NCBI RefSeq assembly: GCF_030499515.1 | Contig: NZ_JASTWJ010000001.1 | Location: 2,356,001 to 2,420,000, forward strand | From: Streptomyces sp. DT2A-34 | GTDB lineage: Bacteria > Actinomycetota > Actinomycetes > Streptomycetales > Streptomycetaceae | Length of the DNA stretch: 64,000 nucleotides | Direction of reading: 5' to 3' | Shown here: positions 1 through 64,000 of the stretch, piece after piece | Position numbering within the stretch: the stretch's first letter is position 1 | Layout: every line of letters starts with the position of its first letter | Notes under the pieces: generated by a model | Told to the model about the DNA's origin: nothing | The model's input: only the letters and a program-made list of their open reading frames with translations | The model's database searches: none | Made by a program: the position numbers and the translations under genes

Positions 1-1590
1 CGCAGTGGCCTTCTTCGCGGTGAGCTTCTTAGCGGTGGGCTTCTTCGCCGCAGGCTTCGCGGTGCTCTTCTTCGCGGGCGCCTTGTCGGGGTCCACGGCC
101 TTCCACTCCGGCTGCCCGGGCATCGGCGGGGTCTTCTTCCCGTACAGCCAGGCATGCAGGAACCCGTCGAGGTGGCGTCCGGAGATCTCCTCCGCGAGCG
201 CGACGAAGTCCGCCGTCGTGGCGGAACCGTCCTGGTGGCGGCTCACCCAGGTACGTTCCAGACGCTCGAAGGCCGAGGCGCCGATCTCCTGGCGGAGGGC
301 GTACAGGACCAGTGCCGCGCCGTCATAGACGTTCGGCCGGAAGATGCCGTTCTTCTTGCCGGGGGCGCCGGCCTTGGGGGCGGCCGGGGGTCCGCCGGCC
401 GCGCGCCAGCGGTCGGAGGCGGCGTACGCGGCCTTCATCCGTGCCTCCAGCGGCCGGCCGGTCTTCTCCGCCGCGAAGAGGGCCTCGTACCAGGTGGCGT
501 GCCCTTCGCTGAGCCACAGGTCGGACCAGGTGCGCGGGCTGACGCTGTCGCCGAACCACTGGTGCGCCAGCTCATGCACCATGATCGACTCGATGTACCA
601 CTTCGGGTAGGCCGACTCGGTGAAGAGCTCCTTCTCGAAGAGCGAGAGCGTCTGGGTCTCGAGTTCGAAGCCGGTGGCGGCCTCGGCCATGAGCAGGCCG
701 TACGTCTCGAAGGGATACCGCCCGACCTTCCGCTCCATCCAGGCGATCTGGCCGGGGGTCTTCTTCAGCCACGGTTCGAGTCGCTCGCGGTCCTTGGTGG
801 GCACGACGTCCCGTACGGGCAGTCCGTGCGGGCCGGTGCGGTGCAGCACCGTGGAACGGCCGACGGACACCTGGGCGAGTTCGGTGGCCATGGGGTGGCG
901 CGTGCGATACGTCCAGGTCGTCGTCCTGCCCGACCGGTCCACGTCGGTCCGCAGACCGTTGGCGACGGCGGTGTAGCCGTTGGGCGCGGTGACCCGGATG
1001 GTGAACATCGCCTTGTCGGAGGGGTGGTCGTTGCACGGGAACACGACATGGGCGGCGTCGGCCTGGTTGGCCATGGCGAGGCCGTCAGCCGTCCGTACCC
1101 AGCCGCCGTCCCGGCTCTTGCCGTACTTGGGATCGCTGGTGTGCCGCACGGTGACCTGCATCCAGCTGCCCTCGGACAACGGCTCCTCGGGCGTGATCAC
1201 GAGATCCTCACCGGCACTGCTGAACGACGCGGGCTCCCCGTCGACCTCGACGGACTCGACCTTGCCGTGGGCGAAGTCCAGATTGAAGCGTTCCAGATCC
1301 GTGGTCGCCCAGGCGTTGATCGTGGTGACGGCCTTGAGTGGCTTGGCGTTGGTGCCGGGATAGGTGAAGGAGAGGTCGTACGACGCCACGTCGTAGCCGG
1401 GGTTGCCCAGGTGCGGGAAGAGGCGGTCGCCGACACCCAGGGGTTCGGCAGGGGCGCTCGCGGCGAGCAGGCAGGAGGAGAGGGCGAGGGCGAACAGCGC
1501 GGGGGCCTTGAGACGCCGACGGGTGCGGGGACGGGGGCGAGGAGCGCCAGGGACTGGTCGCTGGGCCTCGGTGCGGGGGGTGAGCAGCAT
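1..1590 (-). CDS. secreted M1-family metallopeptidase (C-terminus cut by window edge)
   Basis: Zinc aminopeptidase of the M1 family, probably exported. The ATG at 1590 opens an Arg-rich N-terminus followed by a hydrophobic core ending LLAASAPA, a plausible signal peptide. The catalytic HELAHQW lies at residues 339-345, and the third zinc ligand is Glu362 in SEGHATW, which fits the HExxH-x18-E rule. The substrate loop reads TGFELETQT where many M1 enzymes have GAMEN. The frame is open to base 1, so the end is missing. The last visible part is a Lys/Ala/Pro tail of repeated AKK units (see findings). The long plus-strand frame opposite it is an antisense shadow. It is transcribed away from the rshA-like gene next door. 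Confidence 0.88.
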   Translation of the reverse strand, partial: MLLTPRTEAQRPVPGAPRPRPRTRRRLKAPALFALALSSCLLAASAPAEPLGVGDRLFPHLGNPGYDVASYDLSFTYPGTNAKPLKAVTTINAWATTDLERFNLDFAHGKVESVEVDGEPASFSSAGEDLVITPEEPLSEGSWMQVTVRHTSDPKYGKSRDGGWVRTADGLAMANQADAAHVVFPCNDHPSDKAMFTIRVTAPNGYTAVANGLRTDVDRSGRTTTWTYRTRHPMATELAQVSVGRSTVLHRTGPHGLPVRDVVPTKDRERLEPWLKKTPGQIAWMERKVGRYPFETYGLLMAEAATGFELETQTLSLFEKELFTESAYPKWYIESIMVHELAHQWFGDSVSPRTWSDLWLSEGHATWYEALFAAEKTGRPLEARMKAAYAASDRWRAAGGPPAAPKAGAPGKKNGIFRPNVYDGAALVLYALRQEIGASAFERLERTWVSRHQDGSATTADFVALAEEISGRHLDGFLHAWLYGKKTPPMPGQPEWKAVDPDKAPAKKSTAKPAAKKPTAKKLTAKKATA

Positions 1591-1750
1591 GGACCACGGC
1601 TATCAGCGCGCGCGTGCGGGACGTCGACGACGCGCGACCGGCACACTCGAACGGGGGTCTCGGGTGGGTGCTGGCGGGGGCGCTGGGGGTGCGGTCGTTG
1701 CTGGAAGGCGTTGGTGTGAGGGCTTCCTGTGCTGCGCGCCCCGCCCAGCC

Positions 1751-3943
1751 TCACGCTCCCTGCGTCTGTGGCTGCGCCCTGCTCACGTCATACACGCCCC
1801 CCACATTGCGCATCGCCCGCATCAGCCCCGGGAGCAGCGCCGCGTCCGGTAGCTGGACCGTGTAGGTGTGGCGCACGCGCTGCTGGCTCGGTGGCTCGAC
1901 CGTCGCCGAGACGATTTCGGCGCCCTCCAGGGCCATCGCTTCCGTGAGGTCGGCCAGCAGGTGCGGGCGGACGAACGATTCGGCGACCAGCGTGACCCGG
2001 CACTCGGTGGTGTCACCCCAGCGCACGCCCACCTCCGCGCGCCCCGCGCCCTTCATACGGCCCACGGCGGCGCACTCGACGCGGTGGACGGTCACCACTC
2101 CCCCACGCACGGAGAATCCGGTGACCTCGTCGGGCGGTACGGGGGTGCAGCAGCCGGCGAGGCGTACGGTCGCGCCCGGCTGGTCGACCAGGACGTCGGC
2201 GTTGGCGGAACGGCCGGCCGGGCCCTCGACGGCAGGGCGGACGGCCTGCCCCTCCGCGCCGGCCTCCTGACCCGCCGATCCGTCCGCCGTGGGCCGGAAA
2301 AGCACCCGGGTCTCCTCCGCCCCGGGAGCATCGCCCTGCGACGGATGGGCGGCCAGCCACCGCTGGATGGCGATCCGGGCGGCGGGCGTGTGGGCGTGCT
2401 CCAGCCACTCCCTGGAGGGCTCCGAGGCCGGATCCTGGCCCATGAGGAGCTGGACGGTGTCCCCGTCCCGCAGAACCGTGCTGAGCGTCGCCAGGCGTCC
2501 GTTGACCCGGGCACCGATGCACGCGTGCGCGTCCTCGCCGTACTGCGCGTACGCCGCGTCCACACAGGTCGCGCCCTCGGGCAGGCCCAGGGTGCCGCCG
2601 TCGGGCCGGAAGACGGTGATCTCGCGGTCCTGGGCGAGGTCCTCGCGGAGCGTCGACCAGAAGGTGTCCGGGTCGGGCGCGGCCTCCTGCCAGTCGAGGA
2701 GCCGGGACAGCCAGCCGGGACGCGTGGGGTCGGCGCGCTCACCGTCGCTGGCGGCGACCTGCTCCTCCGAAGGAGGAGCGTAGGGATTGCCGAGCGCGAC
2801 GACACCGGCCTCGGCGACCTTGTGCATCTGGTGGGTCCGGATGAGGACTTCGGTGACCTGGCCGTCCTCGCGGGCGACGGCGGTGTGCAGCGACTGGTAC
2901 AGGTTGAACTTGGGGACGGCGATGAAGTCCTTGAACTCCGAGACGACGGGCGTCATACAGGTGTGCAGTTCGCCCAGGACGCCGTAGCAGTCCGCGTCCT
3001 CGTTCACCAGCACCAGCAGCCGTCCGAAGTCGGCGCCGCGCAGCCTGCCGCGTTTGCGGGACACCCGGTGCACGGAGACGAAGTGCCGTGGCCGGATGAG
3101 CACTTCGGCCTGGATGCCGGCTTCGCGCAGGACCTTGCGCACCGCGTCGGCCGTCTCGGCGAGCGGATCGTCGGCGCGGGAGGCGTTGTCGACGATCAAC
3201 TCCCGGGTGTGCTTGTACTCGTCGGGGTGCAGGATCGCGAAGACCAGGTCTTCCAGTTCGGTCTTGAGCGCCTGGACGCCGAGCCGTTCGGCGAGCGGGA
3301 TGAGGACGTCGCGGGTCACCTTGGCGATGCGGGCCTGTTTCTCGGGGCGCATCACACCGAGGGTGCGCATGTTGTGCAGCCGGTCGGCGAGTTTGATCGA
3401 CATCACCCGGACGTCGTTGCCGGTGGCGACGAGCATCTTGCGGAAGGTCTCGGGCTCGGCGGCGGCGCCGTAGTCGACCTTCTCCAGCTTGGTCACGCCG
3501 TCGACGAGGAAGCGGACCTCCGCGCCGAACTGCTCGCCGACCTGATCGAGCGTCACGTCCGTGTCCTCGACGGTGTCGTGGAGCAGAGAGGCCGTCAAGG
3601 TCGTGGTCTCGGCGCCGAGTTCGGCGAGGATCAGGGTCACCGCGAGCGGGTGCGTGATGTACGGCTCACCGCTCTTGCGCATCTGGCCGCGGTGCGAGGA
3701 CTCGGCCAGCACATAGGCGCGGCGCAGTGGTTCGAGATCGGCGTCGGGGTGGTGGGCGCGGTGGGCGTCGACGACATGGCTGATGGCGTCGGGCAGCCGG
3801 CCGCGTGCGGCGGGGCCGAGCAGCGCGGCCCGGCCGAGGCGGCGCAGATCGATCCGGGCGCGGGCCTTCCTGCGGGACACCGCGGGCGTCACAGGGCCTG
3901 CTACCGGGCCTGGCGTCGCGGAATTCGTTGCCTCCGCACTCAT
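1751..3943 (-). CDS. rshA: RelA/SpoT-family (p)ppGpp enzyme, RshA type
   Basis: Bifunctional-type stringent-response protein of about 730 aa. The HD hydrolase half looks intact: HDTVEDTD near residue 120, KLADRLHNM, and the RKSGEPYITHP segment. The synthetase half keeps FKDFIAVPKFNLYQSLHT and the Glu of EVLIRT, but departs from the family at the usual HYYSIYQKM segment (here HFVSVHRVS) and at the IR of the DLIAIR segment. TGS (about residues 420-480) and a C-terminal ACT domain follow. I chose the ATG at 3943 because GGAGGT sits 4 bases upstream; an ATG at 3994 has no such site. The position next to dapF and miaA suggests the RshA paralogue rather than the main RelA. Hydrolase activity is expected; synthetase strength is uncertain. 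Confidence 0.85.
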   Translation of the reverse strand: MSAEATNSATPGPVAGPVTPAVSRRKARARIDLRRLGRAALLGPAARGRLPDAISHVVDAHRAHHPDADLEPLRRAYVLAESSHRGQMRKSGEPYITHPLAVTLILAELGAETTTLTASLLHDTVEDTDVTLDQVGEQFGAEVRFLVDGVTKLEKVDYGAAAEPETFRKMLVATGNDVRVMSIKLADRLHNMRTLGVMRPEKQARIAKVTRDVLIPLAERLGVQALKTELEDLVFAILHPDEYKHTRELIVDNASRADDPLAETADAVRKVLREAGIQAEVLIRPRHFVSVHRVSRKRGRLRGADFGRLLVLVNEDADCYGVLGELHTCMTPVVSEFKDFIAVPKFNLYQSLHTAVAREDGQVTEVLIRTHQMHKVAEAGVVALGNPYAPPSEEQVAASDGERADPTRPGWLSRLLDWQEAAPDPDTFWSTLREDLAQDREITVFRPDGGTLGLPEGATCVDAAYAQYGEDAHACIGARVNGRLATLSTVLRDGDTVQLLMGQDPASEPSREWLEHAHTPAARIAIQRWLAAHPSQGDAPGAEETRVLFRPTADGSAGQEAGAEGQAVRPAVEGPAGRSANADVLVDQPGATVRLAGCCTPVPPDEVTGFSVRGGVVTVHRVECAAVGRMKGAGRAEVGVRWGDTTECRVTLVAESFVRPHLLADLTEAMALEGAEIVSATVEPPSQQRVRHTYTVQLPDAALLPGLMRAMRNVGGVYDVSRAQPQTQGA

Positions 3944-4252
3944 GGGCACCTCCGGCTGCGTGGACCGGCGGACGGGGTGCCCCATGGCGGACACGGCTCA
4001 GGGGATGGCGACATCTCCCCCGTCCGGGCCGGTGCTTGATGCTACCGAGCCCATCACGTGCGGCTGACCGCCTCTCGCCGAGCGTGAAACGGATCACCCA
4101 TTCGAGCGAGGGTTCACAGGTTTACGATTTTCCGCCACCTGGCAGACGACCGGCCATGTTTTCGAATGCGGCCGTCCCCCGGAAGGGGCAGCTGACAGGC
4201 GCCGGAGCGGTCGGGGCTGGGATACCAAGCCGCCCCAAGCCGCCCCTACCCC
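3944..4252. other. intergenic region upstream of the rshA-like gene
   Basis: About 310 bases between the dapF stop and the rshA-type start, both genes on the minus strand. It must hold the rshA promoter and the dapF transcript end. I see no convincing -35/-10 pair, no strong hairpin and no credible small ORF. Confidence 0.4.
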
Positions 4253-5122
4253 TCAACTGGCCGCGTTTTCCAGCCAGTCCGCGTCGATCTCACCCTCGGC
4301 GACGATCACCGCGGGGCCGGTCATCTCGATCTCGCCGTCCGGCCGCTCGGTGATCACCAGGGTGCCGCCCGGCACATCGACGGTGTACGTCGCGGGGGCA
4401 CCGGTGACCGCCGGGTCGGCGCCGTCCCGCCGCGCGGCGGCCACGGCGACGGCACACGCGCCCGTGCCGCACGAACGGGTCTCGCCGGCACCGCGCTCGT
4501 GCACGCGCAGGGCGACATGCCCGGGCCCGCGGTCGACCACGAACTCGACGTTGACGCCGTCCGGGTAGGCGGCGGCAGGGCTGAACGGCGGCGGAGAGTA
4601 CAGGTCACCGGCGTGCGCGAGGTCGTCCACGAAGGCGACGGCGTGCGGGTTGCCCATGTTCACGTTGCGCGCGGGCCAGCTGCGCTCGCCGACGCTGACC
4701 GTGACGTCCCCTTCGGGGAGCCGCGCCTTGCCCATGCCGACCGTGACGTCACCGTCCTTGGCGATGTGCACCGTCTTCACGCCCCCGCGCGTGGCGACGG
4801 CGAGGTCGCCCTCGGCGACGTGTCCGGCGCGCTGGAGGTAGCGCGCGAACACGCGCACGCCGTTGCCGCACATCTCCGCGATCGAGCCGTCGCCGTTGCG
4901 GTAGTCCATGAACCACTCGGCCTCGGCCGCCATGTCCTGGGCCTCGGGGTGCGCCGCGGACCGCACCACATGCAGCAGCCCGTCACCGCCGATGCCCGCG
5001 CGGCGGTCGCACAGCGCGGCGACGGCGGCCGGGGGCAGGTCGATGGCGTTCTCGGGGTCCGGGACGATCACGAAGTCGTTCTCGGTGCCGTGCCCCTTGA
5101 GGAAGGCGATCCGCGTGCTCAT
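4253..5122 (-). CDS. dapF: diaminopimelate epimerase
   Basis: Converts LL- to meso-diaminopimelate for lysine and peptidoglycan synthesis in the cytoplasm. The 289-aa product has both catalytic cysteines in family motifs: EMCGNGVRVF in the N-terminal half and RSCGTGACAVA near the C-terminus. The N-terminal MSTRIAFLKGHGTENDF is typical, so I start at the ATG at 5122 rather than an in-frame codon at 5182. It sits between a small membrane protein gene and the rshA-type gene, all on the minus strand, as in other Streptomyces. Confidence 0.95.
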   Translation of the reverse strand: MSTRIAFLKGHGTENDFVIVPDPENAIDLPPAAVAALCDRRAGIGGDGLLHVVRSAAHPEAQDMAAEAEWFMDYRNGDGSIAEMCGNGVRVFARYLQRAGHVAEGDLAVATRGGVKTVHIAKDGDVTVGMGKARLPEGDVTVSVGERSWPARNVNMGNPHAVAFVDDLAHAGDLYSPPPFSPAAAYPDGVNVEFVVDRGPGHVALRVHERGAGETRSCGTGACAVAVAAARRDGADPAVTGAPATYTVDVPGGTLVITERPDGEIEMTGPAVIVAEGEIDADWLENAAS

Positions 5123-5233
5123 TCCTCGATCGTAAGGGGTCGGTACGACAAGCCATGCACGTGCGGGGTCGCGGGGTCCCACGCCAGACCACGCGCGCGC
5201 GTGGTCGTACGCCGATCCACGCGCACGTGGAGG

Positions 5234-5737
5234 TCAGCGCAGCCGGGCCACGCGCCACACGGCGAGCACGACCACCGCGGCCACGAGCAGGACGTAGGCG
5301 CCTACGACCCGCCAGTCGGGCCTGCGTCCGGCGCCCCGCGGCGGCAGACCCGGCCAGGTGTAGCCCACCCGGCGGGCGGCCATCATGCCCCAGCCGGCCG
5401 CGCAGGAACAGATCAGCAGCCCCAGCATGGCGATCACGGCCCCGCTGTCGCCGAAGTCGAAGGCCAGCGGGAACGCGAACATCAGGGAGCCGACCGCGGC
5501 GAGGGACACGATGGGCGCGAGCTGCCAGATACGCAGTCGGCGCTGCGGGCGCAGCTCGACCTCGACCTCCGGGCCGCTGGCGTACATCTCCTCGGGCTCG
5601 GGGCCGTCGTCGGTGACGCCACCTTCCGCTTCGTCGGGACCGTCGGGGCTCAGACGGTCGCCGTCCTGCTCCGGTTCGCCCCTGTCGGTGGTGACGTTCT
5701 CGGTGCTTTGTGCGGTGTCGCGAGGGCCGGCCTCCAT
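5234..5737 (-). CDS. hypothetical membrane protein
   Basis: A protein of about 167 aa with an acidic, disordered N-terminal third (many Asp, Glu, Gly, Pro) and three hydrophobic segments: APIVSLAAVGSLMFAFPLAF, SGAVIAMLGLLICSCAAGWG and VVGAYVLLVAAVVVLAVW. The ATG at 5737 has GGAGG 8 bases upstream and is preferred over a GTG at 5767. It lies between miaA and dapF in the same orientation. I do not recognise a named family, and no function can be read from it beyond membrane location. Confidence 0.7.
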   Translation of the reverse strand: MEAGPRDTAQSTENVTTDRGEPEQDGDRLSPDGPDEAEGGVTDDGPEPEEMYASGPEVEVELRPQRRLRIWQLAPIVSLAAVGSLMFAFPLAFDFGDSGAVIAMLGLLICSCAAGWGMMAARRVGYTWPGLPPRGAGRRPDWRVVGAYVLLVAAVVVLAVWRVARLR

Positions 5738-5845
5738 CGCCACGCGCCCTCCCAACTCGGACTCCACTTGGTCGATCGAAGCTCGATGATGGCATGGCGC
5801 CGGAGGCCCGGACGGCGGCCGGAGCGTCCCGATGCCATCACGTGA

Positions 5846-6784
5846 TCAGGCTGTAACCGGTCGTTCGACCAACGCCAGCGCGAGATGCGGAAGTTCTGTG
5901 AGATCCGCCGCAGCCCCACTCAACCAGTGCACCCGCGGGTCGCGCCTGAACCATGAATCCTGGCGGCGCGCGAAGCGCTTGGTGGCACGTACGGTCTCGG
6001 CGCGCGCCTCTTCGAGGGTGCACTCTCCGGCGAGCGCCGCGAGTACCTGCTGGTAGCCGAGCGCACGCGAGGCCGTACGCCCCTCTCGCAACCCTTGCGC
6101 TTCCAGCGCGCGGACCTCCTCCACCAGGCCGGCGTCCCACATCCGGTCGACCCGGCGCGCGATGCGCTCGTCGAGCTCGGGGCGGGCCACGTCGACGCCG
6201 ATCTGGACCGTGTCGTAGACCGAGTCGTGGCCGGGGAGGTTGGCGGTGAAGGGCTGCCCGGTGATTTCGATCACCTCGAGGGCCCGGACGATACGGCGCC
6301 CGTTGCTGGGCAGGATGGCCTGCGCGGCCTCGGGGTCGGCGGCGGCCAGGCGGGCGTGCAGCGCGCCGGAGCCGCGCAGCGCGAGCTCCTCCTCCAGCCG
6401 GGCCCTGACCTCGGGGTCGGTGCCGGGGAACTCCAGGTTGTCGACGGCTCCACGGACGTACAGCCCCGAGCCGCCGACCAGGATCGGCCAGCGCCCCTCG
6501 GCCAGCAGGGCGTCGATCCGCTCGCGCGCGAGCCGCTGGTACTCGGCGACGGACGCCGTGACCGTCACGTCCCAGATGTCCAGCAGGTGGTGCGGGACAT
6601 CGGCGCGCTCCTCGAGCGTCAGCTTGGCGGTGCCGATGTCCATCCCTCGGTAGAGCTGCATGGAGTCGGCGTTGACGACCTCACCGCCGAGTCGCTGGGC
6701 CAGGAACACGCCCAGATCGGACTTTCCGGCCGCGGTCGGTCCGACGACGGCGATGACTCGGGGGGCGGAGGATGCGCTGCTCAC
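5846..6784 (-). CDS. miaA: tRNA dimethylallyltransferase
   Basis: Transfers a dimethylallyl group to A37 of tRNAs reading U-initial codons (i6A37). The P-loop GPTAAGKS comes early, followed by the DSMQLYRGMDIGTAK segment that starts the DSxQ motif, and later GGSGLYVRG. The product is about 312 aa, the usual length. I start at the GTG at 6784, which gives VSSASSAPRVIAVVG. The upstream in-frame extension is Arg-rich and shadow-like. MiaB, which thiolates the MiaA product, is encoded 2 kb away in the same orientation. Confidence 0.92.
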   Translation of the reverse strand: MSSASSAPRVIAVVGPTAAGKSDLGVFLAQRLGGEVVNADSMQLYRGMDIGTAKLTLEERADVPHHLLDIWDVTVTASVAEYQRLARERIDALLAEGRWPILVGGSGLYVRGAVDNLEFPGTDPEVRARLEEELALRGSGALHARLAAADPEAAQAILPSNGRRIVRALEVIEITGQPFTANLPGHDSVYDTVQIGVDVARPELDERIARRVDRMWDAGLVEEVRALEAQGLREGRTASRALGYQQVLAALAGECTLEEARAETVRATKRFARRQDSWFRRDPRVHWLSGAAADLTELPHLALALVERPVTA

Positions 6785-6966
6785 CGACCCAGTCTCGCAA
6801 ACCTCAGGGGGTGGCCTCGAACGAGTTACGTGACGGCACGCGCGCGGGGTCGTTGCCAGTTGCGAGGTTTTCGCCGCCGGTTTCGCGGGGGCGGCGACCG
6901 GGCGACGCAAACGGGCGCACCGGACGACGCGGGATTTCGCCCGCACGAGTAACGTATGGAGTGGAT

Positions 6967-7248
6967 ATGGGCGTTTTCGCACGACTTCTCCGGAGGTCGA
7001 AGGCTACGGAGGAGGCGTCAACCGCCGAGGCGCAGGCCGGCACACCAACGGCCGAACCCGCGGCGGAGGAGGCGGCAGAGGCGAAGGGGTCGGCCGAGGT
7101 CCAGGTCGAGGACGGGGCCGAGGACGGGGCCCGGTCGACGGCGGCGGAGCCTGTCGAGGCCGATACCGACGAAGGCGTCGAGATCCCCAAGCAGCAGTCC
7201 GCCGACGAGGCGGCCGATCGTGAGGCCGACGAGGGCGCCCGCACGTAA
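6967..7248 (+). CDS. small acidic hypothetical protein
   Basis: A 93-aa product beginning MGVFARLLRRSKATEEA, then a low-complexity Ala/Glu/Asp-rich tail. GGAG lies just upstream of the ATG. It is divergent from miaA and 24 bases ahead of the antitoxin-like gene, so the two may be cotranscribed. The short basic start followed by a disordered acidic tail gives no enzymatic clue. I do not recognise it. Confidence 0.65.
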   Translation: MGVFARLLRRSKATEEASTAEAQAGTPTAEPAAEEAAEAKGSAEVQVEDGAEDGARSTAAEPVEADTDEGVEIPKQQSADEAADREADEGART

Positions 7249-7272
7249 CTGCCCCGCGCGGGAAGGTGAAGC

Positions 7273-7542
7273 ATGGGTCTGATGCACAATTTGAAAGCCA
7301 AACTCGCCCCGGCCAAGGACAAGGTCTCCGACTTCGCGCAGCGGCACGAGGAAAAGGTCCAACACGGCCTCGACAAGGCTGCGAAGGTCGTCGACGAGAG
7401 GACCAAGGGCAAGTACAGCGACAAGATCCACACGGGCACGGACAAGGCCAAGGGCGCCGTGGACCGACTCGCGCACAAGGGCGACGACACGGCGACGGGC
7501 AGCAGTACGCCGCCGCCGGACGCACCCCCGCCGACCACCTGA
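7273..7542 (+). CDS. antitoxin-like protein, MT0933 family
   Basis: An 89-aa lysine-rich helical protein (MGLMHNLKAKLAPAKDKVSDF, then repeated DKAAKVVDERTKGKYSDKI and GTDKAKGAVDRLA segments). This resembles the MT0933/Rv0909-type antitoxin family, which in mycobacteria pairs with an upstream toxin. Here no toxin gene is adjacent: upstream is the acidic small protein, downstream an opposite-strand enzyme. It may therefore be a solitary homologue with another role. The family call is from sequence style and is moderately sure. Confidence 0.65.
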   Translation: MGLMHNLKAKLAPAKDKVSDFAQRHEEKVQHGLDKAAKVVDERTKGKYSDKIHTGTDKAKGAVDRLAHKGDDTATGSSTPPPDAPPPTT

Positions 7543-7611
7543 ACGGCACATCGACGGACGGCCGTGGAGCTTGCGGGCTCCCGGCCGTCCGCCGTTTGGG
7601 GTCGGCGTGCC

Positions 7612-8340
7612 CTACGACCAGGTCGCGACCAGGTACCCCACCCCGTACGGCGCGTCCTCGTACAGCAGGGCGCCCGAAAGGTCCGCCTCCTCGGCAGCTC
7701 CCGCGAGGACCTGCCACGGGGCCCGGCCCGAGGCCATCAGGTCACGCGCGAGTTCGGTGTCCAGCGTCTTGAGCGCCGCCACGTCCGCCTTGCCCAGCGC
7801 ACGCGCGACGGACGCGTCGAAGGGGGCCGCCCGCTCGTCGAGGTAGCCGGGAGCCTTGAGCGTGCGGCAGGCGCTGGCGTCGCCCATCACCAGCAGTGCC
7901 ACCCGCTCGGCCCGGGCAGCGATGTCCCTTCCGATTTCAATACACCGCTCGGCCTCCAGAGGTTCCCCCACTCCGAGTCCCTCGATCGGAGCGTCCGACC
8001 ACCGGGTCCGCTCCAGCAGCCACGCGGCGACGGCCAGCGAGGACGGAAGCCGGCGTTCCGACGGCGCCGGAGCGGCCGCGTCGTCCTCGGCCCTGCCCAG
8101 CCGTACGTCGATGTCCACGCCGAAGCCGCGGAAGGAACCCCAGGCCCCTTGCGGATACGCCGCGTGCCCGCTCTCCTCGCCGGGCCCCACGACCACGAGC
8201 CGGTCCGGCCGGGCGGCCGCGAGCACGCCGAGCACGTCCGTGCAGGCAGCACGCGCGGCATCCAGCTCGGGTGCGGCGCCCGCGGCGAGCTCGGGGACGA
8301 GGAGCGGCGGGCAAGGACAGACGGCGGCGGCGACAAGCAT
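7612..8340 (-). CDS. class III extradiol dioxygenase subunit B-like protein
   Basis: A 242-aa product with the fold signature of LigB-type extradiol dioxygenase-like proteins: MLVAAAVCPCPPLLVPE at the start, then DRLVVVGPG and VALLVMGDASA segments. It is common in actinobacteria beside miaB and miaA. The catalytic iron ligands of true dioxygenases are not obvious, so I would not claim ring cleavage. The ATG at 8340 is chosen because homology-like sequence begins there. Confidence 0.7.
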   Translation of the reverse strand: MLVAAAVCPCPPLLVPELAAGAAPELDAARAACTDVLGVLAAARPDRLVVVGPGEESGHAAYPQGAWGSFRGFGVDIDVRLGRAEDDAAAPAPSERRLPSSLAVAAWLLERTRWSDAPIEGLGVGEPLEAERCIEIGRDIAARAERVALLVMGDASACRTLKAPGYLDERAAPFDASVARALGKADVAALKTLDTELARDLMASGRAPWQVLAGAAEEADLSGALLYEDAPYGVGYLVATWS

Positions 8341-8392
8341 GATCGGCAGCCTACTGCGGCGCCCCGGGACGGCCCGGGACGGCGTCCGCGGG

Positions 8393-8653
8393 TCATGGGG
8401 CGTCCGTATTCCACACGCGCTCCGCGAGCGAGTACCGCAGGCGGTACGTGCCCAGCCCGCCCTTGACCTCCACGTAGTACGTGTCGTCGTCCACGCGGTA
8501 GACCTCGCGACGACGCTGTTGCAGCCCCTCGGTGAACTTGTGCGTGCACGCCGTCTCGTACAGCTTGCGCCGCGCCTCCTCACGGGTGCCTTCGAAACGC
8601 GCGATCGGCCGGAACCTGTCCGGCAACTCCTCGACGACCACCCAATGAGCCAT
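8393..8653 (-). CDS. conserved hypothetical protein
   Basis: An 86-aa soluble protein starting MAHWVVVEELPDRFRPIARF, with many charged residues, and YYVEVKGGLGTYRLRYSLAE near the end. It lies 23 bases downstream of miaB in the same direction, so it probably shares its transcript. No signal peptide or membrane segment. I recall no function for the family. Confidence 0.7.
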   Translation of the reverse strand: MAHWVVVEELPDRFRPIARFEGTREEARRKLYETACTHKFTEGLQQRRREVYRVDDDTYYVEVKGGLGTYRLRYSLAERVWNTDAP

Positions 8654-8676
8654 GCCTGCGCCCCCTCACGGTTCGG

Positions 8677-10203
8677 TCAGTCGACGGCGCAGCCCCCGGT
8701 GACCACCGGCAGCGGGTCCGGCACGCCCACCTTGGGAAGGCCGAGCAGGACACCGGCCGGCTTGGGCTGCTCGGCAGCGTTCCGCTTCTCCCAGGCGTCG
8801 CCCGCGCGCGTGCGGCGGACGTCGAGGACGGCACCCTCGGCGAGAAGGTGGTGCGGGGCGGCGTACGTGATCTCGACCGTCACCACGTCGCCGGGGCGGA
8901 CCTCCTGCTCCGGCTTGGTGAAGTGGACCAGGCGGTTGTCGGGGGCGCGGCCGGAGAGGCGGTGGGTGGTGCCGTCCTTGCGGCCCTCGCCCTCGGCGAC
9001 CATCAGGTCCAGCTTGCGGCCGATCTGCTTCTTGTTCTCCTCCCAGGAGATCTCCTCCTGGAGGGCGACGAGACGCTCGTAGCGCGCCTGGACGACCTGC
9101 TTGGGGATCTGGTTCTCCATGGTGGCCGCCGGGGTGCCGGGCCGCTTGGAGTACTGGAAGGTGAAGGCCTGGGCGAAGCGGGCCTCGCGGACGACGTGCA
9201 GGGTCTGCTCGAAGTCCTCCTCGGTCTCGCCGGGGAAGCCCACGATGATGTCGGTGGTGATCGCGGCGTGCGGGATGGCGGCGCGGACCTTCTCGATGAT
9301 CCCGAGGTAGCGCTCCTGGCGGTAGGAGCGGCGCATCGCCTTCAGGACCGTGTCCGAGCCGGACTGGAGCGGCATGTGCAGCTGCGGCATCACGTTCGGC
9401 GTCTCGGCCATGGCGGCGATGACGTCGTCGGTGAAGTCGCGCGGGTGCGGGGAGGTGAAGCGGACGCGCTCCAGGCCCTCGATGTTCCCGCAGGCCCGCA
9501 GCAGCTTGCTGAACGCCTCGCGGTCGCCGATGTCGGAGCCGTACGCGTTGACGTTCTGGCCGAGCAGCGTGATCTCGCTGACGCCCTCGGCGACCAGGGC
9601 CTCGATCTCGGCGAGGATGTCGCCGGTGCGGCGGTCCTTCTCCTTGCCGCGCAGGGCCGGGACGATGCAGAAGGTGCAGGTGTTGTTGCAGCCGACGGAG
9701 ATCGACACCCAGGCCGCGTAGGCGCTCTCGCGACGGGTCGGCAGCGTCGACGGGAACGCCTCCAGCGACTCGGCGATCTCGACCTGCGCCTCCTCCTGCA
9801 CGCGCGCGCGTTCCAGCAGGACGGGCAGCTTGCCGATGTTGTGCGTGCCGAAGACGACGTCCACCCAGGGCGCCCGCTTCACGATGGTGTCGCGGTCCTT
9901 CTGCGCGAGGCAGCCGCCGACCGCGATCTGCATGCCGGGCCGCTTGGTCTTCATCGGGGCGAGGTGGCCGAGGTTGCCGTACAGCTTGTTGTCGGCGTTC
10001 TCGCGGACCGCGCAGGTGTTGAAGACGACGACGTCCGCGTCGCCGTTCGAGCCCTCGGGTGCGCGTACGTAACCGGCGTCTTCGAGCAGCCCGGACAATC
10101 GCTCGGAATCGTGGACGTTCATCTGGCACCCGTAGGTGCGGATTTCGTAACTCTTGGATCCTTGAACGTCCACTGCCGGGCTCCGGTCGCTGCTGCTGGT
10201 CAT
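8677..10203 (-). CDS. miaB: tRNA-2-methylthio-N6-dimethylallyladenosine synthase
   Basis: Radical-SAM methylthiotransferase that converts i6A37 to ms2i6A37. The 508-aa protein has the UPF0004 domain first ([37 protein letters not shown]), then the radical-SAM cluster motif [11 protein letters not shown], then a C-terminal TRAM region. All six cluster cysteines are present. Start ATG at 10203. Together with miaA upstream it completes the pathway for this tRNA modification. Confidence 0.95.
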
Positions 10204-10408
10204 GGGTCAAGGGTAGGCGGTTCCCGAAGGTCACAGGTCCGGCCCTCGTGCCCGGTGCATGGCGCTGCCGGCACAGCGTCTGCGAGCGGCTGTGGCGGGC
10301 TGGTCGTGGCCCGCGTCCAGCGAAGTGGACGGGTTCAACCTCGTCCCGGAGGAATGCGAGGCCACCCTCGGAATCTGGTCTCGCCCAGGACCCAACCCCA
10401 CTGGAGGA

Positions 10409-10425
10409 ATACCCCCTAGGGGTAT
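10409..10425 (+). promoter_or_regulatory. CsoR-type copper operator overlapping a -10 box
   Basis: A 7-3-7 inverted repeat, ATACCCC-CTA-GGGGTAT. The last TAT begins a TATAGG hexamer (10423-10428) that can serve as a -10. CsoR repressors of copper efflux bind G/C-tract palindromes of this kind. The same layout recurs at 12797-12813. A bound repressor would block the promoter of the DUF4396 gene. No csoR gene is in this window. Confidence 0.65.
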
Positions 10426-10489
10426 AGGGTTGTCGATGTGGCCGCCGAGAACGGGCCACCGCACCGGACGGAAACAGGGGATGAAGGTC

Positions 10490-10990
10490 ATGGACCACAC
10501 CACGCACGAAAGTCATGGTCACGCCGGTCATACGGCTCCCCACGGCGCCCATGCGGGGGCGTCCTGGGGCACGGCGGTGAAGGCGACGCTGCACTGCCTG
10601 ACCGGGTGCGCCATCGGTGAGATCCTCGGCATGGTCATCGGCACCGCGCTGCTGTGGGGCAACGTACCCACCATGGTGCTGGCGATCAGCCTGGCGTTCC
10701 TCTTCGGCTACTCGTTCACCCTGTTCGCGGTGGTCCGGGCCGGTCTGGGCCTCAAGTCCGCGATCAAGGTCGCACTGGCCGCCGACACCGTGTCGATCGC
10801 CGTGATGGAGTTCGTCGACAACGCGATCATCGCCCTCACCCCGGGTGCGATGGACGCCCATCTGTCCGACGGGCTGTTCTGGGGGGCGCTGCTGGGCGGG
10901 TTCGGGGTCGCCTTCCTGGTCACCACGCCGATCAACAAGTGGATGATCGGCCGCGGCAAGGGCCACGCCGTCGTCCACGCCTACCACTGA
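10490..10990 (+). CDS. DUF4396 membrane protein, His-rich N-terminus
   Basis: A 166-aa protein with a histidine-rich start (MDHTTHESHGHAGHTAPHG) followed by four hydrophobic segments, including EILGMVIGTALLWG, PTMVLAISLAFLFGYSFTLF and FWGALLGGFGVAFLVTTP. This matches DUF4396 membrane proteins. The ATG at 10490 has GGGGA 8 bases upstream and is preferred over the ATG at 10481, which has no spacing. A CsoR-type operator lies in the promoter and a strong hairpin follows. Copper-linked transport or delivery is an inference from the His-rich tail and the operator; the family has no firm function that I know of. Confidence 0.78.
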   Translation: MDHTTHESHGHAGHTAPHGAHAGASWGTAVKATLHCLTGCAIGEILGMVIGTALLWGNVPTMVLAISLAFLFGYSFTLFAVVRAGLGLKSAIKVALAADTVSIAVMEFVDNAIIALTPGAMDAHLSDGLFWGALLGGFGVAFLVTTPINKWMIGRGKGHAVVHAYH

Positions 10991-11011
10991 CGAACCGAAC
11001 GCACAGGCCCA

Positions 11012-11055
11012 CGCGGTCGGGGCTCCCCTGGCGGAACAGGGGTGCCCCGACCGCG
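11012..11055 (+). terminator. terminator hairpin after the DUF4396 gene
   Basis: Outer 12-bp stem CGCGGTCGGGGC/GCCCCGACCGCG, one T-T mismatch, inner 6-bp stem CCCCTG/CAGGGG and loop GCGGAA, then TTTG. It separates the DUF4396 gene from the Cys-rich bundle gene. Confidence 0.7.
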
Positions 11056-11161
11056 TTTGCGTCACCGGGCCGGGCCAACCCGGCAGGGGCCGGGAGAGGG
11101 AGAGGCGCGGCCGTCCCGGCCCGCCGCCCGTCCGGCATCGACCCGAAGGAGGCGACCGGTG

Positions 11162-11569
11162 ATGACCACGGTCAAGGACATGCTTGCCACCTACCCTGCC
11201 GACCTGGGCCAGGTGGACCGCGACAAGCTCACGCGCTGTATCGAGGAGTGCCTCGCCTGCGCCCAGGCGTGTACGGCGTGTGCGGACGCCTGCCTGTCCG
11301 AGGGCATGGTCGGTGAACTCACCAAGTGCATCCGCACCGACATGGACTGCGCGGACGTCTGCAACGCCACCGCGTCCGTGCTGTCCCGGCACACCGGCTA
11401 CGACGCGAACGTCACCCGCGCGATCCTCACCGCGTGCGCCACCGCCTGCAAAGCCTGCGCCGACGAATGCTCCGCGCATGCCGACACGCACGAGCACTGC
11501 CGCCTGTGCGCGGAAGCCTGCCGCTCCTGCGAGCAGGCGTGCAACGACCTCATCCAGGCCCTCGGCTGA
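11162..11569 (+). CDS. four-helix-bundle copper-binding protein (Csp-type)
   Basis: A 135-aa protein with 18 cysteines, mostly spaced CxxxC or CxxC along amphipathic helices (CIEECLACAQACTACADAC, CRLCAEACRSCEQAC), plus several histidines. This is the signature of copper storage proteins, in which cysteines line the inside of a four-helix bundle and hold Cu(I). No signal peptide is visible, so it is a cytosolic Csp3-like form. GGAGG precedes the ATG at 11162. It sits between two CsoR-type operators and upstream of copZ-copA. Its promoter is unclear: a terminator lies just upstream, so it needs read-through or its own start. Confidence 0.85.
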   Translation: MTTVKDMLATYPADLGQVDRDKLTRCIEECLACAQACTACADACLSEGMVGELTKCIRTDMDCADVCNATASVLSRHTGYDANVTRAILTACATACKACADECSAHADTHEHCRLCAEACRSCEQACNDLIQALG

Positions 11570-11671
11570 CCAGCCGGCCGCACCGACAGGGCCGTCGGAA
11601 CGGCGATCCGGCGGCCCTCACGCACATCCGGAATCGTTGCCCGGTCGGCGTGCCGGGCGGTGAGCGTCGGT

Positions 11672-12749
11672 TCAGCGCACGTGCGGTCCGCCGGTCATCT
11701 GCGGCTTGCCGCGCGGTACGAGCACCGGGGCCACCGCCGCGCTGACGGCGGGTGCCACCGCGCACGCCATGAACGCGTCGGTGAAGCCGCCGACCGTACC
11801 GCGCTCGATGCCGGAGGCCGCGACGGGGAGACGACCGCGACGCCGAGGGAACCGCCCACCGCGTGGAAGGGTTTGACGACACCGACACCGACACCGACGC
11901 CGGCCCCGCCTCCCGGTGTTCGACCATGGCGAGCGCGGTGGTGGTGGCGGTGACGAAGACCGCGCCGATGCCGAGGGAGGCGACCGAGAAGCCCGGCAGC
12001 AGAACGGCGTACAGGCTGCCGGTGTCCGACAGCCCGGTCAGCGGCACGGTCCCTGCGGCCGCGATCACCATGCCGGCGACGGCCGTTGCACGGTTGCCGA
12101 TCCTGCCTACGAGGCGGGAGCCCTGGTGCGCGCCGATGCCGGTGGCGACGGCCACCGGGAGGATGAACAGGCCGGTCTTCAGCGGGTTGAGGTCGCGCAG
12201 GTGCTGGAGGTTGACGGACCCGAGGAAGAAGAAGGCGATCAGCAGGGCGGTGGCCATCAGCATCAGGAACGCCCCGGCGAGGACGGGGCGCCGGGTGAAC
12301 ATGCGCAGATCCATCAGCGGGGCCAGGCTCGCCCGCTCGGCGACGGCGAACAGGACGTACGCCACCGCCGCGCCGGCCAGCGGCAGCTGCGTGGCCGGAG
12401 CTGTCCATCCCGAGTCGGCACCGGGGCGTCGACCCGGACGGGCCGCGGGGCACGGGCCCCCACGACCGTGGGGACGGCGGCAAGGACGAGGAGACCGACG
12501 GGCACGTTGACGTAGAAGACCCACTGCCAGCCCGGCCCGTCGGTGAGCACCCCGTCGAGCAGCACCCCGGCGGCGGCACCTGACCCGCCGATCGCCGCCC
12601 ACACGTCGAGGGCCTTGTTGCGCTCCACCGCCGTGGAAGGTGGTCGTGACGATCGACAGGACGGAGGGGGACAGCGGGGCGGCGCCGACGCCCTCCTGGA
12701 GGCCGGCGCCGTCAGCCCGTTCCCAACGCCGCGCGGACGCTGCGCGCAC
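11672..12749 (-). pseudogene. decayed MFS drug-efflux transporter (EmrB/QacA type)
   Basis: Fragments of one MFS protein are spread over three frames. In order they are: VLSIVTTTFH; then WAAIGGSGAAAGVLLDGVLTD and WVFYVNVPVGLLVL; then PLAGAAVAYVLFAVAERASL through LGIGAVFVTATTTALAM; and finally FHAVGGSLGVAVVS and a C-terminus ending just before the TGA at 11672. At least three frameshifts and loss of the N-terminal helices make it non-functional. It lies between the copper-bundle gene and copZ on the opposite strand, and probably predates the insertion or rearrangement of the copper genes. Confidence 0.82.
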
Positions 12750-12796
12750 GTACTCACGGGGCCCGTTCGGATGTGGGGGTCATCACAGGGGCAGGA

Positions 12797-12813
12797 ATAC
12801 CCCTGGGGGGTAT
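12797..12813 (+). promoter_or_regulatory. CsoR-type copper operator upstream of copZ
   Basis: The 7-3-7 palindrome ATACCCC-TGG-GGGGTAT has the same arms as the site at 10409. Its TAT again starts a -10-like hexamer, TATAGT (12811-12816). It is 85 bases ahead of copZ and is the expected CsoR site of a Streptomyces copZA operon. Confidence 0.72.
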
Positions 12814-12897
12814 AGTGTTAGCATCGTCGAGAGAGGTTGCGGAAGACTCCCCCCTCTCGACGGCAGACCCGCGCATCCACACCCTGAGGGAGCACCC

Positions 12898-13194
12898 ATG
12901 ACCACCCAGACCACCTCCGGATCCTGCTGCTCCTCCGACGGCTCCTGCGGTTCGGGCGCCGCGGCCGAGGCGCAGGACACTGGCATCACGACCGTCTACA
13001 AGGTTTCGGGCATGACCTGCGGCCACTGCGAAGGCGCAGTCAGCCAGGAGATCTCCGCCCTGGAGGGCGTCACGGCGGTGACGGCCGTGGCCAAGACCGG
13101 CGAGGTCACCGTCGCCTCCGCCACCCCGCTCGACGAGGAGGCCGTCCGCGCCGCCGTCGACGAGGCCGGCTACGAGCTCGTCGGCCGGGCCTGA
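12898..13194 (+). CDS. copZ: copper chaperone, HMA domain
   Basis: A 98-aa cytosolic Cu(I) chaperone that hands copper to CopA. The single heavy-metal-associated domain carries MTCGHC, followed by the usual beta-alpha-beta pattern ending [10 protein letters not shown]. The N-terminal extension has three further cysteines (SCCSSDGSC), seen in some actinobacterial CopZ proteins, which could form a second metal site. Directly upstream of copA and preceded by the CsoR-type operator. Confidence 0.92.
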
Positions 13195-13310
13195 GGGCCC
13201 TGCCGGGGCACCCGCCCCGGGTCGAGCAACGCGAGTTTCCCTCCCCCGCCGGGACGCACCGCTCCGCTGATACGGACGCCGCGCGTCCCGGCCTCTCCCA
13301 GGAGATACGC

Positions 13311-15584
13311 ATGACCAGCACGGCTCCCGAGAAGACACTCGGCGGTGCGGAGCCCGCACCCGCCTCCGAGGTCGAGCTCTCCATCGGCGGCATGACGTGC
13401 GCCTCCTGCGCCGCCCGCATCGAGAAGAAGCTCAACCGGATGGACGGCGTCACCGCGACCGTCAACTACGCCACCGAGAAGGCGAAGATCTCGTACCCGG
13501 AGGACATCGAGGTCACGGACCTCATCGCCACCGTCGAGAAGACCGGCTACACCGCCGAGGAGCCGCCGCCACCGGCCGCCGAGGAGCGGGCCGCCGAGAC
13601 CCCCGCGACAGCGGACGGCGAGTTGCTCTCCCTGCGGCAGCGGCTGTTCGTGTCGCTGACCCTGTCCGTGCCCGTCGTACTGATGGCAATGGTTCCGGCC
13701 CTTCAGTTCGACAACTGGCAGTGGCTGTCGCTGACTCTGGCGGCCCCGGTCGTCGTCTGGGGGGCGCTGCCCTTCCACAAGGCCGCGTTCACCAACGCCC
13801 GGCACGGCGCCGCGACCATGGACACGCTGGTGTCCATCGGCACGCTCGCCGCACTCGGCTGGTCGCTCTGGGCGCTGTTCTTCGGGCACGCCGGCATGCC
13901 GGGCATGCGGCACGGCTTCGAGTTCACCGTCTCCCGTACGGACGGCTCCTCCGCCATCTACCTGGAAGCCGCGGCCGGTGTGACCGCGTTCATCCTGGCC
14001 GGGCGGTATCTGGAGGCGAAGTCCAAGCGCAAGGCGGGCGCGGCGCTGCGGGCACTGATGGAGCTCGGCGCGAAGGACGTCTCCGTGCTGCGCGGCGGCA
14101 AGGAAGTCCGCATACCGGTCGGGCAGTTGGCGGTGGGCGACCGGTTCGTCGTACGGCCTGGAGAGAAGGTCGCCACCGACGGGACCGTCGTCGAGGGCTC
14201 CTCCGCTGTCGACGCCTCCATGCTGACCGGCGAGTCCGTACCGGTCGACGTGAGCGTCGGGGACGCGGTCACCGGTGCCACGGTGAACGCCGGTGGCCGA
14301 CTGGTCGTCGAGGCCACCCGGGTCGGCGCCGACACCCAGCTCGCCCACATGGCGAAGCTCGTCGAGGACGCGCAGAACGGCAAGGCCGAGGTGCAGCGCC
14401 TCGCCGACCGGATCTCCGCCGTCTTCGTCCCGGCCGTCCTCCTCATCGCCGTCGCCACCCTCGGCGGCTGGCTCGGCGCCACCGGCGACGCCACCGCCGC
14501 GTTCACCGCCGCCGTCGCCGTCCTGATCATCGCCTGCCCGTGCGCCCTGGGCCTCGCCACCCCGACCGCTCTCATGGTCGGCACCGGACGCGGAGCCCAA
14601 CTCGGCATCCTCATCAAGGGCCCAGAGGTCCTGGAGTCCACGCGCCGCGTCGACACGGTCGTCCTGGACAAGACCGGCACCGTCACCACGGGTCGGATGG
14701 CCCTCCAGGACGTGTACGTCGCCGAGGGAGTCGACGAGGCTGAACTGCTGCGGTTGGCGGGCTCGCTGGAGCACGCCTCCGAGCATCCGATCGCCCAGGC
14801 GATCGCCGCCGGTGCGAGCGAGCGGGCCGGCGGCTTGCCGGTGCCGGAGAACTTCGAGAACGTCGCCGGCCTCGGCGTCCAGGGCGCCGTCGACGGCCAC
14901 GCCGTACTCGTCGGACGCGAGCAGCTACTCGCCGAGTGGGCCATCGAACTGCCACGGGAGCTGGCCGAGGCCAAGGCCGCGGCGGAGGCCGAGGGGCGTA
15001 CGGCGGTCGCCGTCGCCTGGGACGGCAAGGCACGCGGCGTCATCACGGTGGCCGACGCGATCAAGGAGACCAGCGCCGAAGCCGTCGCCGAGCTGCGGCG
15101 GCTGGGCCTCACGCCCGTCCTCCTGACCGGCGACAACCGGCTCGTCGCCGAGTCCGTGGCACGGGCGGTCGGCATCGACGAGGTCATCGCCGAGGTCCTC
15201 CCCCAGGACAAGGTGGACGTGATCAAGCGGCTGCGGGCCGAGGGCCGTTCGGTCGCGATGGTCGGCGACGGCGTCAACGACGCGGCCGCCCTGGCCACCG
15301 CCGACCTGGGACTGGCGATGGGCACCGGCACGGACGCGGCCATCGAGGCGGGCGACCTGACCCTCGTACGGGGCGACCTGCGGGTGGCGGCCGACGCGAT
15401 CCGCCTCTCCCGCCGGACGCTGGCCACCATCAAGGGCAACCTCTTCTGGGCGTTCGGCTACAACGTCGCCGCCCTGCCGCTGGCCGCGGCCGGCCTGCTC
15501 AACCCGATGATCGCGGGCGCCGCGATGGCGTTCTCCTCGGTGTTCGTCGTGACGAACAGCCTGCGCCTGCGTTCCTTCAAGTAG
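13311..15584 (+). CDS. copA: Cu(I)-exporting P-type ATPase
   Basis: P1B-type copper efflux ATPase, 757 aa. N-terminal HMA domain with [15 protein letters not shown], then eight predicted membrane helices, the transport motif [10 protein letters not shown] (about residue 409), the phosphorylation site DKTGT (about 453), SEHPIAQ (HP locus, about 490) and [10 protein letters not shown] (about 652). All key residues are present. The C-terminus ends after the last membrane helices as expected. Start ATG at 13311 with AGGAG upstream. It probably forms one transcript with copZ. Confidence 0.95.
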
Positions 15585-15606
15585 GCGCGTCGACATCCCA
15601 GTTGGT

Positions 15607-15640
15607 CAGTAGGGCCCTGCCGGAAGGCAGGGCCCTACTG
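15607..15640 (+). terminator. terminator after copA
   Basis: Perfect 15-bp stem CAGTAGGGCCCTGCC with its complement, closed by the tetraloop GGAA, 23 bases after the copA stop. There is no long T-tract, as is usual in Streptomyces. Confidence 0.75.
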
Positions 15641-16078
15641 CGTTGCGTCCCGTTACCCGCGGGCGCGACGCAGGTCGAAGGGTTCGTCGAGGACGGATAT
15701 GACGCCGTGCGTCAGGTCTCTTTTTCAACGCCTGGTGGACGACGGCCGGGAAACATGAGCGGGGCTGTCGGTCTGGCGGGACGGCCGCGAAGTCGTCCGA
15801 CTGGGCGGCGGATGGGCCGATGCGGGGCGCAGCCGCCCCTGGCGCGGCGGCACCCTGGTGATGCCGTACTCGCTGTCGAAGGCGTGGTTCGCGGATCCCC
15901 GCCGGGGCCCTGGACACGGAGCACACGCCTCACCAGCGAGGACGGACCGGTGCGCGACCTGCTCGGCCCACAGCTGCACTCCGAGCTGCTCACCTCCCAA
16001 GTCACTGACCACGACGAGGCCTTCGGCAAGCCGGATCACCTGAAGCCTGGGCTTCGTACGCGACATCGGATGCGCTTA
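15641..16078. other. gene-free region
   Basis: About 440 bases between the copA terminator and the DUF1772-like gene. Open frames here are GC-rich shadows with no recognisable domain, good start or ribosome site. It may be the remains of a lost gene, but I cannot identify which. Confidence 0.35.
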
Positions 16079-16663
16079 TCACTCGCGCTCACCGTCGCGG
16101 CGGCCTCCTCGCGCTCGGCGCTGCGATGGGGGGGCTACCGAAGGGGCGGTCACATTCCGGTGCCGTGTCGGACCGGAGCTTCTCCGGCGTCGGGTACGGG
16201 CTGCCTCACTGGTGAGGAGGATCAGCAGGATGAAAGCGGCGAACGCGGCGCCTGTGCGTGCGTAGTTGAAGGCTTCCCAGCGAGCGAGGATCTCCGCGTG
16301 GTCGGGGGGAGCCGAGGTAGCGGCCCACTTCTTGATCCGGCCGTTGATGGGGACATTGCCGAGCCGGGTGATCAGGAAGGACGTCAGCGCCAGCAGTGCC
16401 GCTCCGCCGGCGAGCCGCCGTGTGGTGCCGCGGGTCATGATGGCGAGCGTCATGGCGCTGAGCGCCGACATCCCCATGGCCGCCTGCATGGTGATGCCGT
16501 TCATCTGCATCAGCTCGGTGTGGAAGGACAGCCTCGTCTCGAGCGGTACGGCGTTGAACGTGGGAACCAGGTTGGCCGCTCCGTAGCCGAAGGCGCCCGC
16601 GAGGGCGCCGGTGGACAACAGGGCAATCCCCTGGGCGAGTCGGACGGCGAATCGGACACGCAT
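16079..16663 (-). CDS. DUF1772-like membrane protein (anthrone oxygenase-like family)
   Basis: A protein of about 194 aa with four hydrophobic segments and the family-like signature ITRLGNVPINGRIKKW in the middle. The C-terminal tail is Arg/Ser-rich and disordered. The ATG at 16663 has a GGGGGG tract 8 bases upstream; a GTG at 16669 overlaps the stop of the preceding gene. It is the second gene of a two-gene unit with the NTF2-fold protein, divergent from a TetR regulator that probably controls both. Function unknown beyond membrane location. Confidence 0.72.
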   Translation of the reverse strand: MRVRFAVRLAQGIALLSTGALAGAFGYGAANLVPTFNAVPLETRLSFHTELMQMNGITMQAAMGMSALSAMTLAIMTRGTTRRLAGGAALLALTSFLITRLGNVPINGRIKKWAATSAPPDHAEILARWEAFNYARTGAAFAAFILLILLTSEAARTRRRRSSGPTRHRNVTAPSVAPPSQRRARGGRRDGERE

Positions 16664-16668
16664 CTGCA

Positions 16669-17079
16669 CTACCCCCCGCGCTGTGGTTCGGATGGGTCGA
16701 GGGTCCTGCTGAGCTGCTCGGCCCGCCGCAGCAAGCCCTCGGTGGTGAAGTCCGCGAACATGTGCACCTGCGTGGTGACCAGCCCGCTCTTACGCATCCG
16801 GGCGTGGATCGTGAACCGGGCCGCGATCCGGTTGCCGTCCGCCAGCGCCTCGTGCACCTCGAACCGGAACCAGGTCAGATTCCTGCGCACGGGGCGCAGG
16901 TGGGCGGCGAGCCGGTCCCAGTCGAGTCGTACGCCGTCGGCGATCTGTACGACGTCCCGGGTGTAGAACCTCGCCATGAGGTCGGCGGGGTCCTCCGAGC
17001 CGCGGACGACAGCCTCGGTGAAGGAGGTGAAGAAGTCGGCGACGAACTGCTGGGGTGTCTTGGTTTCCAGAGGTTGCAT
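16669..17079 (-). CDS. NTF2/SnoaL-like protein
   Basis: A 136-aa cone-fold protein. The segments FFTSFTEAVVRGSEDPADLMARFYTRDVVQ and VHEALADGNRIAARFTIHAR follow the SnoaL/NTF2 pattern of a helix pair followed by a curved sheet. Such proteins bind or isomerise small hydrophobic molecules; no active-site set is clear here. Its TAG overlaps the start region of the membrane-protein gene, so they are cotranscribed. The TetR-type palindrome at 17126-17143 lies just upstream. Confidence 0.72.
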   Translation of the reverse strand: MQPLETKTPQQFVADFFTSFTEAVVRGSEDPADLMARFYTRDVVQIADGVRLDWDRLAAHLRPVRRNLTWFRFEVHEALADGNRIAARFTIHARMRKSGLVTTQVHMFADFTTEGLLRRAEQLSRTLDPSEPQRGG

Positions 17080-17125
17080 GTCGCTCCGGCCAGGCAGGCG
17101 GGCAGGGCCGCACCCCGCTACTATC

Positions 17126-17143
17126 TCTTACATCTCTGTAAGA
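17126..17143. promoter_or_regulatory. TetR-type operator
   Basis: Perfect inverted repeat TCTTACA-tctc-TGTAAGA in the 100-base gap between the divergent NTF2-like and TetR genes. A partial copy (TTGTAAGAG) follows about 30 bases later, next to the regulator start. Position and symmetry fit autoregulation by the TetR protein. Confidence 0.65.
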
Positions 17144-17179
17144 TATGCGCGCCAAGTAACTTTGACAAGGTTGTAAGAG

Positions 17180-17806
17180 TTGTCTGCTTCAGAAGGCCCC
17201 GACGGCACCCCGGCCGTTCGGCGTCGCCGTCGGGCCGACGCCGAACGGAGCAGGGAGGCCGTACTCGACGCCGCGGTCCGACTGCTCGCCGAGCGGCCCG
17301 ACGCGGGCATGGCCGCCATCGCCACAGCAGCCGGCGTCACCCGCCAGACCATCTACGCCCACTTCGGCACCCGCGACGCACTGCTGGAGGCCGTGGCCGA
17401 CCGCGTCACGCAAGAAGCCATGGCGGCGATGGACGCGGCGGAGGTCGAGGACGGGCCTGCCCTCGAAGCACTCCTGCGGCTGCAGGAGATCGGGTGGCGG
17501 CTGTTCGAGCGACATCCCGTGCTGCTCCAGCTCGGCACCGCCCCCGCACATGCCGAAGCCGACCGCGCGCGGCACGAGCCCGTCGCGGCCCGACTGACCC
17601 GGTTGATCCAGAAGGGGCAAACCGCGGGGGAGTTCGACCCCGACCCGCCCGCCGCTTGGCTGGTCGCGGCGGTTGTCGCCCTGGGACACGCCGCCGGCGA
17701 CGAAGTCGGGGCCGGCCGCATGAGCGTGGCCGAGGCGGCGGCCCACCTTCGCACCGCCACACTCCGCGTGCTGACGGTGCGACCGCGCAGGGCTCACACC
17801 CCCTAG
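17180..17806 (+). CDS. TetR-family transcriptional regulator
   Basis: A 208-aa repressor. The N-terminal helix-turn-helix reads AAIATAAGVTRQTIYAHFGTRDALLEAV, typical of TetR. The C-terminal ligand domain is all-helical and variable. The only sensible start is TTG at 17180, giving MSASEGPDGTPAVRRRRRAD after formyl-Met. It probably represses the divergent NTF2-like/DUF1772-like pair through the palindrome between them. The ligand is unknown. Confidence 0.85.
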   Translation: MSASEGPDGTPAVRRRRRADAERSREAVLDAAVRLLAERPDAGMAAIATAAGVTRQTIYAHFGTRDALLEAVADRVTQEAMAAMDAAEVEDGPALEALLRLQEIGWRLFERHPVLLQLGTAPAHAEADRARHEPVAARLTRLIQKGQTAGEFDPDPPAAWLVAAVVALGHAAGDEVGAGRMSVAEAAAHLRTATLRVLTVRPRRAHTP

Positions 17807-18240
17807 GCAGTCTTCGGTGTCGGTTGGGCATGCCAGGCCGGTTCGGCGTCACGAACCGGCTGCGCCCGGGCCGTTTCCCCACTCTCATCGCGGCCTGCCC
17901 ACCTCCGGGTGCTCGACTCCCCGGCAGTCGGTTCCCCTGGAGCCGCCGCGTCTGCGCGACCGAGGTTCCTCCGTCAACGCCGACGGGCTCACCGGAGGGC
18001 GACCGACTTCTCCGTACGCATCACCAGCAGCGTCACGATCCCGCCCACCGCGGCGACGGCCGCCGCAGCGCAGGCACCACGCCGCCCACCTGGGCCGCGT
18101 ATCCGGCCGGCCAGCACCACGGCCGCGGTCATCCCTCGCTCCGCTCCCTCGTCGCTCGTACGGCCGAGCGTAGGGCGTCCGCTTCCTTCAGCACGAGCTG
18201 CTCGGCGAAGCCCCCCCCCAGCAGGCAGCAGACGTGCACC
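17807..18240. other. remnant region between TetR gene and IS fragment
   Basis: About 430 bases without an intact gene. On the minus strand a degenerate frame keeps a hydrophobic stretch (AAAAVAAVGGIVTLLVMRTEK) that could be the last helix of a lost membrane transporter. A run of nine C near 18211 and the following IS end suggest decay around an insertion. Confidence 0.35.
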
Positions 18241-18810
18241 ACTAGGCCATTTCGTTCGGTTCATCCGATCGTTGAAAAAGGGGCCCCGGCAGGCGAGCCG
18301 GCCGACCATGCCATCGGTCGGTCCCGCGGAGGGCTGACCACGAAGATCCACCTGGCGGCCGACGGCCGCTGCCGCCCGCTGGCGTTCGTCCTGACCGGCG
18401 GGCAGGCCGGCGACGCGCCCGCCTTCACCGAGGTGATGGCACGTCTGCGTGTGCCCCGTCGACGGGGGCAGGCCCCGCACCCGGCCGGATGTGGTCCTGG
18501 CGGACAAGGCTTATTCGTCGCGCGCGATCCGCGAGCACCTGCGCAGCCGTCGTGTCTGGGCGGGCATCCCGATCCGGGCGGATCAGAACACCCACCGCTT
18601 GCGGCGAGGCAGCCGGGGCGGGCGCCCTCCCGCTTTCGACCGTGAGGCGTACAAGAAGCGCAACACGGTCGAGCGGTGCATCAACCGCCTCAAGCAATGG
18701 CGAGGGATCACCACCCGCTACGAAAAGACCGCCACCATCTACAAGACCGCCACCATCTACCTGGCCGGCCTCCACGTCGCGGGCATCTTCCTCTGGTCAG
18801 CCCGCTGATG
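18241..18810 (+). mobile_element. truncated, frameshifted IS5-type element
   Basis: The left end reads ACTAGGCCATTTCGTTCGG, a near match to the complement of the IS-like end at about 20019. Inside, a DDE transposase lacks its N-terminus: IGRSRGGLTTKIHLAADGRC and PLAFVLTGGQAGDAPAF are in one frame. After a shift near 18460 come DVVLADKAYSSRAIREHLR and KRNTVERCINRLKQWRGITTRYEKTA. No right end lies directly after the stop. The element is dead. Confidence 0.75.
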
Positions 18811-19864
18811 GAGGCGAAACGGCCTGGCGGTACGCGTCGCGATACCTGCGGAGCCGGGGGAGGCGTACTGCGGGTAGCCGGACCAGAGTGTCCTCGAAGG
18901 CGCGGTGGTGGGGGGTCAGCGGGCACCAGGGGCGCGGCGTCGGGGGGTAGTCGTCGCGCAGGACGCCCTCCGGGAGGACCCCGGTCGCGGGCATCGGCGA
19001 GGTCTCGCCCGGGTGGGCGAGGTACGCCCAGACCCCGCTGTCCAGCGGCACCACAGTCCCCTCATCGCCCGGCGGACGCCAGGGCGCCCCCGTGAGGGGG
19101 TGGCGGGGGACGAGAAGGACGTCGGGACGAGGTCGGGGCAGGTGGATCCCCGGGCCGGCTAGCCCCACGGACCGGGCCCCGGGCCCGGCGGGGAGATACC
19201 GGCCGACGGCGTGGCCGAGCAATTCGGCGACGGGACCGACGGGGAGGTTTACCGGGCCGTCCTCGGTGACCGCCACGAGATGGGCCAGTGCGACTCCGAC
19301 CGCCGCCTCCCAGCGACGGCTCCACGACCCGTCGGGTTCGACGGGTGGGACGCGATGCTCAGCGCGTTCCAGATCGTCCCAGTCGGGAGGCGGGCCGGCC
19401 GAGAGTCCCGAGGGGCGGCGTACGACCGCGTCGGGCTCAAGCCACACCGTCTGCCACATTCCGCAGTCGTCCATGCGGGTTGCCACGGCCCGCCCGCACC
19501 CCTCGCACGCCAGGTTGGGGCCGGCCCGGCCATCCACACCCTGGCAGTACCCTTCGCACTTGTCGGGGATCAGGATCATGGACCGGGAGTCGCCGGGGGC
19601 GATGACGATCCTGTTCCGTGCCCCGAAGGAGACGGAGTACACCGGCGCGAACACGCCCTGCCCAGCAGCCGCGTCCGCTCCGACCTCCTTCCACAGCCGC
19701 CAGGGCGGTCCGGTGGGCTGGGGGTCGACGGCGTACGTCGCGGGCTCCATCAGCGGAGGGTGGAGTTCCTCCCACCCCCCGTGGTGGGTGTGGACCGGGA
19801 GGGCGACCCGGAACACCGGCGCCGTCAGCTCCGTGCCGCACTCGGCACACGCGAACACGTCCAA
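18797..19864 (-). CDS. hypothetical zinc-finger-containing protein
   Basis: A soluble protein of about 355 aa. The start is probably TTG at 19864 with GGGGGAG 5 bases upstream, giving MDVFACAECGTELTAPVF. It has CxxC-type pairs at the N-terminus (CAEC), mid-protein (CEGYC, CEGCGR) and a proline-rich C-terminal half. I recognise the general type of streptomycete hypothetical protein but no function. Its 3' end overlaps the last bases of the IS remnant, so the natural C-terminus could have been altered by that insertion. Confidence 0.6.
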   Translation of the reverse strand: MDVFACAECGTELTAPVFRVALPVHTHHGGWEELHPPLMEPATYAVDPQPTGPPWRLWKEVGADAAAGQGVFAPVYSVSFGARNRIVIAPGDSRSMILIPDKCEGYCQGVDGRAGPNLACEGCGRAVATRMDDCGMWQTVWLEPDAVVRRPSGLSAGPPPDWDDLERAEHRVPPVEPDGSWSRRWEAAVGVALAHLVAVTEDGPVNLPVGPVAELLGHAVGRYLPAGPGARSVGLAGPGIHLPRPRPDVLLVPRHPLTGAPWRPPGDEGTVVPLDSGVWAYLAHPGETSPMPATGVLPEGVLRDDYPPTPRPWCPLTPHHRAFEDTLVRLPAVRLPRLRRYRDAYRQAVSPPSAG

Positions 19865-19952
19865 ACAAGCTCCCCCTCGCCCCGGTTCCCCGGGGATTGT
19901 GCCTCGCCCGCAGCGGAGAATCCACCGGGATCTGGAACGACTCGTAGGGTGC

Positions 19953-20009
19953 TTCTTTCGGATCACCGCGGCGCCATCGTCATCTGGCCAGCAAGGTGAT
20001 CCGAAAGAA
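19953..20009. repeat. MITE-like inverted repeat derived from IS ends
   Basis: Perfect 15-bp inverted arms TTCTTTCGGATCACC and GGTGATCCGAAAGAA, separated by 27 bases. On the right the sequence continues to AACGGCCTAGT, matching the inverse of the IS end at 18241. It therefore looks like two IS ends brought together, or a minimal non-autonomous element. Confidence 0.55.
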
Positions 20010-20117
20010 ACGGCCTAGTAGGGCAGTGGAAGTTCGCCGCGCACGGCATGGCCTCCTCCCCCTTCGGTAAGGTCGAGGAGCGACGGGCCACGGCGGCTCG
20101 CGACGGAGGTCTTGGGA

Positions 20118-20576
20118 GTGACCGTGAGCCGGTACGTACGAACAGGAGGCGCCCTCGGGCACCTGCTGATCGTCGTTGTGCTCGCGCTCGGCGTGTTCGT
20201 CATGCACACCGTCGGGCATCCCACTGACTCGCATGCCGCTGAGATGGGCCCGGCCTCCCACGTGTCGGCGTCGGCGGCCCATGCGGACTCCGCGACGCAG
20301 GGGCCTGCCGCTCCCGTGGCCTCGGCGGAATCGGAGCACGCGGCCGCCCCCGAGCACTCACCGTCCACCGACATGCCCGCCATGGCGATGGACATGCTCT
20401 CCCTCTGCGTGGCCGTCCTGCTCGCCGCATGGTTGCTCACCGCGCTCGTCCGTTCGGCGCTCGCCCGCCACCCCGACTGGCCGGCGAACCTCCGTGCCCA
20501 GGTCGCCGCCGTACGGCACCCCGACCCTCCGCCCCGCGGCCCCGATCTCACCCAGTTGTCGGTTCTTCGGCTGTAG
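20118..20576 (+). CDS. DUF6153-like small membrane protein
   Basis: A protein of about 152 aa with an N-terminal helix (LGHLLIVVVLALGVFVMHTVG), a His/Ala/Met-rich extracytoplasmic stretch, and a second helix (MLSLCVAVLLAAWLLTALV) before a Pro-rich tail. This matches streptomycete proteins I know as DUF6153, found beside DUF305 genes. GTG at 20118 has GGAGG 8 bases upstream. His and Met enrichment outside the membrane hints at copper contact, but that is inference. Confidence 0.65.
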   Translation: MTVSRYVRTGGALGHLLIVVVLALGVFVMHTVGHPTDSHAAEMGPASHVSASAAHADSATQGPAAPVASAESEHAAAPEHSPSTDMPAMAMDMLSLCVAVLLAAWLLTALVRSALARHPDWPANLRAQVAAVRHPDPPPRGPDLTQLSVLRL

Positions 20577-20673
20577 GCCGAGACACCCTCGCGGGCGCGC
20601 ACCACGCGCGATCCCGCTGTCTCGTACACCCACAAACAGCCAGAAGAACCAGACACTTGAGGTGAAATCGACC

Positions 20674-21339
20674 ATGACTGCCTTCACGCGTGCCCTGCGC
20701 CGCAAGTCCGCCCGCCGCATCGCGGCCGTCGGTGTCGTCGCGACGGGAGCCCTGCTGCTCTCTGCCTGCGGTGGCGACGGCATGAGCGGCATGGAGCACG
20801 GCAGTGACTCGTCGTCGGCGACAGCGACGGCGACGGCGACCGCCGAGGCCGGGGCCAAGGCCGGGGACTTCAACGACGCGGACGTCACGTTCGCGCAGAT
20901 GATGATCCCCCACCACGAGCAGGCCCTGGAGATGGCCAAGCTCGCCGACGGCCGCGCCTCCGACTCGGAGATCAAGGACCTCGCCGGGAAGATCGAGCAG
21001 GCCCAGGACCCGGAGATCAAGACGATGAAGGGCTGGCTGGAGTCCTGGAACAAGCCGACCGCCATGGAGTCCGTGCCCGGCATGGACCACGGAACGGGTC
21101 ACGGTGGCGACGGCATGATGTCCGACGCGGACATGGAAGAACTCAAGGCCATGAAGGGCACCGAGTTCGACAAGATGTTCGCGGAGATGATGATCGAGCA
21201 CCACAACGGCGCGATCACCATGGCCAAGGACGAGCAGAAGAACGGCAAGAACGCCGACGCCAAGAAGATGGCCGGCGACATCGTCAAGGGCCAGTCCGCC
21301 GAGGTCAAGCAGCTCCAGAGCATCCTCGACCGACTCTGA
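20674..21339 (+). CDS. DUF305 lipoprotein
   Basis: A 221-aa lipoprotein. Basic start, hydrophobic core and lipobox LLLSACGG give a lipidated cysteine near residue 31. Two copies of the DUF305 helix pair follow, with MMIPHHEQALEMAK and MMIEHHNGAITMAK, plus Met/His-rich segments MSGMEHGS and MDHGTGHGG. DUF305 is ferritin-like, and its paired His and Met residues suggest metal binding at the cell surface. It is located between the DUF6153-like gene and an F510_1955-type gene, a set often found in copper-responsive loci. Confidence 0.87.
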   Translation: MTAFTRALRRKSARRIAAVGVVATGALLLSACGGDGMSGMEHGSDSSSATATATATAEAGAKAGDFNDADVTFAQMMIPHHEQALEMAKLADGRASDSEIKDLAGKIEQAQDPEIKTMKGWLESWNKPTAMESVPGMDHGTGHGGDGMMSDADMEELKAMKGTEFDKMFAEMMIEHHNGAITMAKDEQKNGKNADAKKMAGDIVKGQSAEVKQLQSILDRL

Positions 21340-21355
21340 GCCAGGTCACTCACCG

Positions 21356-21403
21356 GGCCGCCCCGGGCTCCGCGGCACGCTCGCCGCGGAGCCCGGGGCG
21401 GCC
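21356..21403 (+). terminator. terminator after the DUF305 gene
   Basis: Perfect 20-bp G/C stem (21356-21375 with 21384-21403) and the 8-base loop CACGCTCG, beginning 17 bases after the stop codon. Confidence 0.75.
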
Positions 21404-21478
21404 GGCCCGCTGCCCATCCCCTCGACCGCACCCGCACGGCCTCCCGCGCCGACGCGCGCCCGATGACTCCGAGGAACC

Positions 21479-22336
21479 ATGCACAAGCGCCATGGCGCCG
21501 CGACCGCCGCTGCCCTGACTCTCGCCCTGCCCCTGGCCGCCTGCTCCGATGACACAGCCGGCGCGAACCCATCCACCTCCTCCGCAACAACGGTGAGCCA
21601 TATCCACGGCCTCGGCCTGGACCCCTCCGACCAGCGCCTGTACGTCGCCACCCACGAGGGCCTCTACACCCCCGACGCCAAAGGAGAGCCCCAACTCGTC
21701 GGCGACAACAAGGACGACTTCATGGGCTTCACCGTGGCCGAGGACAAGACCTTCTACGCCAGCGGCCACCCCACCTCCGGCGGCAACAAAGGGCTGATCA
21801 GGAGCACCGACGCCGGCCAGACCTGGACGTCGCTGTCCCTGTCCGGCGAATCCGACTTCCACGCGCTGGACTACGCGCACGGCACGGTCTACGGGTACGA
21901 CGCCACCAACGCCCTGATGCGCACCACCAAGAACGGCACCGCCTGGAAGAACGGGGCGACCCTCGAGGCACTCGACATCGCCGTCAGCCCGAACGACCCC
22001 GGCCTTCTCCTCGCCACCACCACCGAGGGCGTCGCCCGCAGCACCGACGGCGGCAGGACGTTCGCCGACGGCAAGGAGCCGGTGCTGGCGTTCCTCTCCT
22101 GGAAGGTTGAGGACGCCCTCTACGGCATCGACCCCGCCGGCGGCCTCAACCGCAGCAGCGACAGCGGCGCCACCTGGAAGAAGGTCTCCAGCGTGCCGGG
22201 CGGCCGGCCCCAGGCGCTCACCGCGGTCGGCGCCGGGCACATCCTGGCCGCCACCCAGAGCGGCGTGTATGAGTCGAAGGACGGCGGCAAGACCTTTCGC
22301 AAGCGTCTCGCCGTCGAATCGAGTGGCGGACACTGA
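21479..22336 (+). CDS. F510_1955-family glycosylhydrolase-like lipoprotein (BNR repeats)
   Basis: A 285-aa lipoprotein (lipobox LPLAACSD) forming a beta-propeller. SHIHGLGLDPSDQRLYVATH is the family entry motif, and sialidase-type Asp boxes recur as STDAGQTWTS, STDGGRTFAD, SSDSGATWKK and SKDGGKTFRK. The family is annotated glycosylhydrolase by fold only; catalytic sialidase residues are not evident. A surface binding or scaffold role is equally possible. It follows the DUF305 gene in the same direction, after a terminator. Confidence 0.83.
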   Translation: MHKRHGAATAAALTLALPLAACSDDTAGANPSTSSATTVSHIHGLGLDPSDQRLYVATHEGLYTPDAKGEPQLVGDNKDDFMGFTVAEDKTFYASGHPTSGGNKGLIRSTDAGQTWTSLSLSGESDFHALDYAHGTVYGYDATNALMRTTKNGTAWKNGATLEALDIAVSPNDPGLLLATTTEGVARSTDGGRTFADGKEPVLAFLSWKVEDALYGIDPAGGLNRSSDSGATWKKVSSVPGGRPQALTAVGAGHILAATQSGVYESKDGGKTFRKRLAVESSGGH

Positions 22337-22589
22337 CGGGCGCACGGATGCAGTCCCCCTGCGGTCGCCCACGTCAATCCAACATGTCACGGAACCGTCG
22401 GTGCGTAGGCGAAAGGTGAGAGACGAATCCGCGGAAGCCGACCGATCGGCGTGGACGGAACCGAGACGCGACGCCCCACCGCTGCTGTCCGGACATGGAA
22501 CCGACCTGCTTGAGGGCGCATCACACTGATCCGCCTTCCTGGGCCGCGCGCCGCTCCGCGAAGGTGGCCAGCTGTCAGTGGCCGTGAGA

Positions 22590-22735
22590 CCACCGCTCCG
22601 ATGACCGCGATGACGGTGTGACGGGCGGGGTCCAGCGGGTGGTGCACGCCGGCGCCGCTGATCAAGCCGGCGCCGACGAACGTTGCGGCGTAGCCGAGGT
22701 GGTTGCCGAGCAGGGGTGCCCGCTTCGGCGCCCTG
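22590..22735 (-). pseudogene. fragment of a small membrane protein
   Basis: A minus-strand stretch reads LGYAATFVGAGLISGAGVHHPLDP, which looks like a pair of membrane helices from a larger protein, but it has no start and runs into low-complexity sequence on both sides. It adds to the debris around 22.5-23.0 kb. Family not identified. Confidence 0.35.
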
Positions 22736-22848
22736 CGGCGACCGCCACGCCGCCCCCGGGGCCCGGGGGACGGCTCGCGCCCCCGCTCGCGCTGGACATA
22801 CGCCTGGAGCCCGATGCCGGGACCGGGCACAGCGCATCGGACGAGACG

Positions 22849-23025
22849 TCAGCCCTGCGGACGCAACCCGGCCAGGGTCACCGTGACGAGCCGCCGCACC
22901 GCGGCCTTGGACGCCAGCGCTCCGGCTCCGGCGAGGGCGTGCAGGCAATAGCGCGCCAGCTCGTCCGGCGAGACGTCGTCCCGCACCTCGCGCGCCTGCG
23001 CCCCCTCGGCCAGCAGCCCTCGGAT
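22849..23025 (-). pseudogene. C-terminal fragment of a TetR regulator
   Basis: The last 58 or so residues of a TetR-type protein (IRGLLAEGAQAREVRDD, LARYCLHALAGAGALASKAA, VRRLVTVTLAGLRPQG) end at the TGA at 22849. The DNA-binding half is gone: at about 23025 the sequence changes abruptly to a plus-strand membrane gene. See findings for the double truncation. Confidence 0.6.
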
Positions 23026-23029
23026 GTCA

Positions 23030-23430
23030 GGGGCTGGTACGTGATCGTCCCGCTGGCGTTCGCCTCGCTGCTGACCGGCCTCGTCCAGTCCCTCGGCACC
23101 ACCTGGGGGTTGTCCCGCCATTACTGGGTGCTGGCGAAACTCGCGCTGACCGTCGTGGCCACCCTCCTCCTCCTGCTGCACATGCAGGTGGTCGACCACG
23201 TGGCGGACACGGCCGCGCGGACGAGCCTGTCCGGCGGCGACCTCGGCGGGATGAGGGACCAGCTCGTGTTCGACGCCGCTGCCGCCGTCGTCGTCCTGCT
23301 CACGAACACGGCCCTGTCGATCTACAAGCCGCGCGGCCTCACCCGGTACGGATGGCGGATGCAGCAGGCACAGCGAGCCAACCGGGCCGACGGCGTAGCC
23401 GTGGACACGGCGGCCGCGGCCCAGGCTTGA
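23030..23430 (+). pseudogene. C-terminal part of an integral membrane protein
   Basis: About 133 residues with three or four hydrophobic helices: WYVIVPLAFASLLTGLVQSL, YWVLAKLALTVVATLLLLLH and FDAAAAVVVLLTNTALSIY. The N-terminal helix or helices and any start codon are missing, because the frame upstream runs antisense through the TetR fragment. It resembles the C-terminal half of a DUF2269-type protein; that name is a guess. Confidence 0.6.
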
Positions 23431-23481
23431 TCAGTCCGCGGTTCCGGCTCTCGGCAGGACGGACAGGTCGGCGGGAGAGGG

Positions 23482-23958
23482 CTATCGCGCGGGGCCGGCT
23501 TCGCTGTTCTGTATGCGGTGAGTCACCTCGGTCAGGCCGTCGGCGATGGTCGCGAGCTGCTGTGGCGTCAGGACGTCGATGAGTAGCCTGCGCACCTGTG
23601 CGACATGGCCCGGGGCCGCCCGCTCCAGCATGCGCGTGCCCGCGTCGGTGAGGACGGCGTAGACCGCGCGCGGGTCGCTGGGGCAGGAGCGTCGGATCAC
23701 CAGCCCGGCCTTTTCCAGCTGGGTGATCTGGTACGTCAGACCACTCTTGGTGTTGAGGAGCGCATCGGCGAGCGCGCTCATGCGCATCTCCCGGTCCGGG
23801 GCCGCGTTGAGGCGCACCAGGATCTCGTACTGAAGGTGCGTGATCCCCACGTCGTCCTTGAGCTGTTGATCCAGACGGCGATTGATGAGCGCACCGGCGG
23901 CCACGAAGGCGTACCAGGCGCGCAGCTCTTCCTCGTTCAACCACTGCGGTGCGGCCAT
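23482..23958 (-). CDS. MarR-family transcriptional regulator
   Basis: A 158-aa winged-helix repressor. The core MSALADALLNTKSGLTYQITQLEKAGLVIRR is the MarR recognition region, followed by the DPRAVYAVLTDAG wing. It is divergent from the GTP cyclohydrolase II-like gene. The gap contains a perfect 16-bp palindrome and an imperfect one, the expected operators for autoregulation and for control of the neighbouring three-gene run. The ligand is unknown; redox-active aromatics would fit an oxidoreductase neighbour. Confidence 0.88.
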   Translation of the reverse strand: MAAPQWLNEEELRAWYAFVAAGALINRRLDQQLKDDVGITHLQYEILVRLNAAPDREMRMSALADALLNTKSGLTYQITQLEKAGLVIRRSCPSDPRAVYAVLTDAGTRMLERAAPGHVAQVRRLLIDVLTPQQLATIADGLTEVTHRIQNSEAGPAR

Positions 23959-23977
23959 GTGTCCAGGTTATCGCGGT

Positions 23978-23992
23978 GGTTCAAATTCGAAC
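23978..23992. promoter_or_regulatory. imperfect MarR operator near the marR start
   Basis: GGTTCAAATTCGAAC is a variant of the perfect palindrome at 24105 and lies 20 bases upstream of the MarR start codon, suited to autorepression. Confidence 0.55.
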
Positions 23993-24104
23993 ATGTGCTG
24001 CTCGCGGAGGCGGGCGGCGCGGCCCCCGTCGGTGCGATGTGACTGGCGCAACACAGGCGGCGTTGTTAAAAATTTGAAACTTCACGCTATCGTCGAGGCA
24101 TCGC

Positions 24105-24120
24105 GGTTCAAATTTGAACC
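24105..24120. promoter_or_regulatory. perfect MarR operator palindrome
   Basis: GGTTCAAATTTGAACC, a perfect 16-bp inverted repeat in an otherwise GC-rich gap, 33 bases ahead of the GTP cyclohydrolase II-like start. A half-related AAAATTTGAAAC lies at 24069-24080. Spacing and AT-rich centre fit a MarR dimer site over the promoter. Confidence 0.68.
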
Positions 24121-24152
24121 TTCCGGTCCGTCCAGCCGTCGAAGGAGTACTC

Positions 24153-24896
24153 GTGGACGTCGCCACTTCCGCAGGCCACACAGGTCACGCCGGTCCCGCA
24201 GGTCATGCGGGCCCCGTGGGTCATGCAGGTCCCGCGAGCCACACAGGTCGCACCCGCCTCGCCGCCGCTTCGGTACGCACCCGCGTCACCATCCCGCTGC
24301 GCTTCGCCGACGGTTACGAGGTCACCGCCGAGGCAGTCACGTTCCACGGCCTGGCCGACGGCAAGGAGCACGTGGCACTCACCCTCGGCGATCCCACGGC
24401 GGCGCCCGCACCGCTGGTGCGGCTGCACTCCGAGTGCCTGACCGGGGACGTGTTCGGCTCGGCCCGCTGCGACTGCGGTCCGCAGCTGCGCGAGGCCGTG
24501 GAGCGCATCGCCACCACCGGCGGCGTCCTGCTCTACCTCCGCCAGGAGGGCCGCGGCATCGGCCTCTACAACAAGCTGGACGCCTACGCCCTGCAAGAGG
24601 CGGGCCTGGACACCTACGAGGCCAACACCGCGCTCGGCCTGCCCGAGGACGGCCGCGACTACACCGCCGCCGCCCAGATGCTGACCGCCCTCGGCATCGA
24701 CGAGCTGGACCTGCTCACCAACAACCCCGACAAGGCCGGGCAGTTGCGCGACCTGGGCATCCCCGTGCGCTTCGTCCGGCCCACCGGCGTCTTCGCCACC
24801 GACAGCAACGTCCGCTACCTGCACGCCAAGGCCCAGCACACCCACCACACCATCGCCCTGCCCGAACCGGTGGGCCTGGCCGCGCCGGCCGGCTGA
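24153..24896 (+). CDS. ribA: GTP cyclohydrolase II (stand-alone RibA paralogue)
   Basis: Opens the imidazole ring of GTP, the first step to riboflavin and deazaflavin. The 247-aa protein has only the GCH II domain: zinc site in CLTGDVFGSARCDCGPQL, then RQEGRGIGLYNKLDAYALQE and NNPDKAGQLRDLGI. No DHBP synthase domain is fused. The GTG at 24153 has GAAGGAG upstream. Residues 6-27 are an unusual His/Gly/Ala repeat (GHAGPAGHAGPVGHAG). Transcription is probably under the divergent MarR. It is outside any riboflavin operon, so a specialised flavin supply for the adjacent oxidoreductase is possible. Confidence 0.85.
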   Translation: MDVATSAGHTGHAGPAGHAGPVGHAGPASHTGRTRLAAASVRTRVTIPLRFADGYEVTAEAVTFHGLADGKEHVALTLGDPTAAPAPLVRLHSECLTGDVFGSARCDCGPQLREAVERIATTGGVLLYLRQEGRGIGLYNKLDAYALQEAGLDTYEANTALGLPEDGRDYTAAAQMLTALGIDELDLLTNNPDKAGQLRDLGIPVRFVRPTGVFATDSNVRYLHAKAQHTHHTIALPEPVGLAAPAG

Positions 24897-24950
24897 CCGG
24901 CCCGTCGGCACCCCCTCGGCACCCATCCCCTGGAGTTCTGGAGTTCTCCC

Positions 24951-25247
24951 GTGCCTTCTTCCCTCGCCCACGTCACCACCGACGCCGCCCCGCGCTACGC
25001 CAAGCAGCTCGCCTCGCACTTCGGCCGGAAGATCCCGGTCGAGGAGACACCCGACGGCGGGCACCGCCTCACTTTCGAGCACACCGACGTCGTACTCGAA
25101 GCCCTGGACGACCACCTGCTGATTCGGGTCACCGCACCCGACACGACCGCGCTCGCCGCCATCCAGCACGTCGTGGGCAGCCACCTCGAACGCTTCGGCC
25201 ACCGCAACGAACTGACCGTCATGTGGGACGAGCCCGCTCAGGACTGA
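24951..25247 (+). CDS. DUF2218 protein
   Basis: A 98-aa protein with the family pattern VTTDAAPRYAKQLASHFGRK and the C-terminal VVGSHLERFGHRNELTVMW. DUF2218 proteins are small, cytosolic and often encoded beside siderophore- or redox-related genes; the biochemical role is unknown. GTG start at 24951. Second gene in the MarR-controlled run, 54 bases after the GTP cyclohydrolase II-like gene. Confidence 0.82.
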   Translation: MPSSLAHVTTDAAPRYAKQLASHFGRKIPVEETPDGGHRLTFEHTDVVLEALDDHLLIRVTAPDTTALAAIQHVVGSHLERFGHRNELTVMWDEPAQD

Positions 25248-25281
25248 CGACACACCCGGGAGACAGGAGAAAGGCACCGCG

Positions 25282-26229
25282 ATGAAGGCCGTCGTCATCA
25301 CCGACTTCGGGGCCGAGCCACTCGTCACCGACCTGCCCGTACCGGAACCGGGCCCGGGTGAGCTGCTGGTCCGCCTGCACGCCGCCTCGCTCAACCCGTT
25401 CGACTGGAAGGTCGCCGCCGGAGCCCTCAAGGGCGTGGTCGAACACGACTTTCCCCTCGTCATGGGCTCGGACGGCGCCGGCGTGGTCGAACGCATCGGC
25501 CCCGGAGTGAACCGCTTCCGGCCCGGCGACACCGTCTACGGCCAGTTCATGAACCTCCCGTACGGTCGGGGCTCCTACGCCGAGTACGTCCTGGCCTACG
25601 AGGACGGCACGATCGCCCGCATGCCCGACGACCTGCCGTTCGCCGTCGCGGCCGCGCTGCCCACGGCCGGTGTCACCGCCTACCAGGCCATCGAGGCCGC
25701 CCGCCTCGACACCGGCCACGTGATCCTCGTCAACGGGGCATCCGGTGGCGTGGGCCAGTCCGCGATCCAGTTCGCCGCCCTCCAGGGGGCCCACGTACTG
25801 GCCACCGGCACCGGCGACATAGCGGGCCACCTCCGCGAACTCGGCGCCGACCGGGTCATCGACTTCGCCGCCGCACCCACGGCCGAGCAGGTCCTCGCCG
25901 CCCACCCCGACGGCATCGACGCCGTCCTCGACCTGGTCACCCAGCCCGGCGGCGACATCGACGCCCTGGCCGGCCTGCTCAAGCCCGGCGGCAGGCTCAT
26001 CAGCACCAACCGGGCCGCCGACCCGGACGCGCTGGCCGCCCGCGAGATCCACGGCATCAACCTCGTCAACGACCCCAGCCGGGCAGAGCTGGAGTCACTC
26101 GCCGCCCTTGCCGACGCCGGGAAGCTCCGGATCACGATCGACGCCGAGGTCCCCCTGGCCGACGCCCCCACCGCCGTGGCCCGCGCCCGCGCCGGCGGCT
26201 CCCGCGGCAAGACGGTCATCCTGCCCTGA
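25282..26229 (+). CDS. NADP-dependent oxidoreductase (zinc-free MDR/quinone reductase type)
   Basis: A 315-aa medium-chain reductase. GroES-like N-terminal domain (VVITDFGAEPLVTDLPVPEP, LNPFDWKVAAGAL), then the Rossmann motif LVNGASGGVGQSAIQFA. No structural or catalytic zinc cysteines, so it belongs to the quinone-oxidoreductase branch. AGGAG precedes the ATG. Third gene of the MarR-flanked run and the only one with an obvious redox reaction; it could detoxify the regulator's ligand. Confidence 0.9.
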   Translation: MKAVVITDFGAEPLVTDLPVPEPGPGELLVRLHAASLNPFDWKVAAGALKGVVEHDFPLVMGSDGAGVVERIGPGVNRFRPGDTVYGQFMNLPYGRGSYAEYVLAYEDGTIARMPDDLPFAVAAALPTAGVTAYQAIEAARLDTGHVILVNGASGGVGQSAIQFAALQGAHVLATGTGDIAGHLRELGADRVIDFAAAPTAEQVLAAHPDGIDAVLDLVTQPGGDIDALAGLLKPGGRLISTNRAADPDALAAREIHGINLVNDPSRAELESLAALADAGKLRITIDAEVPLADAPTAVARARAGGSRGKTVILP

Positions 26230-26290
26230 ACCACACCGGCGAGGAGACCGGCTCGTCGGCGAGCCCCCGCTACCCCTCACCCCCGGGCGG

Positions 26291-26695
26291 TCACGCCCCG
26301 TCGACCACCCACCCCTGGCGGCGCAGCACACCCGACACATCCGGCGCCTCGTAGTGCTCACCCTTGAGCACCTTGCCGTCGGCCCGTCGGGCGACCTGGC
26401 CGTCGGGGCCCAGCTTGGTCATGTTGGAGCGGTGGATCTCGTCCAGTACGGCGTCGAGGTCGATGCCGTGCACCAGGGCCGTGCCGTACGCGACATAGAC
26501 GACGTCCGCCAGCTCGTGCGCGAGTCTGTCGAGCGGTCCGGTGACGGAGACCTCGGCGACCTCCGCGGCCTCCTCGGCGAGCAGCTCGCCACGGTGTGCG
26601 GCGAGTTCCGGGGAGACCTCGGTCGGTGTACTGCGGGCGTCGAGCCCGAAGGCGAGGTGAAAGGCACGGACCAGGTCAGCGGGCGACGAACTCAT
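26291..26695 (-). CDS. MazG-like nucleotide pyrophosphohydrolase
   Basis: A 134-aa protein with the all-alpha NTP-PPase signature: EEAAEVAEVS (ExxxE) followed by HELADVVYVAYGTALVHGIDLDAV (ExxD), the magnesium ligands. It would hydrolyse a nucleoside triphosphate to the monophosphate. ATG at 26695 is the only start that begins at the conserved region. Monocistronic between convergent and divergent neighbours. Confidence 0.75.
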   Translation of the reverse strand: MSSSPADLVRAFHLAFGLDARSTPTEVSPELAAHRGELLAEEAAEVAEVSVTGPLDRLAHELADVVYVAYGTALVHGIDLDAVLDEIHRSNMTKLGPDGQVARRADGKVLKGEHYEAPDVSGVLRRQGWVVDGA

Positions 26696-26838
26696 ACCGC
26701 GACTGTAGCGACCGGGTCCGACAGTCCTCCTCGCGGATGCGCCCGGCTCCGGCAGCCGCCGCCCCCTCCCCCTCTCCCCCACTCCCCTGTGACCCCTGCC
26801 CTGGTCAGGACCACATGTAGGCTGGCAGGATCGCGGCC

Positions 26839-27834
26839 ATGTCCAAGGCACTCTCCCGCATCAGCAGGCGCCGGGCCCTGGAGGGCTCGGCCGCCGGGTT
26901 CGTCGCCCTCGGGTTGCTGCTGTGGTGGCTGCTGCCCCTGGGCGAGGAGCCACCGAGCGGGACGATCACCTTCAGTACGGGCACGCGCGCGGGGGTCTAT
27001 CAGGAGTACGGTGCGCGCCTGCGCAACGAGCTGGCCAAGGACATGCCGCAGCTGAAGGTACGGCTGCTGACGAGTGACGGGTCACAGGAGAACGTCGAGC
27101 GCGTGGCGACGGGTCAGGCCGACTTCACGATCGCCGCCGCCGACGCGGTGGACACGTTCAAGATCGGCAACCAGCGCGTCACCGACCGACTGCGCGGTGT
27201 CGCACGCCTGTACGACGACTACGTACAGCTCGTCGTCCCGCCCGACTCGGACATCCGCTCCGTGGCGGACCTGAAAGGCAAGCGGGTAGCCATAGGGCTG
27301 CCCAACTCCGGTGTGCGGCTGATCGCCACGCGCGTGCTCGAGGCCGCCGGCATCGACCCGGAGAAGGACATCACGCCCCGCTCGGACGGCATCGACACCG
27401 GGCCCAAGCGGCTGGGGCACGAGCTCGACGCGTTCTTCTGGTCGAGCGGGGTGCCGACGGACGGGCTGGAGGACATCGCCGAGACCTCCGCGTTCCGGTT
27501 CGTGCCGATCGACGCCGACCTCGTCGCCAAGGTGCACGCGCAGGGCGACGCGGCCCAGTTCTACCGCGCGACCAACATGCCGGAGTCGGCCTACCCCACC
27601 ATCCAGAACGGGGACACGGTGCCGACGATCGCCGTCTCCAACCTGCTGATCACCCGCAAGGACATGGACCCCCGCCTCACCGAATGGCTCACCCGTACGG
27701 TGATCAAGAGCCGCGACGGCATCGGCGCCCACGTCCACTCCGCGCAACTGGTCGACCTGCGCACGGCGATCTACACCGACCCCCTGCCCCTGCACGACGG
27801 CGCCCGGAACTACTACCGCTCGGTCAAACCGTAG
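26839..27834 (+). CDS. TAXI-family TRAP transporter solute-binding protein
   Basis: A 331-aa exported binding protein. Arg-rich start and one hydrophobic helix, then TITFSTGTRAGVYQEYG (TAXI entry motif), DLKGKRVAIGLPNSGVRLIA and GHELDAFFWSSGVP. It should capture an organic acid outside the membrane. No TRAP membrane subunits are encoded nearby. It is followed convergently by a sensor kinase and response regulator, so it may serve as the signal receptor for that system. Confidence 0.87.
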   Translation: MSKALSRISRRRALEGSAAGFVALGLLLWWLLPLGEEPPSGTITFSTGTRAGVYQEYGARLRNELAKDMPQLKVRLLTSDGSQENVERVATGQADFTIAAADAVDTFKIGNQRVTDRLRGVARLYDDYVQLVVPPDSDIRSVADLKGKRVAIGLPNSGVRLIATRVLEAAGIDPEKDITPRSDGIDTGPKRLGHELDAFFWSSGVPTDGLEDIAETSAFRFVPIDADLVAKVHAQGDAAQFYRATNMPESAYPTIQNGDTVPTIAVSNLLITRKDMDPRLTEWLTRTVIKSRDGIGAHVHSAQLVDLRTAIYTDPLPLHDGARNYYRSVKP

Positions 27835-27874
27835 GAACGCCCCCGCCGTACGAACCGAACCCTGCCGACCGGCG

Positions 27875-29266
27875 TCAGGACGTCGGTCCCGACCTGGGCA
27901 CCGTCACCGTCACCCGCAACCCCTGCGGCTCATGACGGCCGTACGAGATGGAGCCCCCGCCCGCCGCGAGCAGCACGCGCGAGATCGACAGCCCCAGACC
28001 CGAGCCCTTGATGTTCTGGTGCCGGCCGCTGCGCCAGAAGCGGTCGCCGATGCGGGCGAGTTCCTCGTCGGTGAGGCCGGGGCCGTTGTCGGTCACGACG
28101 ATCGTCGACGTACTGCCGTTGGAGGTGACGGTCACCTCGACCCGCTCGTCCTTCGGCGTGAACTTGACCGCGTTGTCGATCACCGCGTCCAGGGCGCTGG
28201 ACAGGGCCACCGGGTCGGCCCAGGCGGTGGTGGGCGGGCAGTCCCCCACCAGCCGTACGCCCTTCGCCTCGGCCGTCGGCGACCAGGCCGCGACACGCTC
28301 GGCGGCCAGCGCGCCCACGTCGGTGAGCCGGAGATCGGCCTCGGTGTGCTCGGCCAGGGCCAGGTCGAGCAGGTCGTCCAGGACCTGCGCCAGGCGCTTG
28401 CCCTCGGCCTGCACCGAAGCGATCTCCGCATTGCCCTCGGGAAGTTCGAAGGCGAGCAGTTCGATGCGCAGCAGCAGCGCCGCGAGGGGATTGCGCAGCT
28501 GGTGCGAGGCGTCGGCGACGAAGGCGCGCTGCTGCTCCAGCACGTCCTCGACGTTGTCCGCCATCTCGTTGAACGCCCGGGCCAGCCGCCGAAGTTCCGG
28601 CGGACCGCTGGCCACCGCGACCCGTGACTTCAGGCGACCGCTGGCGATGGCGTGTGTGGTGGCGTCCAGCACCCGAACCGGCCTGAGCACCCAGCCGGTG
28701 AGCCGGAGCGCGGCCCCGACGGCCACCAGCATCGCGGCCGTCAGACCCGAGCCGATGATCAGCCAGCCGTACAGGATCCGCGAACGCATCTGCCCGGTCG
28801 GCGAGTCGGTGACGACGACCGCGACGACGTCACCGTCCCGGATGACCGGTGAGGCGATGACGAGGCGGCCTCGCTGCCAGGGCCACACCTGCTTGGGGTC
28901 GTGGCTGCGCCGGCTGAGCAGCGACTCCTCGAAGGCGTCGCGCACTTCGCCGGTCGCGGGGAGGTGCCAGGTCTTCGGCCCCTTGGCCAAGGACGTGGCG
29001 TTAGGCAGGAACACGCCGGCCCGGATGCCGTAGACGTCGTCGTAGCTCTCGAGTTCCCGGCTCAGGATGCGCCGCTCGTCACGGGACCCGGAGGTGGTGT
29101 CGGCAGCGGGCCGTGCGATGGCCGCGAAGTACGCCGTGTCGTCGATCCGGTCGACGACCACCTTCTGCTGCTGGGCCGCGGCCAGGCTGACGGCGAGCGG
29201 GACGCCCAGGGCGAGCAGCACGGCCGCCATCAGGACGATGAGTAGCGGGAGGAGACGAGTGCGCAC
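27875..29266 (-). CDS. sensor histidine kinase
   Basis: A 463-aa membrane kinase. Helix near the N-terminus (LLPLLIVLMAAVLLALGVPL), sensor loop of about 130 aa outside the membrane, second helix, HAMP, the phospho-acceptor box FVADASHQLRNPLAAL and an HATPase with VIDNAVKFTP, DNGPGL and GSGLGLSI. GTG start at 29266, 9 bases after the stop of its partner regulator. Convergent with the TAXI gene, a plausible ligand source. Confidence 0.92.
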   Translation of the reverse strand: MRTRLLPLLIVLMAAVLLALGVPLAVSLAAAQQQKVVVDRIDDTAYFAAIARPAADTTSGSRDERRILSRELESYDDVYGIRAGVFLPNATSLAKGPKTWHLPATGEVRDAFEESLLSRRSHDPKQVWPWQRGRLVIASPVIRDGDVVAVVVTDSPTGQMRSRILYGWLIIGSGLTAAMLVAVGAALRLTGWVLRPVRVLDATTHAIASGRLKSRVAVASGPPELRRLARAFNEMADNVEDVLEQQRAFVADASHQLRNPLAALLLRIELLAFELPEGNAEIASVQAEGKRLAQVLDDLLDLALAEHTEADLRLTDVGALAAERVAAWSPTAEAKGVRLVGDCPPTTAWADPVALSSALDAVIDNAVKFTPKDERVEVTVTSNGSTSTIVVTDNGPGLTDEELARIGDRFWRSGRHQNIKGSGLGLSISRVLLAAGGGSISYGRHEPQGLRVTVTVPRSGPTS

Positions 29267-29275
29267 CCTTGCCCG

Positions 29276-29962
29276 CTACGAGGCCGGGGCGACGAGTCGG
29301 TAGCCGACGCCGCGTACGGTCTCGATCAGCGCCGGCATGCGCAGCTTGGCGCGCAGGGACGCCACATGCACCTCAAGGGTGCGCCCGGTCCCCTCCCAAC
29401 TCGTGCGCCACACCTCGCTGATGATCTGCTCGCGGCGGAAGACCACTCCGGGGCGCTGGGCGAGCAGGGCGAGGAGATCGAACTCCTTGCGGGTCAGTTG
29501 GACCACCGAACCGTCGACGCTGACCTGGCGGGTGGGCAGTTCGATGTGTACGGCGCCCAGGCGCAGCACGCCGTCGCCGCCCGCCCCGGCGTCCTCCGGC
29601 ACGTTGCGCCGGCTGACGGCGTGGATCCGGGCGAGCAGCTCTCCGGTGTCGTACGGCTTCACCACATAGTCGTCGGCCCCGAGGTTGAGGCCGTGGATGC
29701 GGGAGCGGACGTCGGAGCGCGCGGTGACCATGATCACCGGAGTGCTGGTGCGCTTGCGGATCTTGCCGCAGACCTCGTATCCGTCCTGGTCGGGCAGGCC
29801 GAGGTCGAGAAGGACGACGCCGAAGCCGTTGCCCTCGGGGACGAGCGCCTGGAGGGCCTCCTCGCCGCTGCGCGCGTGCGTGACGTCGAAACCGTGTCGC
29901 GCCAGCACCGCGGACAGCGCGGCGGCGACGTGGTTGTCGTCCTCGACGAGGAGCAGTCTCAC
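29276..29962 (-). CDS. OmpR-family response regulator
   Basis: A 228-aa regulator. The receiver domain has EDD near the start, phospho-accepting Asp in VVLLDLGLPDQDG, MVTARSD and KPYDTGE; the C-terminal winged helix ends TVRGVGYRLV. The GTG at 29962 has AAAGGAGG 6 bases upstream, making the longer in-frame extension unlikely. First gene of the operon with the sensor kinase. An inverted repeat GGTGCAC-N8-GTGCACC at 30013-30034 lies in its upstream region. Confidence 0.92.
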   Translation of the reverse strand: MRLLLVEDDNHVAAALSAVLARHGFDVTHARSGEEALQALVPEGNGFGVVLLDLGLPDQDGYEVCGKIRKRTSTPVIMVTARSDVRSRIHGLNLGADDYVVKPYDTGELLARIHAVSRRNVPEDAGAGGDGVLRLGAVHIELPTRQVSVDGSVVQLTRKEFDLLALLAQRPGVVFRREQIISEVWRTSWEGTGRTLEVHVASLRAKLRMPALIETVRGVGYRLVAPAS

Positions 29963-30250
29963 CCCGGCCTCCTTTGGTTCATCGGCCGTACGATTCAGGT
30001 AGGTACACAGTGGGTGCACACGCGCGCGTGCACCATGGCAGTCACGCTGATGGACGACGACGCCGTCAAGTGGGTTCCGGTCGCGCACAGCTTCCGTTAT
30101 CCAGCCGGTACGCGCCCAGGTCTCAAGTGCTACGACACGTGTCCGATTGCTATCGGATCGTGATGCTCAGATTCCCCTCAGAACTAATGACGCAGGTCGG
30201 ATACGGTTATTACTGTCCTCCGAAACCGAGGAGGACGGAGCCTGAGAGCG

Positions 30251-31027
30251 ATGACCGAAGTATCGGTGGCCAAGGAAGATGTGGCCGCGACCGGCGAGCT
30301 GGTCGTCCTGAAGAACGTGAACAAGCACTTCGGCGCGTTGCACGTGCTCCAGGACATCGACCTGACGATCGCCCGCGGCGAGGTCGTCGTGGTCATCGGA
30401 CCCTCCGGGTCCGGGAAGTCCACCCTGTGCCGCACCATCAACCGCCTGGAGACGATCGACTCCGGCACGATCGCGATCGACGGCAAGCCCCTGCCCGCGG
30501 AGGGCAAGGCGCTGGCCAAGCTGCGTGCCGACGTCGGAATGGTCTTCCAGTCCTTCAACCTTTTCGCGCACAAGACCGTGCTCGAGAACGTGATGCTGGG
30601 CCAGATCAAGGTCCGCAAGATTGACAAGAAGAAGGCCGAGGAGAAGGCCCGCTCCCTGCTCGACCGGGTGGGAGTGGCCAGCCAGGCGGACAAGTACCCC
30701 GCACAGCTCTCCGGCGGCCAGCAGCAGCGTGTGGCCATCGCCCGTGCGCTGGCCATGGACCCCAAGGTCATGCTCTTCGACGAGCCGACGTCGGCTCTCG
30801 ACCCGGAGATGATCAACGAGGTACTCGAGGTCATGCAGCAGCTCGCCCGCGACGGCATGACCATGATCGTCGTCACCCACGAGATGGGCTTCGCCCGTTC
30901 GGCCGCCAACCGGGTGGTGTTCATGGCGGACGGCAAGATCGTCGAAGAAGCTGTGCCGGATCAGTTCTTCAGCAACCCGCGCAGCGATCGCGCAAAGGAC
31001 TTCCTGTCCAAGATCCTGCACCACTGA
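30251..31027 (+). CDS. gluA: glutamate ABC transporter, ATP-binding protein
   Basis: A 258-aa ATPase. Walker [11 protein letters not shown]-loop MVFQSFNLF, signature LSGGQQQR, Walker [13 protein letters not shown] and switch His in VVTHEMG. Drives uptake by the GluBCD components encoded directly downstream. High similarity in style to the gluABCD glutamate uptake operon of corynebacteria and streptomycetes. Start ATG at 30251. Confidence 0.94.
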
Positions 31028-31136
31028 CGGGGTGCGGTCCTGCACCACTGATGGACCGCTTCGCGCACCCGACGACCTGCGTCACCCGCCGTTCCTGACG
31101 GCACGCATCTCTATCATCACGCAAAGGATGTTCACC

Positions 31137-31982
31137 ATGAAGCTCCGCAAGGTCTCCGCGGCGGCCGCCGCTGCGCTCGTACTCTCGATCACTGCTACTG
31201 CTTGTGGTGGCGGTGACGGGGACAACGAGGGCGGCTCGGGCTCCGGTGGGGGCGACAAGATCAAGATCGGCATCAAGTACGACCAGCCGGGTCTTGGCCT
31301 GAAGGAGCCGGACGGCACCTTCTCCGGCTTCGATGTCGACGTGGCGACGTACGTGGCGAAGGAGCTGGGCTACGACGCCGACCAGATCGAGTTCGTCGAG
31401 ACCAAGACGCCGGACCGCGAGAACGCGCTCAAGCGCGGTGACGTGAAGTTCATCGCGGCCACGTACTCGATCACCGACGAGCGCAAGAAGTCGGTCGACT
31501 TCGCCGGACCGTACCTGCTGGCCCACCAGGACCTGCTGGTCAAGGCGGACTCGGACATCACCGAGGCTACCGACCTCAATGGCAAGAACCTGTGCTCGGT
31601 CGTCGGCTCCACCTCGGCGCAGAACGTCCAAGACGACTTCGCCCCGAAGGCCAATCTGCAGGAGCGGAGCGGCTACTCGGAGTGCATCTCCTCGCTGCAG
31701 AGCGGTGCCGTGGACGCCCTGACCACGGACGACTCGATCCTCGCCGGCTTCGCCTCGCAGGAGCAGTACAAGGGCCAGTTCAAGCTCGCCGGCCTCAAGC
31801 TGAGCAACGAGAACTATGGCATCGGTGTGCAGAAGGGTGACACCGAGACCCTGAACAAGATCAACGCCGCCCTCGAGAAGATGGTCAGCTCGAAGGCCTG
31901 GGACAAGGCGGTCAAGGACAACTTCGGTCCGGCCAAATACAAGAACGAGCCCGCGCCGAAGATCGGCGTCATCGTCCAGTAG
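31137..31982 (+). CDS. gluB: glutamate-binding lipoprotein
   Basis: A 281-aa solute-binding protein. Lipobox SITATACGGG gives an acylated Cys near residue 23, followed by a Gly/Asp linker and then the family-3 binding fold (IKIGIKYDQPGLGLKEPDG, GFDVDVATYVAKELGYD). ATG at 31137 is chosen because AAAGGA is 8 bases upstream. Between gluA and gluC, with a strong hairpin after it that probably keeps its message level above that of the permeases. Confidence 0.93.
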   Translation: MKLRKVSAAAAAALVLSITATACGGGDGDNEGGSGSGGGDKIKIGIKYDQPGLGLKEPDGTFSGFDVDVATYVAKELGYDADQIEFVETKTPDRENALKRGDVKFIAATYSITDERKKSVDFAGPYLLAHQDLLVKADSDITEATDLNGKNLCSVVGSTSAQNVQDDFAPKANLQERSGYSECISSLQSGAVDALTTDDSILAGFASQEQYKGQFKLAGLKLSNENYGIGVQKGDTETLNKINAALEKMVSSKAWDKAVKDNFGPAKYKNEPAPKIGVIVQ

Positions 31983-31996
31983 CGCAAGGATCCACC

Positions 31997-32036
31997 GGCG
32001 CGCCGCCGTCCACCGCGATCAGGGCGGCGGCGCGCC
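31997..32036 (+). promoter_or_regulatory. hairpin between gluB and gluC
   Basis: A 15-bp stem (31997-32011 with 32022-32036, one G-T pair) and a 10-base loop just after the gluB stop. In operons with an abundant binding protein such a structure usually stabilises the upstream message or partly terminates it. No T-tract follows. Confidence 0.6.
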
Positions 32037-32078
32037 GCGCTATCCACATACGCCACCCACCCGGAAGCGCGGGAGATC

Positions 32079-32753
32079 GTGTTCGACTTTCTTTCTGACT
32101 ATGACAACCCAACCCTGTTGGGTGCCTTCGGGATGACGGTGAAACTCACCGTCATCTCCGGCCTCGGTTCCCTGATCTGGGGAACCCTTCTGGCCGCGAT
32201 GCGGGTCAGTCCGGTCCCGCTCATGCGTGGGTTCGGCACGGCCTATGTGAACATCGTCCGGAACATCCCCCTGACGGTCATCATCATCTTCACCTCGCTC
32301 GGCCTCGCCGATGTCTTCGGCGTGACGATGGGCGCCACCGACTTCAAGGTCCAGGGCTTCCGCCTGGCGATCCTCGGTCTTGTCGCCTACACCGCGGCCT
32401 TCGTCTGCGAGGCGATTCGTTCCGGCATCAACACCGTGCCGCTCGGCCAGGCCGAGGCGGCCCGCGCCATCGGGCTGACCTTCAGTCAAACCCTCCGGCT
32501 GATCATCCTGCCGCAGGCCTTCCGTGCGGTCATCGGCCCGCTGGCCAACGTGTTGATCGCCCTGACCAAGAACACCACGGTGGCGGCCGCGATCGGCGTG
32601 GCCGAAGCCGCCTACCTGATGAAGAAGATGATCGAGAACGAGGCTCAGGTGCTGCTCATCGGCGCCGTCTTCGCCTTCGGTTTCGTGGTACTGACCCTGC
32701 CCACCGGCCTCGTCCTCGGCTGGCTGAGCAAGCGACTGGCGGTGAAGCGATGA
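32079..32753 (+). CDS. gluC: glutamate ABC transporter permease
   Basis: A 224-aa inner-membrane permease with five predicted helices and the EAA-type loop AEAARAIGLTFSQTLRLIILPQA that contacts GluA. GTG start at 32079 preceded by GGGAG. Its TGA overlaps the ATG of gluD (ATGA), so the two permease genes are translationally coupled. Confidence 0.92.
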   Translation: MFDFLSDYDNPTLLGAFGMTVKLTVISGLGSLIWGTLLAAMRVSPVPLMRGFGTAYVNIVRNIPLTVIIIFTSLGLADVFGVTMGATDFKVQGFRLAILGLVAYTAAFVCEAIRSGINTVPLGQAEAARAIGLTFSQTLRLIILPQAFRAVIGPLANVLIALTKNTTVAAAIGVAEAAYLMKKMIENEAQVLLIGAVFAFGFVVLTLPTGLVLGWLSKRLAVKR

Positions 32754-33676
32754 GCTCCGTTCTCTATGACGCCCCGGGCCCTCGCGCCAAGCGGCGCAAT
32801 GTGCTCATCTCGGTGGCCTTCTTCGCCCTGCTGGCCCTCCTCGTGTGGTTCGTCTATGACGCCATGAACGAGAAGAACCAGCTGGAGTGGGCCCTGTGGA
32901 AGCCGTTCACCGAGTCCCAGGCCTGGACGACCTACCTGTTGCCGGGTCTGGCCGACACGCTCAAGGCCGCAGCGCTGGCCATGGTGATCGCCCTTCCGCT
33001 CGGCGCGGTCTTCGGCATCTCACGCCTCTCCGACCATCTGTGGGTGCGGCTTCCGGCCGCCTGGGTGGTCGAGTTCTTCCGGGCCATCCCGGTCCTGCTG
33101 CTGATGCTGTTCGCCAACGAGGCCTACGACCGCTGGGCGAACCTCACCACTGAACAGCGGCAGCTCTACGCGGTCGTCACCGGCCTGGTGCTCTACAACG
33201 CGTGCGTCCTCGCCGAGGTCGTCCGGGCCGGCATCCTCGCCCTGCCCAAGGGGCAGTCGGAGGCCGCCAAGGCGATCGGCCTGCGCAAGAGCCAGACGAT
33301 GCGGATCATCCTGCTGCCGCAGGCCGTCACCGCCATGTTGCCGGCCATCGTCAGCCAGCTCGTGGTCATCGTGAAGGACACCGCCCTGGGCGGCGTGATG
33401 ATCGGGTTCACCGAGCTGCTCAGCACGCGCGCCACCCTGGCGGCCGCCTACGGCAACCCCATCGCCAGCTTCGTCGTGGTGGCGATCATCTACATCGTGC
33501 TCAACTTCATCCTCACCAGCTTCGCGAGCTGGCTGGAGAAGCGGCTGCGGCGCAGCAAGAAGAGCACGGGCGCGGTGCTCAGCGCCGAGGACATGGAGGA
33601 GCTGAACCCGGCGGCGACGGGCGGCACCTACGGGACGGGCGCCGGCGGCGCGGCTCCCGGCGGAGGCATCACCTGA
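32750..33676 (+). CDS. gluD: glutamate ABC transporter permease
   Basis: A 308-aa permease, heterodimer partner of GluC. An N-terminal helix precedes the core, and the EAA loop is QSEAAKAIGLRKSQTMRIILLPQ. The C-terminal tail beyond the last helix is Lys/Arg-rich then Gly/Ala-rich and probably cytosolic. The ATG overlaps the gluC stop. Last gene of the operon; a long stem-loop follows. Confidence 0.92.
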   Translation: MSSVLYDAPGPRAKRRNVLISVAFFALLALLVWFVYDAMNEKNQLEWALWKPFTESQAWTTYLLPGLADTLKAAALAMVIALPLGAVFGISRLSDHLWVRLPAAWVVEFFRAIPVLLLMLFANEAYDRWANLTTEQRQLYAVVTGLVLYNACVLAEVVRAGILALPKGQSEAAKAIGLRKSQTMRIILLPQAVTAMLPAIVSQLVVIVKDTALGGVMIGFTELLSTRATLAAAYGNPIASFVVVAIIYIVLNFILTSFASWLEKRLRRSKKSTGAVLSAEDMEELNPAATGGTYGTGAGGAAPGGGIT

Positions 33677-33682
33677 CGATCC

Positions 33683-33745
33683 GTCAAGTGACATGAGCGA
33701 CACGGAGGGCAGTGGCATGATCGCCACTGCCCTCCGTCACTTGAC
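33683..33745 (+). terminator. terminator after gluD
   Basis: Inner perfect 15-bp stem ACGGAGGGCAGTGGC with its complement around the loop ATGATC (33702-33737), nested in outer arms GTCAAGTGAC/GTCACTTGAC (33683-33692, 33736-33745). Confidence 0.75.
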
Positions 33746-33853
33746 GCAAGCACCGGCAATGGGTTGCATACGTTCTGTGATCGTGCACCCTGCTCCAACT
33801 TTCTGTTCACTTGCGTCTTTCGGGACACCGCTGCGGGCAGGGGGCGCCGCGCC

Positions 33854-35536
33854 GTGGATCCGGTGATCATCGTCGGAGCGGGGCCCGTCGGGCTCACGCT
33901 CGCCCTGGCGCTGGCCCGTCAGGAGGTGCCGTCCGTCGTACTCGACGAGGGCCCCGGCAAGGACGAACCCCGCCTCGCCCGCACCGCCGTCCTGCGCGAG
34001 GACACCACCGCCCTCATGGAGCGCCTCACGGGTGTGCCGGTCGCCGAGGCCGGGGCGCGCTGGGCCGGATGGCGGGCGATGCGGCGCAAGCAGGTGATGC
34101 GCGAGGTCAGGTTCGACGCCGCCAGGGAAGAGGGCGAGGACGTCACGAACCCTGGGGGCCTCACGGGCCCTGGGAGCGTCAGGAACCCCGCCCCCCTGCA
34201 CATCCCCCAGCACGTGCTGACCAACGCCCTGCGCGCGGCCCTCACCGGCGAACGGCTCGTCAAGGTCGTCGTGGACAGCCGCCTGGACGCGATCGAGCAG
34301 GAGCCCTCGGGCGTCACCGCCCACACTCGCGGCCCCAAGGGCACCTGGTGGCGGGGCAGTTACCTGGTGGGCTGCGACGGCCAGCGCTCGACCGTACGAA
34401 AGCTGGAGGACATCCGCTTTCCCGGCCGTACAGCGGTGGAGCGACACGCCGTGGCCGCGCTGCGCGCGGAACTTCCCTGGGACGGTAAAGCGTTGCTCCA
34501 TCGGATGCCGCCGTGGCGGACGTCCGGTCCTTCGGGCGGGGAGGTCACCGGACGGCCGCTCCCGGACGGGGTGTGGCGCCTCGACTGGCTGCTGCCGCCG
34601 GGCAAGGACCTGGTCACGCCCGAGATGCTGGTGGCCCGCGTCCGGGAGACGCTCGCCGGATGGACCGGCGGGACGACACCGCCGTACGAACTCCTCGACA
34701 CCGGGGTTCACACGGTCCACCACCGCCTGGCCCGCCGCTGGCGCGTGGGCCGCGTCTTTCTCGCCGGGGACGCGGCGCACTGCCTCGGCACGCTCGGCAC
34801 GCACGGACTGGACGAGGGGCTGCGGGACGCCGACAACCTCGCCTGGAAGCTGGCACCGGCCTGGCACCACGGGCCGCACGAGGCGCTGCTCGACAGCTAC
34901 CAGGCGGAGCGGCGCGCGGCCGTCGCCGCCCGGCTGCGCGCCGCCGACCAGGCGCTGCCGCTGCTGCGCGGTGGCGGAGGGCTGCGCGCGGTCGTCCCCG
35001 GCACCGCCCGGGGCCATGACGCGCTGCTGATGGACGGCCACCTCGGGCAGGGAGCGATCGGTGCGCCGAGGACGTACGCCGACTCCCCGCTCGCGCCCCG
35101 GTCCCTGGAGGGCGAGGTCCCCGTGGACACGCCGCGCGGGGCGCCGGTCATGGACGTGCGGGTCACCGCGGAGGACGGCTCCTTCGTGCAACTGCGGGAC
35201 CGGCTCGGGCGCGGCGCGCTGCTGGTCGTGCTGATCGCGCCGGGCACGGGCGTGTGGGACCGCAAGCACTGGGCCACCGCCGGGATCATGCCCCGGCTGG
35301 CCGCCGCGGTGACGGCACTGCCGTATCCGGCCGAGTTGCTGGTCGCGGAGAGCTATCCGGGGGCGGCGGCGCATTCGGTCCTGCTGGTGCGGCCCGACGG
35401 GCACCTGGTGACGGCGTTGAGCGGGGTGCGGCCGGCCGAGCTGTACGCGGCGGCCGAGGCAGCACTGGGCGGCCCGGTCAAGGCACAGGCCGGGGCGACG
35501 GCGGAGGAGGCCGGGGCTGCGGCCGGCTCACGCTGA
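33854..35536 (+). CDS. FAD-dependent aromatic monooxygenase
   Basis: A 560-aa flavoprotein hydroxylase of the PheA/TfdB group. FAD site PVIIVGAGPVGLTLALALAR at the start, GCDGQRSTVRK mid-protein, and the second FAD motif RVFLAGDAAHCLGTLGTHGLDEGLRDADNLAWKL; a thioredoxin-like C-terminal domain follows. GTG at 33854 is used because the FAD fold begins three residues later. The aromatic substrate cannot be read from sequence. It stands alone between the glu terminator and the cysteine dioxygenase promoter. Confidence 0.88.
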   Translation: MDPVIIVGAGPVGLTLALALARQEVPSVVLDEGPGKDEPRLARTAVLREDTTALMERLTGVPVAEAGARWAGWRAMRRKQVMREVRFDAAREEGEDVTNPGGLTGPGSVRNPAPLHIPQHVLTNALRAALTGERLVKVVVDSRLDAIEQEPSGVTAHTRGPKGTWWRGSYLVGCDGQRSTVRKLEDIRFPGRTAVERHAVAALRAELPWDGKALLHRMPPWRTSGPSGGEVTGRPLPDGVWRLDWLLPPGKDLVTPEMLVARVRETLAGWTGGTTPPYELLDTGVHTVHHRLARRWRVGRVFLAGDAAHCLGTLGTHGLDEGLRDADNLAWKLAPAWHHGPHEALLDSYQAERRAAVAARLRAADQALPLLRGGGGLRAVVPGTARGHDALLMDGHLGQGAIGAPRTYADSPLAPRSLEGEVPVDTPRGAPVMDVRVTAEDGSFVQLRDRLGRGALLVVLIAPGTGVWDRKHWATAGIMPRLAAAVTALPYPAELLVAESYPGAAAHSVLLVRPDGHLVTALSGVRPAELYAAAEAALGGPVKAQAGATAEEAGAAAGSR

Positions 35537-35629
35537 TGCCGCTGATGCCGTCGTACGGAGGCCGTCCTCACCTGGGAATCCGCGTGGGAATTCACCGGGG
35601 GACCCACCTGGGAACTCCCCTGGCAGCAC

Positions 35630-35668
35630 ACTCACTGTCACTCTGCGGTCCGCATAGTGACAGTGAGT
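35630..35668. promoter_or_regulatory. 39-bp palindrome at the cysteine dioxygenase promoter
   Basis: Perfect 13-bp arms ACTCACTGTCACT (35630-35642) and AGTGACAGTGAGT (35656-35668) around a partly symmetric centre (ctgcggtccgcat). The right arm touches the first base of the -35 box. It could be an operator, or the terminator of the monooxygenase gene that ends 94 bases upstream. Confidence 0.6.
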
Positions 35669-35696
35669 TGACCGGTTCGCACCGTCATGGTGTACT
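35668..35696 (+). promoter_or_regulatory. promoter of the leader peptide - cysteine dioxygenase transcript
   Basis: TTGACC (35668-35673), 17-base spacer, TGTACT (35691-35696): a good housekeeping-sigma promoter. The expected start site, about 7 bases after the -10, falls at 35703-35704, on the ATG of the leader ORF. Confidence 0.6.
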
Positions 35697-35703
35697 CCCG
35701 ACC

Positions 35704-35790
35704 ATGACCGACACCTGTGTGCGCCTGTGGCGGAGGGTCCATATGGACCTCGTCCGCTATGCGGGCTGCGTGTGTCGCCCGTCCTGCTGA
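35704..35790 (+). CDS. cysteine-rich leader peptide
   Basis: An ORF of 28 codons from the ATG at 35704, or 15 codons from the internal ATG at 35743, which has GGAGGG 5 bases upstream. The short form is MDLVRYAGCVCRPSC: three Cys in the last seven residues before the stop. Short Cys-rich leader peptides of this style precede sulfur-metabolism genes in actinobacteria. In mycobacteria such upstream ORFs act by stalling when cysteine is scarce. Here it precedes cysteine dioxygenase and rhodanese, so it probably senses cysteine. The 35704 start would be leaderless, given the promoter position. Confidence 0.72.
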   Translation: MTDTCVRLWRRVHMDLVRYAGCVCRPSC

Positions 35791-35884
35791 ACTCGCACCC
35801 CTTTTCTTCCGCGCGCGCCACGCCTGCCGCCTTGTCGCCTCTGCTGTCGCGCGCTCTTGGCGAACTCTCATCAGGACGGTCCCC

Positions 35885-36451
35885 GTGTCTGTATTCCCTG
35901 CCGCCGTTGCCGCTTCTCAACAGGTTTCCGCGGCCCTCTCCACCTCCACGCCGGTTTCCACGCCGACGCAGGCGGACCTTTTCGACTTCGTACGGCGTAC
36001 TGCCGCCGACGCCGACTTGATCGCCTCGCTCCCGCTCGACCCCGAGGGCCGTACCTGGGTACGGCTCGAGGGCCCCGGCGGCAGCGAGGCCTGGCTGATC
36101 GGCTGGCCGCCCGGGACGGGCACCGGCTGGCACGACCACGCCGACTCGGTCGGGGCCTTCGTTACGGCGGCCGGTGAGCTCAAGGAGAACGCACTCGCCG
36201 TCCGGCTGCCCGCCGACGGCTGGAAGACGTTGGAACTGACGGACGACGTGGACCGGGAACGCCGGCTGCCGGCGGGAAAGGGCCGCTCCTTCGGCCGCCA
36301 CCATGTGCACGAGGTCCTCAACGAGTCGGCCGACCGGCATGCGATCTCCGTTCACGTCTACTACCCGCCCCTGCCACGGATCCGCCGCTTCAGCCGGAGC
36401 GGACCGATCCTGCGCCTGGAGCAGGTGGAGCGTCCGGAGGACTGGCAGTGA
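35885..36451 (+). CDS. cysteine dioxygenase
   Basis: Oxidises cysteine to cysteine sulfinate. A 188-aa cupin with the iron-binding pattern GTGWHDHADSVGAF (two His) and the later GRHHVHEVLNES (third His), followed by HAISVHVYYPPLP. I start at the GTG at 35885, with AGGACGG upstream; the N-terminal 30 residues are poorly conserved. The stop overlaps the next ORF (GTGA). Expression is probably tied to the leader peptide about 95 bases upstream. Confidence 0.85.
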   Translation: MSVFPAAVAASQQVSAALSTSTPVSTPTQADLFDFVRRTAADADLIASLPLDPEGRTWVRLEGPGGSEAWLIGWPPGTGTGWHDHADSVGAFVTAAGELKENALAVRLPADGWKTLELTDDVDRERRLPAGKGRSFGRHHVHEVLNESADRHAISVHVYYPPLPRIRRFSRSGPILRLEQVERPEDWQ

Positions 36452-36591
36452 GCGGAGCGGAGGATCCTTCGGTGTACGGCTTGAGGCAACGGCCGGTCGG
36501 CGGGGGTGAGTTGACGGCGAGCGGTGTGAACGGCGTGAGCGAGGAGCAGTCGACCGAGGAGCCGTCGGTCGGCGGGGCGAGTCGAAGGTGA
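36448..36591 (+). CDS. 47-aa coupled ORF between cysteine dioxygenase and rhodanese
   Basis: A GTG-started 48-codon frame whose GTG overlaps the cysteine dioxygenase TGA (GTGA) and whose TGA overlaps the first rhodanese GTG (GTGA again). The product is VSGAEDPSVYGLRQRPVGGG followed by a Glu/Ser/Gly-rich tail, with no domain. It lies within imperfect tandem repeats that continue into the rhodanese N-terminus. It could be a real coupling peptide, or the shifted remnant of a longer rhodanese N-terminus. Confidence 0.4.
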   Translation: MSGAEDPSVYGLRQRPVGGGELTASGVNGVSEEQSTEEPSVGGASRR

Positions 36592-37067
36592 GCGGCGTGA
36601 GTGAGCCGCCGGTCGGCGGGAGTGAGTCGAAGGTGGGCGTGGGCGGCGTGGAGGGCGATGCCGACCGGCCGGTCGGCATCGACGAACTGCTGGAGCGGGT
36701 GCGCGCGGGGTACACGCGGATCGAGCCACGGGAGGCGTACGAGGCCGCCCAGGCCGGTGAGGCTCTGCTGGTCGACATCCGGTACGCGGCCCTGCGCGAG
36801 CGGGACGGACTGATCCCCGGCGCCCTCGTCGTCGAGCGCAACGAACTCGAGTGGCGGCTCGACCCGCAGGGCAGCCATCGCGCCCCCGAGGCAACGAGTC
36901 ACGGCCTGCGGGCCGTGGTCATCTGCAACGAGGGCTACGCATCGAGCCTGGCGGTCGAGTCACTACGGCGACTTGGGCTGCACCGGGCGACCGATCTGGT
37001 CGGGGGGTTCCAGGCTTGGCGGGCGGAGGGGCTTCCGGTGACGCCGGGGGCGGGAGCGGGGGCTTAG
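36588..37067 (+). CDS. rhodanese-like sulfurtransferase
   Basis: A 159-aa single rhodanese domain after a 40-residue Gly/Val-rich linker. Active-site loop VICNEGYASSLA holds the catalytic cysteine, preceded by EALLVDIRYAALRERDGLIPGALVVERNELE in the family pattern. Start GTG at 36588 is coupled to the preceding ORF; a GTG at 36597 with GAAGG 8 bases upstream is the alternative. Probably handles sulfane sulfur linked to cysteine breakdown by the upstream dioxygenase. Confidence 0.87.
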   Translation: MSGVSEPPVGGSESKVGVGGVEGDADRPVGIDELLERVRAGYTRIEPREAYEAAQAGEALLVDIRYAALRERDGLIPGALVVERNELEWRLDPQGSHRAPEATSHGLRAVVICNEGYASSLAVESLRRLGLHRATDLVGGFQAWRAEGLPVTPGAGAGA

Positions 37068-37210
37068 CCCAGCAGTTGCTCGCGGGCAGTGAAGCGGGGC
37101 CGCGCCCTTCACTCACGACCTTGTCGACCACCTCGGACGGCCTCAACAGGCCCGCGTGATCACTGCCCGGCCCCAAACGCGATGGGCGCCCCCGCGCGTC
37201 CACCGTGTCC

Positions 37211-37238
37211 GGGGCCGGAATCCTGCATTCCCGGCCCC
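37211..37238. terminator. hairpin between convergent rhodanese and recX genes
   Basis: GGGGCCGGAAT pairs with ATTCCCGGCCCC (one bulged C) over a 5-base loop. Downstream, 37239-37285 is a pyrimidine-rich run with repeated CTCCTGGCTCCCGACTCCC-like units. The rest of the 270-base gap shows nothing else. Confidence 0.5.
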
Positions 37239-37341
37239 CGACTCCTGGCTCCCGACTCCCGGCTCCTGGCTCCCTCGCCCACCTCAGGGCCTATTCGCCC
37301 ACCCAGCGCCTATACGGTGCCGTGGCCGCAGGCCGCCGGGA

Positions 37342-38325
37342 TCAGAACCCCTCGTCCCCGAGAAACTCCGTGTCCTCCCCCTCTTCCTCCAGGGCCTGTC
37401 GGACCACCCGCAGGGCCATGCCCTCGGGGTAGCCCTTGCGGGCGAGCATGCCCGCGAGGCGGCGCAGGCGTTTGTCGCGGTCGAGGCCACGGGTGGAGCG
37501 CAGTTTGCGGGCGACGAGTTCGCGTGCGGTCGTCTCCTCCTGCTCGGAATCGAGCTGGGCGACGGCCGCGTCGATCAGCGTGGAGTCGACGCCCTTGGTG
37601 CGCAGTTCCTGGGCAAGCGCACGTCGAGCCAGTCCCCGGCCGTGGTGCCGGGACTCCACCCAGGCGTCCGCGAACGCACTGTCGTTGATGAGACCGACCT
37701 CCTCGAACCGCGACAGCACCTCCTCGGCAGCGTCGTCCGGGATCTCCCGCTTGCGCAGGGCGTCCGCGAGTTGCTTGCGCGTACGCGGGGTCCCGGTGAG
37801 CAGACGCAGACAGATCGCCCGCGCCTGCTCCACCGGGTCCCCCGGGGGCGCCCCCTTCTCGGCCCTCGACGAGGAAGAGGCGCCTCCGTCCTCACCGGAC
37901 TGGTCTGTGTGGCCGCGCCGACGACGCCCGCGTGAGCCGCCCGAGCCATCCGCGCCCCGGGCCCCACCACGGCTACGGCGCGAGCCGCCGCCGGGCGCTC
38001 CTGCGCCCTCCGGCCACGCTTCGCCGTCCACCGCGCCATGCCCCGGAGCATCGCCGTACGCCAGGCCCGGATCATTGCCGTACCTCAGGCCCGACTCGTC
38101 GCCATACGCCGGGGCCGACTCATTGCGGCGCCCCCCGTAGCTCCCGTACGACCCGCTCGTGCCGTACGGCGCCATGCCGTCGTTCCCCCCGTCCATGTCA
38201 TGGGCCGCGTCCCCTCCGTAGGCGTGACCGCCCGTCCCGGAGGAGGCCCTGTCGCCGCCTCTCGCCCGCTCACGCGGAGCGTCCGGGTAGGCGGCGTACT
38301 CGGCCCAGTCCGTGCGTCGTGTCAC
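37342..38325 (-). CDS. recX: RecA regulatory protein RecX, long N-terminus
   Basis: Modulates RecA filaments. The conserved C-terminal half (ICLRLLTGTPRTRKQLADAL, FADAWVESRHHGRGLARRAL, RRLAGMLARKGYPEGMALRVV) is normal RecX. The first 150 residues are a disordered extension rich in Gly, Tyr, Asp and Ser, as in other streptomycetes. The GTG start at 38325 lies 3 bases after the recA stop, so they share a transcript. Confidence 0.92.
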   Translation of the reverse strand: MTRRTDWAEYAAYPDAPRERARGGDRASSGTGGHAYGGDAAHDMDGGNDGMAPYGTSGSYGSYGGRRNESAPAYGDESGLRYGNDPGLAYGDAPGHGAVDGEAWPEGAGAPGGGSRRSRGGARGADGSGGSRGRRRRGHTDQSGEDGGASSSSRAEKGAPPGDPVEQARAICLRLLTGTPRTRKQLADALRKREIPDDAAEEVLSRFEEVGLINDSAFADAWVESRHHGRGLARRALAQELRTKGVDSTLIDAAVAQLDSEQEETTARELVARKLRSTRGLDRDKRLRRLAGMLARKGYPEGMALRVVRQALEEEGEDTEFLGDEGF

Positions 38326-38328
38326 GGG

Positions 38329-39450
38329 TCAGCTCTTGGCTGCCACGGCCTTGGTCTTGGCCGCCTTGGCCGCCGCCGGCACCGTCTTCGCGGCGTCGTC
38401 GGGGGTGGCGGAGACCGCGGCGTCCGCGCCCGGCTCGGCGGCCGGCTCCTGGGGACGCACGCCGACGCCCAGCTTCTCCTTGATCTTCTTCTCGATCTCG
38501 TTGGCCAGGTCGGGGTTGTCCTTGAGGAAGTTGCGGGCGTTCTCCTTGCCCTGGCCGAGCTGGTCGCCTTCGTACGTGTACCAGGCGCCGGCCTTGCGGA
38601 CGAAGCCGTGCTCCACGCCCATGTCGATCAGGCCGCCCTCACGGCTGATGCCATGGCCGTAGAGGATGTCGAACTCGGCCTGCTTGAAGGGCGGCGCGAC
38701 CTTGTTCTTGACGACCTTGCAGCGGGTGCGGTTACCGACCGCCTCCGTGCCGTCCTTCAGGGTCTCGATGCGACGGATGTCGATACGCACCGAGGCGTAG
38801 AACTTCAGCGCCCGGCCACCGGTCGTGGTCTCCGGGGAGCCGAACATCACGCCGATCTTCTCGCGGAGCTGGTTGATGAAGATCGCGGTGGTCTTGGACT
38901 GGTTGAGCGCACTGGTGATCTTCCGCAGGGCCTGGCTCATCAGACGCGCCTGCAGACCGACGTGGCTGTCGCCCATCTCGCCCTCGATCTCCGCGCGCGG
39001 GACGAGCGCCGCGACGGAGTCGATGACGATGAGGTCGAGGGCGCCGGAGCGGACCAGCATGTCCACGATCTCCAGCGCCTGCTCGCCGTTGTCCGGCTGG
39101 GACAGGATCAGGTTGTCGATGTCGACGCCGAGCTTCTTCGCGTACTCGGGGTCGAGGGCGTGCTCCGCGTCCACGAAGGCGACTTGGCCGCCGGCCTTCT
39201 GGGCGTTCGCCACCGCGTGCAGGGTCAGGGTCGTCTTACCGGAGGACTCCGGACCGTACACCTCCACCACACGGCCACGCGGCAGGCCGCCGACGCCGAG
39301 GGCGACGTCGAGTGCGGTCGACCCGGTGGGGATGACCTCGATGGGCTCGTTCGGCCGCTCGCCCATGCGCATGACCGCGCCCTTGCCGAATTGCCGTTCA
39401 ATCTGTGCGAGCGCGGCGTCGAGCGCCTTCTCGCGGTCGGTTCCTGCCAT
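38329..39450 (-). CDS. recA: recombinase RecA
   Basis: ATP-dependent strand exchange and SOS co-protease, 373 aa. Walker [32 protein letters not shown], loop 2 [17 protein letters not shown]. The C-terminal 45 residues form an Ala/Lys-rich tail typical of actinobacterial RecA. ATG at 39450. A damage-type promoter lies 44 bases upstream. Confidence 0.97.
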
Positions 39451-39493
39451 GGGTTCCACCCGGTTTGCTTGAGTCGATCGCTTCACGTCAAAG

Positions 39494-39516
39494 ACGCTAA
39501 CGCCTGCCACTGACAA
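39494..39516 (-). promoter_or_regulatory. RecA-NDp type (PafBC) promoter of recA
   Basis: Read on the minus strand: TTGTCAGTG-N8-TAGCGT, matching the LexA-independent actinobacterial damage promoter as I remember it (TTGTCRGTG-N8-TANNNT). A weaker LexA-like site, GAGAAT-ggat-GTTCGA, is at 39613-39628. Both are correctly placed to control recA-recX. Confidence 0.65.
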
Positions 39517-39875
39517 TGCGCCCCGACGCCCGTCCGGCCTGTGGATAACTCGGGCGCATCTCCATCGAAACCGTGGCGAACTGCCCGCCGAGCGCCCCGC
39601 CGGAACCTCCATGAGAATGGATGTTCGATTTTCGTGTCAAGCGCACCACGGGGCACCTTCGAGGCTACGTGTCCCGTGTCCTCGAAGGTGATGGTCGAGT
39701 GCGGCGTTCACGCACGAGACCCCGGCACTCGGAGCACCGGGCAGCCCAGCGGGCACATTCGTGCCCGAGCCCCAGCAACAGAACGAGCAGAAGCGCTGCG
39801 ACCGACGAGCTGAGACACGGCGACCCACCACCGCATCCCCCCTGCAACCCCGGATTCCGTCACCCGCAGCCGGGC
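39517..39875. other. recA upstream region without a clear gene
   Basis: About 360 bases between the recA promoter and the AI-2E transporter stop. It contains the LexA-like half-palindrome at 39613-39628. Short frames here have no ribosome sites or recognisable domains, and I see no strong hairpin. Confidence 0.35.
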
Positions 39876-41168
39876 TCAGGCGGAGGAGCCCTCCCCGGAG
39901 CTCCCCTTCTCGGCCGGGGGTCGCTTCCCCGGCCGTCGTGCCCACACCTCATGCGCGCGCGTGAACAGCCTGCCGCCTGTGCCCCGTCCCCGGTGCCCGT
40001 GGACGCGCGGGTCGTCCGTGACGTCGTACCGCTTCACGTAGGCACCGAGGAACGCCTGCAGCGTGGCAATCGCCGGGATCGCGACCAGGGCGCCCACCGC
40101 GCCGAGGAGGGCGGTGCCCGCGATGACCGATCCGAAGGCGACCGCGGGATGGATGTCGACGGTCTTCGCGGTCAGCTTGGGCTGCAGCACATAGTTCTCG
40201 AACTGCTGATAGACCACGACGAAGATCAGCACCCACAGCGCGTACCAGGGATCGACCGCGAAGGCGATCAGCATGGGCAGGGCGCCCGCGAGATACGTGC
40301 CGATGGTGGGGATGAACTGCGAGACCAGGCCGACCCACACGGCGAGCACGGGCGCGTACGGCACGTCCACGCTCGCCAGCAGGATGTAGTGGGCTATGCC
40401 CGAGATGAGCGCCATCAGGCCGCGCGAGTAGATGTAGCCGCCGGTCTTGATGACGGCGATCTCCCACGCGCGCAGCACCTCGGCCTGCCTGGCGGGCGGC
40501 AGTACGGAGCACAGCGCGCGGCGCAGTCGTGGGCCGTCCGCGGCGAAGTAGAACGAGAACAGCGTGATCGTCAGCAGCTGGAAGAGACCGCCGAGGACCT
40601 GGGCGGACACGTCCAGGACGCCGGTGGCGCTGTTCTGCACGTAGTTGCGCAGCCAGTCGGAACGGAGCAGGCCTTCCTGGATGTCCACGCGGCGCAGCTC
40701 GGTGTTGAAGTGTGTGTTGATCCAGTTGATGACGGAGTCGAGGTAGTTCGGGAAGTCCTCGACGATCTTGATGATCTGGCCCGCCAGCATCGACCCCAGC
40801 AGCGTCACGAACCCGGCGGACACGGTGATCACGGCGAGGAAGACGATGCCGGTGGCCAGGCCCCGACGCATGCCACGCGAGGCCATCCAGCTCACCGCCG
40901 GCTCGATGGCCAGGGCCAGGAAGAATGCGATGAGGATGTTGATCAGCAGCCCGGTGAGCTGGTGAAAGGCCCAGCTGCCCAGTTGGAACGCGCCGACGAG
41001 CGCCAGCGCGAGCACCATGGCCCGCGGCAGCCAGCGCGGCATGCGACTGCTCGGCCCGGCGGCGCCCTCGCCCGGAGGCTGGATGGGCGGCGTCGTGCCG
41101 AAGGGGGATCCGTGCCGGGCGAGCTGCCCGGTCTCGTCAGTGCGTGCCACGGAGCAAGTGTCGCCCAC
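39876..41168 (-). CDS. AI-2E family transporter
   Basis: A membrane protein of about 430 aa with the family layout: two N-terminal helices (MVLALALVGAFQLGSWAFH, LLINILIAFFLALAIEP), a long central loop, then five helices including the PTIGTYLAGALPMLIAF segment. The family (PerM/TqsA) exports small solutes; the name does not establish autoinducer transport. The start is uncertain: GTG at 41168 or at 41150, neither with a good ribosome site. The N-terminal 45 residues are polar. Confidence 0.85.
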   Translation of the reverse strand: MGDTCSVARTDETGQLARHGSPFGTTPPIQPPGEGAAGPSSRMPRWLPRAMVLALALVGAFQLGSWAFHQLTGLLINILIAFFLALAIEPAVSWMASRGMRRGLATGIVFLAVITVSAGFVTLLGSMLAGQIIKIVEDFPNYLDSVINWINTHFNTELRRVDIQEGLLRSDWLRNYVQNSATGVLDVSAQVLGGLFQLLTITLFSFYFAADGPRLRRALCSVLPPARQAEVLRAWEIAVIKTGGYIYSRGLMALISGIAHYILLASVDVPYAPVLAVWVGLVSQFIPTIGTYLAGALPMLIAFAVDPWYALWVLIFVVVYQQFENYVLQPKLTAKTVDIHPAVAFGSVIAGTALLGAVGALVAIPAIATLQAFLGAYVKRYDVTDDPRVHGHRGRGTGGRLFTRAHEVWARRPGKRPPAEKGSSGEGSSA

Positions 41169-41210
41169 GCCACCGACAACCGGCTGCCGTCCGGTGATCT
41201 TCGTGACCGG

Positions 41211-41405
41211 TCAGCGCTTCTCCCCCGGAACGTTCATGACGGCGCACACCACACGCCACACGTCCTTGGCCTCCCAGCCGGCGTCCAGCGCCTCGTGCAC
41301 CGTCCGCCCGCCGAGGTCCGCCATCACATGGTCGCGCGCGAAGGTGTCGGCGTATCCCTGACCGAAGTGATCCGCCATCCGCTCCCAGAAGACCGTCAAC
41401 CGCAT
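41211..41405 (-). CDS. DUF3046 protein
   Basis: A 64-aa actinobacterial protein starting MRLTVFWERMADHFG, with VMADLGGRTVHEALDAG and a C-terminal VCAVMNVP. This is the standard DUF3046 pattern and the gene commonly neighbours recA. The function is unknown. It is the last clearly core gene before the accessory region. Confidence 0.85.
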   Translation of the reverse strand: MRLTVFWERMADHFGQGYADTFARDHVMADLGGRTVHEALDAGWEAKDVWRVVCAVMNVPGEKR

Positions 41406-41468
41406 GAATTCCGCTCCATACCCGCAATGACCTGCACGTTTCCTGCCCCTCACACCCCCGCATGACCG

Positions 41469-41750
41469 TCAGGGGGTTTCCAGGGAGTTCGCCTCCCCGC
41501 TGAACCAAGCATCCATGGCGGCGCGACCTCGCGTGCCTGCGTCGGGCATGAAGTGCGTGTATGTACGCAGAGTAAAGCCAGGGTCGGCGTGCCCAAGCCA
41601 GCGGGCGAGGGAGACGATCGACTCGCCGGCTTCGAGCTGGACGCCGGCACAGGTGTGGCGCAGGGCATGGAAGCCGAGCTCGCGCGACGGCTCCGTCCTG
41701 GGGTTATCAGGCTTCCTCGCCCGAAAATCCTGCCACACGTACACCGACAC
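41469..41750 (-). pseudogene. C-terminal fragment of a tyrosine integrase
   Basis: About 93 residues containing the catalytic-domain box HALRHTCAGVQLEAGESIVS, then LGHADPGFTLRTYTHF with the nucleophilic Tyr. The whole N-terminal and core-binding part is absent, because sequence homology stops near 41750 in lower-GC DNA. Remnant of an integrative element at the edge of the core block. Confidence 0.8.
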
Positions 41751-41850
41751 AACCCACTATGTCTTTTTCGAAGGCAGCCACTCAAACGATCTCCTTCAAA
41801 AGGATATACAGACACCTCTGGAGGCTCTTGGATTGGGCGGGTCCACACCT

Positions 41851-42050
41851 GTGACCGAACACGCGACAATTTGGCAATTGCTGGCACCTTCGCAGCTAGC
41901 CGAGCTGCTCGCAGTGTCGGACATGACGCTGCGCAACTGGCGGAATTACGGCAAGGGCCCGGCTTACATCAAGCTCGACGGCGGCGCCGTCCGCTATCCG
42001 ATGCGAGACGTACGCCTGGCTCGATAAGCAGCGCAGTGCCTCCGTCCGCT
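41851..42050 (+). pseudogene. frameshifted excisionase / MerR-like DNA-binding protein
   Basis: From GTG at 41851: APSQLAELLAVSDMTLRNWR, then GPAYIKLDGGAVRYPMRDV, a compact helix-turn-helix of the Xis/DNA-binding type. A shift near 42012 moves the expected ending TYAWLDKQRSA into another frame, so the frame stops at 42027. It probably belonged to the same element as the integrase fragment on its left. Confidence 0.65.
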
Positions 42051-42173
42051 TGCATGCACACCGCGCTCACGAAACGCGCCGGAGCGGCCTGAACCCCCTG
42101 TCCTGTTCCGATGGGAACACGACAGGGAACACCGCTCACGCCGATGGAGTCTGGATGGCGAACCAAGTCCAAT

Positions 42174-42210
42174 GGTCGGGTGGCGGGGCCTGGCTCCCCG
42201 CCACCCGACC
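42174..42210. terminator. 15-bp stem-loop beside a tRNA-like 3' end
   Basis: Perfect 15-bp stem (42174-42188 with 42196-42210) and loop CCTGGCT. Directly to its right, on the minus strand, is a T-arm-like CGGGTTCGACTCCCC. This is the order expected for a structured RNA 3' end followed by its terminator, or for an integration scar. Confidence 0.5.
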
Positions 42211-42290
42211 GCCCAATGAACCTAGGGGAGTCGAACCCGAAATCAATCACGAATCATGGCTTCTCGAAGAGAAGTACACTCCCCGCTGAT

Positions 42291-42643
42291 TCCTGGATTG
42301 ACGCTCTTTTTTCACAGTACGTGCTGAAGCAAATCACCGTGAGGGCTCCAGAGGTCCCACAACCGAGTCAGCACAACAGCCGCATCGTAGGGTCGGGCGC
42401 CTTGAACTCCGCGTGCGCGGAGCTCCCATGGGCACGTGATCTCGGCCGTCATGCGGGCTGACCTCTACGTCCGAGCCGGTCGCCCGCACCTGGAACGGTC
42501 GGCCGTCGACTCGCCCCCCATCGTCGATGACGCATCCGCGGCCATCCTGCTGCGGAGCAGGGCGGGGAGGGCGACGACGAACCACTCGGTGCGGAAACGG
42601 TCATCGCCGGGCCCACGCACCATGAGCGGCGTGGACCAGCGGA
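42291..42643. other. gene-free region left of the IS element
   Basis: About 350 bases before the IS target duplication. Only short shadow frames, no ribosome site, no clear repeat. GC content dips slightly at 42301-42340, compatible with foreign DNA. Confidence 0.3.
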
Positions 42644-42646
42644 TAA

Positions 42647-43499
42647 GAAGTCATCTCATTTGGCGAGTCTGCGGTAGCAGATGAGGGTGCAGGCGATGCT
42701 GGTGAAGGCCAGGAAGTGGTCGGCTTTGCGCTCGTAGCGTCGGTGGAGGCGGCGGCAGCCGGCGAGCCAGGCCATGGTGCGTTCGATGGTCCAGCGGTGG
42801 CGGCCCAGTCGCTGCGAACTCTCGATGCCCTTTCGGGCGATGCGGTGGGTGATGCCACGTTGGCGTAACCATCGACGCAGGTGGGAGTAGTCGTAGCCCT
42901 TGTCGGCGTGGAGCTTGCCCGGCCTGCGACGTCGGCGTCCACGGCGGGAACGGATTGGCGGTATGCCCTTCACCAGAGGGATCAGGGCCTGGCTGTCGTG
43001 CAGGTTCGCCCCCGAGATTCCGACAGACAAGGGCAGACCGGTCCGCTCGGTGATGAGGTGGATCTTCGACCCGTACTTGCCCCGGTCGACAGGATTCGGA
43101 CCCGTCAGGTCCCCCTTTCAGGGCCCGCATGTTCACGGAGTCGATCGCGCAGCGGGTCCAGTCCAACTCGCCGCGAGCGCCGAGCTCGTCGAGGACCAGG
43201 CGGTGGAGCTTGGCCCACACCCTGGCCTTCGTCCACTCGGCAAAGCGCCGATGGGCCGTCGCTCCCGACGGCCCGAACGACGCGGACGGCAACTGCTGCC
43301 ACGTGCAGCCTGACGTCGCCACGAACACGATCACGGCCAGCACTTCCCGGTCACCATGGCGGCGTCGGCCACCTCCTTGAGGCCGCGAGGGAGCCTCTGG
43401 CACCACTCGCTGGAACAAATCCCACAACTCATCCGGCACCAGCCGCTCAACGATCCCCACGAGCTACAGCCTACCGAGTCAGCCAAATGAGATGACTTC
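42647..43499 (-). mobile_element. intact IS5-family insertion sequence, 853 bp
   Basis: Perfect 18-bp terminal inverted repeats GAAGTCATCTCATTTGGC (42647-42664) and its complement (43482-43499), flanked by a 3-bp duplication TAA (42644-42646 and 43500-43502). One transposase in two overlapping frames fills the element, its stop lying inside the left repeat. Both ends and the target duplication are complete, so the insertion is fairly recent. Confidence 0.9.
42656..43460 (-). CDS. IS5-family transposase in two frames
   Basis: First frame from GTG 43460: LVPDELWDLFQRVVPEAP, the helix-turn-helix part, to WTRCAIDSVNMRALKGG. Second frame from about 43110: LTGPNPVDRGKYGSKIHLI, GKLHADKGYDYSHLRRWLR, RWTIERTMAWLAGCRRLHRR, carrying the second Asp and the Glu of the DDE triad. 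The switch is at AAAGGGGGACC near 43125. IS5 relatives often join such frames by programmed frameshifting; the alternative is a mutation. Confidence 0.82.
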
Positions 43500-43709
43500 T
43501 AAGAAGCGCGGCGAGGGCTGCAAACAGGTCCTCTGTGCCCGGCTCGGCGTTGGACGTACTCGGATCCAGTTCCCTCAACGGGGCTCGAGCGCGGGGAACG
43601 CCGACCGGCCACCGCGCTGGACGGCCTGAGTCGACCGGTGCGGTGAGATGCCGCAGACTCCTGTATGAGGGTCTGCGTATCGGCGCGGGCCGCGGAGAGG
43701 GTGACCGGC

Positions 43710-44792
43710 GTGCTTGAGGTCCCGCTCTGGCTGTGGGGAGCGTTCGCCGCGACGGTGGTGGTGTCGCTGGCGGTCGACTTGCTGGCCCACCGCACCGCGC
43801 ACGTCATCGGTTTCAAGGAAGCTGCCGCCTGGAGCGGGCTCTGGGTGGGTCTCGCTCTGGTTTTCGCCGGCGTCGTCTTCCTCGTCCTCGGTACAACAGC
43901 CGGCACCGAGTACACCACCGCATGGCTGCTGGAGAAGAGCCTGTCGGTGGACAACCTCTTCGTCTTCGCGGTGATCTTCGCCTACTTCAAGGTGCCCCGC
44001 GCCTACCAACACCGTGTGCTGTTCTTCGGCGTGATGGGTGCCCTGATCTTCCGCGGGATCTTCCTCTCCCTCGGCGTCGCCGTCGTCAGCCGCTTCACCG
44101 CGGTGCTGTTCGCCTTCGCCGCGGTCCTCTTCTACAGCACCTACAAGCTCCTCAAGGGCGACGAGGAGACGTTCGACCCCGGCAAGAGCTTCGCCCTGCG
44201 GCTGCTCCGCAAGGTCGTCCCCGTGCGGGACGAGTACGCGGGCATGAAGTTCTTCGTCAAGGAGGCCGGCAAGCGCGTGGCCACCCCGCTCCTCGCGGTG
44301 GTGGCCGCTATTGAGGCCGCGGACCTGATCTTCGCGGTCGACAGTGTGCCGGCCGTCCTGGCTGTCAGCGACGACGCCTTCATCGTCTACACAAGCAACG
44401 CGTTCGCGATCCTGGGCCTGCGCGCCCTGTACTTCATGCTGGCGGGGCTACTGGACCGCTTCCACTACCTCAACAGGGGCCTCGCGATCATCCTGGCCTT
44501 CATCGGCATCAAGCTCATCCTCCAGGCATCCCACAAGCTGATCAGTCCCGACATCCCGGAAATCCCCTCACCGATCAGCCTCGCGGTCATCGTCGTCGTC
44601 CTGGCCGCCTCCGTCGTACTCAGCCTGCTGCGCCCCGTCCCGATCCCAGTTGCCCCCGCCGCTGAGGAGGAGCAACCAACCCCGCGACCAGACACGGTTG
44701 CCAGTAACCCACAGCCCGCCAGCGACCCGCAGGCCGAGCCGGCTCAGCGAGACGATCCACCCGACGGGCACGCTGACCACGCCGCACCTTGA
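43710..44792 (+). CDS. TerC-family membrane protein
   Basis: A 360-aa protein with nine predicted helices and the two family acidic motifs: LLEKSLSVDNLFVFAVIF and AAIEAADLIFAVDSVPAVLAVS. TerC proteins are linked to tellurite resistance and to Mn/metal handling at the secretion site. The C-terminal 65 residues are a Pro/Ala/Asp-rich cytosolic tail. GTG at 43710 has GGAGAGG 9 bases upstream. It lies 200 bases beyond the IS element. Confidence 0.9.
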   Translation: MLEVPLWLWGAFAATVVVSLAVDLLAHRTAHVIGFKEAAAWSGLWVGLALVFAGVVFLVLGTTAGTEYTTAWLLEKSLSVDNLFVFAVIFAYFKVPRAYQHRVLFFGVMGALIFRGIFLSLGVAVVSRFTAVLFAFAAVLFYSTYKLLKGDEETFDPGKSFALRLLRKVVPVRDEYAGMKFFVKEAGKRVATPLLAVVAAIEAADLIFAVDSVPAVLAVSDDAFIVYTSNAFAILGLRALYFMLAGLLDRFHYLNRGLAIILAFIGIKLILQASHKLISPDIPEIPSPISLAVIVVVLAASVVLSLLRPVPIPVAPAAEEEQPTPRPDTVASNPQPASDPQAEPAQRDDPPDGHADHAAP

Positions 44793-44843
44793 CGAAGTGA
44801 GCAGACCATCCCTTTTCTCACACAAACGGCCTATTGTTAAAGA

Positions 44844-45041
44844 ATGAGCAAAGCCAAGCAAAAGACCCCGCAAGGGACGCTTGCATGCCCGGTCTGCAAG
44901 CACTCCTTGGACATGACCATCAAGAAGCGGCACAAGACGCTCGGGATCTTTGTGCCCGTGTGGGGCCCTGGCCCATGCCGCAACCCTGACTGCCCCGAGT
45001 ATCTGGAGGAGCCGGAGTACAAAAGCCCGCCAAAGCACTGA
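44844..45041 (+). CDS. small zinc-ribbon-like hypothetical protein
   Basis: A 65-aa basic protein, MSKAKQKTPQGTLACPVCKH..., with CPVC and a later CRNPDC that could close a small zinc site. The coding sequence has more A and T than its neighbours, and the ATG at 44844 has no Shine-Dalgarno; it may be leaderless or horizontally acquired. I do not recognise the family. Confidence 0.5.
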   Translation: MSKAKQKTPQGTLACPVCKHSLDMTIKKRHKTLGIFVPVWGPGPCRNPDCPEYLEEPEYKSPPKH

Positions 45042-45162
45042 AGCATTCCGCCCAGAACCTACGTGGATCGACGCTCATGAATGAACGCACCACAGCGAAG
45101 CAGAGGCGCACAGTGACGGCGGCAGCAGACCACGACGTCCCTGCGCGGCCTCTGGACTGCAC

Positions 45163-46065
45163 ATGATGTCAGCGTCGTCGACCGCGACTGCCGAGGCTGG
45201 GGAACGTGCCGTTTCGCCGGTCAGTTCACATGACGAGTGGGATCCGCTGGAGGAGATCGTCGTCGGTCGCCTCGACGGCGCGACGATCCCTTCCAGCCAT
45301 CCGGTTGTGACCTGCAACGTTCCACCATTGGACGGGGCGGTTGCCGGGGCTGGTAGGCGGCTTCAAGTATCCGCGCGTGCTGATCGAGCGGGCACAGCAC
45401 GAACTCGAACAGTTCGTTGATCTCCTGCGATCCCTCGGCGTCGCGGTCCGGCGCCCCGACATGGTCGACCACAGGCAGCGCTTCGGTACCCCGCACTGGT
45501 CGTCGCGCGGTTTCTGCAACACCTGTCCGCGCGACAGCATGCTCGTGATCGGCGAAGAGGTCATCGAGACCCCGATGGCATGGCCGTGCCGGTACTTCGA
45601 GACTCACTCCTATCGCCCGATCCTCAAGGACTACTTCCGGCGCGGCGCGCGCTGGACAGCGGCACCGAAACCGGAGCTCACCGACGCCCTGTTCGAGCGA
45701 GGTTTCCGTGCGCCCGAACCCGGCGAGCCCGTGCGCTACATCCTCACCGAGTTCGAGCTAGTGTTCGACGCGGCGGACTTCGTGCGCGCGGATCCTGGTT
45801 GCTCCCGAGCCCGATCCGATCGACGACCGCCTGCCGAGCGTCACCTCGATGTGCGGAAAGCGGCTCAGCATGAACGTGCTGATGGTGGACGAGAAGAGGG
45901 TGATCGCGGAACGCCACCACACCGGCATGCTGCGCGCGCTCGAGCAGCGGGGGCTTCGAGCCGATCCCGTGCGACCTGCTGCACTACGCGCCGTTCGGTG
46001 GCTCGTTCCACTGCGCGACGCTCGACATCCGGCGTCGCGGCACTCTTGAGTCGCACTTCGACTGA
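45163..46065 (+). pseudogene. decayed amidinotransferase
   Basis: Three frames together encode parts of a glycine-amidinotransferase-like enzyme: SHDEWDPLEEIVVGRLDGAT; then MVDHRQRFGTPHW, FCNTCPRDSMLVIG, TEFELVFDAADF; then LVAPEPDPIDDRLPSVTSMC and MNVLMVDEKRVI; and finally CDLLHYAPFGGSFHCATLDI. The catalytic Cys (FHC) survives, but roughly 80 residues after FDAADFVRA, which include the catalytic His, are deleted, and there are at least two frameshifts. Non-functional. Confidence 0.85.
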
Positions 46066-46079
46066 TCGGCCCGCCGGCC

Positions 46080-46439
46080 CTATTTGCGTCGACGTGTGGC
46101 GACCCACGAGGCCAAGAGGAACGCGGGCAGGGTGAGGCCGATCAGAAGTGCTGGGCCCGTTACCGCGCTCAAGAGGAATTGGCCTCCCAGGCGGGTGACA
46201 CCGTGGTAATAGCCGACCGCCACAGCCACCAGCACCACGTATCCGCCGATCGCGGTGCCCGCTACCTGGCGTACCAGCGCGGGCCAGCCGTGCCTGCCTG
46301 GTGCCGGCGCGATGCGTTGCGCACGTCTCCAGCGTCGGATCGGGCGGCGGCGCATGATGAGCAGGCCGAGGCCGAGGTAGCCCATGACCAGCAGATAACC
46401 GCTCAGCATGAGCGTGATGTTGAGGGACACGGGCAGCAT
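46080..46439 (-). CDS. small membrane protein (DUF6256-like)
   Basis: A 119-aa product with three hydrophobic helices (LNITLMLSGYLLVMGYLGLG, AIGGYVVLVAVAVGYYHGV, SAVTGPALLIGLTLPAFLLA) and a basic loop RRRPIRRWRRAQR. GGGAG precedes the ATG at 46439. It follows another small membrane gene in the same direction, probably an operon. I recall similar streptomycete proteins as DUF6256; the function is unknown. Confidence 0.65.
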   Translation of the reverse strand: MLPVSLNITLMLSGYLLVMGYLGLGLLIMRRRPIRRWRRAQRIAPAPGRHGWPALVRQVAGTAIGGYVVLVAVAVGYYHGVTRLGGQFLLSAVTGPALLIGLTLPAFLLASWVATRRRK

Positions 46440-46464
46440 GGCCGACTCCCGGTGGCGGCCGCTC

Positions 46465-46713
46465 TCAGGGGGAGTCCCGGAGGAGGAAGTGCCAGCCGCG
46501 GACGAAGGTGTGCCAGCCGAACCACAACCACAGGGCGAACAGGGCCCAACGGCCTGCGGGATAGCGCATGACGGCTCTGGTCGCGTCACTGAGCGTGGGA
46601 AAGCCGTCGTGGGGCCGCAGCAGGCCGATGCCTTCCCAGGCGAAGATGGCGCCGAAAAGCACGGCCCAGATGAGGTAGCCGATCACTGGATGCTCTGCCA
46701 CTGCCTCTCCCAC
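46465..46713 (-). CDS. small membrane protein (DUF6186-like)
   Basis: A protein of about 82 aa: AEHPVIGYLIWAVLFGAIFA, a polar middle with RPHDGFPTLSDATRAVMRYP, and WALFALWLWFGWHTFVRGWHFL. Two helices rich in Trp. Start GTG at 46713, alternative GTG at 46701. It lies 25 bases ahead of the DUF6256-like gene; the pair may form one membrane complex. Family name from memory. Confidence 0.62.
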   Translation of the reverse strand: MGEAVAEHPVIGYLIWAVLFGAIFAWEGIGLLRPHDGFPTLSDATRAVMRYPAGRWALFALWLWFGWHTFVRGWHFLLRDSP

Positions 46714-47137
46714 GCTCTCACGCCCTGCCGAGCAGGCTGACCGATTGATCATCGGCCATGACGAGTGCGGGGTTCGGAGGCTCACCGTGAGTCGCGCCCC
46801 CTCGGCCGCGAGCGGCATCCGTCGACCGGCTGTCCTGACGTGATGTCAGCGCTCCGGCGGCCACCACAGGAAGAGCATCTGGGCAGTCTTCCGACTCAGG
46901 GCGCCGCCCCGGGACACCCAGCGGCTCGTCGACCTGGTAACCCGGCCGCCGACCGACGAACTTCAGTACATCGAGGGCCGGTTCTCGCCACCGACGACAC
47001 GCTTTCAGGCTCTCACTTCAGGTCGAAACCTTAGGTTAACCCTGCAAATGATTTTGCAGGGTTATTGTGTTTCTTGGTGGATCATTGACTAAGCGTTGGC
47101 ATGTTCTAGAGACCGCGAACTACCTGGGGGGAGGCTC
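46714..47137. other. intergenic region with an AT-rich hairpin
   Basis: No convincing gene in about 420 bases. A plus-strand frame keeps LRAPPRDTQRLVDLVTRPPT, which may be debris of a lost gene. It ends at a hairpin (47037-47064) unusual for this genome. Confidence 0.4.
47037..47064 (+). terminator. AT-rich stem-loop with T-run
   Basis: Perfect 12-bp stem TAACCCTGCAAA/TTTGCAGGGTTA, loop TGAT, followed by TTGTGTTTCTT. This is a classical intrinsic terminator of low-GC style. No intact plus-strand gene ends here. Confidence 0.6.
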
Positions 47138-47539
47138 ATGTTCCGAGGTACTACGGTCCGGACCGTGGTGTCGGTCCTCGCCGCCGTCCTGCTCGGCCTT
47201 CAGGTTTTCGCGTCCACCGCATCCTTCGCATCCGCGCACACAACCCGTCACGCCGTGGCCAAGGGCCAGCCCGGAATCAAGCCCTCCGGGAAGGCGCTGC
47301 GCGACGAGATCGTCACCTGCCGCGACGCGGCCCACCACGGGGACCCGACCGGTCCCCTGGGCACCCGCGACCGGCACCGCACTGCCGCCGAATGCGCACT
47401 CGAGGCACCCGACCGTCCACACCTGAGGCAGGGTGCCTCGAAGGCGGACGAGCCGGACACACCCCGTACCGCGCACCACCGCACGTCGAGAGCCTCAACA
47501 GCGCACTCTCCGGCGGCACTTCAGGTATTCCGCTGCTGA
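47138..47539 (+). CDS. secreted hypothetical protein
   Basis: A 133-aa product with a signal peptide (MFRGTTVRTVVSVLAAVLLG... ASTASFASA). The mature part is rich in His, Arg, Thr and Ala, with three Cys and no known fold. GGGGGGAGG lies 7 bases upstream of the ATG. It is directly upstream of the carbonic anhydrase gene in the same direction and may be cotranscribed; the C-terminal half looks non-conserved. Confidence 0.6.
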   Translation: MFRGTTVRTVVSVLAAVLLGLQVFASTASFASAHTTRHAVAKGQPGIKPSGKALRDEIVTCRDAAHHGDPTGPLGTRDRHRTAAECALEAPDRPHLRQGASKADEPDTPRTAHHRTSRASTAHSPAALQVFRC

Positions 47540-47617
47540 GCAGCAGAGCAGCCCCCCACACACCTGTCCTGTCAGTCCGACGCGCCCCCACGGCGCGCCA
47601 GGAGGAGTCACCCCATC

Positions 47618-48199
47618 ATGCAGCCCCTCATCGACAACGCCCGCATGTTCGGACAGCGCCCTGAGGAGTTCGCCGGCCTCGCCAAAGGCCAGTCGCCCGA
47701 GGTCCTGTTCATCACCTGCGCCGACTCACGGGTCGTCCCGGCCCTGATCACCGGCGCCCGCCCCGGCGAGCTCTTCGAGCTGCGCACCGCGGGCAACATC
47801 GTCCCGCCGTACGCCTTGGAGCACCCCACCAGCGAGGCGGCCACCATCGAGTACGCCGTGGAGGTCCTCGGCGTCAAGGACATCGTGGTCTGCGGCCACT
47901 CCCACTGCGGCGCCGTGGGCGCCGTGGTGCGCGGCGACGATCTCGACGCCGTGCCGGCTGTGCGGGACTGGCTCGCGCACGCCGCCGACGAGCCCAAGTG
48001 CTCCGACAAGGCCGATCCCACGGTCGCCGAGGCCGTGCAGAACCACGTCCTGACGCAGCTGCTGCGGCTGCGCTCCTACCCCTGCATCGACAAGCGCCTG
48101 CAGGCGGACCAACTCCGGCTGCACGGCTGGTACTACGAGGTGCACACCGGGGCCGTGCGCGAACACCGCGTGGAGACCGACACGTTCGAGGCGCTGTGA
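47618..48199 (+). CDS. beta-carbonic anhydrase
   Basis: Interconverts CO2 and bicarbonate in the cytosol. A 193-aa beta-class enzyme with zinc ligands and activating pair in FITCADSRVVP, then VCGHSHCGAVGAV. The C-terminus RVETDTFEAL is nearly the same as in the enzyme at 60083-60661. GGAG precedes the ATG. The SulP transporter follows 11 bases after the stop, giving a carbonic anhydrase-transporter pair. Confidence 0.94.
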   Translation: MQPLIDNARMFGQRPEEFAGLAKGQSPEVLFITCADSRVVPALITGARPGELFELRTAGNIVPPYALEHPTSEAATIEYAVEVLGVKDIVVCGHSHCGAVGAVVRGDDLDAVPAVRDWLAHAADEPKCSDKADPTVAEAVQNHVLTQLLRLRSYPCIDKRLQADQLRLHGWYYEVHTGAVREHRVETDTFEAL

Positions 48200-48210
48200 G
48201 GGGGCTGACT

Positions 48211-49692
48211 GTGCTGTCGAAGTTCCCTTACCTGCGGCAGGACTTCGCCGCCTCCATCGTCGTCTTCCTGGTCGCCGTGCCGCTGTGCGTCGGCGTGGCG
48301 GTCGCCTCCGGCGTCCCCGCGGAGCTGGGCCTGATCACCGGCATCGTCGGCGGCCTGATCACCGGGCTCATGCCCGGCAGCAGTCTGCAGGTGTCCGGCC
48401 CGGCCGCGGGCCTGACCGTGCTGGTCTTCGAGGCGGTCAGCGAGTTCGGAGTGGCCGCGCTCGGCGTGATCGTGCTGATCGCCGGGCTGCTCCAGCTCGC
48501 CATGGGCTTCCTCCGGATCGGCCGCTGGTTCAGGGCGATATCCGTCGCCGTCGTGGAGGGCATGCTCTGCGGCATCGGTCTGGTGATCATCGCCGGGCAG
48601 ATTTACGCGGCGGCGGGCCTGAAGGCTCCGGATACAGGCATCGGCAAGATCGTGGGCCTGCCCGGTGCGTTCGCCGACGCGCTCGGCAGCACCGAGGCGC
48701 TGACCTCGCTCGCGATCGGCGCGGGCACCGTCGCCGTCATCGTGCTGTGGAAGAAGCTGCCGAAGAAGGCGCAGGCCGTGCCCGGCGCCCTCGCGGCGGT
48801 GATGCTGGCCACTCTCGCCTCGCTCGCCTTCAGCCTGCCGGTCGCCACGGTCGAGGTGGAGGGCCTGCTCGGCGTCATCCAGCCGCCCGGCGCGGACGCC
48901 TTCGGCGAACTCGCCGGCCCGGCCATCTGGGGCACGATCATCGCGTTCGCACTGATCGCCTCCGCCGAGTCGCTGTTCAGCGCGGCGGCCGTGGACCGGC
49001 TGCACGACGGCCCGCGCACGCAGTACGACAAGGAGATGATCGCCCAGGGCGCGGGCAACACGGTGTGCGGTCTGCTCGGCGCGCTGCCGATGACCGCGGT
49101 GATCGTGCGCAGCTCCGCCAACGTCAACGCGGGCGCGAAGACGAAGGCGTCACGGGTGCTGCACGGCGTGTGGCTGCTGCTGTTCGCCGCCGCGCTGCCC
49201 GCCGCGCTGGCGCTTATCCCGCTGCCCGCGCTCGCCGGCATCCTGGTGCACGCGGGCTGGAAGCTGATCCCGTTCCGCCAGGTCGCGGAGCTGTGGCGGG
49301 GTAACAAGGGTGAGGCGCTGATCCTCGTGGTCACGGCCGTGTCGATCGTCGTGGTGAACATGTTCGAGGGGGTGCTCATCGGTCTGGCCCTGGCGGTGAT
49401 CAAGACGGCCTGGGAGGCATCGCACCTGAAGACGGAGGTCATAGACAAGGGCGCCGGGCCGATCCAGGTGTACCTGTCGGGCAACGCGACGTTCCTGCGG
49501 CTGCCGAAGATACTCGACAGCCTGGAGGCGCTTCCGCAGGACCGGCCGATCGAGGTGGACCTGTCCGGGCTGTACCACCTCGACCACGCCTGCCGCACGG
49601 CCCTGGAGAACTGGGCGGAGCGGCACAGCGCACCCGACACCGACCCGGTGAAGGTCACGAACGCGGAGCCGGTGAAGGCCACGGAGCCGTAA
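48211..49692 (+). CDS. SulP-family anion transporter with STAS domain
   Basis: A 493-aa transporter: 12-14 predicted helices, SulP entry PYLRQDFAASIVVFLVAVPL, SGPAAGLTVLVFEAV and AVDRLHDGPRTQYDKEMIAQG, then a cytosolic STAS domain (about residues 410-480). GTG at 48211 with GAGGGGG upstream. Paired with a carbonic anhydrase, it is likely a bicarbonate or carbonate-linked carrier rather than a sulfate carrier. It is very similar in sequence to the one at 58617-60074. Confidence 0.92.
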   Translation: MLSKFPYLRQDFAASIVVFLVAVPLCVGVAVASGVPAELGLITGIVGGLITGLMPGSSLQVSGPAAGLTVLVFEAVSEFGVAALGVIVLIAGLLQLAMGFLRIGRWFRAISVAVVEGMLCGIGLVIIAGQIYAAAGLKAPDTGIGKIVGLPGAFADALGSTEALTSLAIGAGTVAVIVLWKKLPKKAQAVPGALAAVMLATLASLAFSLPVATVEVEGLLGVIQPPGADAFGELAGPAIWGTIIAFALIASAESLFSAAAVDRLHDGPRTQYDKEMIAQGAGNTVCGLLGALPMTAVIVRSSANVNAGAKTKASRVLHGVWLLLFAAALPAALALIPLPALAGILVHAGWKLIPFRQVAELWRGNKGEALILVVTAVSIVVVNMFEGVLIGLALAVIKTAWEASHLKTEVIDKGAGPIQVYLSGNATFLRLPKILDSLEALPQDRPIEVDLSGLYHLDHACRTALENWAERHSAPDTDPVKVTNAEPVKATEP

Positions 49693-49713
49693 GGATCTCG
49701 TCGTAGGGATCTG

Positions 49714-49755
49714 CCGCCCGGCCGAAGGCTCAACCCCGAGCCTCTGGCCGGGCGG
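49714..49755 (+). terminator. terminator after the first SulP gene
   Basis: Stacked stems: outer CCGCCCGGCC/GGCCGGGCGG (10 bp) and inner AGGCTC/GAGCCT (6 bp) with the loop AACCCC, 21 bases after the stop. Confidence 0.7.
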
Positions 49756-49868
49756 TCTCGTCACAGCATCACGGACACCAGCGCCCGGCCACCGTCGCCC
49801 CGAGCGCGGTGCTTGGACCAGTGTGCATTCCGCATCGGTCACGCTGTGCGCGGGCGGACCGACCGACC

Positions 49869-50010
49869 ATGGGCACCCGGCACGCCGACGACAGCGTCGA
49901 GGTCCTGCCGACCCGCTACGCCCGATGCCTGGACAAGGGGCAGACCACCGAGATCCAGGACATTGAACAACTCCTGCGTGCCCAGGACCAGCCGCCCGAT
50001 GGGCAGTTCA
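49869..50010 (+). pseudogene. C-terminal remnant of a tyrosine integrase
   Basis: The frame DDSVEVLPTRYARCLDKGQT followed by IEQLLRAQD matches the last helix region of phage-type integrases, where a Tyr-Ala-Lys-Cys-Leu-Asp segment contains the nucleophile. Nothing upstream is conserved. A second integrase scar in the accessory region, between the SulP and carbonic anhydrase genes. Confidence 0.6.
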
Positions 50011-50658
50011 GGCTGCCGGACCGGGGGCTGCTGCTTCTGTCGGCAGCCCGCGGGTGGTGACGAGTTCGGCGCTGCCGTCGGCCAGCCGGTAGGACAGGCC
50101 CACCACGGCCGTCTGACCGGCGGTGACCTGGTCGGCAAGGACACGGGAGCGGTCCAGCAGGAGGTCGACGGTCTGCCGTATGTGCTCGGCGATGATGTCG
50201 TCTTCCCGGGTGAGCCCGGCAGCGCGAGCGGCCAGGACACTGGGCGTGACCCGCTCGATGACGTCGCGTACGTAACCGGTGGTGCCCAGGCCGTCGGTCA
50301 GGGCGGCGCGGGTGGCGGCCACCGCGCCGCACGAGTCGTGGCCAAGTACCACGACCAGCGGGCAGTCCAGCACGCTCACGCCGTACTCGATGCTGCCCAG
50401 CACCTCCGGCCCCGCCACGTGGCCTGCGGTGCGGACCACAAACAGGTCACCCAGGCCCCGGTCGAAGATGATCTCGGCGGCCAGGCGAGAGTCGGAGCAG
50501 CCGAAGAGCACCGCGAAGGGACGCTGGCCCGGTGCGGTCTCGGCGCGGCGGGCCGCGTCCTGGTTCGGGTGCTGCGGCACGCCAGCGATGAATCGCTGGT
50601 TGCCGGCCAGCAGCAACTCGAAGGCTTGGGACGGGGTCAGTGCAGCGGCATCAGTCAT
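50008..50658 (-). CDS. beta-carbonic anhydrase, second subclass
   Basis: A 216-aa enzyme with zinc motifs LFGCSDSRLAAEIIFD and VVLGHDSCGAVAATRAA. It is longer and clearly different from the two SulP-linked enzymes: it starts with the N-terminal helix TPSQAFELLLAGNQRFIAG and ends LVTTRGLPTEAAAPGPAA. ATG at 50658. Monocistronic; a 27-base palindrome lies 85 bases upstream. A decayed relative is found at 53633-53815. Confidence 0.92.
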   Translation of the reverse strand: MTDAAALTPSQAFELLLAGNQRFIAGVPQHPNQDAARRAETAPGQRPFAVLFGCSDSRLAAEIIFDRGLGDLFVVRTAGHVAGPEVLGSIEYGVSVLDCPLVVVLGHDSCGAVAATRAALTDGLGTTGYVRDVIERVTPSVLAARAAGLTREDDIIAEHIRQTVDLLLDRSRVLADQVTAGQTAVVGLSYRLADGSAELVTTRGLPTEAAAPGPAA

Positions 50659-51089
50659 GCCCGCAGGCTACGACGAGGCCCAGCTCATCACAGTGCGGGG
50701 GGCCACCCCACGAGGTGCCGATCCGGCGGTCCGGGGACTGAACTTGGGCGTGCCCCGGGCACGCCCAAGCGCCGGGCGACGGCGGCTTCCAGCCCAAGCC
50801 TCAACGCAAGGCGCGTCCGGTCAGTCTGGTAGCGATTCTCTTCGCCAGGCACCCGCGCGGCGTCCTGTGCCCTGCCGCCGACGGGAAATTCATCGTGCAC
50901 CGTCACGCAGTCCACAACGACGTTGTCGCGATCACGACGCCCGCCGAACGGGTGACGCCACCCGGCCCGCCCCGACCGGCACCGCCACCGGCTGTGTTCA
51001 GGAACCGTCCGGCAGGTCGAGCGCCACCGCGCGCAGGCGCTCTGAGCTGATCGCGCCTGTACACCTCAAGACGAGGACCGGGTCCGGCG
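50659..51089. other. non-coding region with a 27-base palindrome
   Basis: No gene. At 50743-50769 the 13-base arms CTTGGGCGTGCCC and GGGCACGCCCAAG flank one central C. It could be an operator for the carbonic anhydrase transcribed leftward from 50658, or a terminator scar. Confidence 0.5.
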
Positions 51090-51290
51090 ATGTCGACGAA
51101 CGCGGAGGAACGGGGTAGTAAGGGTGAGCCCCTCTGCCGGATCGGCGACTCCGACACCGGCAAGTCCCACCTGCTGATCGCCGGGACGGAGGCCGCCATG
51201 CAGGGCTTCCGCATCCGCTCCGTGCTCGCCACCACGCCGGCCAACGGACTCGTCGAGGCACCGGATGAAAACAGCTGTCCAAGACTGACA
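51090..51290 (+). pseudogene. fragment of an IstB-type ATPase (IS21 family)
   Basis: GSKGEPLCRIGDSDTGKSHL is the Walker A region of IstB, continued by IRSVLATTPANGLVEAPDEN, after which similarity stops. Both ends are missing. Remains of an IS21-type insertion. Confidence 0.6.
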
Positions 51291-51633
51291 CGGAGTCCTA
51301 CCACCGGGCCCACACCAAGGCCCAGGCCGAACGCGCCGGGCCGGCTGGCATCCGGGCAGGCTCCGGCATGTCGGTGCGTGCCCGGAGCCGCCCAGCCGGC
51401 CGGTTCACCGGAGAGGAGGCAGCCCATTCCCGCGCGGGAGAGCAGGACGAGGGGCCGCCTGCACAAGTGCACACCGTTGCGTCGCGCCAGGTCAACGACG
51501 CGCGCACGGGCAAAGCCACGAATCCGGCACGCACGGCGTTCCGATCATGCTGGTCCCTGCCAGAATGGGTGATGAGGACTTCCGGTATTCTTCATCGCAT
51601 ATCTCGTGCCGGCGGGGAGGTCGGCTGACGCCA

Positions 51634-52370
51634 TGGATCACCAGGACAGCCGGTGGACGTTCCTGACCAACCACGCCAGGGTGCTGCGTGCCATCGCACG
51701 GGACCCGAACATACGGCTGCGAACCATCGCCGCCGCCTGCCTCATCACCGAACGAGCGGTCCAGGCCATCATCGCCGACCTCGAACAGGCCGGCTATCTG
51801 CACCGGCAGCGAACCGGACGGCGCAACCAGTACACCCTCAGCCTCGACCAGCCACTGCGGCATCCGGCGGAAGCCGGTCTCACGCTCCGCGCCCTCGTCG
51901 ACCTCGCTGGCGACCGCACGAACGGGAAAACAGTTCAGCCGCCGAAGACCGCTTCTGCGTCGGCGGCGGTGTCAAACACCGCAGGACCTGATCCGCTCCG
52001 GTCATCTCAAGGATCCTCCTCAACGGCTCAGGCACACACGCCAGCACGAGCACCGCTCCGCTCGCGTCCGCTTGCCGCCACGCGCCGAGAAGCACGTTCA
52101 GCCCGGCCGGATCACAGAACCCTCGCGACCAGGCAGTGGCCGGAGGCGCTCATCTCGACCGAGGGATCAGCCACAACGCCCTCCCAACCGTCCAGTCCGA
52201 AGACCGCAGCGGGAATCTCAGCAGGAGCCCAACGACCACGCGGGCCCCGCCCTGGGCGTCCTACTCCGCCTTCACTCCATGGGGGGACACGCGCGCGTCA
52301 GCGATCAGCCCGCGGCGGAAGCCCTGACGGGCTGACGCCGCGACACAGTGAGGGGGTATGGACGAGGTGA
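51634..52370 (+). CDS. winged-helix protein with altered C-terminus
   Basis: The first 95 residues form a MarR-like winged helix: FLTNHARVLRAIARDPNIRL, TIAAACLITERAVQAIIADL, then the wing RQRTGRRNQYTLSL. From about residue 100 on, the frame is Ser/Pro/Arg-rich and runs antisense through the decayed STAS gene, so the natural end of the protein was probably lost. The DNA-binding domain could still fold. Start ATG at 51634. Confidence 0.55.
51935..52174 (-). pseudogene. STAS-domain anti-sigma antagonist with central deletion
   Basis: From GTG at 52174 (GGGAGG upstream): VADPSVEMSASGHCLVARV. After a shift comes FCDPAGLNVLLGAWRQADAS, VLACVPEPLRRILEMTGADQ, then after a second shift DTAADAEAVFGG and the stop. 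The piece between the first strand and the phosphorylatable region is missing. Not functional. Confidence 0.65.
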
Positions 52371-52406
52371 GCCAAACAGCCAGGTCGTCCCCGATCCGGT
52401 GTTCGC

Positions 52407-53420
52407 TCACCCTCTCGTAGGCCGACGCGAGGTTGTCGGCTGTGCCGCGGAGGGTCGGGGCCCGGCGGCGCGGCGGAGCCGGTTGGCGATCGCGAGTCCC
52501 AGCCCCTCCTCCACCGGCAAGGACGCGACGATGAGGTCGCACCCCCGCTGGTCGAGCTCGCGCAGGAACCCGTACAGGCCGCGCGCGTAGGCGGCCATCG
52601 AACCGGGGACCGCCACCACGGCGTGCACCTTGACCGGAGCGTCGGCGAAGGAGGGCGGAAGAAAGACGCCCACCTGGTGCCCGAGCTCCTGCGCGAGTTC
52701 CGCTTCGGCGACGACCTTCTCGGGCTCGACGAGGACGACCCGTGCACACGGCGCGTAGTGGGACGGATGCTGGCCCGGCACTCGAACGCGGCTCGTCGAA
52801 TGGACCGCAAGCGGGCACCCCAGCACCGCTTCGAGGTCCTCGCGCGTCACCCCGCCAGGCCGAAGGACGCTCGGGATCTCGCCCGTGGCGTCGACGATGG
52901 TCGACTCGACGCCGACCTGGCAGGGGCCGCCGTCCAGCACGAAGTCGACGGCATCACCGAGCTCCGCACGGACGTGGTTCGCAGTGGTGGGGCTGACCGA
53001 GCCGAAGCGGTTGGCTGACGGGGCCGCGACACCGCCGCCGAAGGCCGCCAGAAGCGCGAGTGCGACGGGGTGGTCGGGCACCCGCACGGCCACCGTCTCC
53101 AGTCCACCAGTCGCTTCGAGGGGAACCCTGCGACCGCGCCGCAGGACCAGCGTGAGTGGCCCCGGCCAAAAGCGTTCGGCCAACAGGCACGCCGTCGCGG
53201 GCACGTCCTCAACCCAGTCACCCAGGTGGTCCGCGCCGCCGAGGTGGACGATCAGCGGGTGGGAGGGCGGGCGCCCCTTGACCTGGAAGACGCGCGCGAC
53301 AGCGGCGGAGTCCTCGGCGTTGGCGCCCAGACCGTAGACGGTTTCGGTAGGGAAGGCCACCAGCCCTCCGGCGCGCAGCACACCGGCCGCCTTCTCGATG
53401 TCAGTGGTTCTTGCCTTCAC
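52407..53420 (-). CDS. L-threonylcarbamoyladenylate synthase (Sua5/YrdC)
   Basis: Makes TC-AMP for t6A37 in tRNA. A 337-aa two-domain Sua5: YrdC domain with LVAFPTETVYGLGANAED, VFQVKGRPPSHPL, AAPSANRFGSVSPTTANHV and STIVDATG; then the Sua5 C-terminal domain. GTG at 53420 is preferred; GAGAGG is 8 bases upstream. It lies inside the accessory region, so it may be a second copy besides a core tsaC elsewhere. Confidence 0.88.
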   Translation of the reverse strand: MKARTTDIEKAAGVLRAGGLVAFPTETVYGLGANAEDSAAVARVFQVKGRPPSHPLIVHLGGADHLGDWVEDVPATACLLAERFWPGPLTLVLRRGRRVPLEATGGLETVAVRVPDHPVALALLAAFGGGVAAPSANRFGSVSPTTANHVRAELGDAVDFVLDGGPCQVGVESTIVDATGEIPSVLRPGGVTREDLEAVLGCPLAVHSTSRVRVPGQHPSHYAPCARVVLVEPEKVVAEAELAQELGHQVGVFLPPSFADAPVKVHAVVAVPGSMAAYARGLYGFLRELDQRGCDLIVASLPVEEGLGLAIANRLRRAAGPRPSAAQPTTSRRPTRG

Positions 53421-53632
53421 CCTCGCAATCCTCTCACTGCTCCGCTCTCCGGATTCCATGGTCTCGTCTGCGCATAACGACGGCCCAAGACCGACGGCAC
53501 CGCGTGAGCGAAGGCAGCGGTACCGGGGAACACCGCCGGGCCTCGCCTGGTGCGACCAGACGAGTGACCTCGGCGGGCGCCGCCGGTGACGGCTTGAAAC
53601 AGGGGCGGACCTTGCCCCCTCGACAACGGGTT

Positions 53633-53815
53633 TCACCATGAGGAGACAGCACCCCTGCTCAGGCCATAGGAGGCGACCGGCTGCGCACTGCCGTCCGCCA
53701 GCCGGCAGGACATACTCGTCACGGCGAGGCGGCCGTGGCCACCCGCTCGGCCAGGACGCGGGAGCGGTCAGCCGCGATGGCCCCGCACGAGTCACAGCCC
53801 CGGCCCAGCCGACAG
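53633..53815 (-). pseudogene. remnant of a beta-carbonic anhydrase
   Basis: CDSCGAIAADRSRVLAERVA joins two parts of a carbonic anhydrase that are far apart in the gene at 50008-50658 (DSCGAVAA and DRSRVLAD); after a frameshift SCRLADGSAQPV matches that enzyme's SYRLADGSAELV. The gene therefore lost its N-terminus and its centre. Confidence 0.7.
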
Positions 53816-54102
53816 CCCTTGAGCCGAACGAGTGATGGGCCGGACCGTCAGGGCTGCAAGAGCATGCCTGCCGCTGCAGGCGACTACCGCTCGAAAGAAG
53901 AGGGGCGAGCGGTGATCACAGGCCCTGGGCCCGCCTCTCGCAGCGCCCTCGGAGGTCTGGGGTGTCGCTTCCCCGGACCCGCCTGCACTAGTGCCCACCC
54001 GAACGGATCTGCCTGCTCTGGGGCATCCTCGGCCGTCCGGCTCTCCCTGCTCCGTAGAGATCAACGCAGCGAACGCAGATGCCGAGCAGGGGAGCTGAGG
54101 CG
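53816..54102. other. non-coding region
   Basis: About 290 bases between the carbonic anhydrase remnant and the amidotransferase gene. Short GC-rich shadow frames only; no repeat or hairpin of note. Confidence 0.3.
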
Positions 54103-54830
54103 ATGACGCCCTCGCACGCACCGGACCCGCCGACCGCCGTGGTCGTACAGAACAACGGGAGCGGCGGTCCCGGCCGGGTCGGGGCCTGGCTACGCGAGGC
54201 GGGAATCGGCCTCGAAGTGTTGCGTCCCTACGAGGGTGAGGTCCTGCCCCAGGCGCTCGACGGCAGGCCGCTCCTCGTGCTCGGCGGCGGCTTCCTGCCG
54301 GACGACGACGGGCGCGCGCCCTGGCTTCCGGCAACCCGCTGCCTCGTCGCGCAGGCTTTGGACGGCGGCACGCCCGTCCTCGGCATCTGCCTCGGCGGCC
54401 AGTTGCTCGCACAGGTCGCGGGCGGCAGCGTACGGGCGCGTCACGGGCGGCCCGAGTTCGGCAGCACGCAGATCCGGCTGCGTCCCGAAGCCGCCGACGA
54501 TCAGCTGCTGTACGGGCTCGGCGCGACGGTTCCCGCGATCGAGCGGCACGTCGACGCGATCACCGAACTCCCGCCGAGTGCCTCCTGGTTGGCGTCCAGC
54601 GCGGCCTGCTCCCACCAGGCGTTCCGGGTCGGGCGCGGACCTGGGGTGTGCAGTTTCACCCGGAGGCGGAGGCCGAGCGGATCGCCGGTTGGGACCGGGC
54701 GCGGCTGGCCCGGCAGGGCTTCGACAGGGACCGGCTGTACGCCGAGGCCGTGGCCGACGAGGGAGCGGCTGTCTCGGCGTGGTCGGTGTTCACGCGGAGG
54801 TTCGCTCAGGTGTGCGCGAGGCTGCCGTGA
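54103..54830 (+). pseudogene. class I glutamine amidotransferase, single frameshift
   Basis: From ATG 54103: VVVQNNGSGGPGRVGAWLRE, LLVLGGGFLPDDD, nucleophile loop PVLGICLGGQLLAQVAGG. Near 54635 one base is missing, and the His/Glu part (TWGVQFHPEAEAERIAGWD) continues in another frame to the TGA at 54830. Restoring one G joins the frames and gives a normal 240-aa GATase. The remaining sequence is undamaged, so this is either a recent mutation or a base-call error. Confidence 0.75.
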
Positions 54831-55335
54831 CCGGCTGCGGGGGGGGGATGCGGGGGGGATGCGGGGGGGATGCGGGGGGGATGCGGGGGGGATGCGGATG
54901 CGGTGGCTCGGCGCCGCCGTCCCACCGACGCGAGGACGCTGGTGAGCACCCCCGCGAGCAGCCCCCAGAACGCGGACCCGATGCCGAGCAGCGTCACACC
55001 GGAGGCCGTGGCGAGGAAGGTGACGACGGCCGCCTCCCTGGACGCGGGGTCCGGCAGGGCACTGGCCAGGGACGCCTCGATCGTGGTGAGCGGGCCGACC
55101 CCAGCGACAGCCAGGACGAGCGCGTGAGGCATCGCGGTGAGCAGCAGGGCGACGCTCGCGCCGAGCAGCCCGACGCACAGGTAGAAGACGCCCGCCCACA
55201 CGCCACGAGGTAGCGCCGCTGCCGGTCGGGGTGGGCCCCGTCGACGGTGCAGATCGTCGGCGGTCATCGCCGCCAGGTTGATGCCGAACGCCCCGAGCGG
55301 CGCGAGCACCGCCTGCACGGCGCCCGTCCACGTGT
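54806..55335 (-). pseudogene. C-terminal part of a BenE-type transporter
   Basis: VLAPLGAFGINLAAMTA, then (in another frame) ICTVDGAHPDRQRRYLVA, then VFYLCVGLLGASVALLLTA and VVTFLATASGVTLLGIGSAFWGLLAGV, as in benzoate/proton symporters. The N-terminal two thirds are absent and two compensating frameshifts are visible. The frame continues through the G-rich repeat, which encodes PPHPP-like peptides, showing that the natural stop is gone. Confidence 0.72.
54839..54897 (+). repeat. G-rich 11-bp tandem repeat
   Basis: Five tracts of seven or more G, each followed by ATGC (unit GGGGGGGATGC), ending ATGCGGATGCGG. Strong quadruplex potential on the plus strand. It lies just after the amidotransferase stop, inside the tail of the BenE pseudogene. 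Confidence 0.9.
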
Positions 55336-55742
55336 TTTGATCCCTCCCCTGAGCAGCTTGACCAGCTGATATGCGGTCAGCGGCCAACCGCTGGACGAGC
55401 TCGGCCACCCACGCTCGACGTGCATGAGCAACAGGCCTCACCCTGTACGGCGTCACGCCACCATTCGCGGCCGGAGGCGAGTGAGGCGTCATAGGCGGAG
55501 CCGACGGGCTCGTCCGATGCCCGGCGTGGGCAGTGAGTCGGACGCCGCCACGCGGAAGAACCCGTGCAAGCCTGACCAGCGGTCTACGAACCAGGCAAGC
55601 ACTGGTTGAACCCGCTCGTCCATCTGCTCGGCGCAGGCGTGCGCCGAGCGGTATCTGCCGGAACCTTCGGAGAAGTTTCCGCTCTCGTCGTTGCGTCGCG
55701 CCCGTGGCAGGAATCTGCCGATCACGGCACGCCTTGTCCCCG
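55336..55742. other. region of uncertain coding status
   Basis: About 400 bases. A minus-strand frame (55489-55746) contains FSEGSGRYRSAHACAEQMDE and VLAWFVDRWSGLHGFFRVAA, which reads more like protein than its neighbours, but it has no ribosome site, overlaps the response regulator stop and matches no family that I know. Confidence 0.3.
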
Positions 55743-56432
55743 TCACGCGAGTTCGTCGCCCTCAAGGCGGTAGCCCTGTCCACGCACCGTGATGATCCTG
55801 TGCGCGCCCAGCTTGCGGCGGAGGTAACGGACGTACACGTCGACGACGTTGGAGCCTTCCGACGCCTCGTATCCCCAGACGTCGGAAAGCAGGTCTTCCC
55901 GGCTGAGCACACTGCCGGCGTTGCGCATGAGGTGTTCCAGCAGGGCCGCCTCCCGGGCGCTGAGCTGGATAATCCGGCCGTCGACATATGCCTGGCGGGT
56001 GCGGGTTTCCAGGGCGATTCCAGCGCGGCGCAGGACGGAGCTGTCGGTCTCGCGCAGGCGCAGGCGCAGGCGGACGCGGGCGAGGAGTTCGTCGAAGCTG
56101 AAGGGTTTCGTCATGTAGTCGTCGGCGCCGCCCTCCAGGCCGTGCACCGTGTCGGCGACGGTGTCACGAGCCGTGAGGATGATGACCGGCAGGACACTGG
56201 CCGCCGCGCGGAGGCGGGTGACGACGGTGAAGCCGTCCTCGCCGGGCAGACCGATGTCCAGGATCATGAGGTCGTAACCGCCCGACATGGCCACGCGCCG
56301 GGCCGTCTCCCCGTCGGTGACGACGGTGGTGCGAAAGCCTTGGGCGGTGAAGCGTTCCGAGAGGTAGGAGGCTATGCGGGCCTCGTCCTCGGCGATGAGG
56401 AGGCGTCGGCGGGGCCGGCTGTCGTGGCTCAT
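55743..56432 (-). CDS. OmpR-family response regulator
   Basis: A 229-aa regulator: receiver with AEDEAR, phospho-Asp in LMILDIGLPGEDG, ILTARDT and KPFSFDEL; winged helix ending ITVRGQGYRLEGDEL. Its ATG overlaps the stop of the sensor kinase gene (4 bases), so they are coupled. Third gene of an operon that begins with a secreted acidic protein. The nearest target set is unknown. Confidence 0.93.
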   Translation of the reverse strand: MSHDSRPRRRLLIAEDEARIASYLSERFTAQGFRTTVVTDGETARRVAMSGGYDLMILDIGLPGEDGFTVVTRLRAAASVLPVIILTARDTVADTVHGLEGGADDYMTKPFSFDELLARVRLRLRLRETDSSVLRRAGIALETRTRQAYVDGRIIQLSAREAALLEHLMRNAGSVLSREDLLSDVWGYEASEGSNVVDVYVRYLRRKLGAHRIITVRGQGYRLEGDELA

Positions 56433-57919
56433 GGTTTCTGCGGACTGCTGTTCAGGGCGCGCGTGACGTACGGGATGCGCAGGGTGAAGGTCGCCCCTCG
56501 GCCCGGAGCACTGTCGACGTGGATCTCTCCGTGGTGTGCCTCGGCTATGGCCTTGACGATGGCGAGTCCGAGGCCCGCTCCGGTTCTGCCGCGGCTTTCC
56601 TCGGCACGGACGAATCGCTCGAAGATGCGTTGCTGGTCCACGAGTCGGATGCCGGGACCGGTGTCCTTGACCCACAGTTCGACCCTGTCGGCTGCGGCCC
56701 GGCCGCCGATCCAGATCCGGGCGTGTTCCTCGGTGTGCTGAGCGGCGTTCTGGGCGAGTTGGATCATGGCCTGGGTGAGGAGCTGGCGGTCGGCGTGGAG
56801 GGTGTCGTGGTGCGGGTTCTCGACGAAGTCGAGGAGCCAGCGGCGTTCGGCCAGCGCGGCGGCCTTCACGTAGACCTCCTCGATCAGTTCGGAAAGGCTG
56901 AGGTCCTCGGGGCGCAGGGCGTCGGGGCGGCGGGCCTTGGCCAGCATGAGGAGTTCCTCCGCCATGCGGTGCATGCGGTGCAGTTCGTCGGTGATGACCG
57001 CGACGGTCTGGGCGCGGTCCGCGGAGTCGTCGGGGAGGCTCTCCAACTGGCTGAGCACAATGGTGATGGGGGTACGCAGTTCGTGGCCGACGTCGTTCAT
57101 GAACTGCCGCTTGGTGGTGAAGGCGTCGTCCAGGTGGTCGAGCATGTCGTTGAAGGTGTCTGCCAGTTGGCCGATCTCGTCTCTGTCCTGGACGGGGATG
57201 CGGCGGGTGATGTCCGACTCGTGGATGGAGCGGGCGGTGTCCCGCAGGAGCCGCAGCGGCGCGACGATACGGCTGGCGAAGATCCAGCCGACGCAGGCGG
57301 AGAGCAGCACGGCGCCGAGGCCGAGATAGATCTGGATGCGGATCGAGTCGTTTATGTGGTCGCGTTCTTGCTGGGTGAAGGTGGCGATGACGAGCACGCC
57401 CCGCGCGGAGTCGCCCGCCACCGTCACCGGCACGGCCACGAACCGTACGGAGCCCGCCGGGCTCTTCGCGTCGCCGTAGGAGGGTGAGCGGACTTTGGCG
57501 GCCATGCTCATCAGCGCGCGGTCGGTGTCCAGGCGGGCCGGCGGCTTCTCGGCGGAGCGGCGGTACGGAACTCCGTCGACCAGGGTGATCAGGGTCTGGC
57601 CGTGCGCCGGTATGTGACCCTCCAGGTAGGAGACGAAGAGGGCGCGGACTCCACCGGGGGCCGGCCCCGAACCGCCCGCGGTGCCGGTCGCGAAGGAGCG
57701 GAACGCCTCGATGTCGTGGGCGAGTTCGCGATCCACGCGTTCGTTCAGACGAGCCGTGAGGATGAACGATTCCGCGCCGGTGAGGCTCGCCAGCGTCAGC
57801 CCGACGAGCACCAGCATCCGCCCGAGCAGACGCACGCGGATCGACCGGAACGGATGGCGCCCGGGCATGCCGACGGCCCGCTTCGGCGGGGCGGGCTCAG
57901 CCGTCCTCACCGGTGTCAT
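56429..57919 (-). CDS. sensor histidine kinase
   Basis: A 496-aa kinase. Helix 1 MLVLVGLTLASLTGAESF, extracytoplasmic domain of about 130 aa, helix 2 IYLGLGAVLLSACVGWIFAS, HAMP, phospho-acceptor MNDVGHELRTPITIV, and HATPase with LAQNAAQHTEEHARI, DTGPGI, GAGLGLAIV. ATG at 57919 overlaps the end of the acidic secreted protein gene by 23 bases; a start at 57868 is possible. The overlap argues that the secreted protein and the kinase act together. Confidence 0.92.
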   Translation of the reverse strand: MTPVRTAEPAPPKRAVGMPGRHPFRSIRVRLLGRMLVLVGLTLASLTGAESFILTARLNERVDRELAHDIEAFRSFATGTAGGSGPAPGGVRALFVSYLEGHIPAHGQTLITLVDGVPYRRSAEKPPARLDTDRALMSMAAKVRSPSYGDAKSPAGSVRFVAVPVTVAGDSARGVLVIATFTQQERDHINDSIRIQIYLGLGAVLLSACVGWIFASRIVAPLRLLRDTARSIHESDITRRIPVQDRDEIGQLADTFNDMLDHLDDAFTTKRQFMNDVGHELRTPITIVLSQLESLPDDSADRAQTVAVITDELHRMHRMAEELLMLAKARRPDALRPEDLSLSELIEEVYVKAAALAERRWLLDFVENPHHDTLHADRQLLTQAMIQLAQNAAQHTEEHARIWIGGRAAADRVELWVKDTGPGIRLVDQQRIFERFVRAEESRGRTGAGLGLAIVKAIAEAHHGEIHVDSAPGRGATFTLRIPYVTRALNSSPQKP

Positions 57920-58394
57920 CGTCGCTTCCGTCGTCGCTTCCATCGTCGCTTCCGTCGTCGCTTCCGTCGGCGGACGCGGACGCACTCGGGGTGGCCGAGG
58001 TGGCCGAAGCCGAGGGCGTCGTATCGTCGTCGGCTCCCCTACCTGCGGGCACGGGGGCCTTCGGCGCCACGGGCTGCGCCGTGTCCGTCCGGCCGGGATC
58101 CGTCTCCTCAGGCTGCTCCACCCAGGTGGTGGCGGGGGCGACGGCATCCTCGTCGCCGTACTCGTCGGGGGTCCGTGTCGTCGCGCCGGGGGACGGTGAC
58201 CGGGTCGGGGTCCTCTCCGTCGCCCGGTTGTCCAGGGACGGTGCGGAACTGCTCGTGGGGCCCGGGTCGTTGCTGCCGACGACGACGGGTTCACCGAGAT
58301 CCGGAGGCGGTGTCTGATGGGCACCTGCGGCCGGGATTCCGACAAGCAGGATCGCGCCGGCCGCGAGAGCGGCGAGACGCTGGCTGCGGGTCAC
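57897..58394 (-). CDS. secreted acidic protein with SDDG repeats
   Basis: A 165-aa product with a signal peptide (LAALAAGAILLVGIPAAGA). The mature part is Pro/Thr/Ser-rich and ends in tandem Gly-Ser-Asp-Asp units (DGSDDGSDDGSDDGSDDD), encoded by a 12-bp DNA repeat at 57918-57970. Such acidic runs can bind calcium or other cations. GTG start at 58394. First gene of the operon with the kinase and regulator. No enzyme domain. Confidence 0.68.
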   Translation of the reverse strand: MTRSQRLAALAAGAILLVGIPAAGAHQTPPPDLGEPVVVGSNDPGPTSSSAPSLDNRATERTPTRSPSPGATTRTPDEYGDEDAVAPATTWVEQPEETDPGRTDTAQPVAPKAPVPAGRGADDDTTPSASATSATPSASASADGSDDGSDDGSDDGSDDDTGEDG

Positions 58395-58541
58395 GCGGGT
58401 ACGACCTCCTCGGTGTGCTGGGGCGGGGGTGCGTCATCGGACCCGGTCTGAAGAGGTACCAGCCGAGTCCGGCGGCGGCCTGCTGGGCGCATGGCCTGAT
58501 CTTGAACTTTGTGTGTGGGCGATGCGCTGGCTGTGTGCGCG

Positions 58542-58592
58542 GGGGCGGCACCCCCTACGGACGCTGTTGGTGTCCGTAGGGGGTGCCGCCCC
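58542..58592. terminator. 21-bp stem-loop downstream of the second SulP gene
   Basis: Perfect 21-bp stem (58542-58562 with 58572-58592) and a 9-base loop GCTGTTGGT, starting 24 bases after the SulP stop. It also insulates the secreted-protein operon promoter on its left. Confidence 0.75.
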
Positions 58593-58616
58593 GCATTCCG
58601 CTCAGACGGCCATGAC

Positions 58617-60074
58617 TCAGGCGGCGGTCATGATGACCTTGGCCGACGCGGTGTCGGCCACTCCGTGCCGCTCGGCCCAGTTCTCCAGAGCCGTACGGCA
58701 GGCGTGGTCGAGGTGGTGCACCCGGGACAGGTCCAGCTCGACGGGGCGGTCCTGCGGGATCGCCTCCAGGGCGTCGAGGATCTTCGGCAGGCGGAGGAAG
58801 GTCGCGTTGCCGCTCAGGTGGGCCTGCACGGGGCCCGCGCCCTTGTCGACGATCTCCAGCTTGATGTGCGACGCCTCCCAGGCCGTCTTGACCACGGCGA
58901 GCCCGAGGCCGATCAGTACGCCCTCGAACATGCTGATCGCGACGATCGACACCGCGGTGACGACGAGGATCACGGCCTCGCCGCGGTGCCCGCGCCACAG
59001 GGCGACGAGCCCCTTCACCGGGATCAGCTTGAAGCCGGAGTACACCAGAACGGCCGCGAGCGCCGGGATGGGGATGACGCCCAGCGCGGCCGGGAGCAGC
59101 GCCGCGAACAGCAGGAGCCAGGCGCCGTGCATCACTCGGGAGGCCTTGGTGCGTGCCCCCGCCTGGACGTTGGCCGCGCTGCGCACGATCACCGCGGTCA
59201 TGGGCAGTGCGCCGAGCAGGCCGCAGACCGTGTTGCCGATGCCCTGGGCCATCAGCTCCTTGTCGTACTGCGTGCGCGGGCCGTCGTGCAGCCGGTCCAC
59301 GGCCGCCACGCTGAACAGCGACTCGGCGGACGCGATCAGGGTAAACGCCAGGACGGTGCTCACCACACCGACGGACGCCAGGTCCGCGAAGGCGGAGGGT
59401 GCGGGCGGCTGGATCACGGACACCAGCCCTTCCACCGTCACCTTGGTGACGGGGAGCGCGAAGGCCAGCGAGGCGACGGTGGCGAGCGCGACGGCCGCGA
59501 GCGGACCGGGCACGACGCGCACCTTCTTCGGCAGCTTCGGCCACAGCACCAGTACGGCGATGGTGCCCGCGCCCAGCAGCAGCGACGCCACGGCCGGGGC
59601 GGAGCCCAGCGAGTCGGCGAGCACCTCCGGCAGCCCGGCGATCTTGTCGATGCCGGACGACGGAGCCTTGCTCTGGGTCATCGCGTACAGCTGGCCGGCG
59701 ATGAGCACGAGGCCGATCCCCGCGAGCATGCCCTCGACCACGGCGACGGAGATGGCCCTGAACCAGCGCCCCCAGCGCAGGACCCCCATGCCGAGCTGGA
59801 GCAGGCCCGTGGCCAGCACGATCACGCCGAGCGTGGCGAGCCCGTGCGCGTGTACGGCCTCGAAGACCAGCACGGTCAGACCGGCGGCCGGGCCTGACAC
59901 CTGAAGGGCGCTGCCCGGCAGCAGGCCCGTGACAAGACCGCCGACGATGCCGGTGACGATGCCGAGTTCGGCCGGCACTCCGGAGGCGACGGCCACGCCG
60001 ACGCACAGCGGCAGGGCGACCAGGAACACGACGACGGAGGCCGCGAAGTCCTGCTTGAGATAAGCGGTGTTCAT
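58617..60074 (-). CDS. SulP-family anion transporter with STAS domain (second copy)
   Basis: A 485-aa transporter: AYLKQDFAASVVVFLVALPL, SGPAAGLTVLVFEAV, AVDRLHDGPRTQYDKELMAQG, and C-terminal STAS with LSGNATFLRLPKILDALEAI. It is colinear with the protein at 48211-49692 and identical over long stretches, but it differs in the N-terminal residues and the C-terminal tail. ATG at 60074; the carbonic anhydrase gene ends 8 bases upstream. Bicarbonate transport is inferred from this pairing. Confidence 0.92.
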   Translation of the reverse strand: MNTAYLKQDFAASVVVFLVALPLCVGVAVASGVPAELGIVTGIVGGLVTGLLPGSALQVSGPAAGLTVLVFEAVHAHGLATLGVIVLATGLLQLGMGVLRWGRWFRAISVAVVEGMLAGIGLVLIAGQLYAMTQSKAPSSGIDKIAGLPEVLADSLGSAPAVASLLLGAGTIAVLVLWPKLPKKVRVVPGPLAAVALATVASLAFALPVTKVTVEGLVSVIQPPAPSAFADLASVGVVSTVLAFTLIASAESLFSVAAVDRLHDGPRTQYDKELMAQGIGNTVCGLLGALPMTAVIVRSAANVQAGARTKASRVMHGAWLLLFAALLPAALGVIPIPALAAVLVYSGFKLIPVKGLVALWRGHRGEAVILVVTAVSIVAISMFEGVLIGLGLAVVKTAWEASHIKLEIVDKGAGPVQAHLSGNATFLRLPKILDALEAIPQDRPVELDLSRVHHLDHACRTALENWAERHGVADTASAKVIMTAA

Positions 60075-60082
60075 CGGATGCC

Positions 60083-60661
60083 TCACAGCGTCTCGAAGGA
60101 GTCGGATTCGGCCCGGTACACCAGCACGCCGCCGGTGTGGACCTCGTAGAACCAGGCGTGGACGCGCAGCCGTTCGTCCCGCAGGCGCGTCTCGACGCAC
60201 GGGTACGACACCAGCCGGAGCACCTGCCCCAGTACGTGGTGCTGGACCGCCTCGGCGACCTGCGGGTCGTCCGGCGCGCCGGACGGCAGTACGGCGGCGT
60301 GCCCGAGCCACTCGCGCACCGCCGGCACGGCCGACAGATCGTCGCCGCGTACCAGCGCGCCGACCGCGCCGCAGTGGGAGTGCCCGCAGACCACGATGTC
60401 GGAGACACCGAGCACCTTGACGGCGTACTCGATCGTCGCGGCCTCGGAGGTGGGACCCGCGTCGTAGGGCGGGACGATGTTCCCCGCCGTACGCAGCTCG
60501 AAGAGCTCACCGGGGCGGGCACCGGTGATGAGCGAGGGGATGACGCGTGAGTCGGAGCAGGTGATGAAGAGGGCGTACGGCGACTGCCCTGCGGCCAGTT
60601 CGCCCAGTTCGGCGCCCTGGGAGTGGGCGAAGGTCCGTGCGTGTGCGATGAGGGTTTTCAT
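60083..60661 (-). CDS. beta-carbonic anhydrase (second SulP-linked copy)
   Basis: A 192-aa beta-class enzyme: FITCSDSRVIPSLITGARP, VVCGHSHCGAVGALVRGDD. Same length, same gene order and same C-terminal motif as the one at 47618-48199, but transcribed in the opposite direction. It runs with the downstream SulP gene as an operon. ATG at 60661 with GAGGA upstream. Confidence 0.94.
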   Translation of the reverse strand: MKTLIAHARTFAHSQGAELGELAAGQSPYALFITCSDSRVIPSLITGARPGELFELRTAGNIVPPYDAGPTSEAATIEYAVKVLGVSDIVVCGHSHCGAVGALVRGDDLSAVPAVREWLGHAAVLPSGAPDDPQVAEAVQHHVLGQVLRLVSYPCVETRLRDERLRVHAWFYEVHTGGVLVYRAESDSFETL

Positions 60662-60787
60662 GTCAGCTTCCTCGTGAGGAGAGGTGTCACTGGCAAGGGG
60701 TCGTCAGTGGCTCGCCGTTGAGCCACTGCCGTCGAACTGGTGGAACCGTGGGGGGCGGAATCGGAGGGGAGGGGGGAACCGGCGGAA

Positions 60788-62236
60788 CTAGTCGTCGTCG
60801 CCGTCGTCGCCCGACCACGGGCCGGTGATGGCGACGAGGATGCCGGGGTCCTGGATGTTGGCGAACAGCGTCTTTCCGTCCGCGGAGAAGGTGACACCGG
60901 CGAACTCGCTGTACTCCGGGGCCTCCGCGGTGCCGACGTTCAGCTCGTTGCGGGCGATGGGGTAGGTCTGGCCGTCGGCGGTGGCGCCGAACAGGTGCGA
61001 CACGCCCTCGCCGTCCTCGGCGATCACCAGGCCGCCGAACGGCGAGACGGTGATGTTGTCGGGGCCGTCGTAGGCACCGTCCTGGGAGACGTCGGTGTGG
61101 ACCGCGAGGAGCACCTTGAGGGTGATGGTGCCGGTGCGGGGGTCGTAGAACCACACCTGGCCGTCGTGCGGGGTGCCGGGGCTCTCGGTGCGGGCGTAGC
61201 TGGAGACGAAGTACGTGCCGCCGTCGCCCCACCACATGCCCTCCAGCTTGCGGGAGCGGGTGATCTCACCGGCCAGGAACTGCTTGCGCACGGAGGTGGT
61301 CACGGCGTCGCGGTCCGGGACCTTCACCCAGTCCACGCGGTAGACCGTGCCGACCTTCGTCGCGCGGGAGAGGTCGTCGACGTACTGCCCGGCGGCGTCG
61401 AAGCACTTCATCGCGTCCAGCACGCCCGCGTTGTCGGCCAGGGCCCGCAGCTTGCCCGGGCCGTGGGTGAAGCCGACCGGCGGGGTCCAGCGGTAGAGCA
61501 GGCCGTTGGGCTTGGAGGCGTCCTCGGTGAGGTACAGGTGGCCGCGGTTCTTGTCGACGACGACCGCCTCATGGGCGTACCGGCCCAGGGCCTTGATGGG
61601 CTTGGGGTCGAGGTTCGCCGCGCTGCCGTGCACGGGGTCGACCTCGAAGACGTACCCGTGGTCCTTGGTCATGCCGCCCACGCCGGCCTTGTCCTCGGTC
61701 TCCTCGCAGGTCAGCCACGTGCCCCACGGGGTGACGCCGCCGGCGCAGTTGGTGGAGGTGCCGGCGATGCCGACCCACTCGCGTACGGAGTCGTCGGACA
61801 CCTCGACGACGGTGCAGCCGCCGGCCGCCGCCGGGTCGTAGACCAGGCCGTCCAGGTGCGGGACGGGGTCGTCGGCCTCGCTCAGCGGGTCGTCGATCTC
61901 GTGGTTGTTCACCAGCAGGGTCACGTCGTCGTCATCGTCATCGTCGCCGCCGAGTGCGAAGGCACCGGTGCCGTCATGGTTGCTCGGGGTGGTCTGGCCG
62001 GACTCCAGGGTGGTGACGCCGGTGCGGGTCAGGATCCGGTAGGAGAAGCCCTCGGGCAGAGCGAGGATCCCCTTCGGGTCCGGGACCAGCGGACCGTAGC
62101 CGACGGCGCCGCCCGTCGCGGCCGTGTCGGCGACGGCGCCGGGCGCGGTGAGCAGCGCCTCCACACTGCCGATGAGCATGACCCCGGCGCCGGCCAGCGC
62201 CGATCGGCCCAGCAATTCCCTGCGGTTCAGCGGCAT
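60788..62236 (-). CDS. PhoX-family phosphatase (DUF839), Tat-exported
   Basis: A 482-aa protein. The N-terminus MPLNRRELLGRSALAGAGVM contains a twin-arginine signal. PhoX-like features: VTLLVNNHEI, WGTWLTCEETEDK, GRYAHEAVVVDKNRGHLYL, DGPDNITVSPFGGLVIAEDG. A run of seven Asp before VTLLVNNHEI, and an acidic C-terminus, are unusual. Known PhoX enzymes use iron and calcium. CGGGAG precedes the ATG at 62236. Phosphate regulation is likely, but I cannot point to a certain PHO box. Confidence 0.85.
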   Translation of the reverse strand: MPLNRRELLGRSALAGAGVMLIGSVEALLTAPGAVADTAATGGAVGYGPLVPDPKGILALPEGFSYRILTRTGVTTLESGQTTPSNHDGTGAFALGGDDDDDDDVTLLVNNHEIDDPLSEADDPVPHLDGLVYDPAAAGGCTVVEVSDDSVREWVGIAGTSTNCAGGVTPWGTWLTCEETEDKAGVGGMTKDHGYVFEVDPVHGSAANLDPKPIKALGRYAHEAVVVDKNRGHLYLTEDASKPNGLLYRWTPPVGFTHGPGKLRALADNAGVLDAMKCFDAAGQYVDDLSRATKVGTVYRVDWVKVPDRDAVTTSVRKQFLAGEITRSRKLEGMWWGDGGTYFVSSYARTESPGTPHDGQVWFYDPRTGTITLKVLLAVHTDVSQDGAYDGPDNITVSPFGGLVIAEDGEGVSHLFGATADGQTYPIARNELNVGTAEAPEYSEFAGVTFSADGKTLFANIQDPGILVAITGPWSGDDGDDD

Positions 62237-62569
62237 CTCGTCTCCCGGACGATCGGAGTGTGCGAAGCGGTGAGCGGTGCTCGCCGACTGAGGGGAGGTC
62301 GGCGCTCCGCCATGCTGGCCAGCCGGGAAGAACCTCAGCGGAAGCCAAGAAGAAGTCATGAATGTGCAGTTCTCATGTTTCTCATCCGCGAGACATATGT
62401 CCGCCTCAGTGCCGACCGGGGCACGGAAGCGACGTCACGGTCAAGGTCTCCGTCGGACCACGGCCGAGAATCATGTCCATCGCGTCGATGAAGACCCGGC
62501 ACGGCTCATCGGCATTCCCAGGGGTGACCACGCCTGCCGCTGGACGGCTACCGTGGCAGCCGATCGAGC

Positions 62570-62927
62570 CGTCACCATCCGCCTCGGAACCGCGAATGAC
62601 ATCGAGGCGGCTGTAACGATCCTGAACGCCGCCGAAGCCCGGCGGAGCGGCCGTTTGCCACGGGGAAGAGGGCAGCGGCCGTATAGGCCAGAGACTTGCC
62701 CTTCCGGACGCGTTCTTCTTCGTCGCACGGCGCGCGGAGGGCCATCCGACCGGCCTTGCAGCCGCTATGAGCGGCCGTCAAGGCGGCGGCGCTGGCACGC
62801 CGATAACGCCCGCGCTCAACGCATCTACGAGGGCATGGGCTTCGTACTCACTGGCCGGACGGATGTATCAGACGCAGGCGAGAGCGTCGTCCACTACCTG
62901 TGGGTCCCTCACCGGCAACGCCGCTGA
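62570..62927 (+). pseudogene. decayed GNAT acetyltransferase
   Basis: VTIRLGTANDIEAAVTILNA at the start and HADNARAQRIYEGMGFVLTG with ESVVHYLWV at the end are the two termini of a GNAT domain. Between them, about a hundred bases are out of frame (FFFVARRAEGHPTGLAAAM appears in a third frame) and the acetyl-CoA loop is lost. Confidence 0.62.
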
Positions 62928-63135
62928 TCACCTCCGGCTCCAGCCCGGAAACACCAGCGGGGCCTGGGCGTGTCACCGCGGATGCCCACCGATGGTCGGA
63001 CACGGTCCGTGACTGACTGCGCCGATATGGGGCGCTGTCCTGCGGCACGGCGCGTTCGGGAGGACGACGGAAGCAGCGGTACCCTCCCGCACAGCGGTCG
63101 CCAACCGGCTTTCGAACGCCGACCGGACATGCACC

Positions 63136-63413
63136 ATGACCACCGCACACGCCACTCACCCGGCCCACACACATCAACACGGTGCGGGCTGCGGCCACGT
63201 CGCCGTCCCGCACGAGGACCACGTGGACTACGCCCACGACGGTCACCTGCACTGCGTCCACGACGACCACGTCGACGAGTGCGAAGCCGCCGCACACACC
63301 ACCCACGACGGCCACGACACCAGCACGGCGAAGGCTGCGGCCACGTCGCGGTGCCCCACGTCGACCACGTCGACCACGTGCACGACGGCCACCGGCTGAG
63401 TCCTTTGCTGTGA
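63136..63413 (+). pseudogene. His-rich metal-binding protein, frameshifted in its second module
   Basis: ATG 63136 encodes HQHGAGCGHVAVPHEDHVDY, then AHDGHLHCVHDDHVDEC. After a one-base shift near 63325 a second copy, QHGEGCGHVAVPHVDHVDH and HDGH, continues in another frame to the TGA at 63411-63413. In the first frame the ORF ends at 63399 with a Thr-rich tail. The first module, with its Cys and roughly a dozen His, could still bind zinc or another metal. Confidence 0.6.
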
Positions 63414-63512
63414 CAAATCTGTGAGTCCGCGCGCAGAAGTACGCGACAGGAGCGTTGCCGAGCGCGGATCTCGCACCCGTGCGTGCCGCTCGGTCGGACC
63501 GAGAGGCGGGGC

Positions 63513-64000
63513 GTGGCAGCAGTCAGGTACCGAAGGCCACGGCACTCCAGGCCGCGCGAGCCGGAACTCACCGCCACCGTGGCCGGCGCTCGTGAAGGGA
63601 GCGAGGAGGACTTCAGGACCCTCTACCGCGGCCTGCACCCGGCACTGCTGGGCTACCTGACCGCCCGGCTGGGAAGCGGCGCGGAGGCCGCCGAGGCGGC
63701 CTCCGCCATGTGGCGGGACATCGCCCACGGGATGCTCTCCTTCCACGGCGACGGAACCGACTTCCGCATATGGGCCGCGTCCCTCGCCCGAAGACACCTG
63801 GCGCAGCGCCCGCAGCCGGACCGCGCCGGTGCTCGCTCAAGCAGCAGCATCCCGGATGACGTGTGGCGCCCTCTGGCCGCTCTGCCGACAGGCCTGGCGG
63901 ATGCCCTGCTGCTGCGCGGGGTCGTCGGGCTGGACGACCCGGCGGTCGCTCAGGTGCTCGGCACCACCGTCGAGTCCGTGCGCACCGCAGCAGAGCACGC
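63513..64000 (+). CDS. ECF-type RNA polymerase sigma factor-like protein (cut by window edge)
   Basis: At least 162 codons, open to the window end. After a 25-residue basic start comes a region-2-like segment, EEDFRTLYRGLHPALLGYLT, AEAASAMWRDIAHGML, FRIWAASLARRHLA, then the beginning of region 4, PDDVWRPLAALPTGLADALL and DDPAVAQVLGTTVESVRTAA. GTG at 63513 is preceded by GAGAGGCGGGG. Regions 2.3-2.4 are divergent, so DNA specificity is open. Confidence 0.7.
   Translation, partial: MAAVRYRRPRHSRPREPELTATVAGAREGSEEDFRTLYRGLHPALLGYLTARLGSGAEAAEAASAMWRDIAHGMLSFHGDGTDFRIWAASLARRHLAQRPQPDRAGARSSSSIPDDVWRPLAALPTGLADALLLRGVVGLDDPAVAQVLGTTVESVRTAAEH

Follow-up and report, generated by a model that had tools for sequence, protein, structure and literature searches.

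The cysteine dioxygenase gene cdo1 of Streptomyces sp. DT2A-34 lies behind a short leader ORF with conserved Cys codons, and this leader probably acts, like its mycobacterial counterparts, as a translational attenuator that responds to cysteine and is turned ON when cysteinyl-tRNA is short.

A leaderless-type leader ORF in front of cdo1

In the window, by which we mean the whole 64,000-nt stretch of DNA that was analysed, the leader ORF MTDTCVRLWRRVHMDLVRYAGCVCRPSC runs on the + strand from its ATG at 35704 to 35790 and has 28 codons, with three cysteines (C22, C24 and C28) among its last seven residues. The promoter TTGACC-17-TGTACT (35668..35696, + strand) precedes it, with TTGACC at 35668-35673, a 17-nt spacer, TGTACT at 35691-35696 and 7 nt more to the ATG at 35704. 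The same layout (TTGA, 17/18 nt, T[GC]TA[CA]T, 6/7 nt, start codon) was found in 80/80 sequences, window included; a generic sigma-70 scan gave no flag on this promoter. Judging from the promoter spacing, transcription is predicted to start at or next to 35704.

Regarding its family, the leader matches the NF042934 profile (putative leader peptide, NCBIfam) with 37.1 bits, above the curated cut-off of 27, and residues 6-24 align to positions 1-19 of the 19 in the profile. A match to NF042933, the Ms5788A Cys-rich leader, was weak (17.9 bits, below the cut-off of 45). The closest NF042933 match in this genome is another leader, L086, which stands before a rhodanese-domain sulfurtransferase gene and reaches 41.1 bits, also below that cut-off. 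The leader region had no Rfam match at the gathering score; two sub-threshold matches gave 17 and 16.9 bits versus 62 and 42.5. The promoter, the 28-codon ORF, its three terminal Cys, an internal ATG with a GGAGG and a 39-bp palindrome had been pointed out in an earlier sequence-only reading of this DNA, and all of them are in the sequence. The proposal made there of a leaderless-type Cys leader before cdo agrees with the NF042934 match and with the conservation in Streptomycetaceae.

Downstream, cdo1 (35885..36451, + strand; Pfam PF05995, E 3.7e-51) begins with a GTG at 35885, 5 nt after the Shine-Dalgarno (SD) region CAGGACGG (35872..35879, + strand). By eye, the encoded protein carries the Arg typical of true cysteine dioxygenases. 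Further downstream lies a gene for a rhodanese-domain protein (36588..37067, + strand; Pfam PF00581), which is perhaps co-transcribed with cdo1 in one operon. The window also holds a recA-like ORF near the cdo locus.

Leader and cdo are conserved together

The sequence-only reading had named conservation across Streptomyces genomes as a check. We found the leader whole in 79 of the best 80 cdo loci out of 479 relatives; these 80 (79 from Streptomyces and one from 'Actinobacteria bacterium OV320') are the nearest kin and no random sample. The leader starts with GTG in 64 and with ATG in 16 of 80 sequences, window included. At locus L032, a sequence that by eye resembles an IS200/IS605 transposase end replaces the promoter and codons 1-13, and codons 14-28 are left.

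When 200 Streptomycetaceae genomes were searched, 129 gave a leader match with E<=0.1, weak matches included. From the lower-scoring matches in this family we picked by hand 20 more distant places, mostly weaker, and cdo was downstream of the leader in 20/20. For genus g7 we compiled 23 places (three of these 20, and 20 more); a pattern found the leader in 21/23 and cdo was behind it in 21/21. On a broader scale, 7/149 genomes sampled across the phylum had a strong NF042934 match (E<=1e-4), and 154/197 genomes of the class had a match to NF042933 (E<=0.01), 28 of them above the cut-off. In all the conservation counts given here the sequences share ancestry, so they are not independent events, and loci L063 (altered SD), L080 (long gap), and L025 and L077 (two extra codons) are excluded from some of them. 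In open-licence PMC text we found no paper on a cysteine leader ahead of cdo.

The other cdo gene of this genome (PF05995) is behind the leader MLANLALTSTRTAGSLGAAHVRCSCCCCSSC and a terminator-like hairpin (0.4 expected by shuffling). A Cys-rich leader was present at 30/30 fetched cdo2 loci, this genome's included (L139/L180 for this genome, and L181-L209); of the 61 genomes searched, 58 gave a hit, and these 30 loci rank best among them. The cdo2 leader is also of the leaderless type, and its N-terminal part is unrelated to the cdo leader. Two unrelated Cys leaders, one on each of the two cysteine dioxygenases, suggest that selection acts on the control of this step by cysteine. SCO3035 of S. 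coelicolor is presumably Cdo2.

The leader end is predicted to pair with the Shine-Dalgarno region of cdo

Within codons 26-28, the leader carries an anti-SD, CCGUCCUG (35779..35786, + strand), complementary to the cdo SD CAGGACGG. Each of the eight pairs is formed in 83-90 of 90 sequences, versus 25-56% for slid controls. The arrangement AGGACGG, 5 or 6 nt, start codon occurs in 79/80 sequences; since the SD was picked by its own motif, its conservation is not independent evidence, and that of the leader side is. Single-sequence ensembles gave pairing of the SD to codons 26-28 a mean probability of 0.78 (n=78; above 0.5 in 65/78, and 0.996 in the window), and its pairing to codons 21-24 a probability of 0.01. 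An unguided consensus fold of the 78 aligned sequences kept a hairpin over codons 9-19 (hairpin A) but set the SD against codons 21-23, not 26-28. Compensating changes in the anti-SD/SD pairing are few: a leader U-to-C change paired with an SD A-to-G change was seen in 3/90 sequences, all from one lineage. Sequestration of the downstream SD by leader codons is predicted for these loci, and 0/3 g7 loci show it.

Codon usage in the leader is constrained as well. Codons 22 (TGC) and 24 (TGT), at 35767..35775 on the + strand, encode Cys in 78/78 sequences each, and codon 24, our proposed control codon, is TGT in 78/78. Codons 10 (CGG) and 12 (GTC) are fixed to the same extent, codon 11 is AGG in 69/78, and codon 5 encodes Cys in 58/78. 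Over conserved degenerate columns, the mean top-codon fraction was 0.944 for the leader (19 columns) versus 0.810 for cdo (121 columns) at the same loci, and the leader's value was reached in 0/20000 resamples.

Two other pairings were considered and not adopted. A CGGGC/GCCCG hairpin that surrounds C22-C24 forms its five pairs in 80-87 of 90 sequences and could reverse the sign of control; by eye it is broken in the L048/L059 lineage, and it overlaps the anti-SD. In some folds leader codons 3-4 paired with the start codon of cdo, a pairing that was not evident by eye in other genera. Between the leader and cdo1 we found no intrinsic terminator; a Rho site is conceivable in the C-rich sequence behind the leader's stop codon.

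Hairpin A (35728..35759, + strand) is predicted to bury the internal ATG at 35743 and the GGAGG located 6 nt ahead of it in the window. Its 14 pairs have 97.5% of cells paired over 90 sequences, most pairs are invariant, and codons 13/14 mostly co-change as CAT-ATG or CAC-GTG (CTG in L048 and L059). At the level of the alignment, the pattern of this putative hairpin is one of constraint more than covariation.

A modelled switch at the cysteine codons

We computed the cost of opening the SD for each ribosome position, assuming a footprint of -15 to +15 from the P-site codon. Without a ribosome the mean cost (n=78) was 11.0 kcal/mol; it was 10.7 when codon 21 occupied the A site, 8.9 for C22, 6.6 for C24 and 5.5 for the stop codon. 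For the window alone the corresponding values were 11.6, 12.3, 10.5, 6.9 (the lowest) and 7.7 kcal/mol. A ribosome paused at codon 5 did not open the SD (model mean, 11.5). In the model, the drop in SD-opening cost falls at the conserved Cys codons.

The drop was also found in other leaders. A fall of at least 3 kcal/mol was obtained in 9/12 evaluable distant cdo loci (the fall was small in L102 and virtually nil in L099 and L103), and a fall of at least 2.5 kcal/mol in 4/5 evaluable mycobacterium-like Ms5788A leaders. In the model, the fall was absent in 3/3 g7 loci, and among the three evaluable paralogue leaders of this genome two had no fall and one a slight one. From these counts we excluded L105 and L086 because of the D position, and L116 and L119, in which no SD was found by pattern. 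The cdo2 leaders gave no SD switch in the model at 29 loci (L192 left out), so not every Cys leader has the switch. Given that the fall is limited to some leaders, others must act in other ways.

Genus g7 (L107-L109 and L142-L159) keeps leader and cdo without the CCGUCC anti-SD. There, the first 8 nt of the leader, GUGAACGG, match CCGUUCAC after the stop codon, with paired changes GUGAGUGG/CCGCUCAC and GUGAAUGG/CCAUUCAC; the best match was 6-8 of 8 in 21 loci, versus 5-8 for three control segments together. The g7 leader perhaps has a different output.

In the mechanism that we propose, transcription would begin on the leader ATG or right beside it, so that ribosomes would load on the 5' end of the transcript. 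With no ribosome near the leader end, codons 26-28 are modelled to pair with the SD, and cdo would be poorly translated. When charged tRNA-Cys is short, ribosomes would pause once the codon 24 UGU fills the A site, and also slightly earlier, at C22; one that is held at codon 24 would cover the anti-SD, the SD would open and cdo would be translated. The level of cdo mRNA may rise too, via less early termination or decay. Hairpin A would conceal the internal ATG and may set the order in which the RNA folds. The predicted sign is cdo ON in cysteine shortage or thiol oxidation.

The UGU codon in the wider leader family

The TGT at codon 24 corresponds to position D+9 of a [VM]DL motif shared by many leaders. 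By script we examined 157 leaders, a count that skipped L117, L131 and L132, in which the motif was not recognised, and the D+9 codon was TGT in 155/155 of those with Cys there. The Cys codon at D+7 was TGC in 126/135, and the Cys codons counted in coding sequences were TGC in 46 cases and TGT in 4. In a further, partly overlapping set, D+9 was TGT in 22/23 leaders and TGA in the remaining one. As the downstream genes and the flanking bases differ, the identity of the D+9 codon itself seems to be selected, and the D+9 UGU seems to mark the control codon. Leaders L087, L169 and L235 (RRHIDL.RVC) have no Cys codon at D+9 and carry AGT, AGC or a TGA stop instead.

In this genome, NF042934-type leaders (L081, L083-L086 and L088-L090) stand before cysteine synthase, nitrite/sulfite reductase and rhodanese-type genes and, by eye, also before sulfonate-type transport and flavin genes. 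Genes of the cysI, cysA and cysM kinds (nitrite/sulfite reductase, rhodanese-type sulfurtransferase and cysteine synthase, respectively) have NF042934 leaders both here and in G381, the genome of locus L021. G381 belongs to S. violaceoruber, presumably a close relative of S. coelicolor.

We keep nascent-chain-assisted pausing open, since several members have one Cys only and the core peptide is kept with differing codons. On a tentative reading, to which we give clearly less than even weight, NF042934 leaders would differ from plain codon-run attenuators and be cysteinyl-tRNA-gated pausing peptides in which the conserved stretch R.H[VM]DL.R, placed in the exit tunnel, slows the ribosome as the wobble-read D+9 UGU comes into the A site. 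Streptomycetaceae would have placed cdo under this switch, and Streptomyces would have placed cdo2 under an unrelated Cys-rich leader. If this were true, a single Cys codon could suffice to sense cysteine, and cysteine oxidation to sulfite would rise with sulfur assimilation in shortage or thiol oxidation.

Palindrome and promoter-side box

The 39-bp near-perfect palindrome (35630..35668; 19+1+19) has 19-nt arms that are 95% (18/19) complementary. Its right arm touches the -35 element, whose first T doubles as the final base of the palindrome. The outer arms are complementary at 10/13 or more positions in 39/80 sequences versus 6/1600 shuffles, and they co-change, with 27 distinct arm pairs. 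Directly upstream of the -35 lies a 20-bp box, GTCCRCATRGTGACNGTGAG (35648..35667, + strand), a candidate regulator site. This box is kept at 15/20 or better in 36/41 sequences without the palindrome (left arm gone). Of the more distant loci in which leader and cdo are both retained, 12/13 lack the box (12/20 or fewer), five of these belonging to the same genus. When at most 3 mismatches are allowed, the box plus TTGA has a single place in this genome; of two looser box patterns, one gave 2 places and the other 4, the latter at control level (3 for the reversed pattern).

The palindrome at the promoter described in the sequence-only reading is thus real, but it is dispensable, the promoter-side half being what non-palindromic sequences keep, and no tie to the leader mechanism was seen. 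The palindrome/box seems to be a DNA site carried by part of the genus. An RNA reading of the palindrome was set aside: G.T prevails over A.C by 17 to 6 pair cells, about half of them at the arm ends, and the position fixed to the promoter favours a DNA site over RNA. A role of the palindrome as terminator of the upstream gene is less likely, as no T run was seen. The NdgR operator motif [GT]T[CT]CAC[CA][CTA][TC][GC][TC]GGAC (PMC4340878) was not found at the box; by eye, its GTCC half fits.

Published expression data

In S. coelicolor exposed to H2O2, SCO5772, named as a putative cysteine dioxygenase (PMC3087709), is reported to rise 8.0-fold together with cysI, cysA, cysM, metN and SCO3035 (PMC4991794, Table 1). 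The change is one of mRNA, and no gene is reported there to have risen above the threshold in a mutant without hbpS-senS-senR (PMC4991794). SigB is reported to raise cysIHCDN, cysM and cysA, and NdgR to bind upstream of cysA, cysM and cysI (PMC4340878). Hence, one could argue that the co-expression may stem from shared transcription factors, because the rise occurs at the mRNA level and depends on hbpS-senS-senR, and SigB is reported to act on cys genes. For the sulfate-to-cysteine genes, the rise under oxidative stress is described as not NdgR-dependent and another system as expected, and the authors propose HbpS-SenS-SenR (PMC4991794). The related leaders on these genes would be a further candidate for part of that rise.

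Regarding feather cultures, another Streptomyces is reported to have its two cdo genes and cysD/NC/C/H raised at 96 h, with cysM unchanged (PMC12763843), and in strain SCUT-3 two cdo genes are reported up 50.2- and 8.3-fold in feather medium (PMC7181669). Feather medium is perhaps a cysteine-rich condition, which would count against a leader that is ON in shortage.

Sign and level of control

The sequence-only reading had suggested that the direction of control may be opposite to that of the mycobacterial leaders. With the same leader, cdo would then be coupled to completed leader translation: with plentiful cysteine, ribosomes would reach the stop codon and the SD would be open, and starvation would halt them at C5 or C22, before the anti-SD, turning cdo OFF. 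Such a sign suits a catabolic enzyme, and it is metabolically odd to induce a cysteine-destroying enzyme when cysteine is scarce; besides, it fits the rise of the cdo genes in feather medium (PMC7181669). The model also leaves it some room, given that a ribosome with the stop codon in its A site opens the SD even more, on average, than one at C24 (5.5), while a pause at codon 5 gives no opening (11.5) and one at C22, which comes before C24, hardly opens the SD in the window (10.5 vs 11.6). Against it, codon 5 is not always Cys, whereas C24, where a pause opens the SD, is invariant, always UGU and the most open position in the window. Mycobacterium-like leaders of the same geometry have been reported as cysteine attenuators in which stalling unmasks the SD (PMC13236596), and the cdo orthologue rises alongside cysteine-biosynthesis genes. 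Taken together, the modelled switch, the mycobacterium-like loci and the published co-expression favour the sign of a biosynthetic leader, so we consider the opposite sign rather unlikely and place the same-sign reading well ahead of it.

Control could lie instead at the promoter, with a regulator on the 20-bp box or the palindrome next to the -35 and a leader of little effect. The persistence of the box in most palindrome-less sequences and the co-changing arms speak for such a regulator, as do the published hbpS-senS-senR dependence of the mRNA changes (PMC4991794) and the action of SigB and NdgR around the cys genes (PMC4340878). Yet the box is missing in nearly all the distant loci that keep leader and cdo, its strict form occurs once in the genome and its looser form at control level, half of the published NdgR motif fits and no more, and the conservation of the leader codons and of the anti-SD would be left unexplained; we regard this alternative as quite improbable. 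We give almost no credence to the two nested starts of the sequence-only reading, in which codon 1 and the ATG at 35743 would both initiate and provide two levels of sensing. In their favour are the GGAGG in the window and codon 14 itself, an ATG in 72 of the 80 sequences (window included). The other eight have GTG (six) or CTG (two), however, ATG was seen in 0/20 more distant loci (one has CTC), and the codon, with its GGAGG, is predicted to be buried in hairpin A. Because of this poor conservation and predicted burial, the nested starts were rejected.

Comparison with known systems

The best-known attenuators control the synthesis of the amino acid that they sense. In the present case the two cysteine dioxygenase genes of a streptomycete, whose products destroy cysteine, carry Cys leaders, and the cdo orthologue is reported to rise with the biosynthetic genes, which makes a paradox under the attenuator that we favour. 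Possible reasons to oxidise scarce cysteine are the supply of sulfite for sulfitolysis, redox defence and sulfur recycling.

In the E. coli tryptophanase operon, tnaC senses free tryptophan, arrests at its stop codon and masks Rho action. Like the cdo leader, it is a leader peptide that precedes a catabolic operon for the amino acid to be sensed; it differs in that the cdo leader has conserved Cys codons, an SD pairing and a predicted sign opposite to that of tnaC. Closer in lineage, the S. lividans attenuators alaL, ilvL, thrL, trpL1/2, leuL1/2 and metL, most of them described as leaderless (PMC8079986), are likewise leader peptides in a streptomycete; in the accessible text of that source, none of the eight is called a cysteine leader or placed before cdo. 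The S. lividans metN leader metL, called methionine-dependent, ends in ARCMCRRMCAF (PMC8079986, Table 4). This end has a CxCRxxC pattern like that of the cdo leader, and metL may be a cysteine leader.

The cysteine response of mycobacterial leaders was reported by Canestrari et al. 2020 (PMC13236596, PMC9031893, PMC9094748). The cdo leader shares with the Ms5788A type (NF042933) a leaderless-type short ORF, the RR..VDL.R core, Cys at D+7 and D+9 and, in the model, an effect of the leader end on the downstream SD. Unlike that type, it stays at 17.9 bits versus the cut-off of 45, has separated Cys and no run of them, uses Pro-Ser-Cys codons as its anti-SD and precedes a gene whose product degrades cysteine. 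With the NF042934 leaders it shares a score above the cut-off over all 19 positions and the same UGU at D+9; elsewhere in this genome, members of the family lie before different sulfur genes, and several of these leaders have a single Cys.
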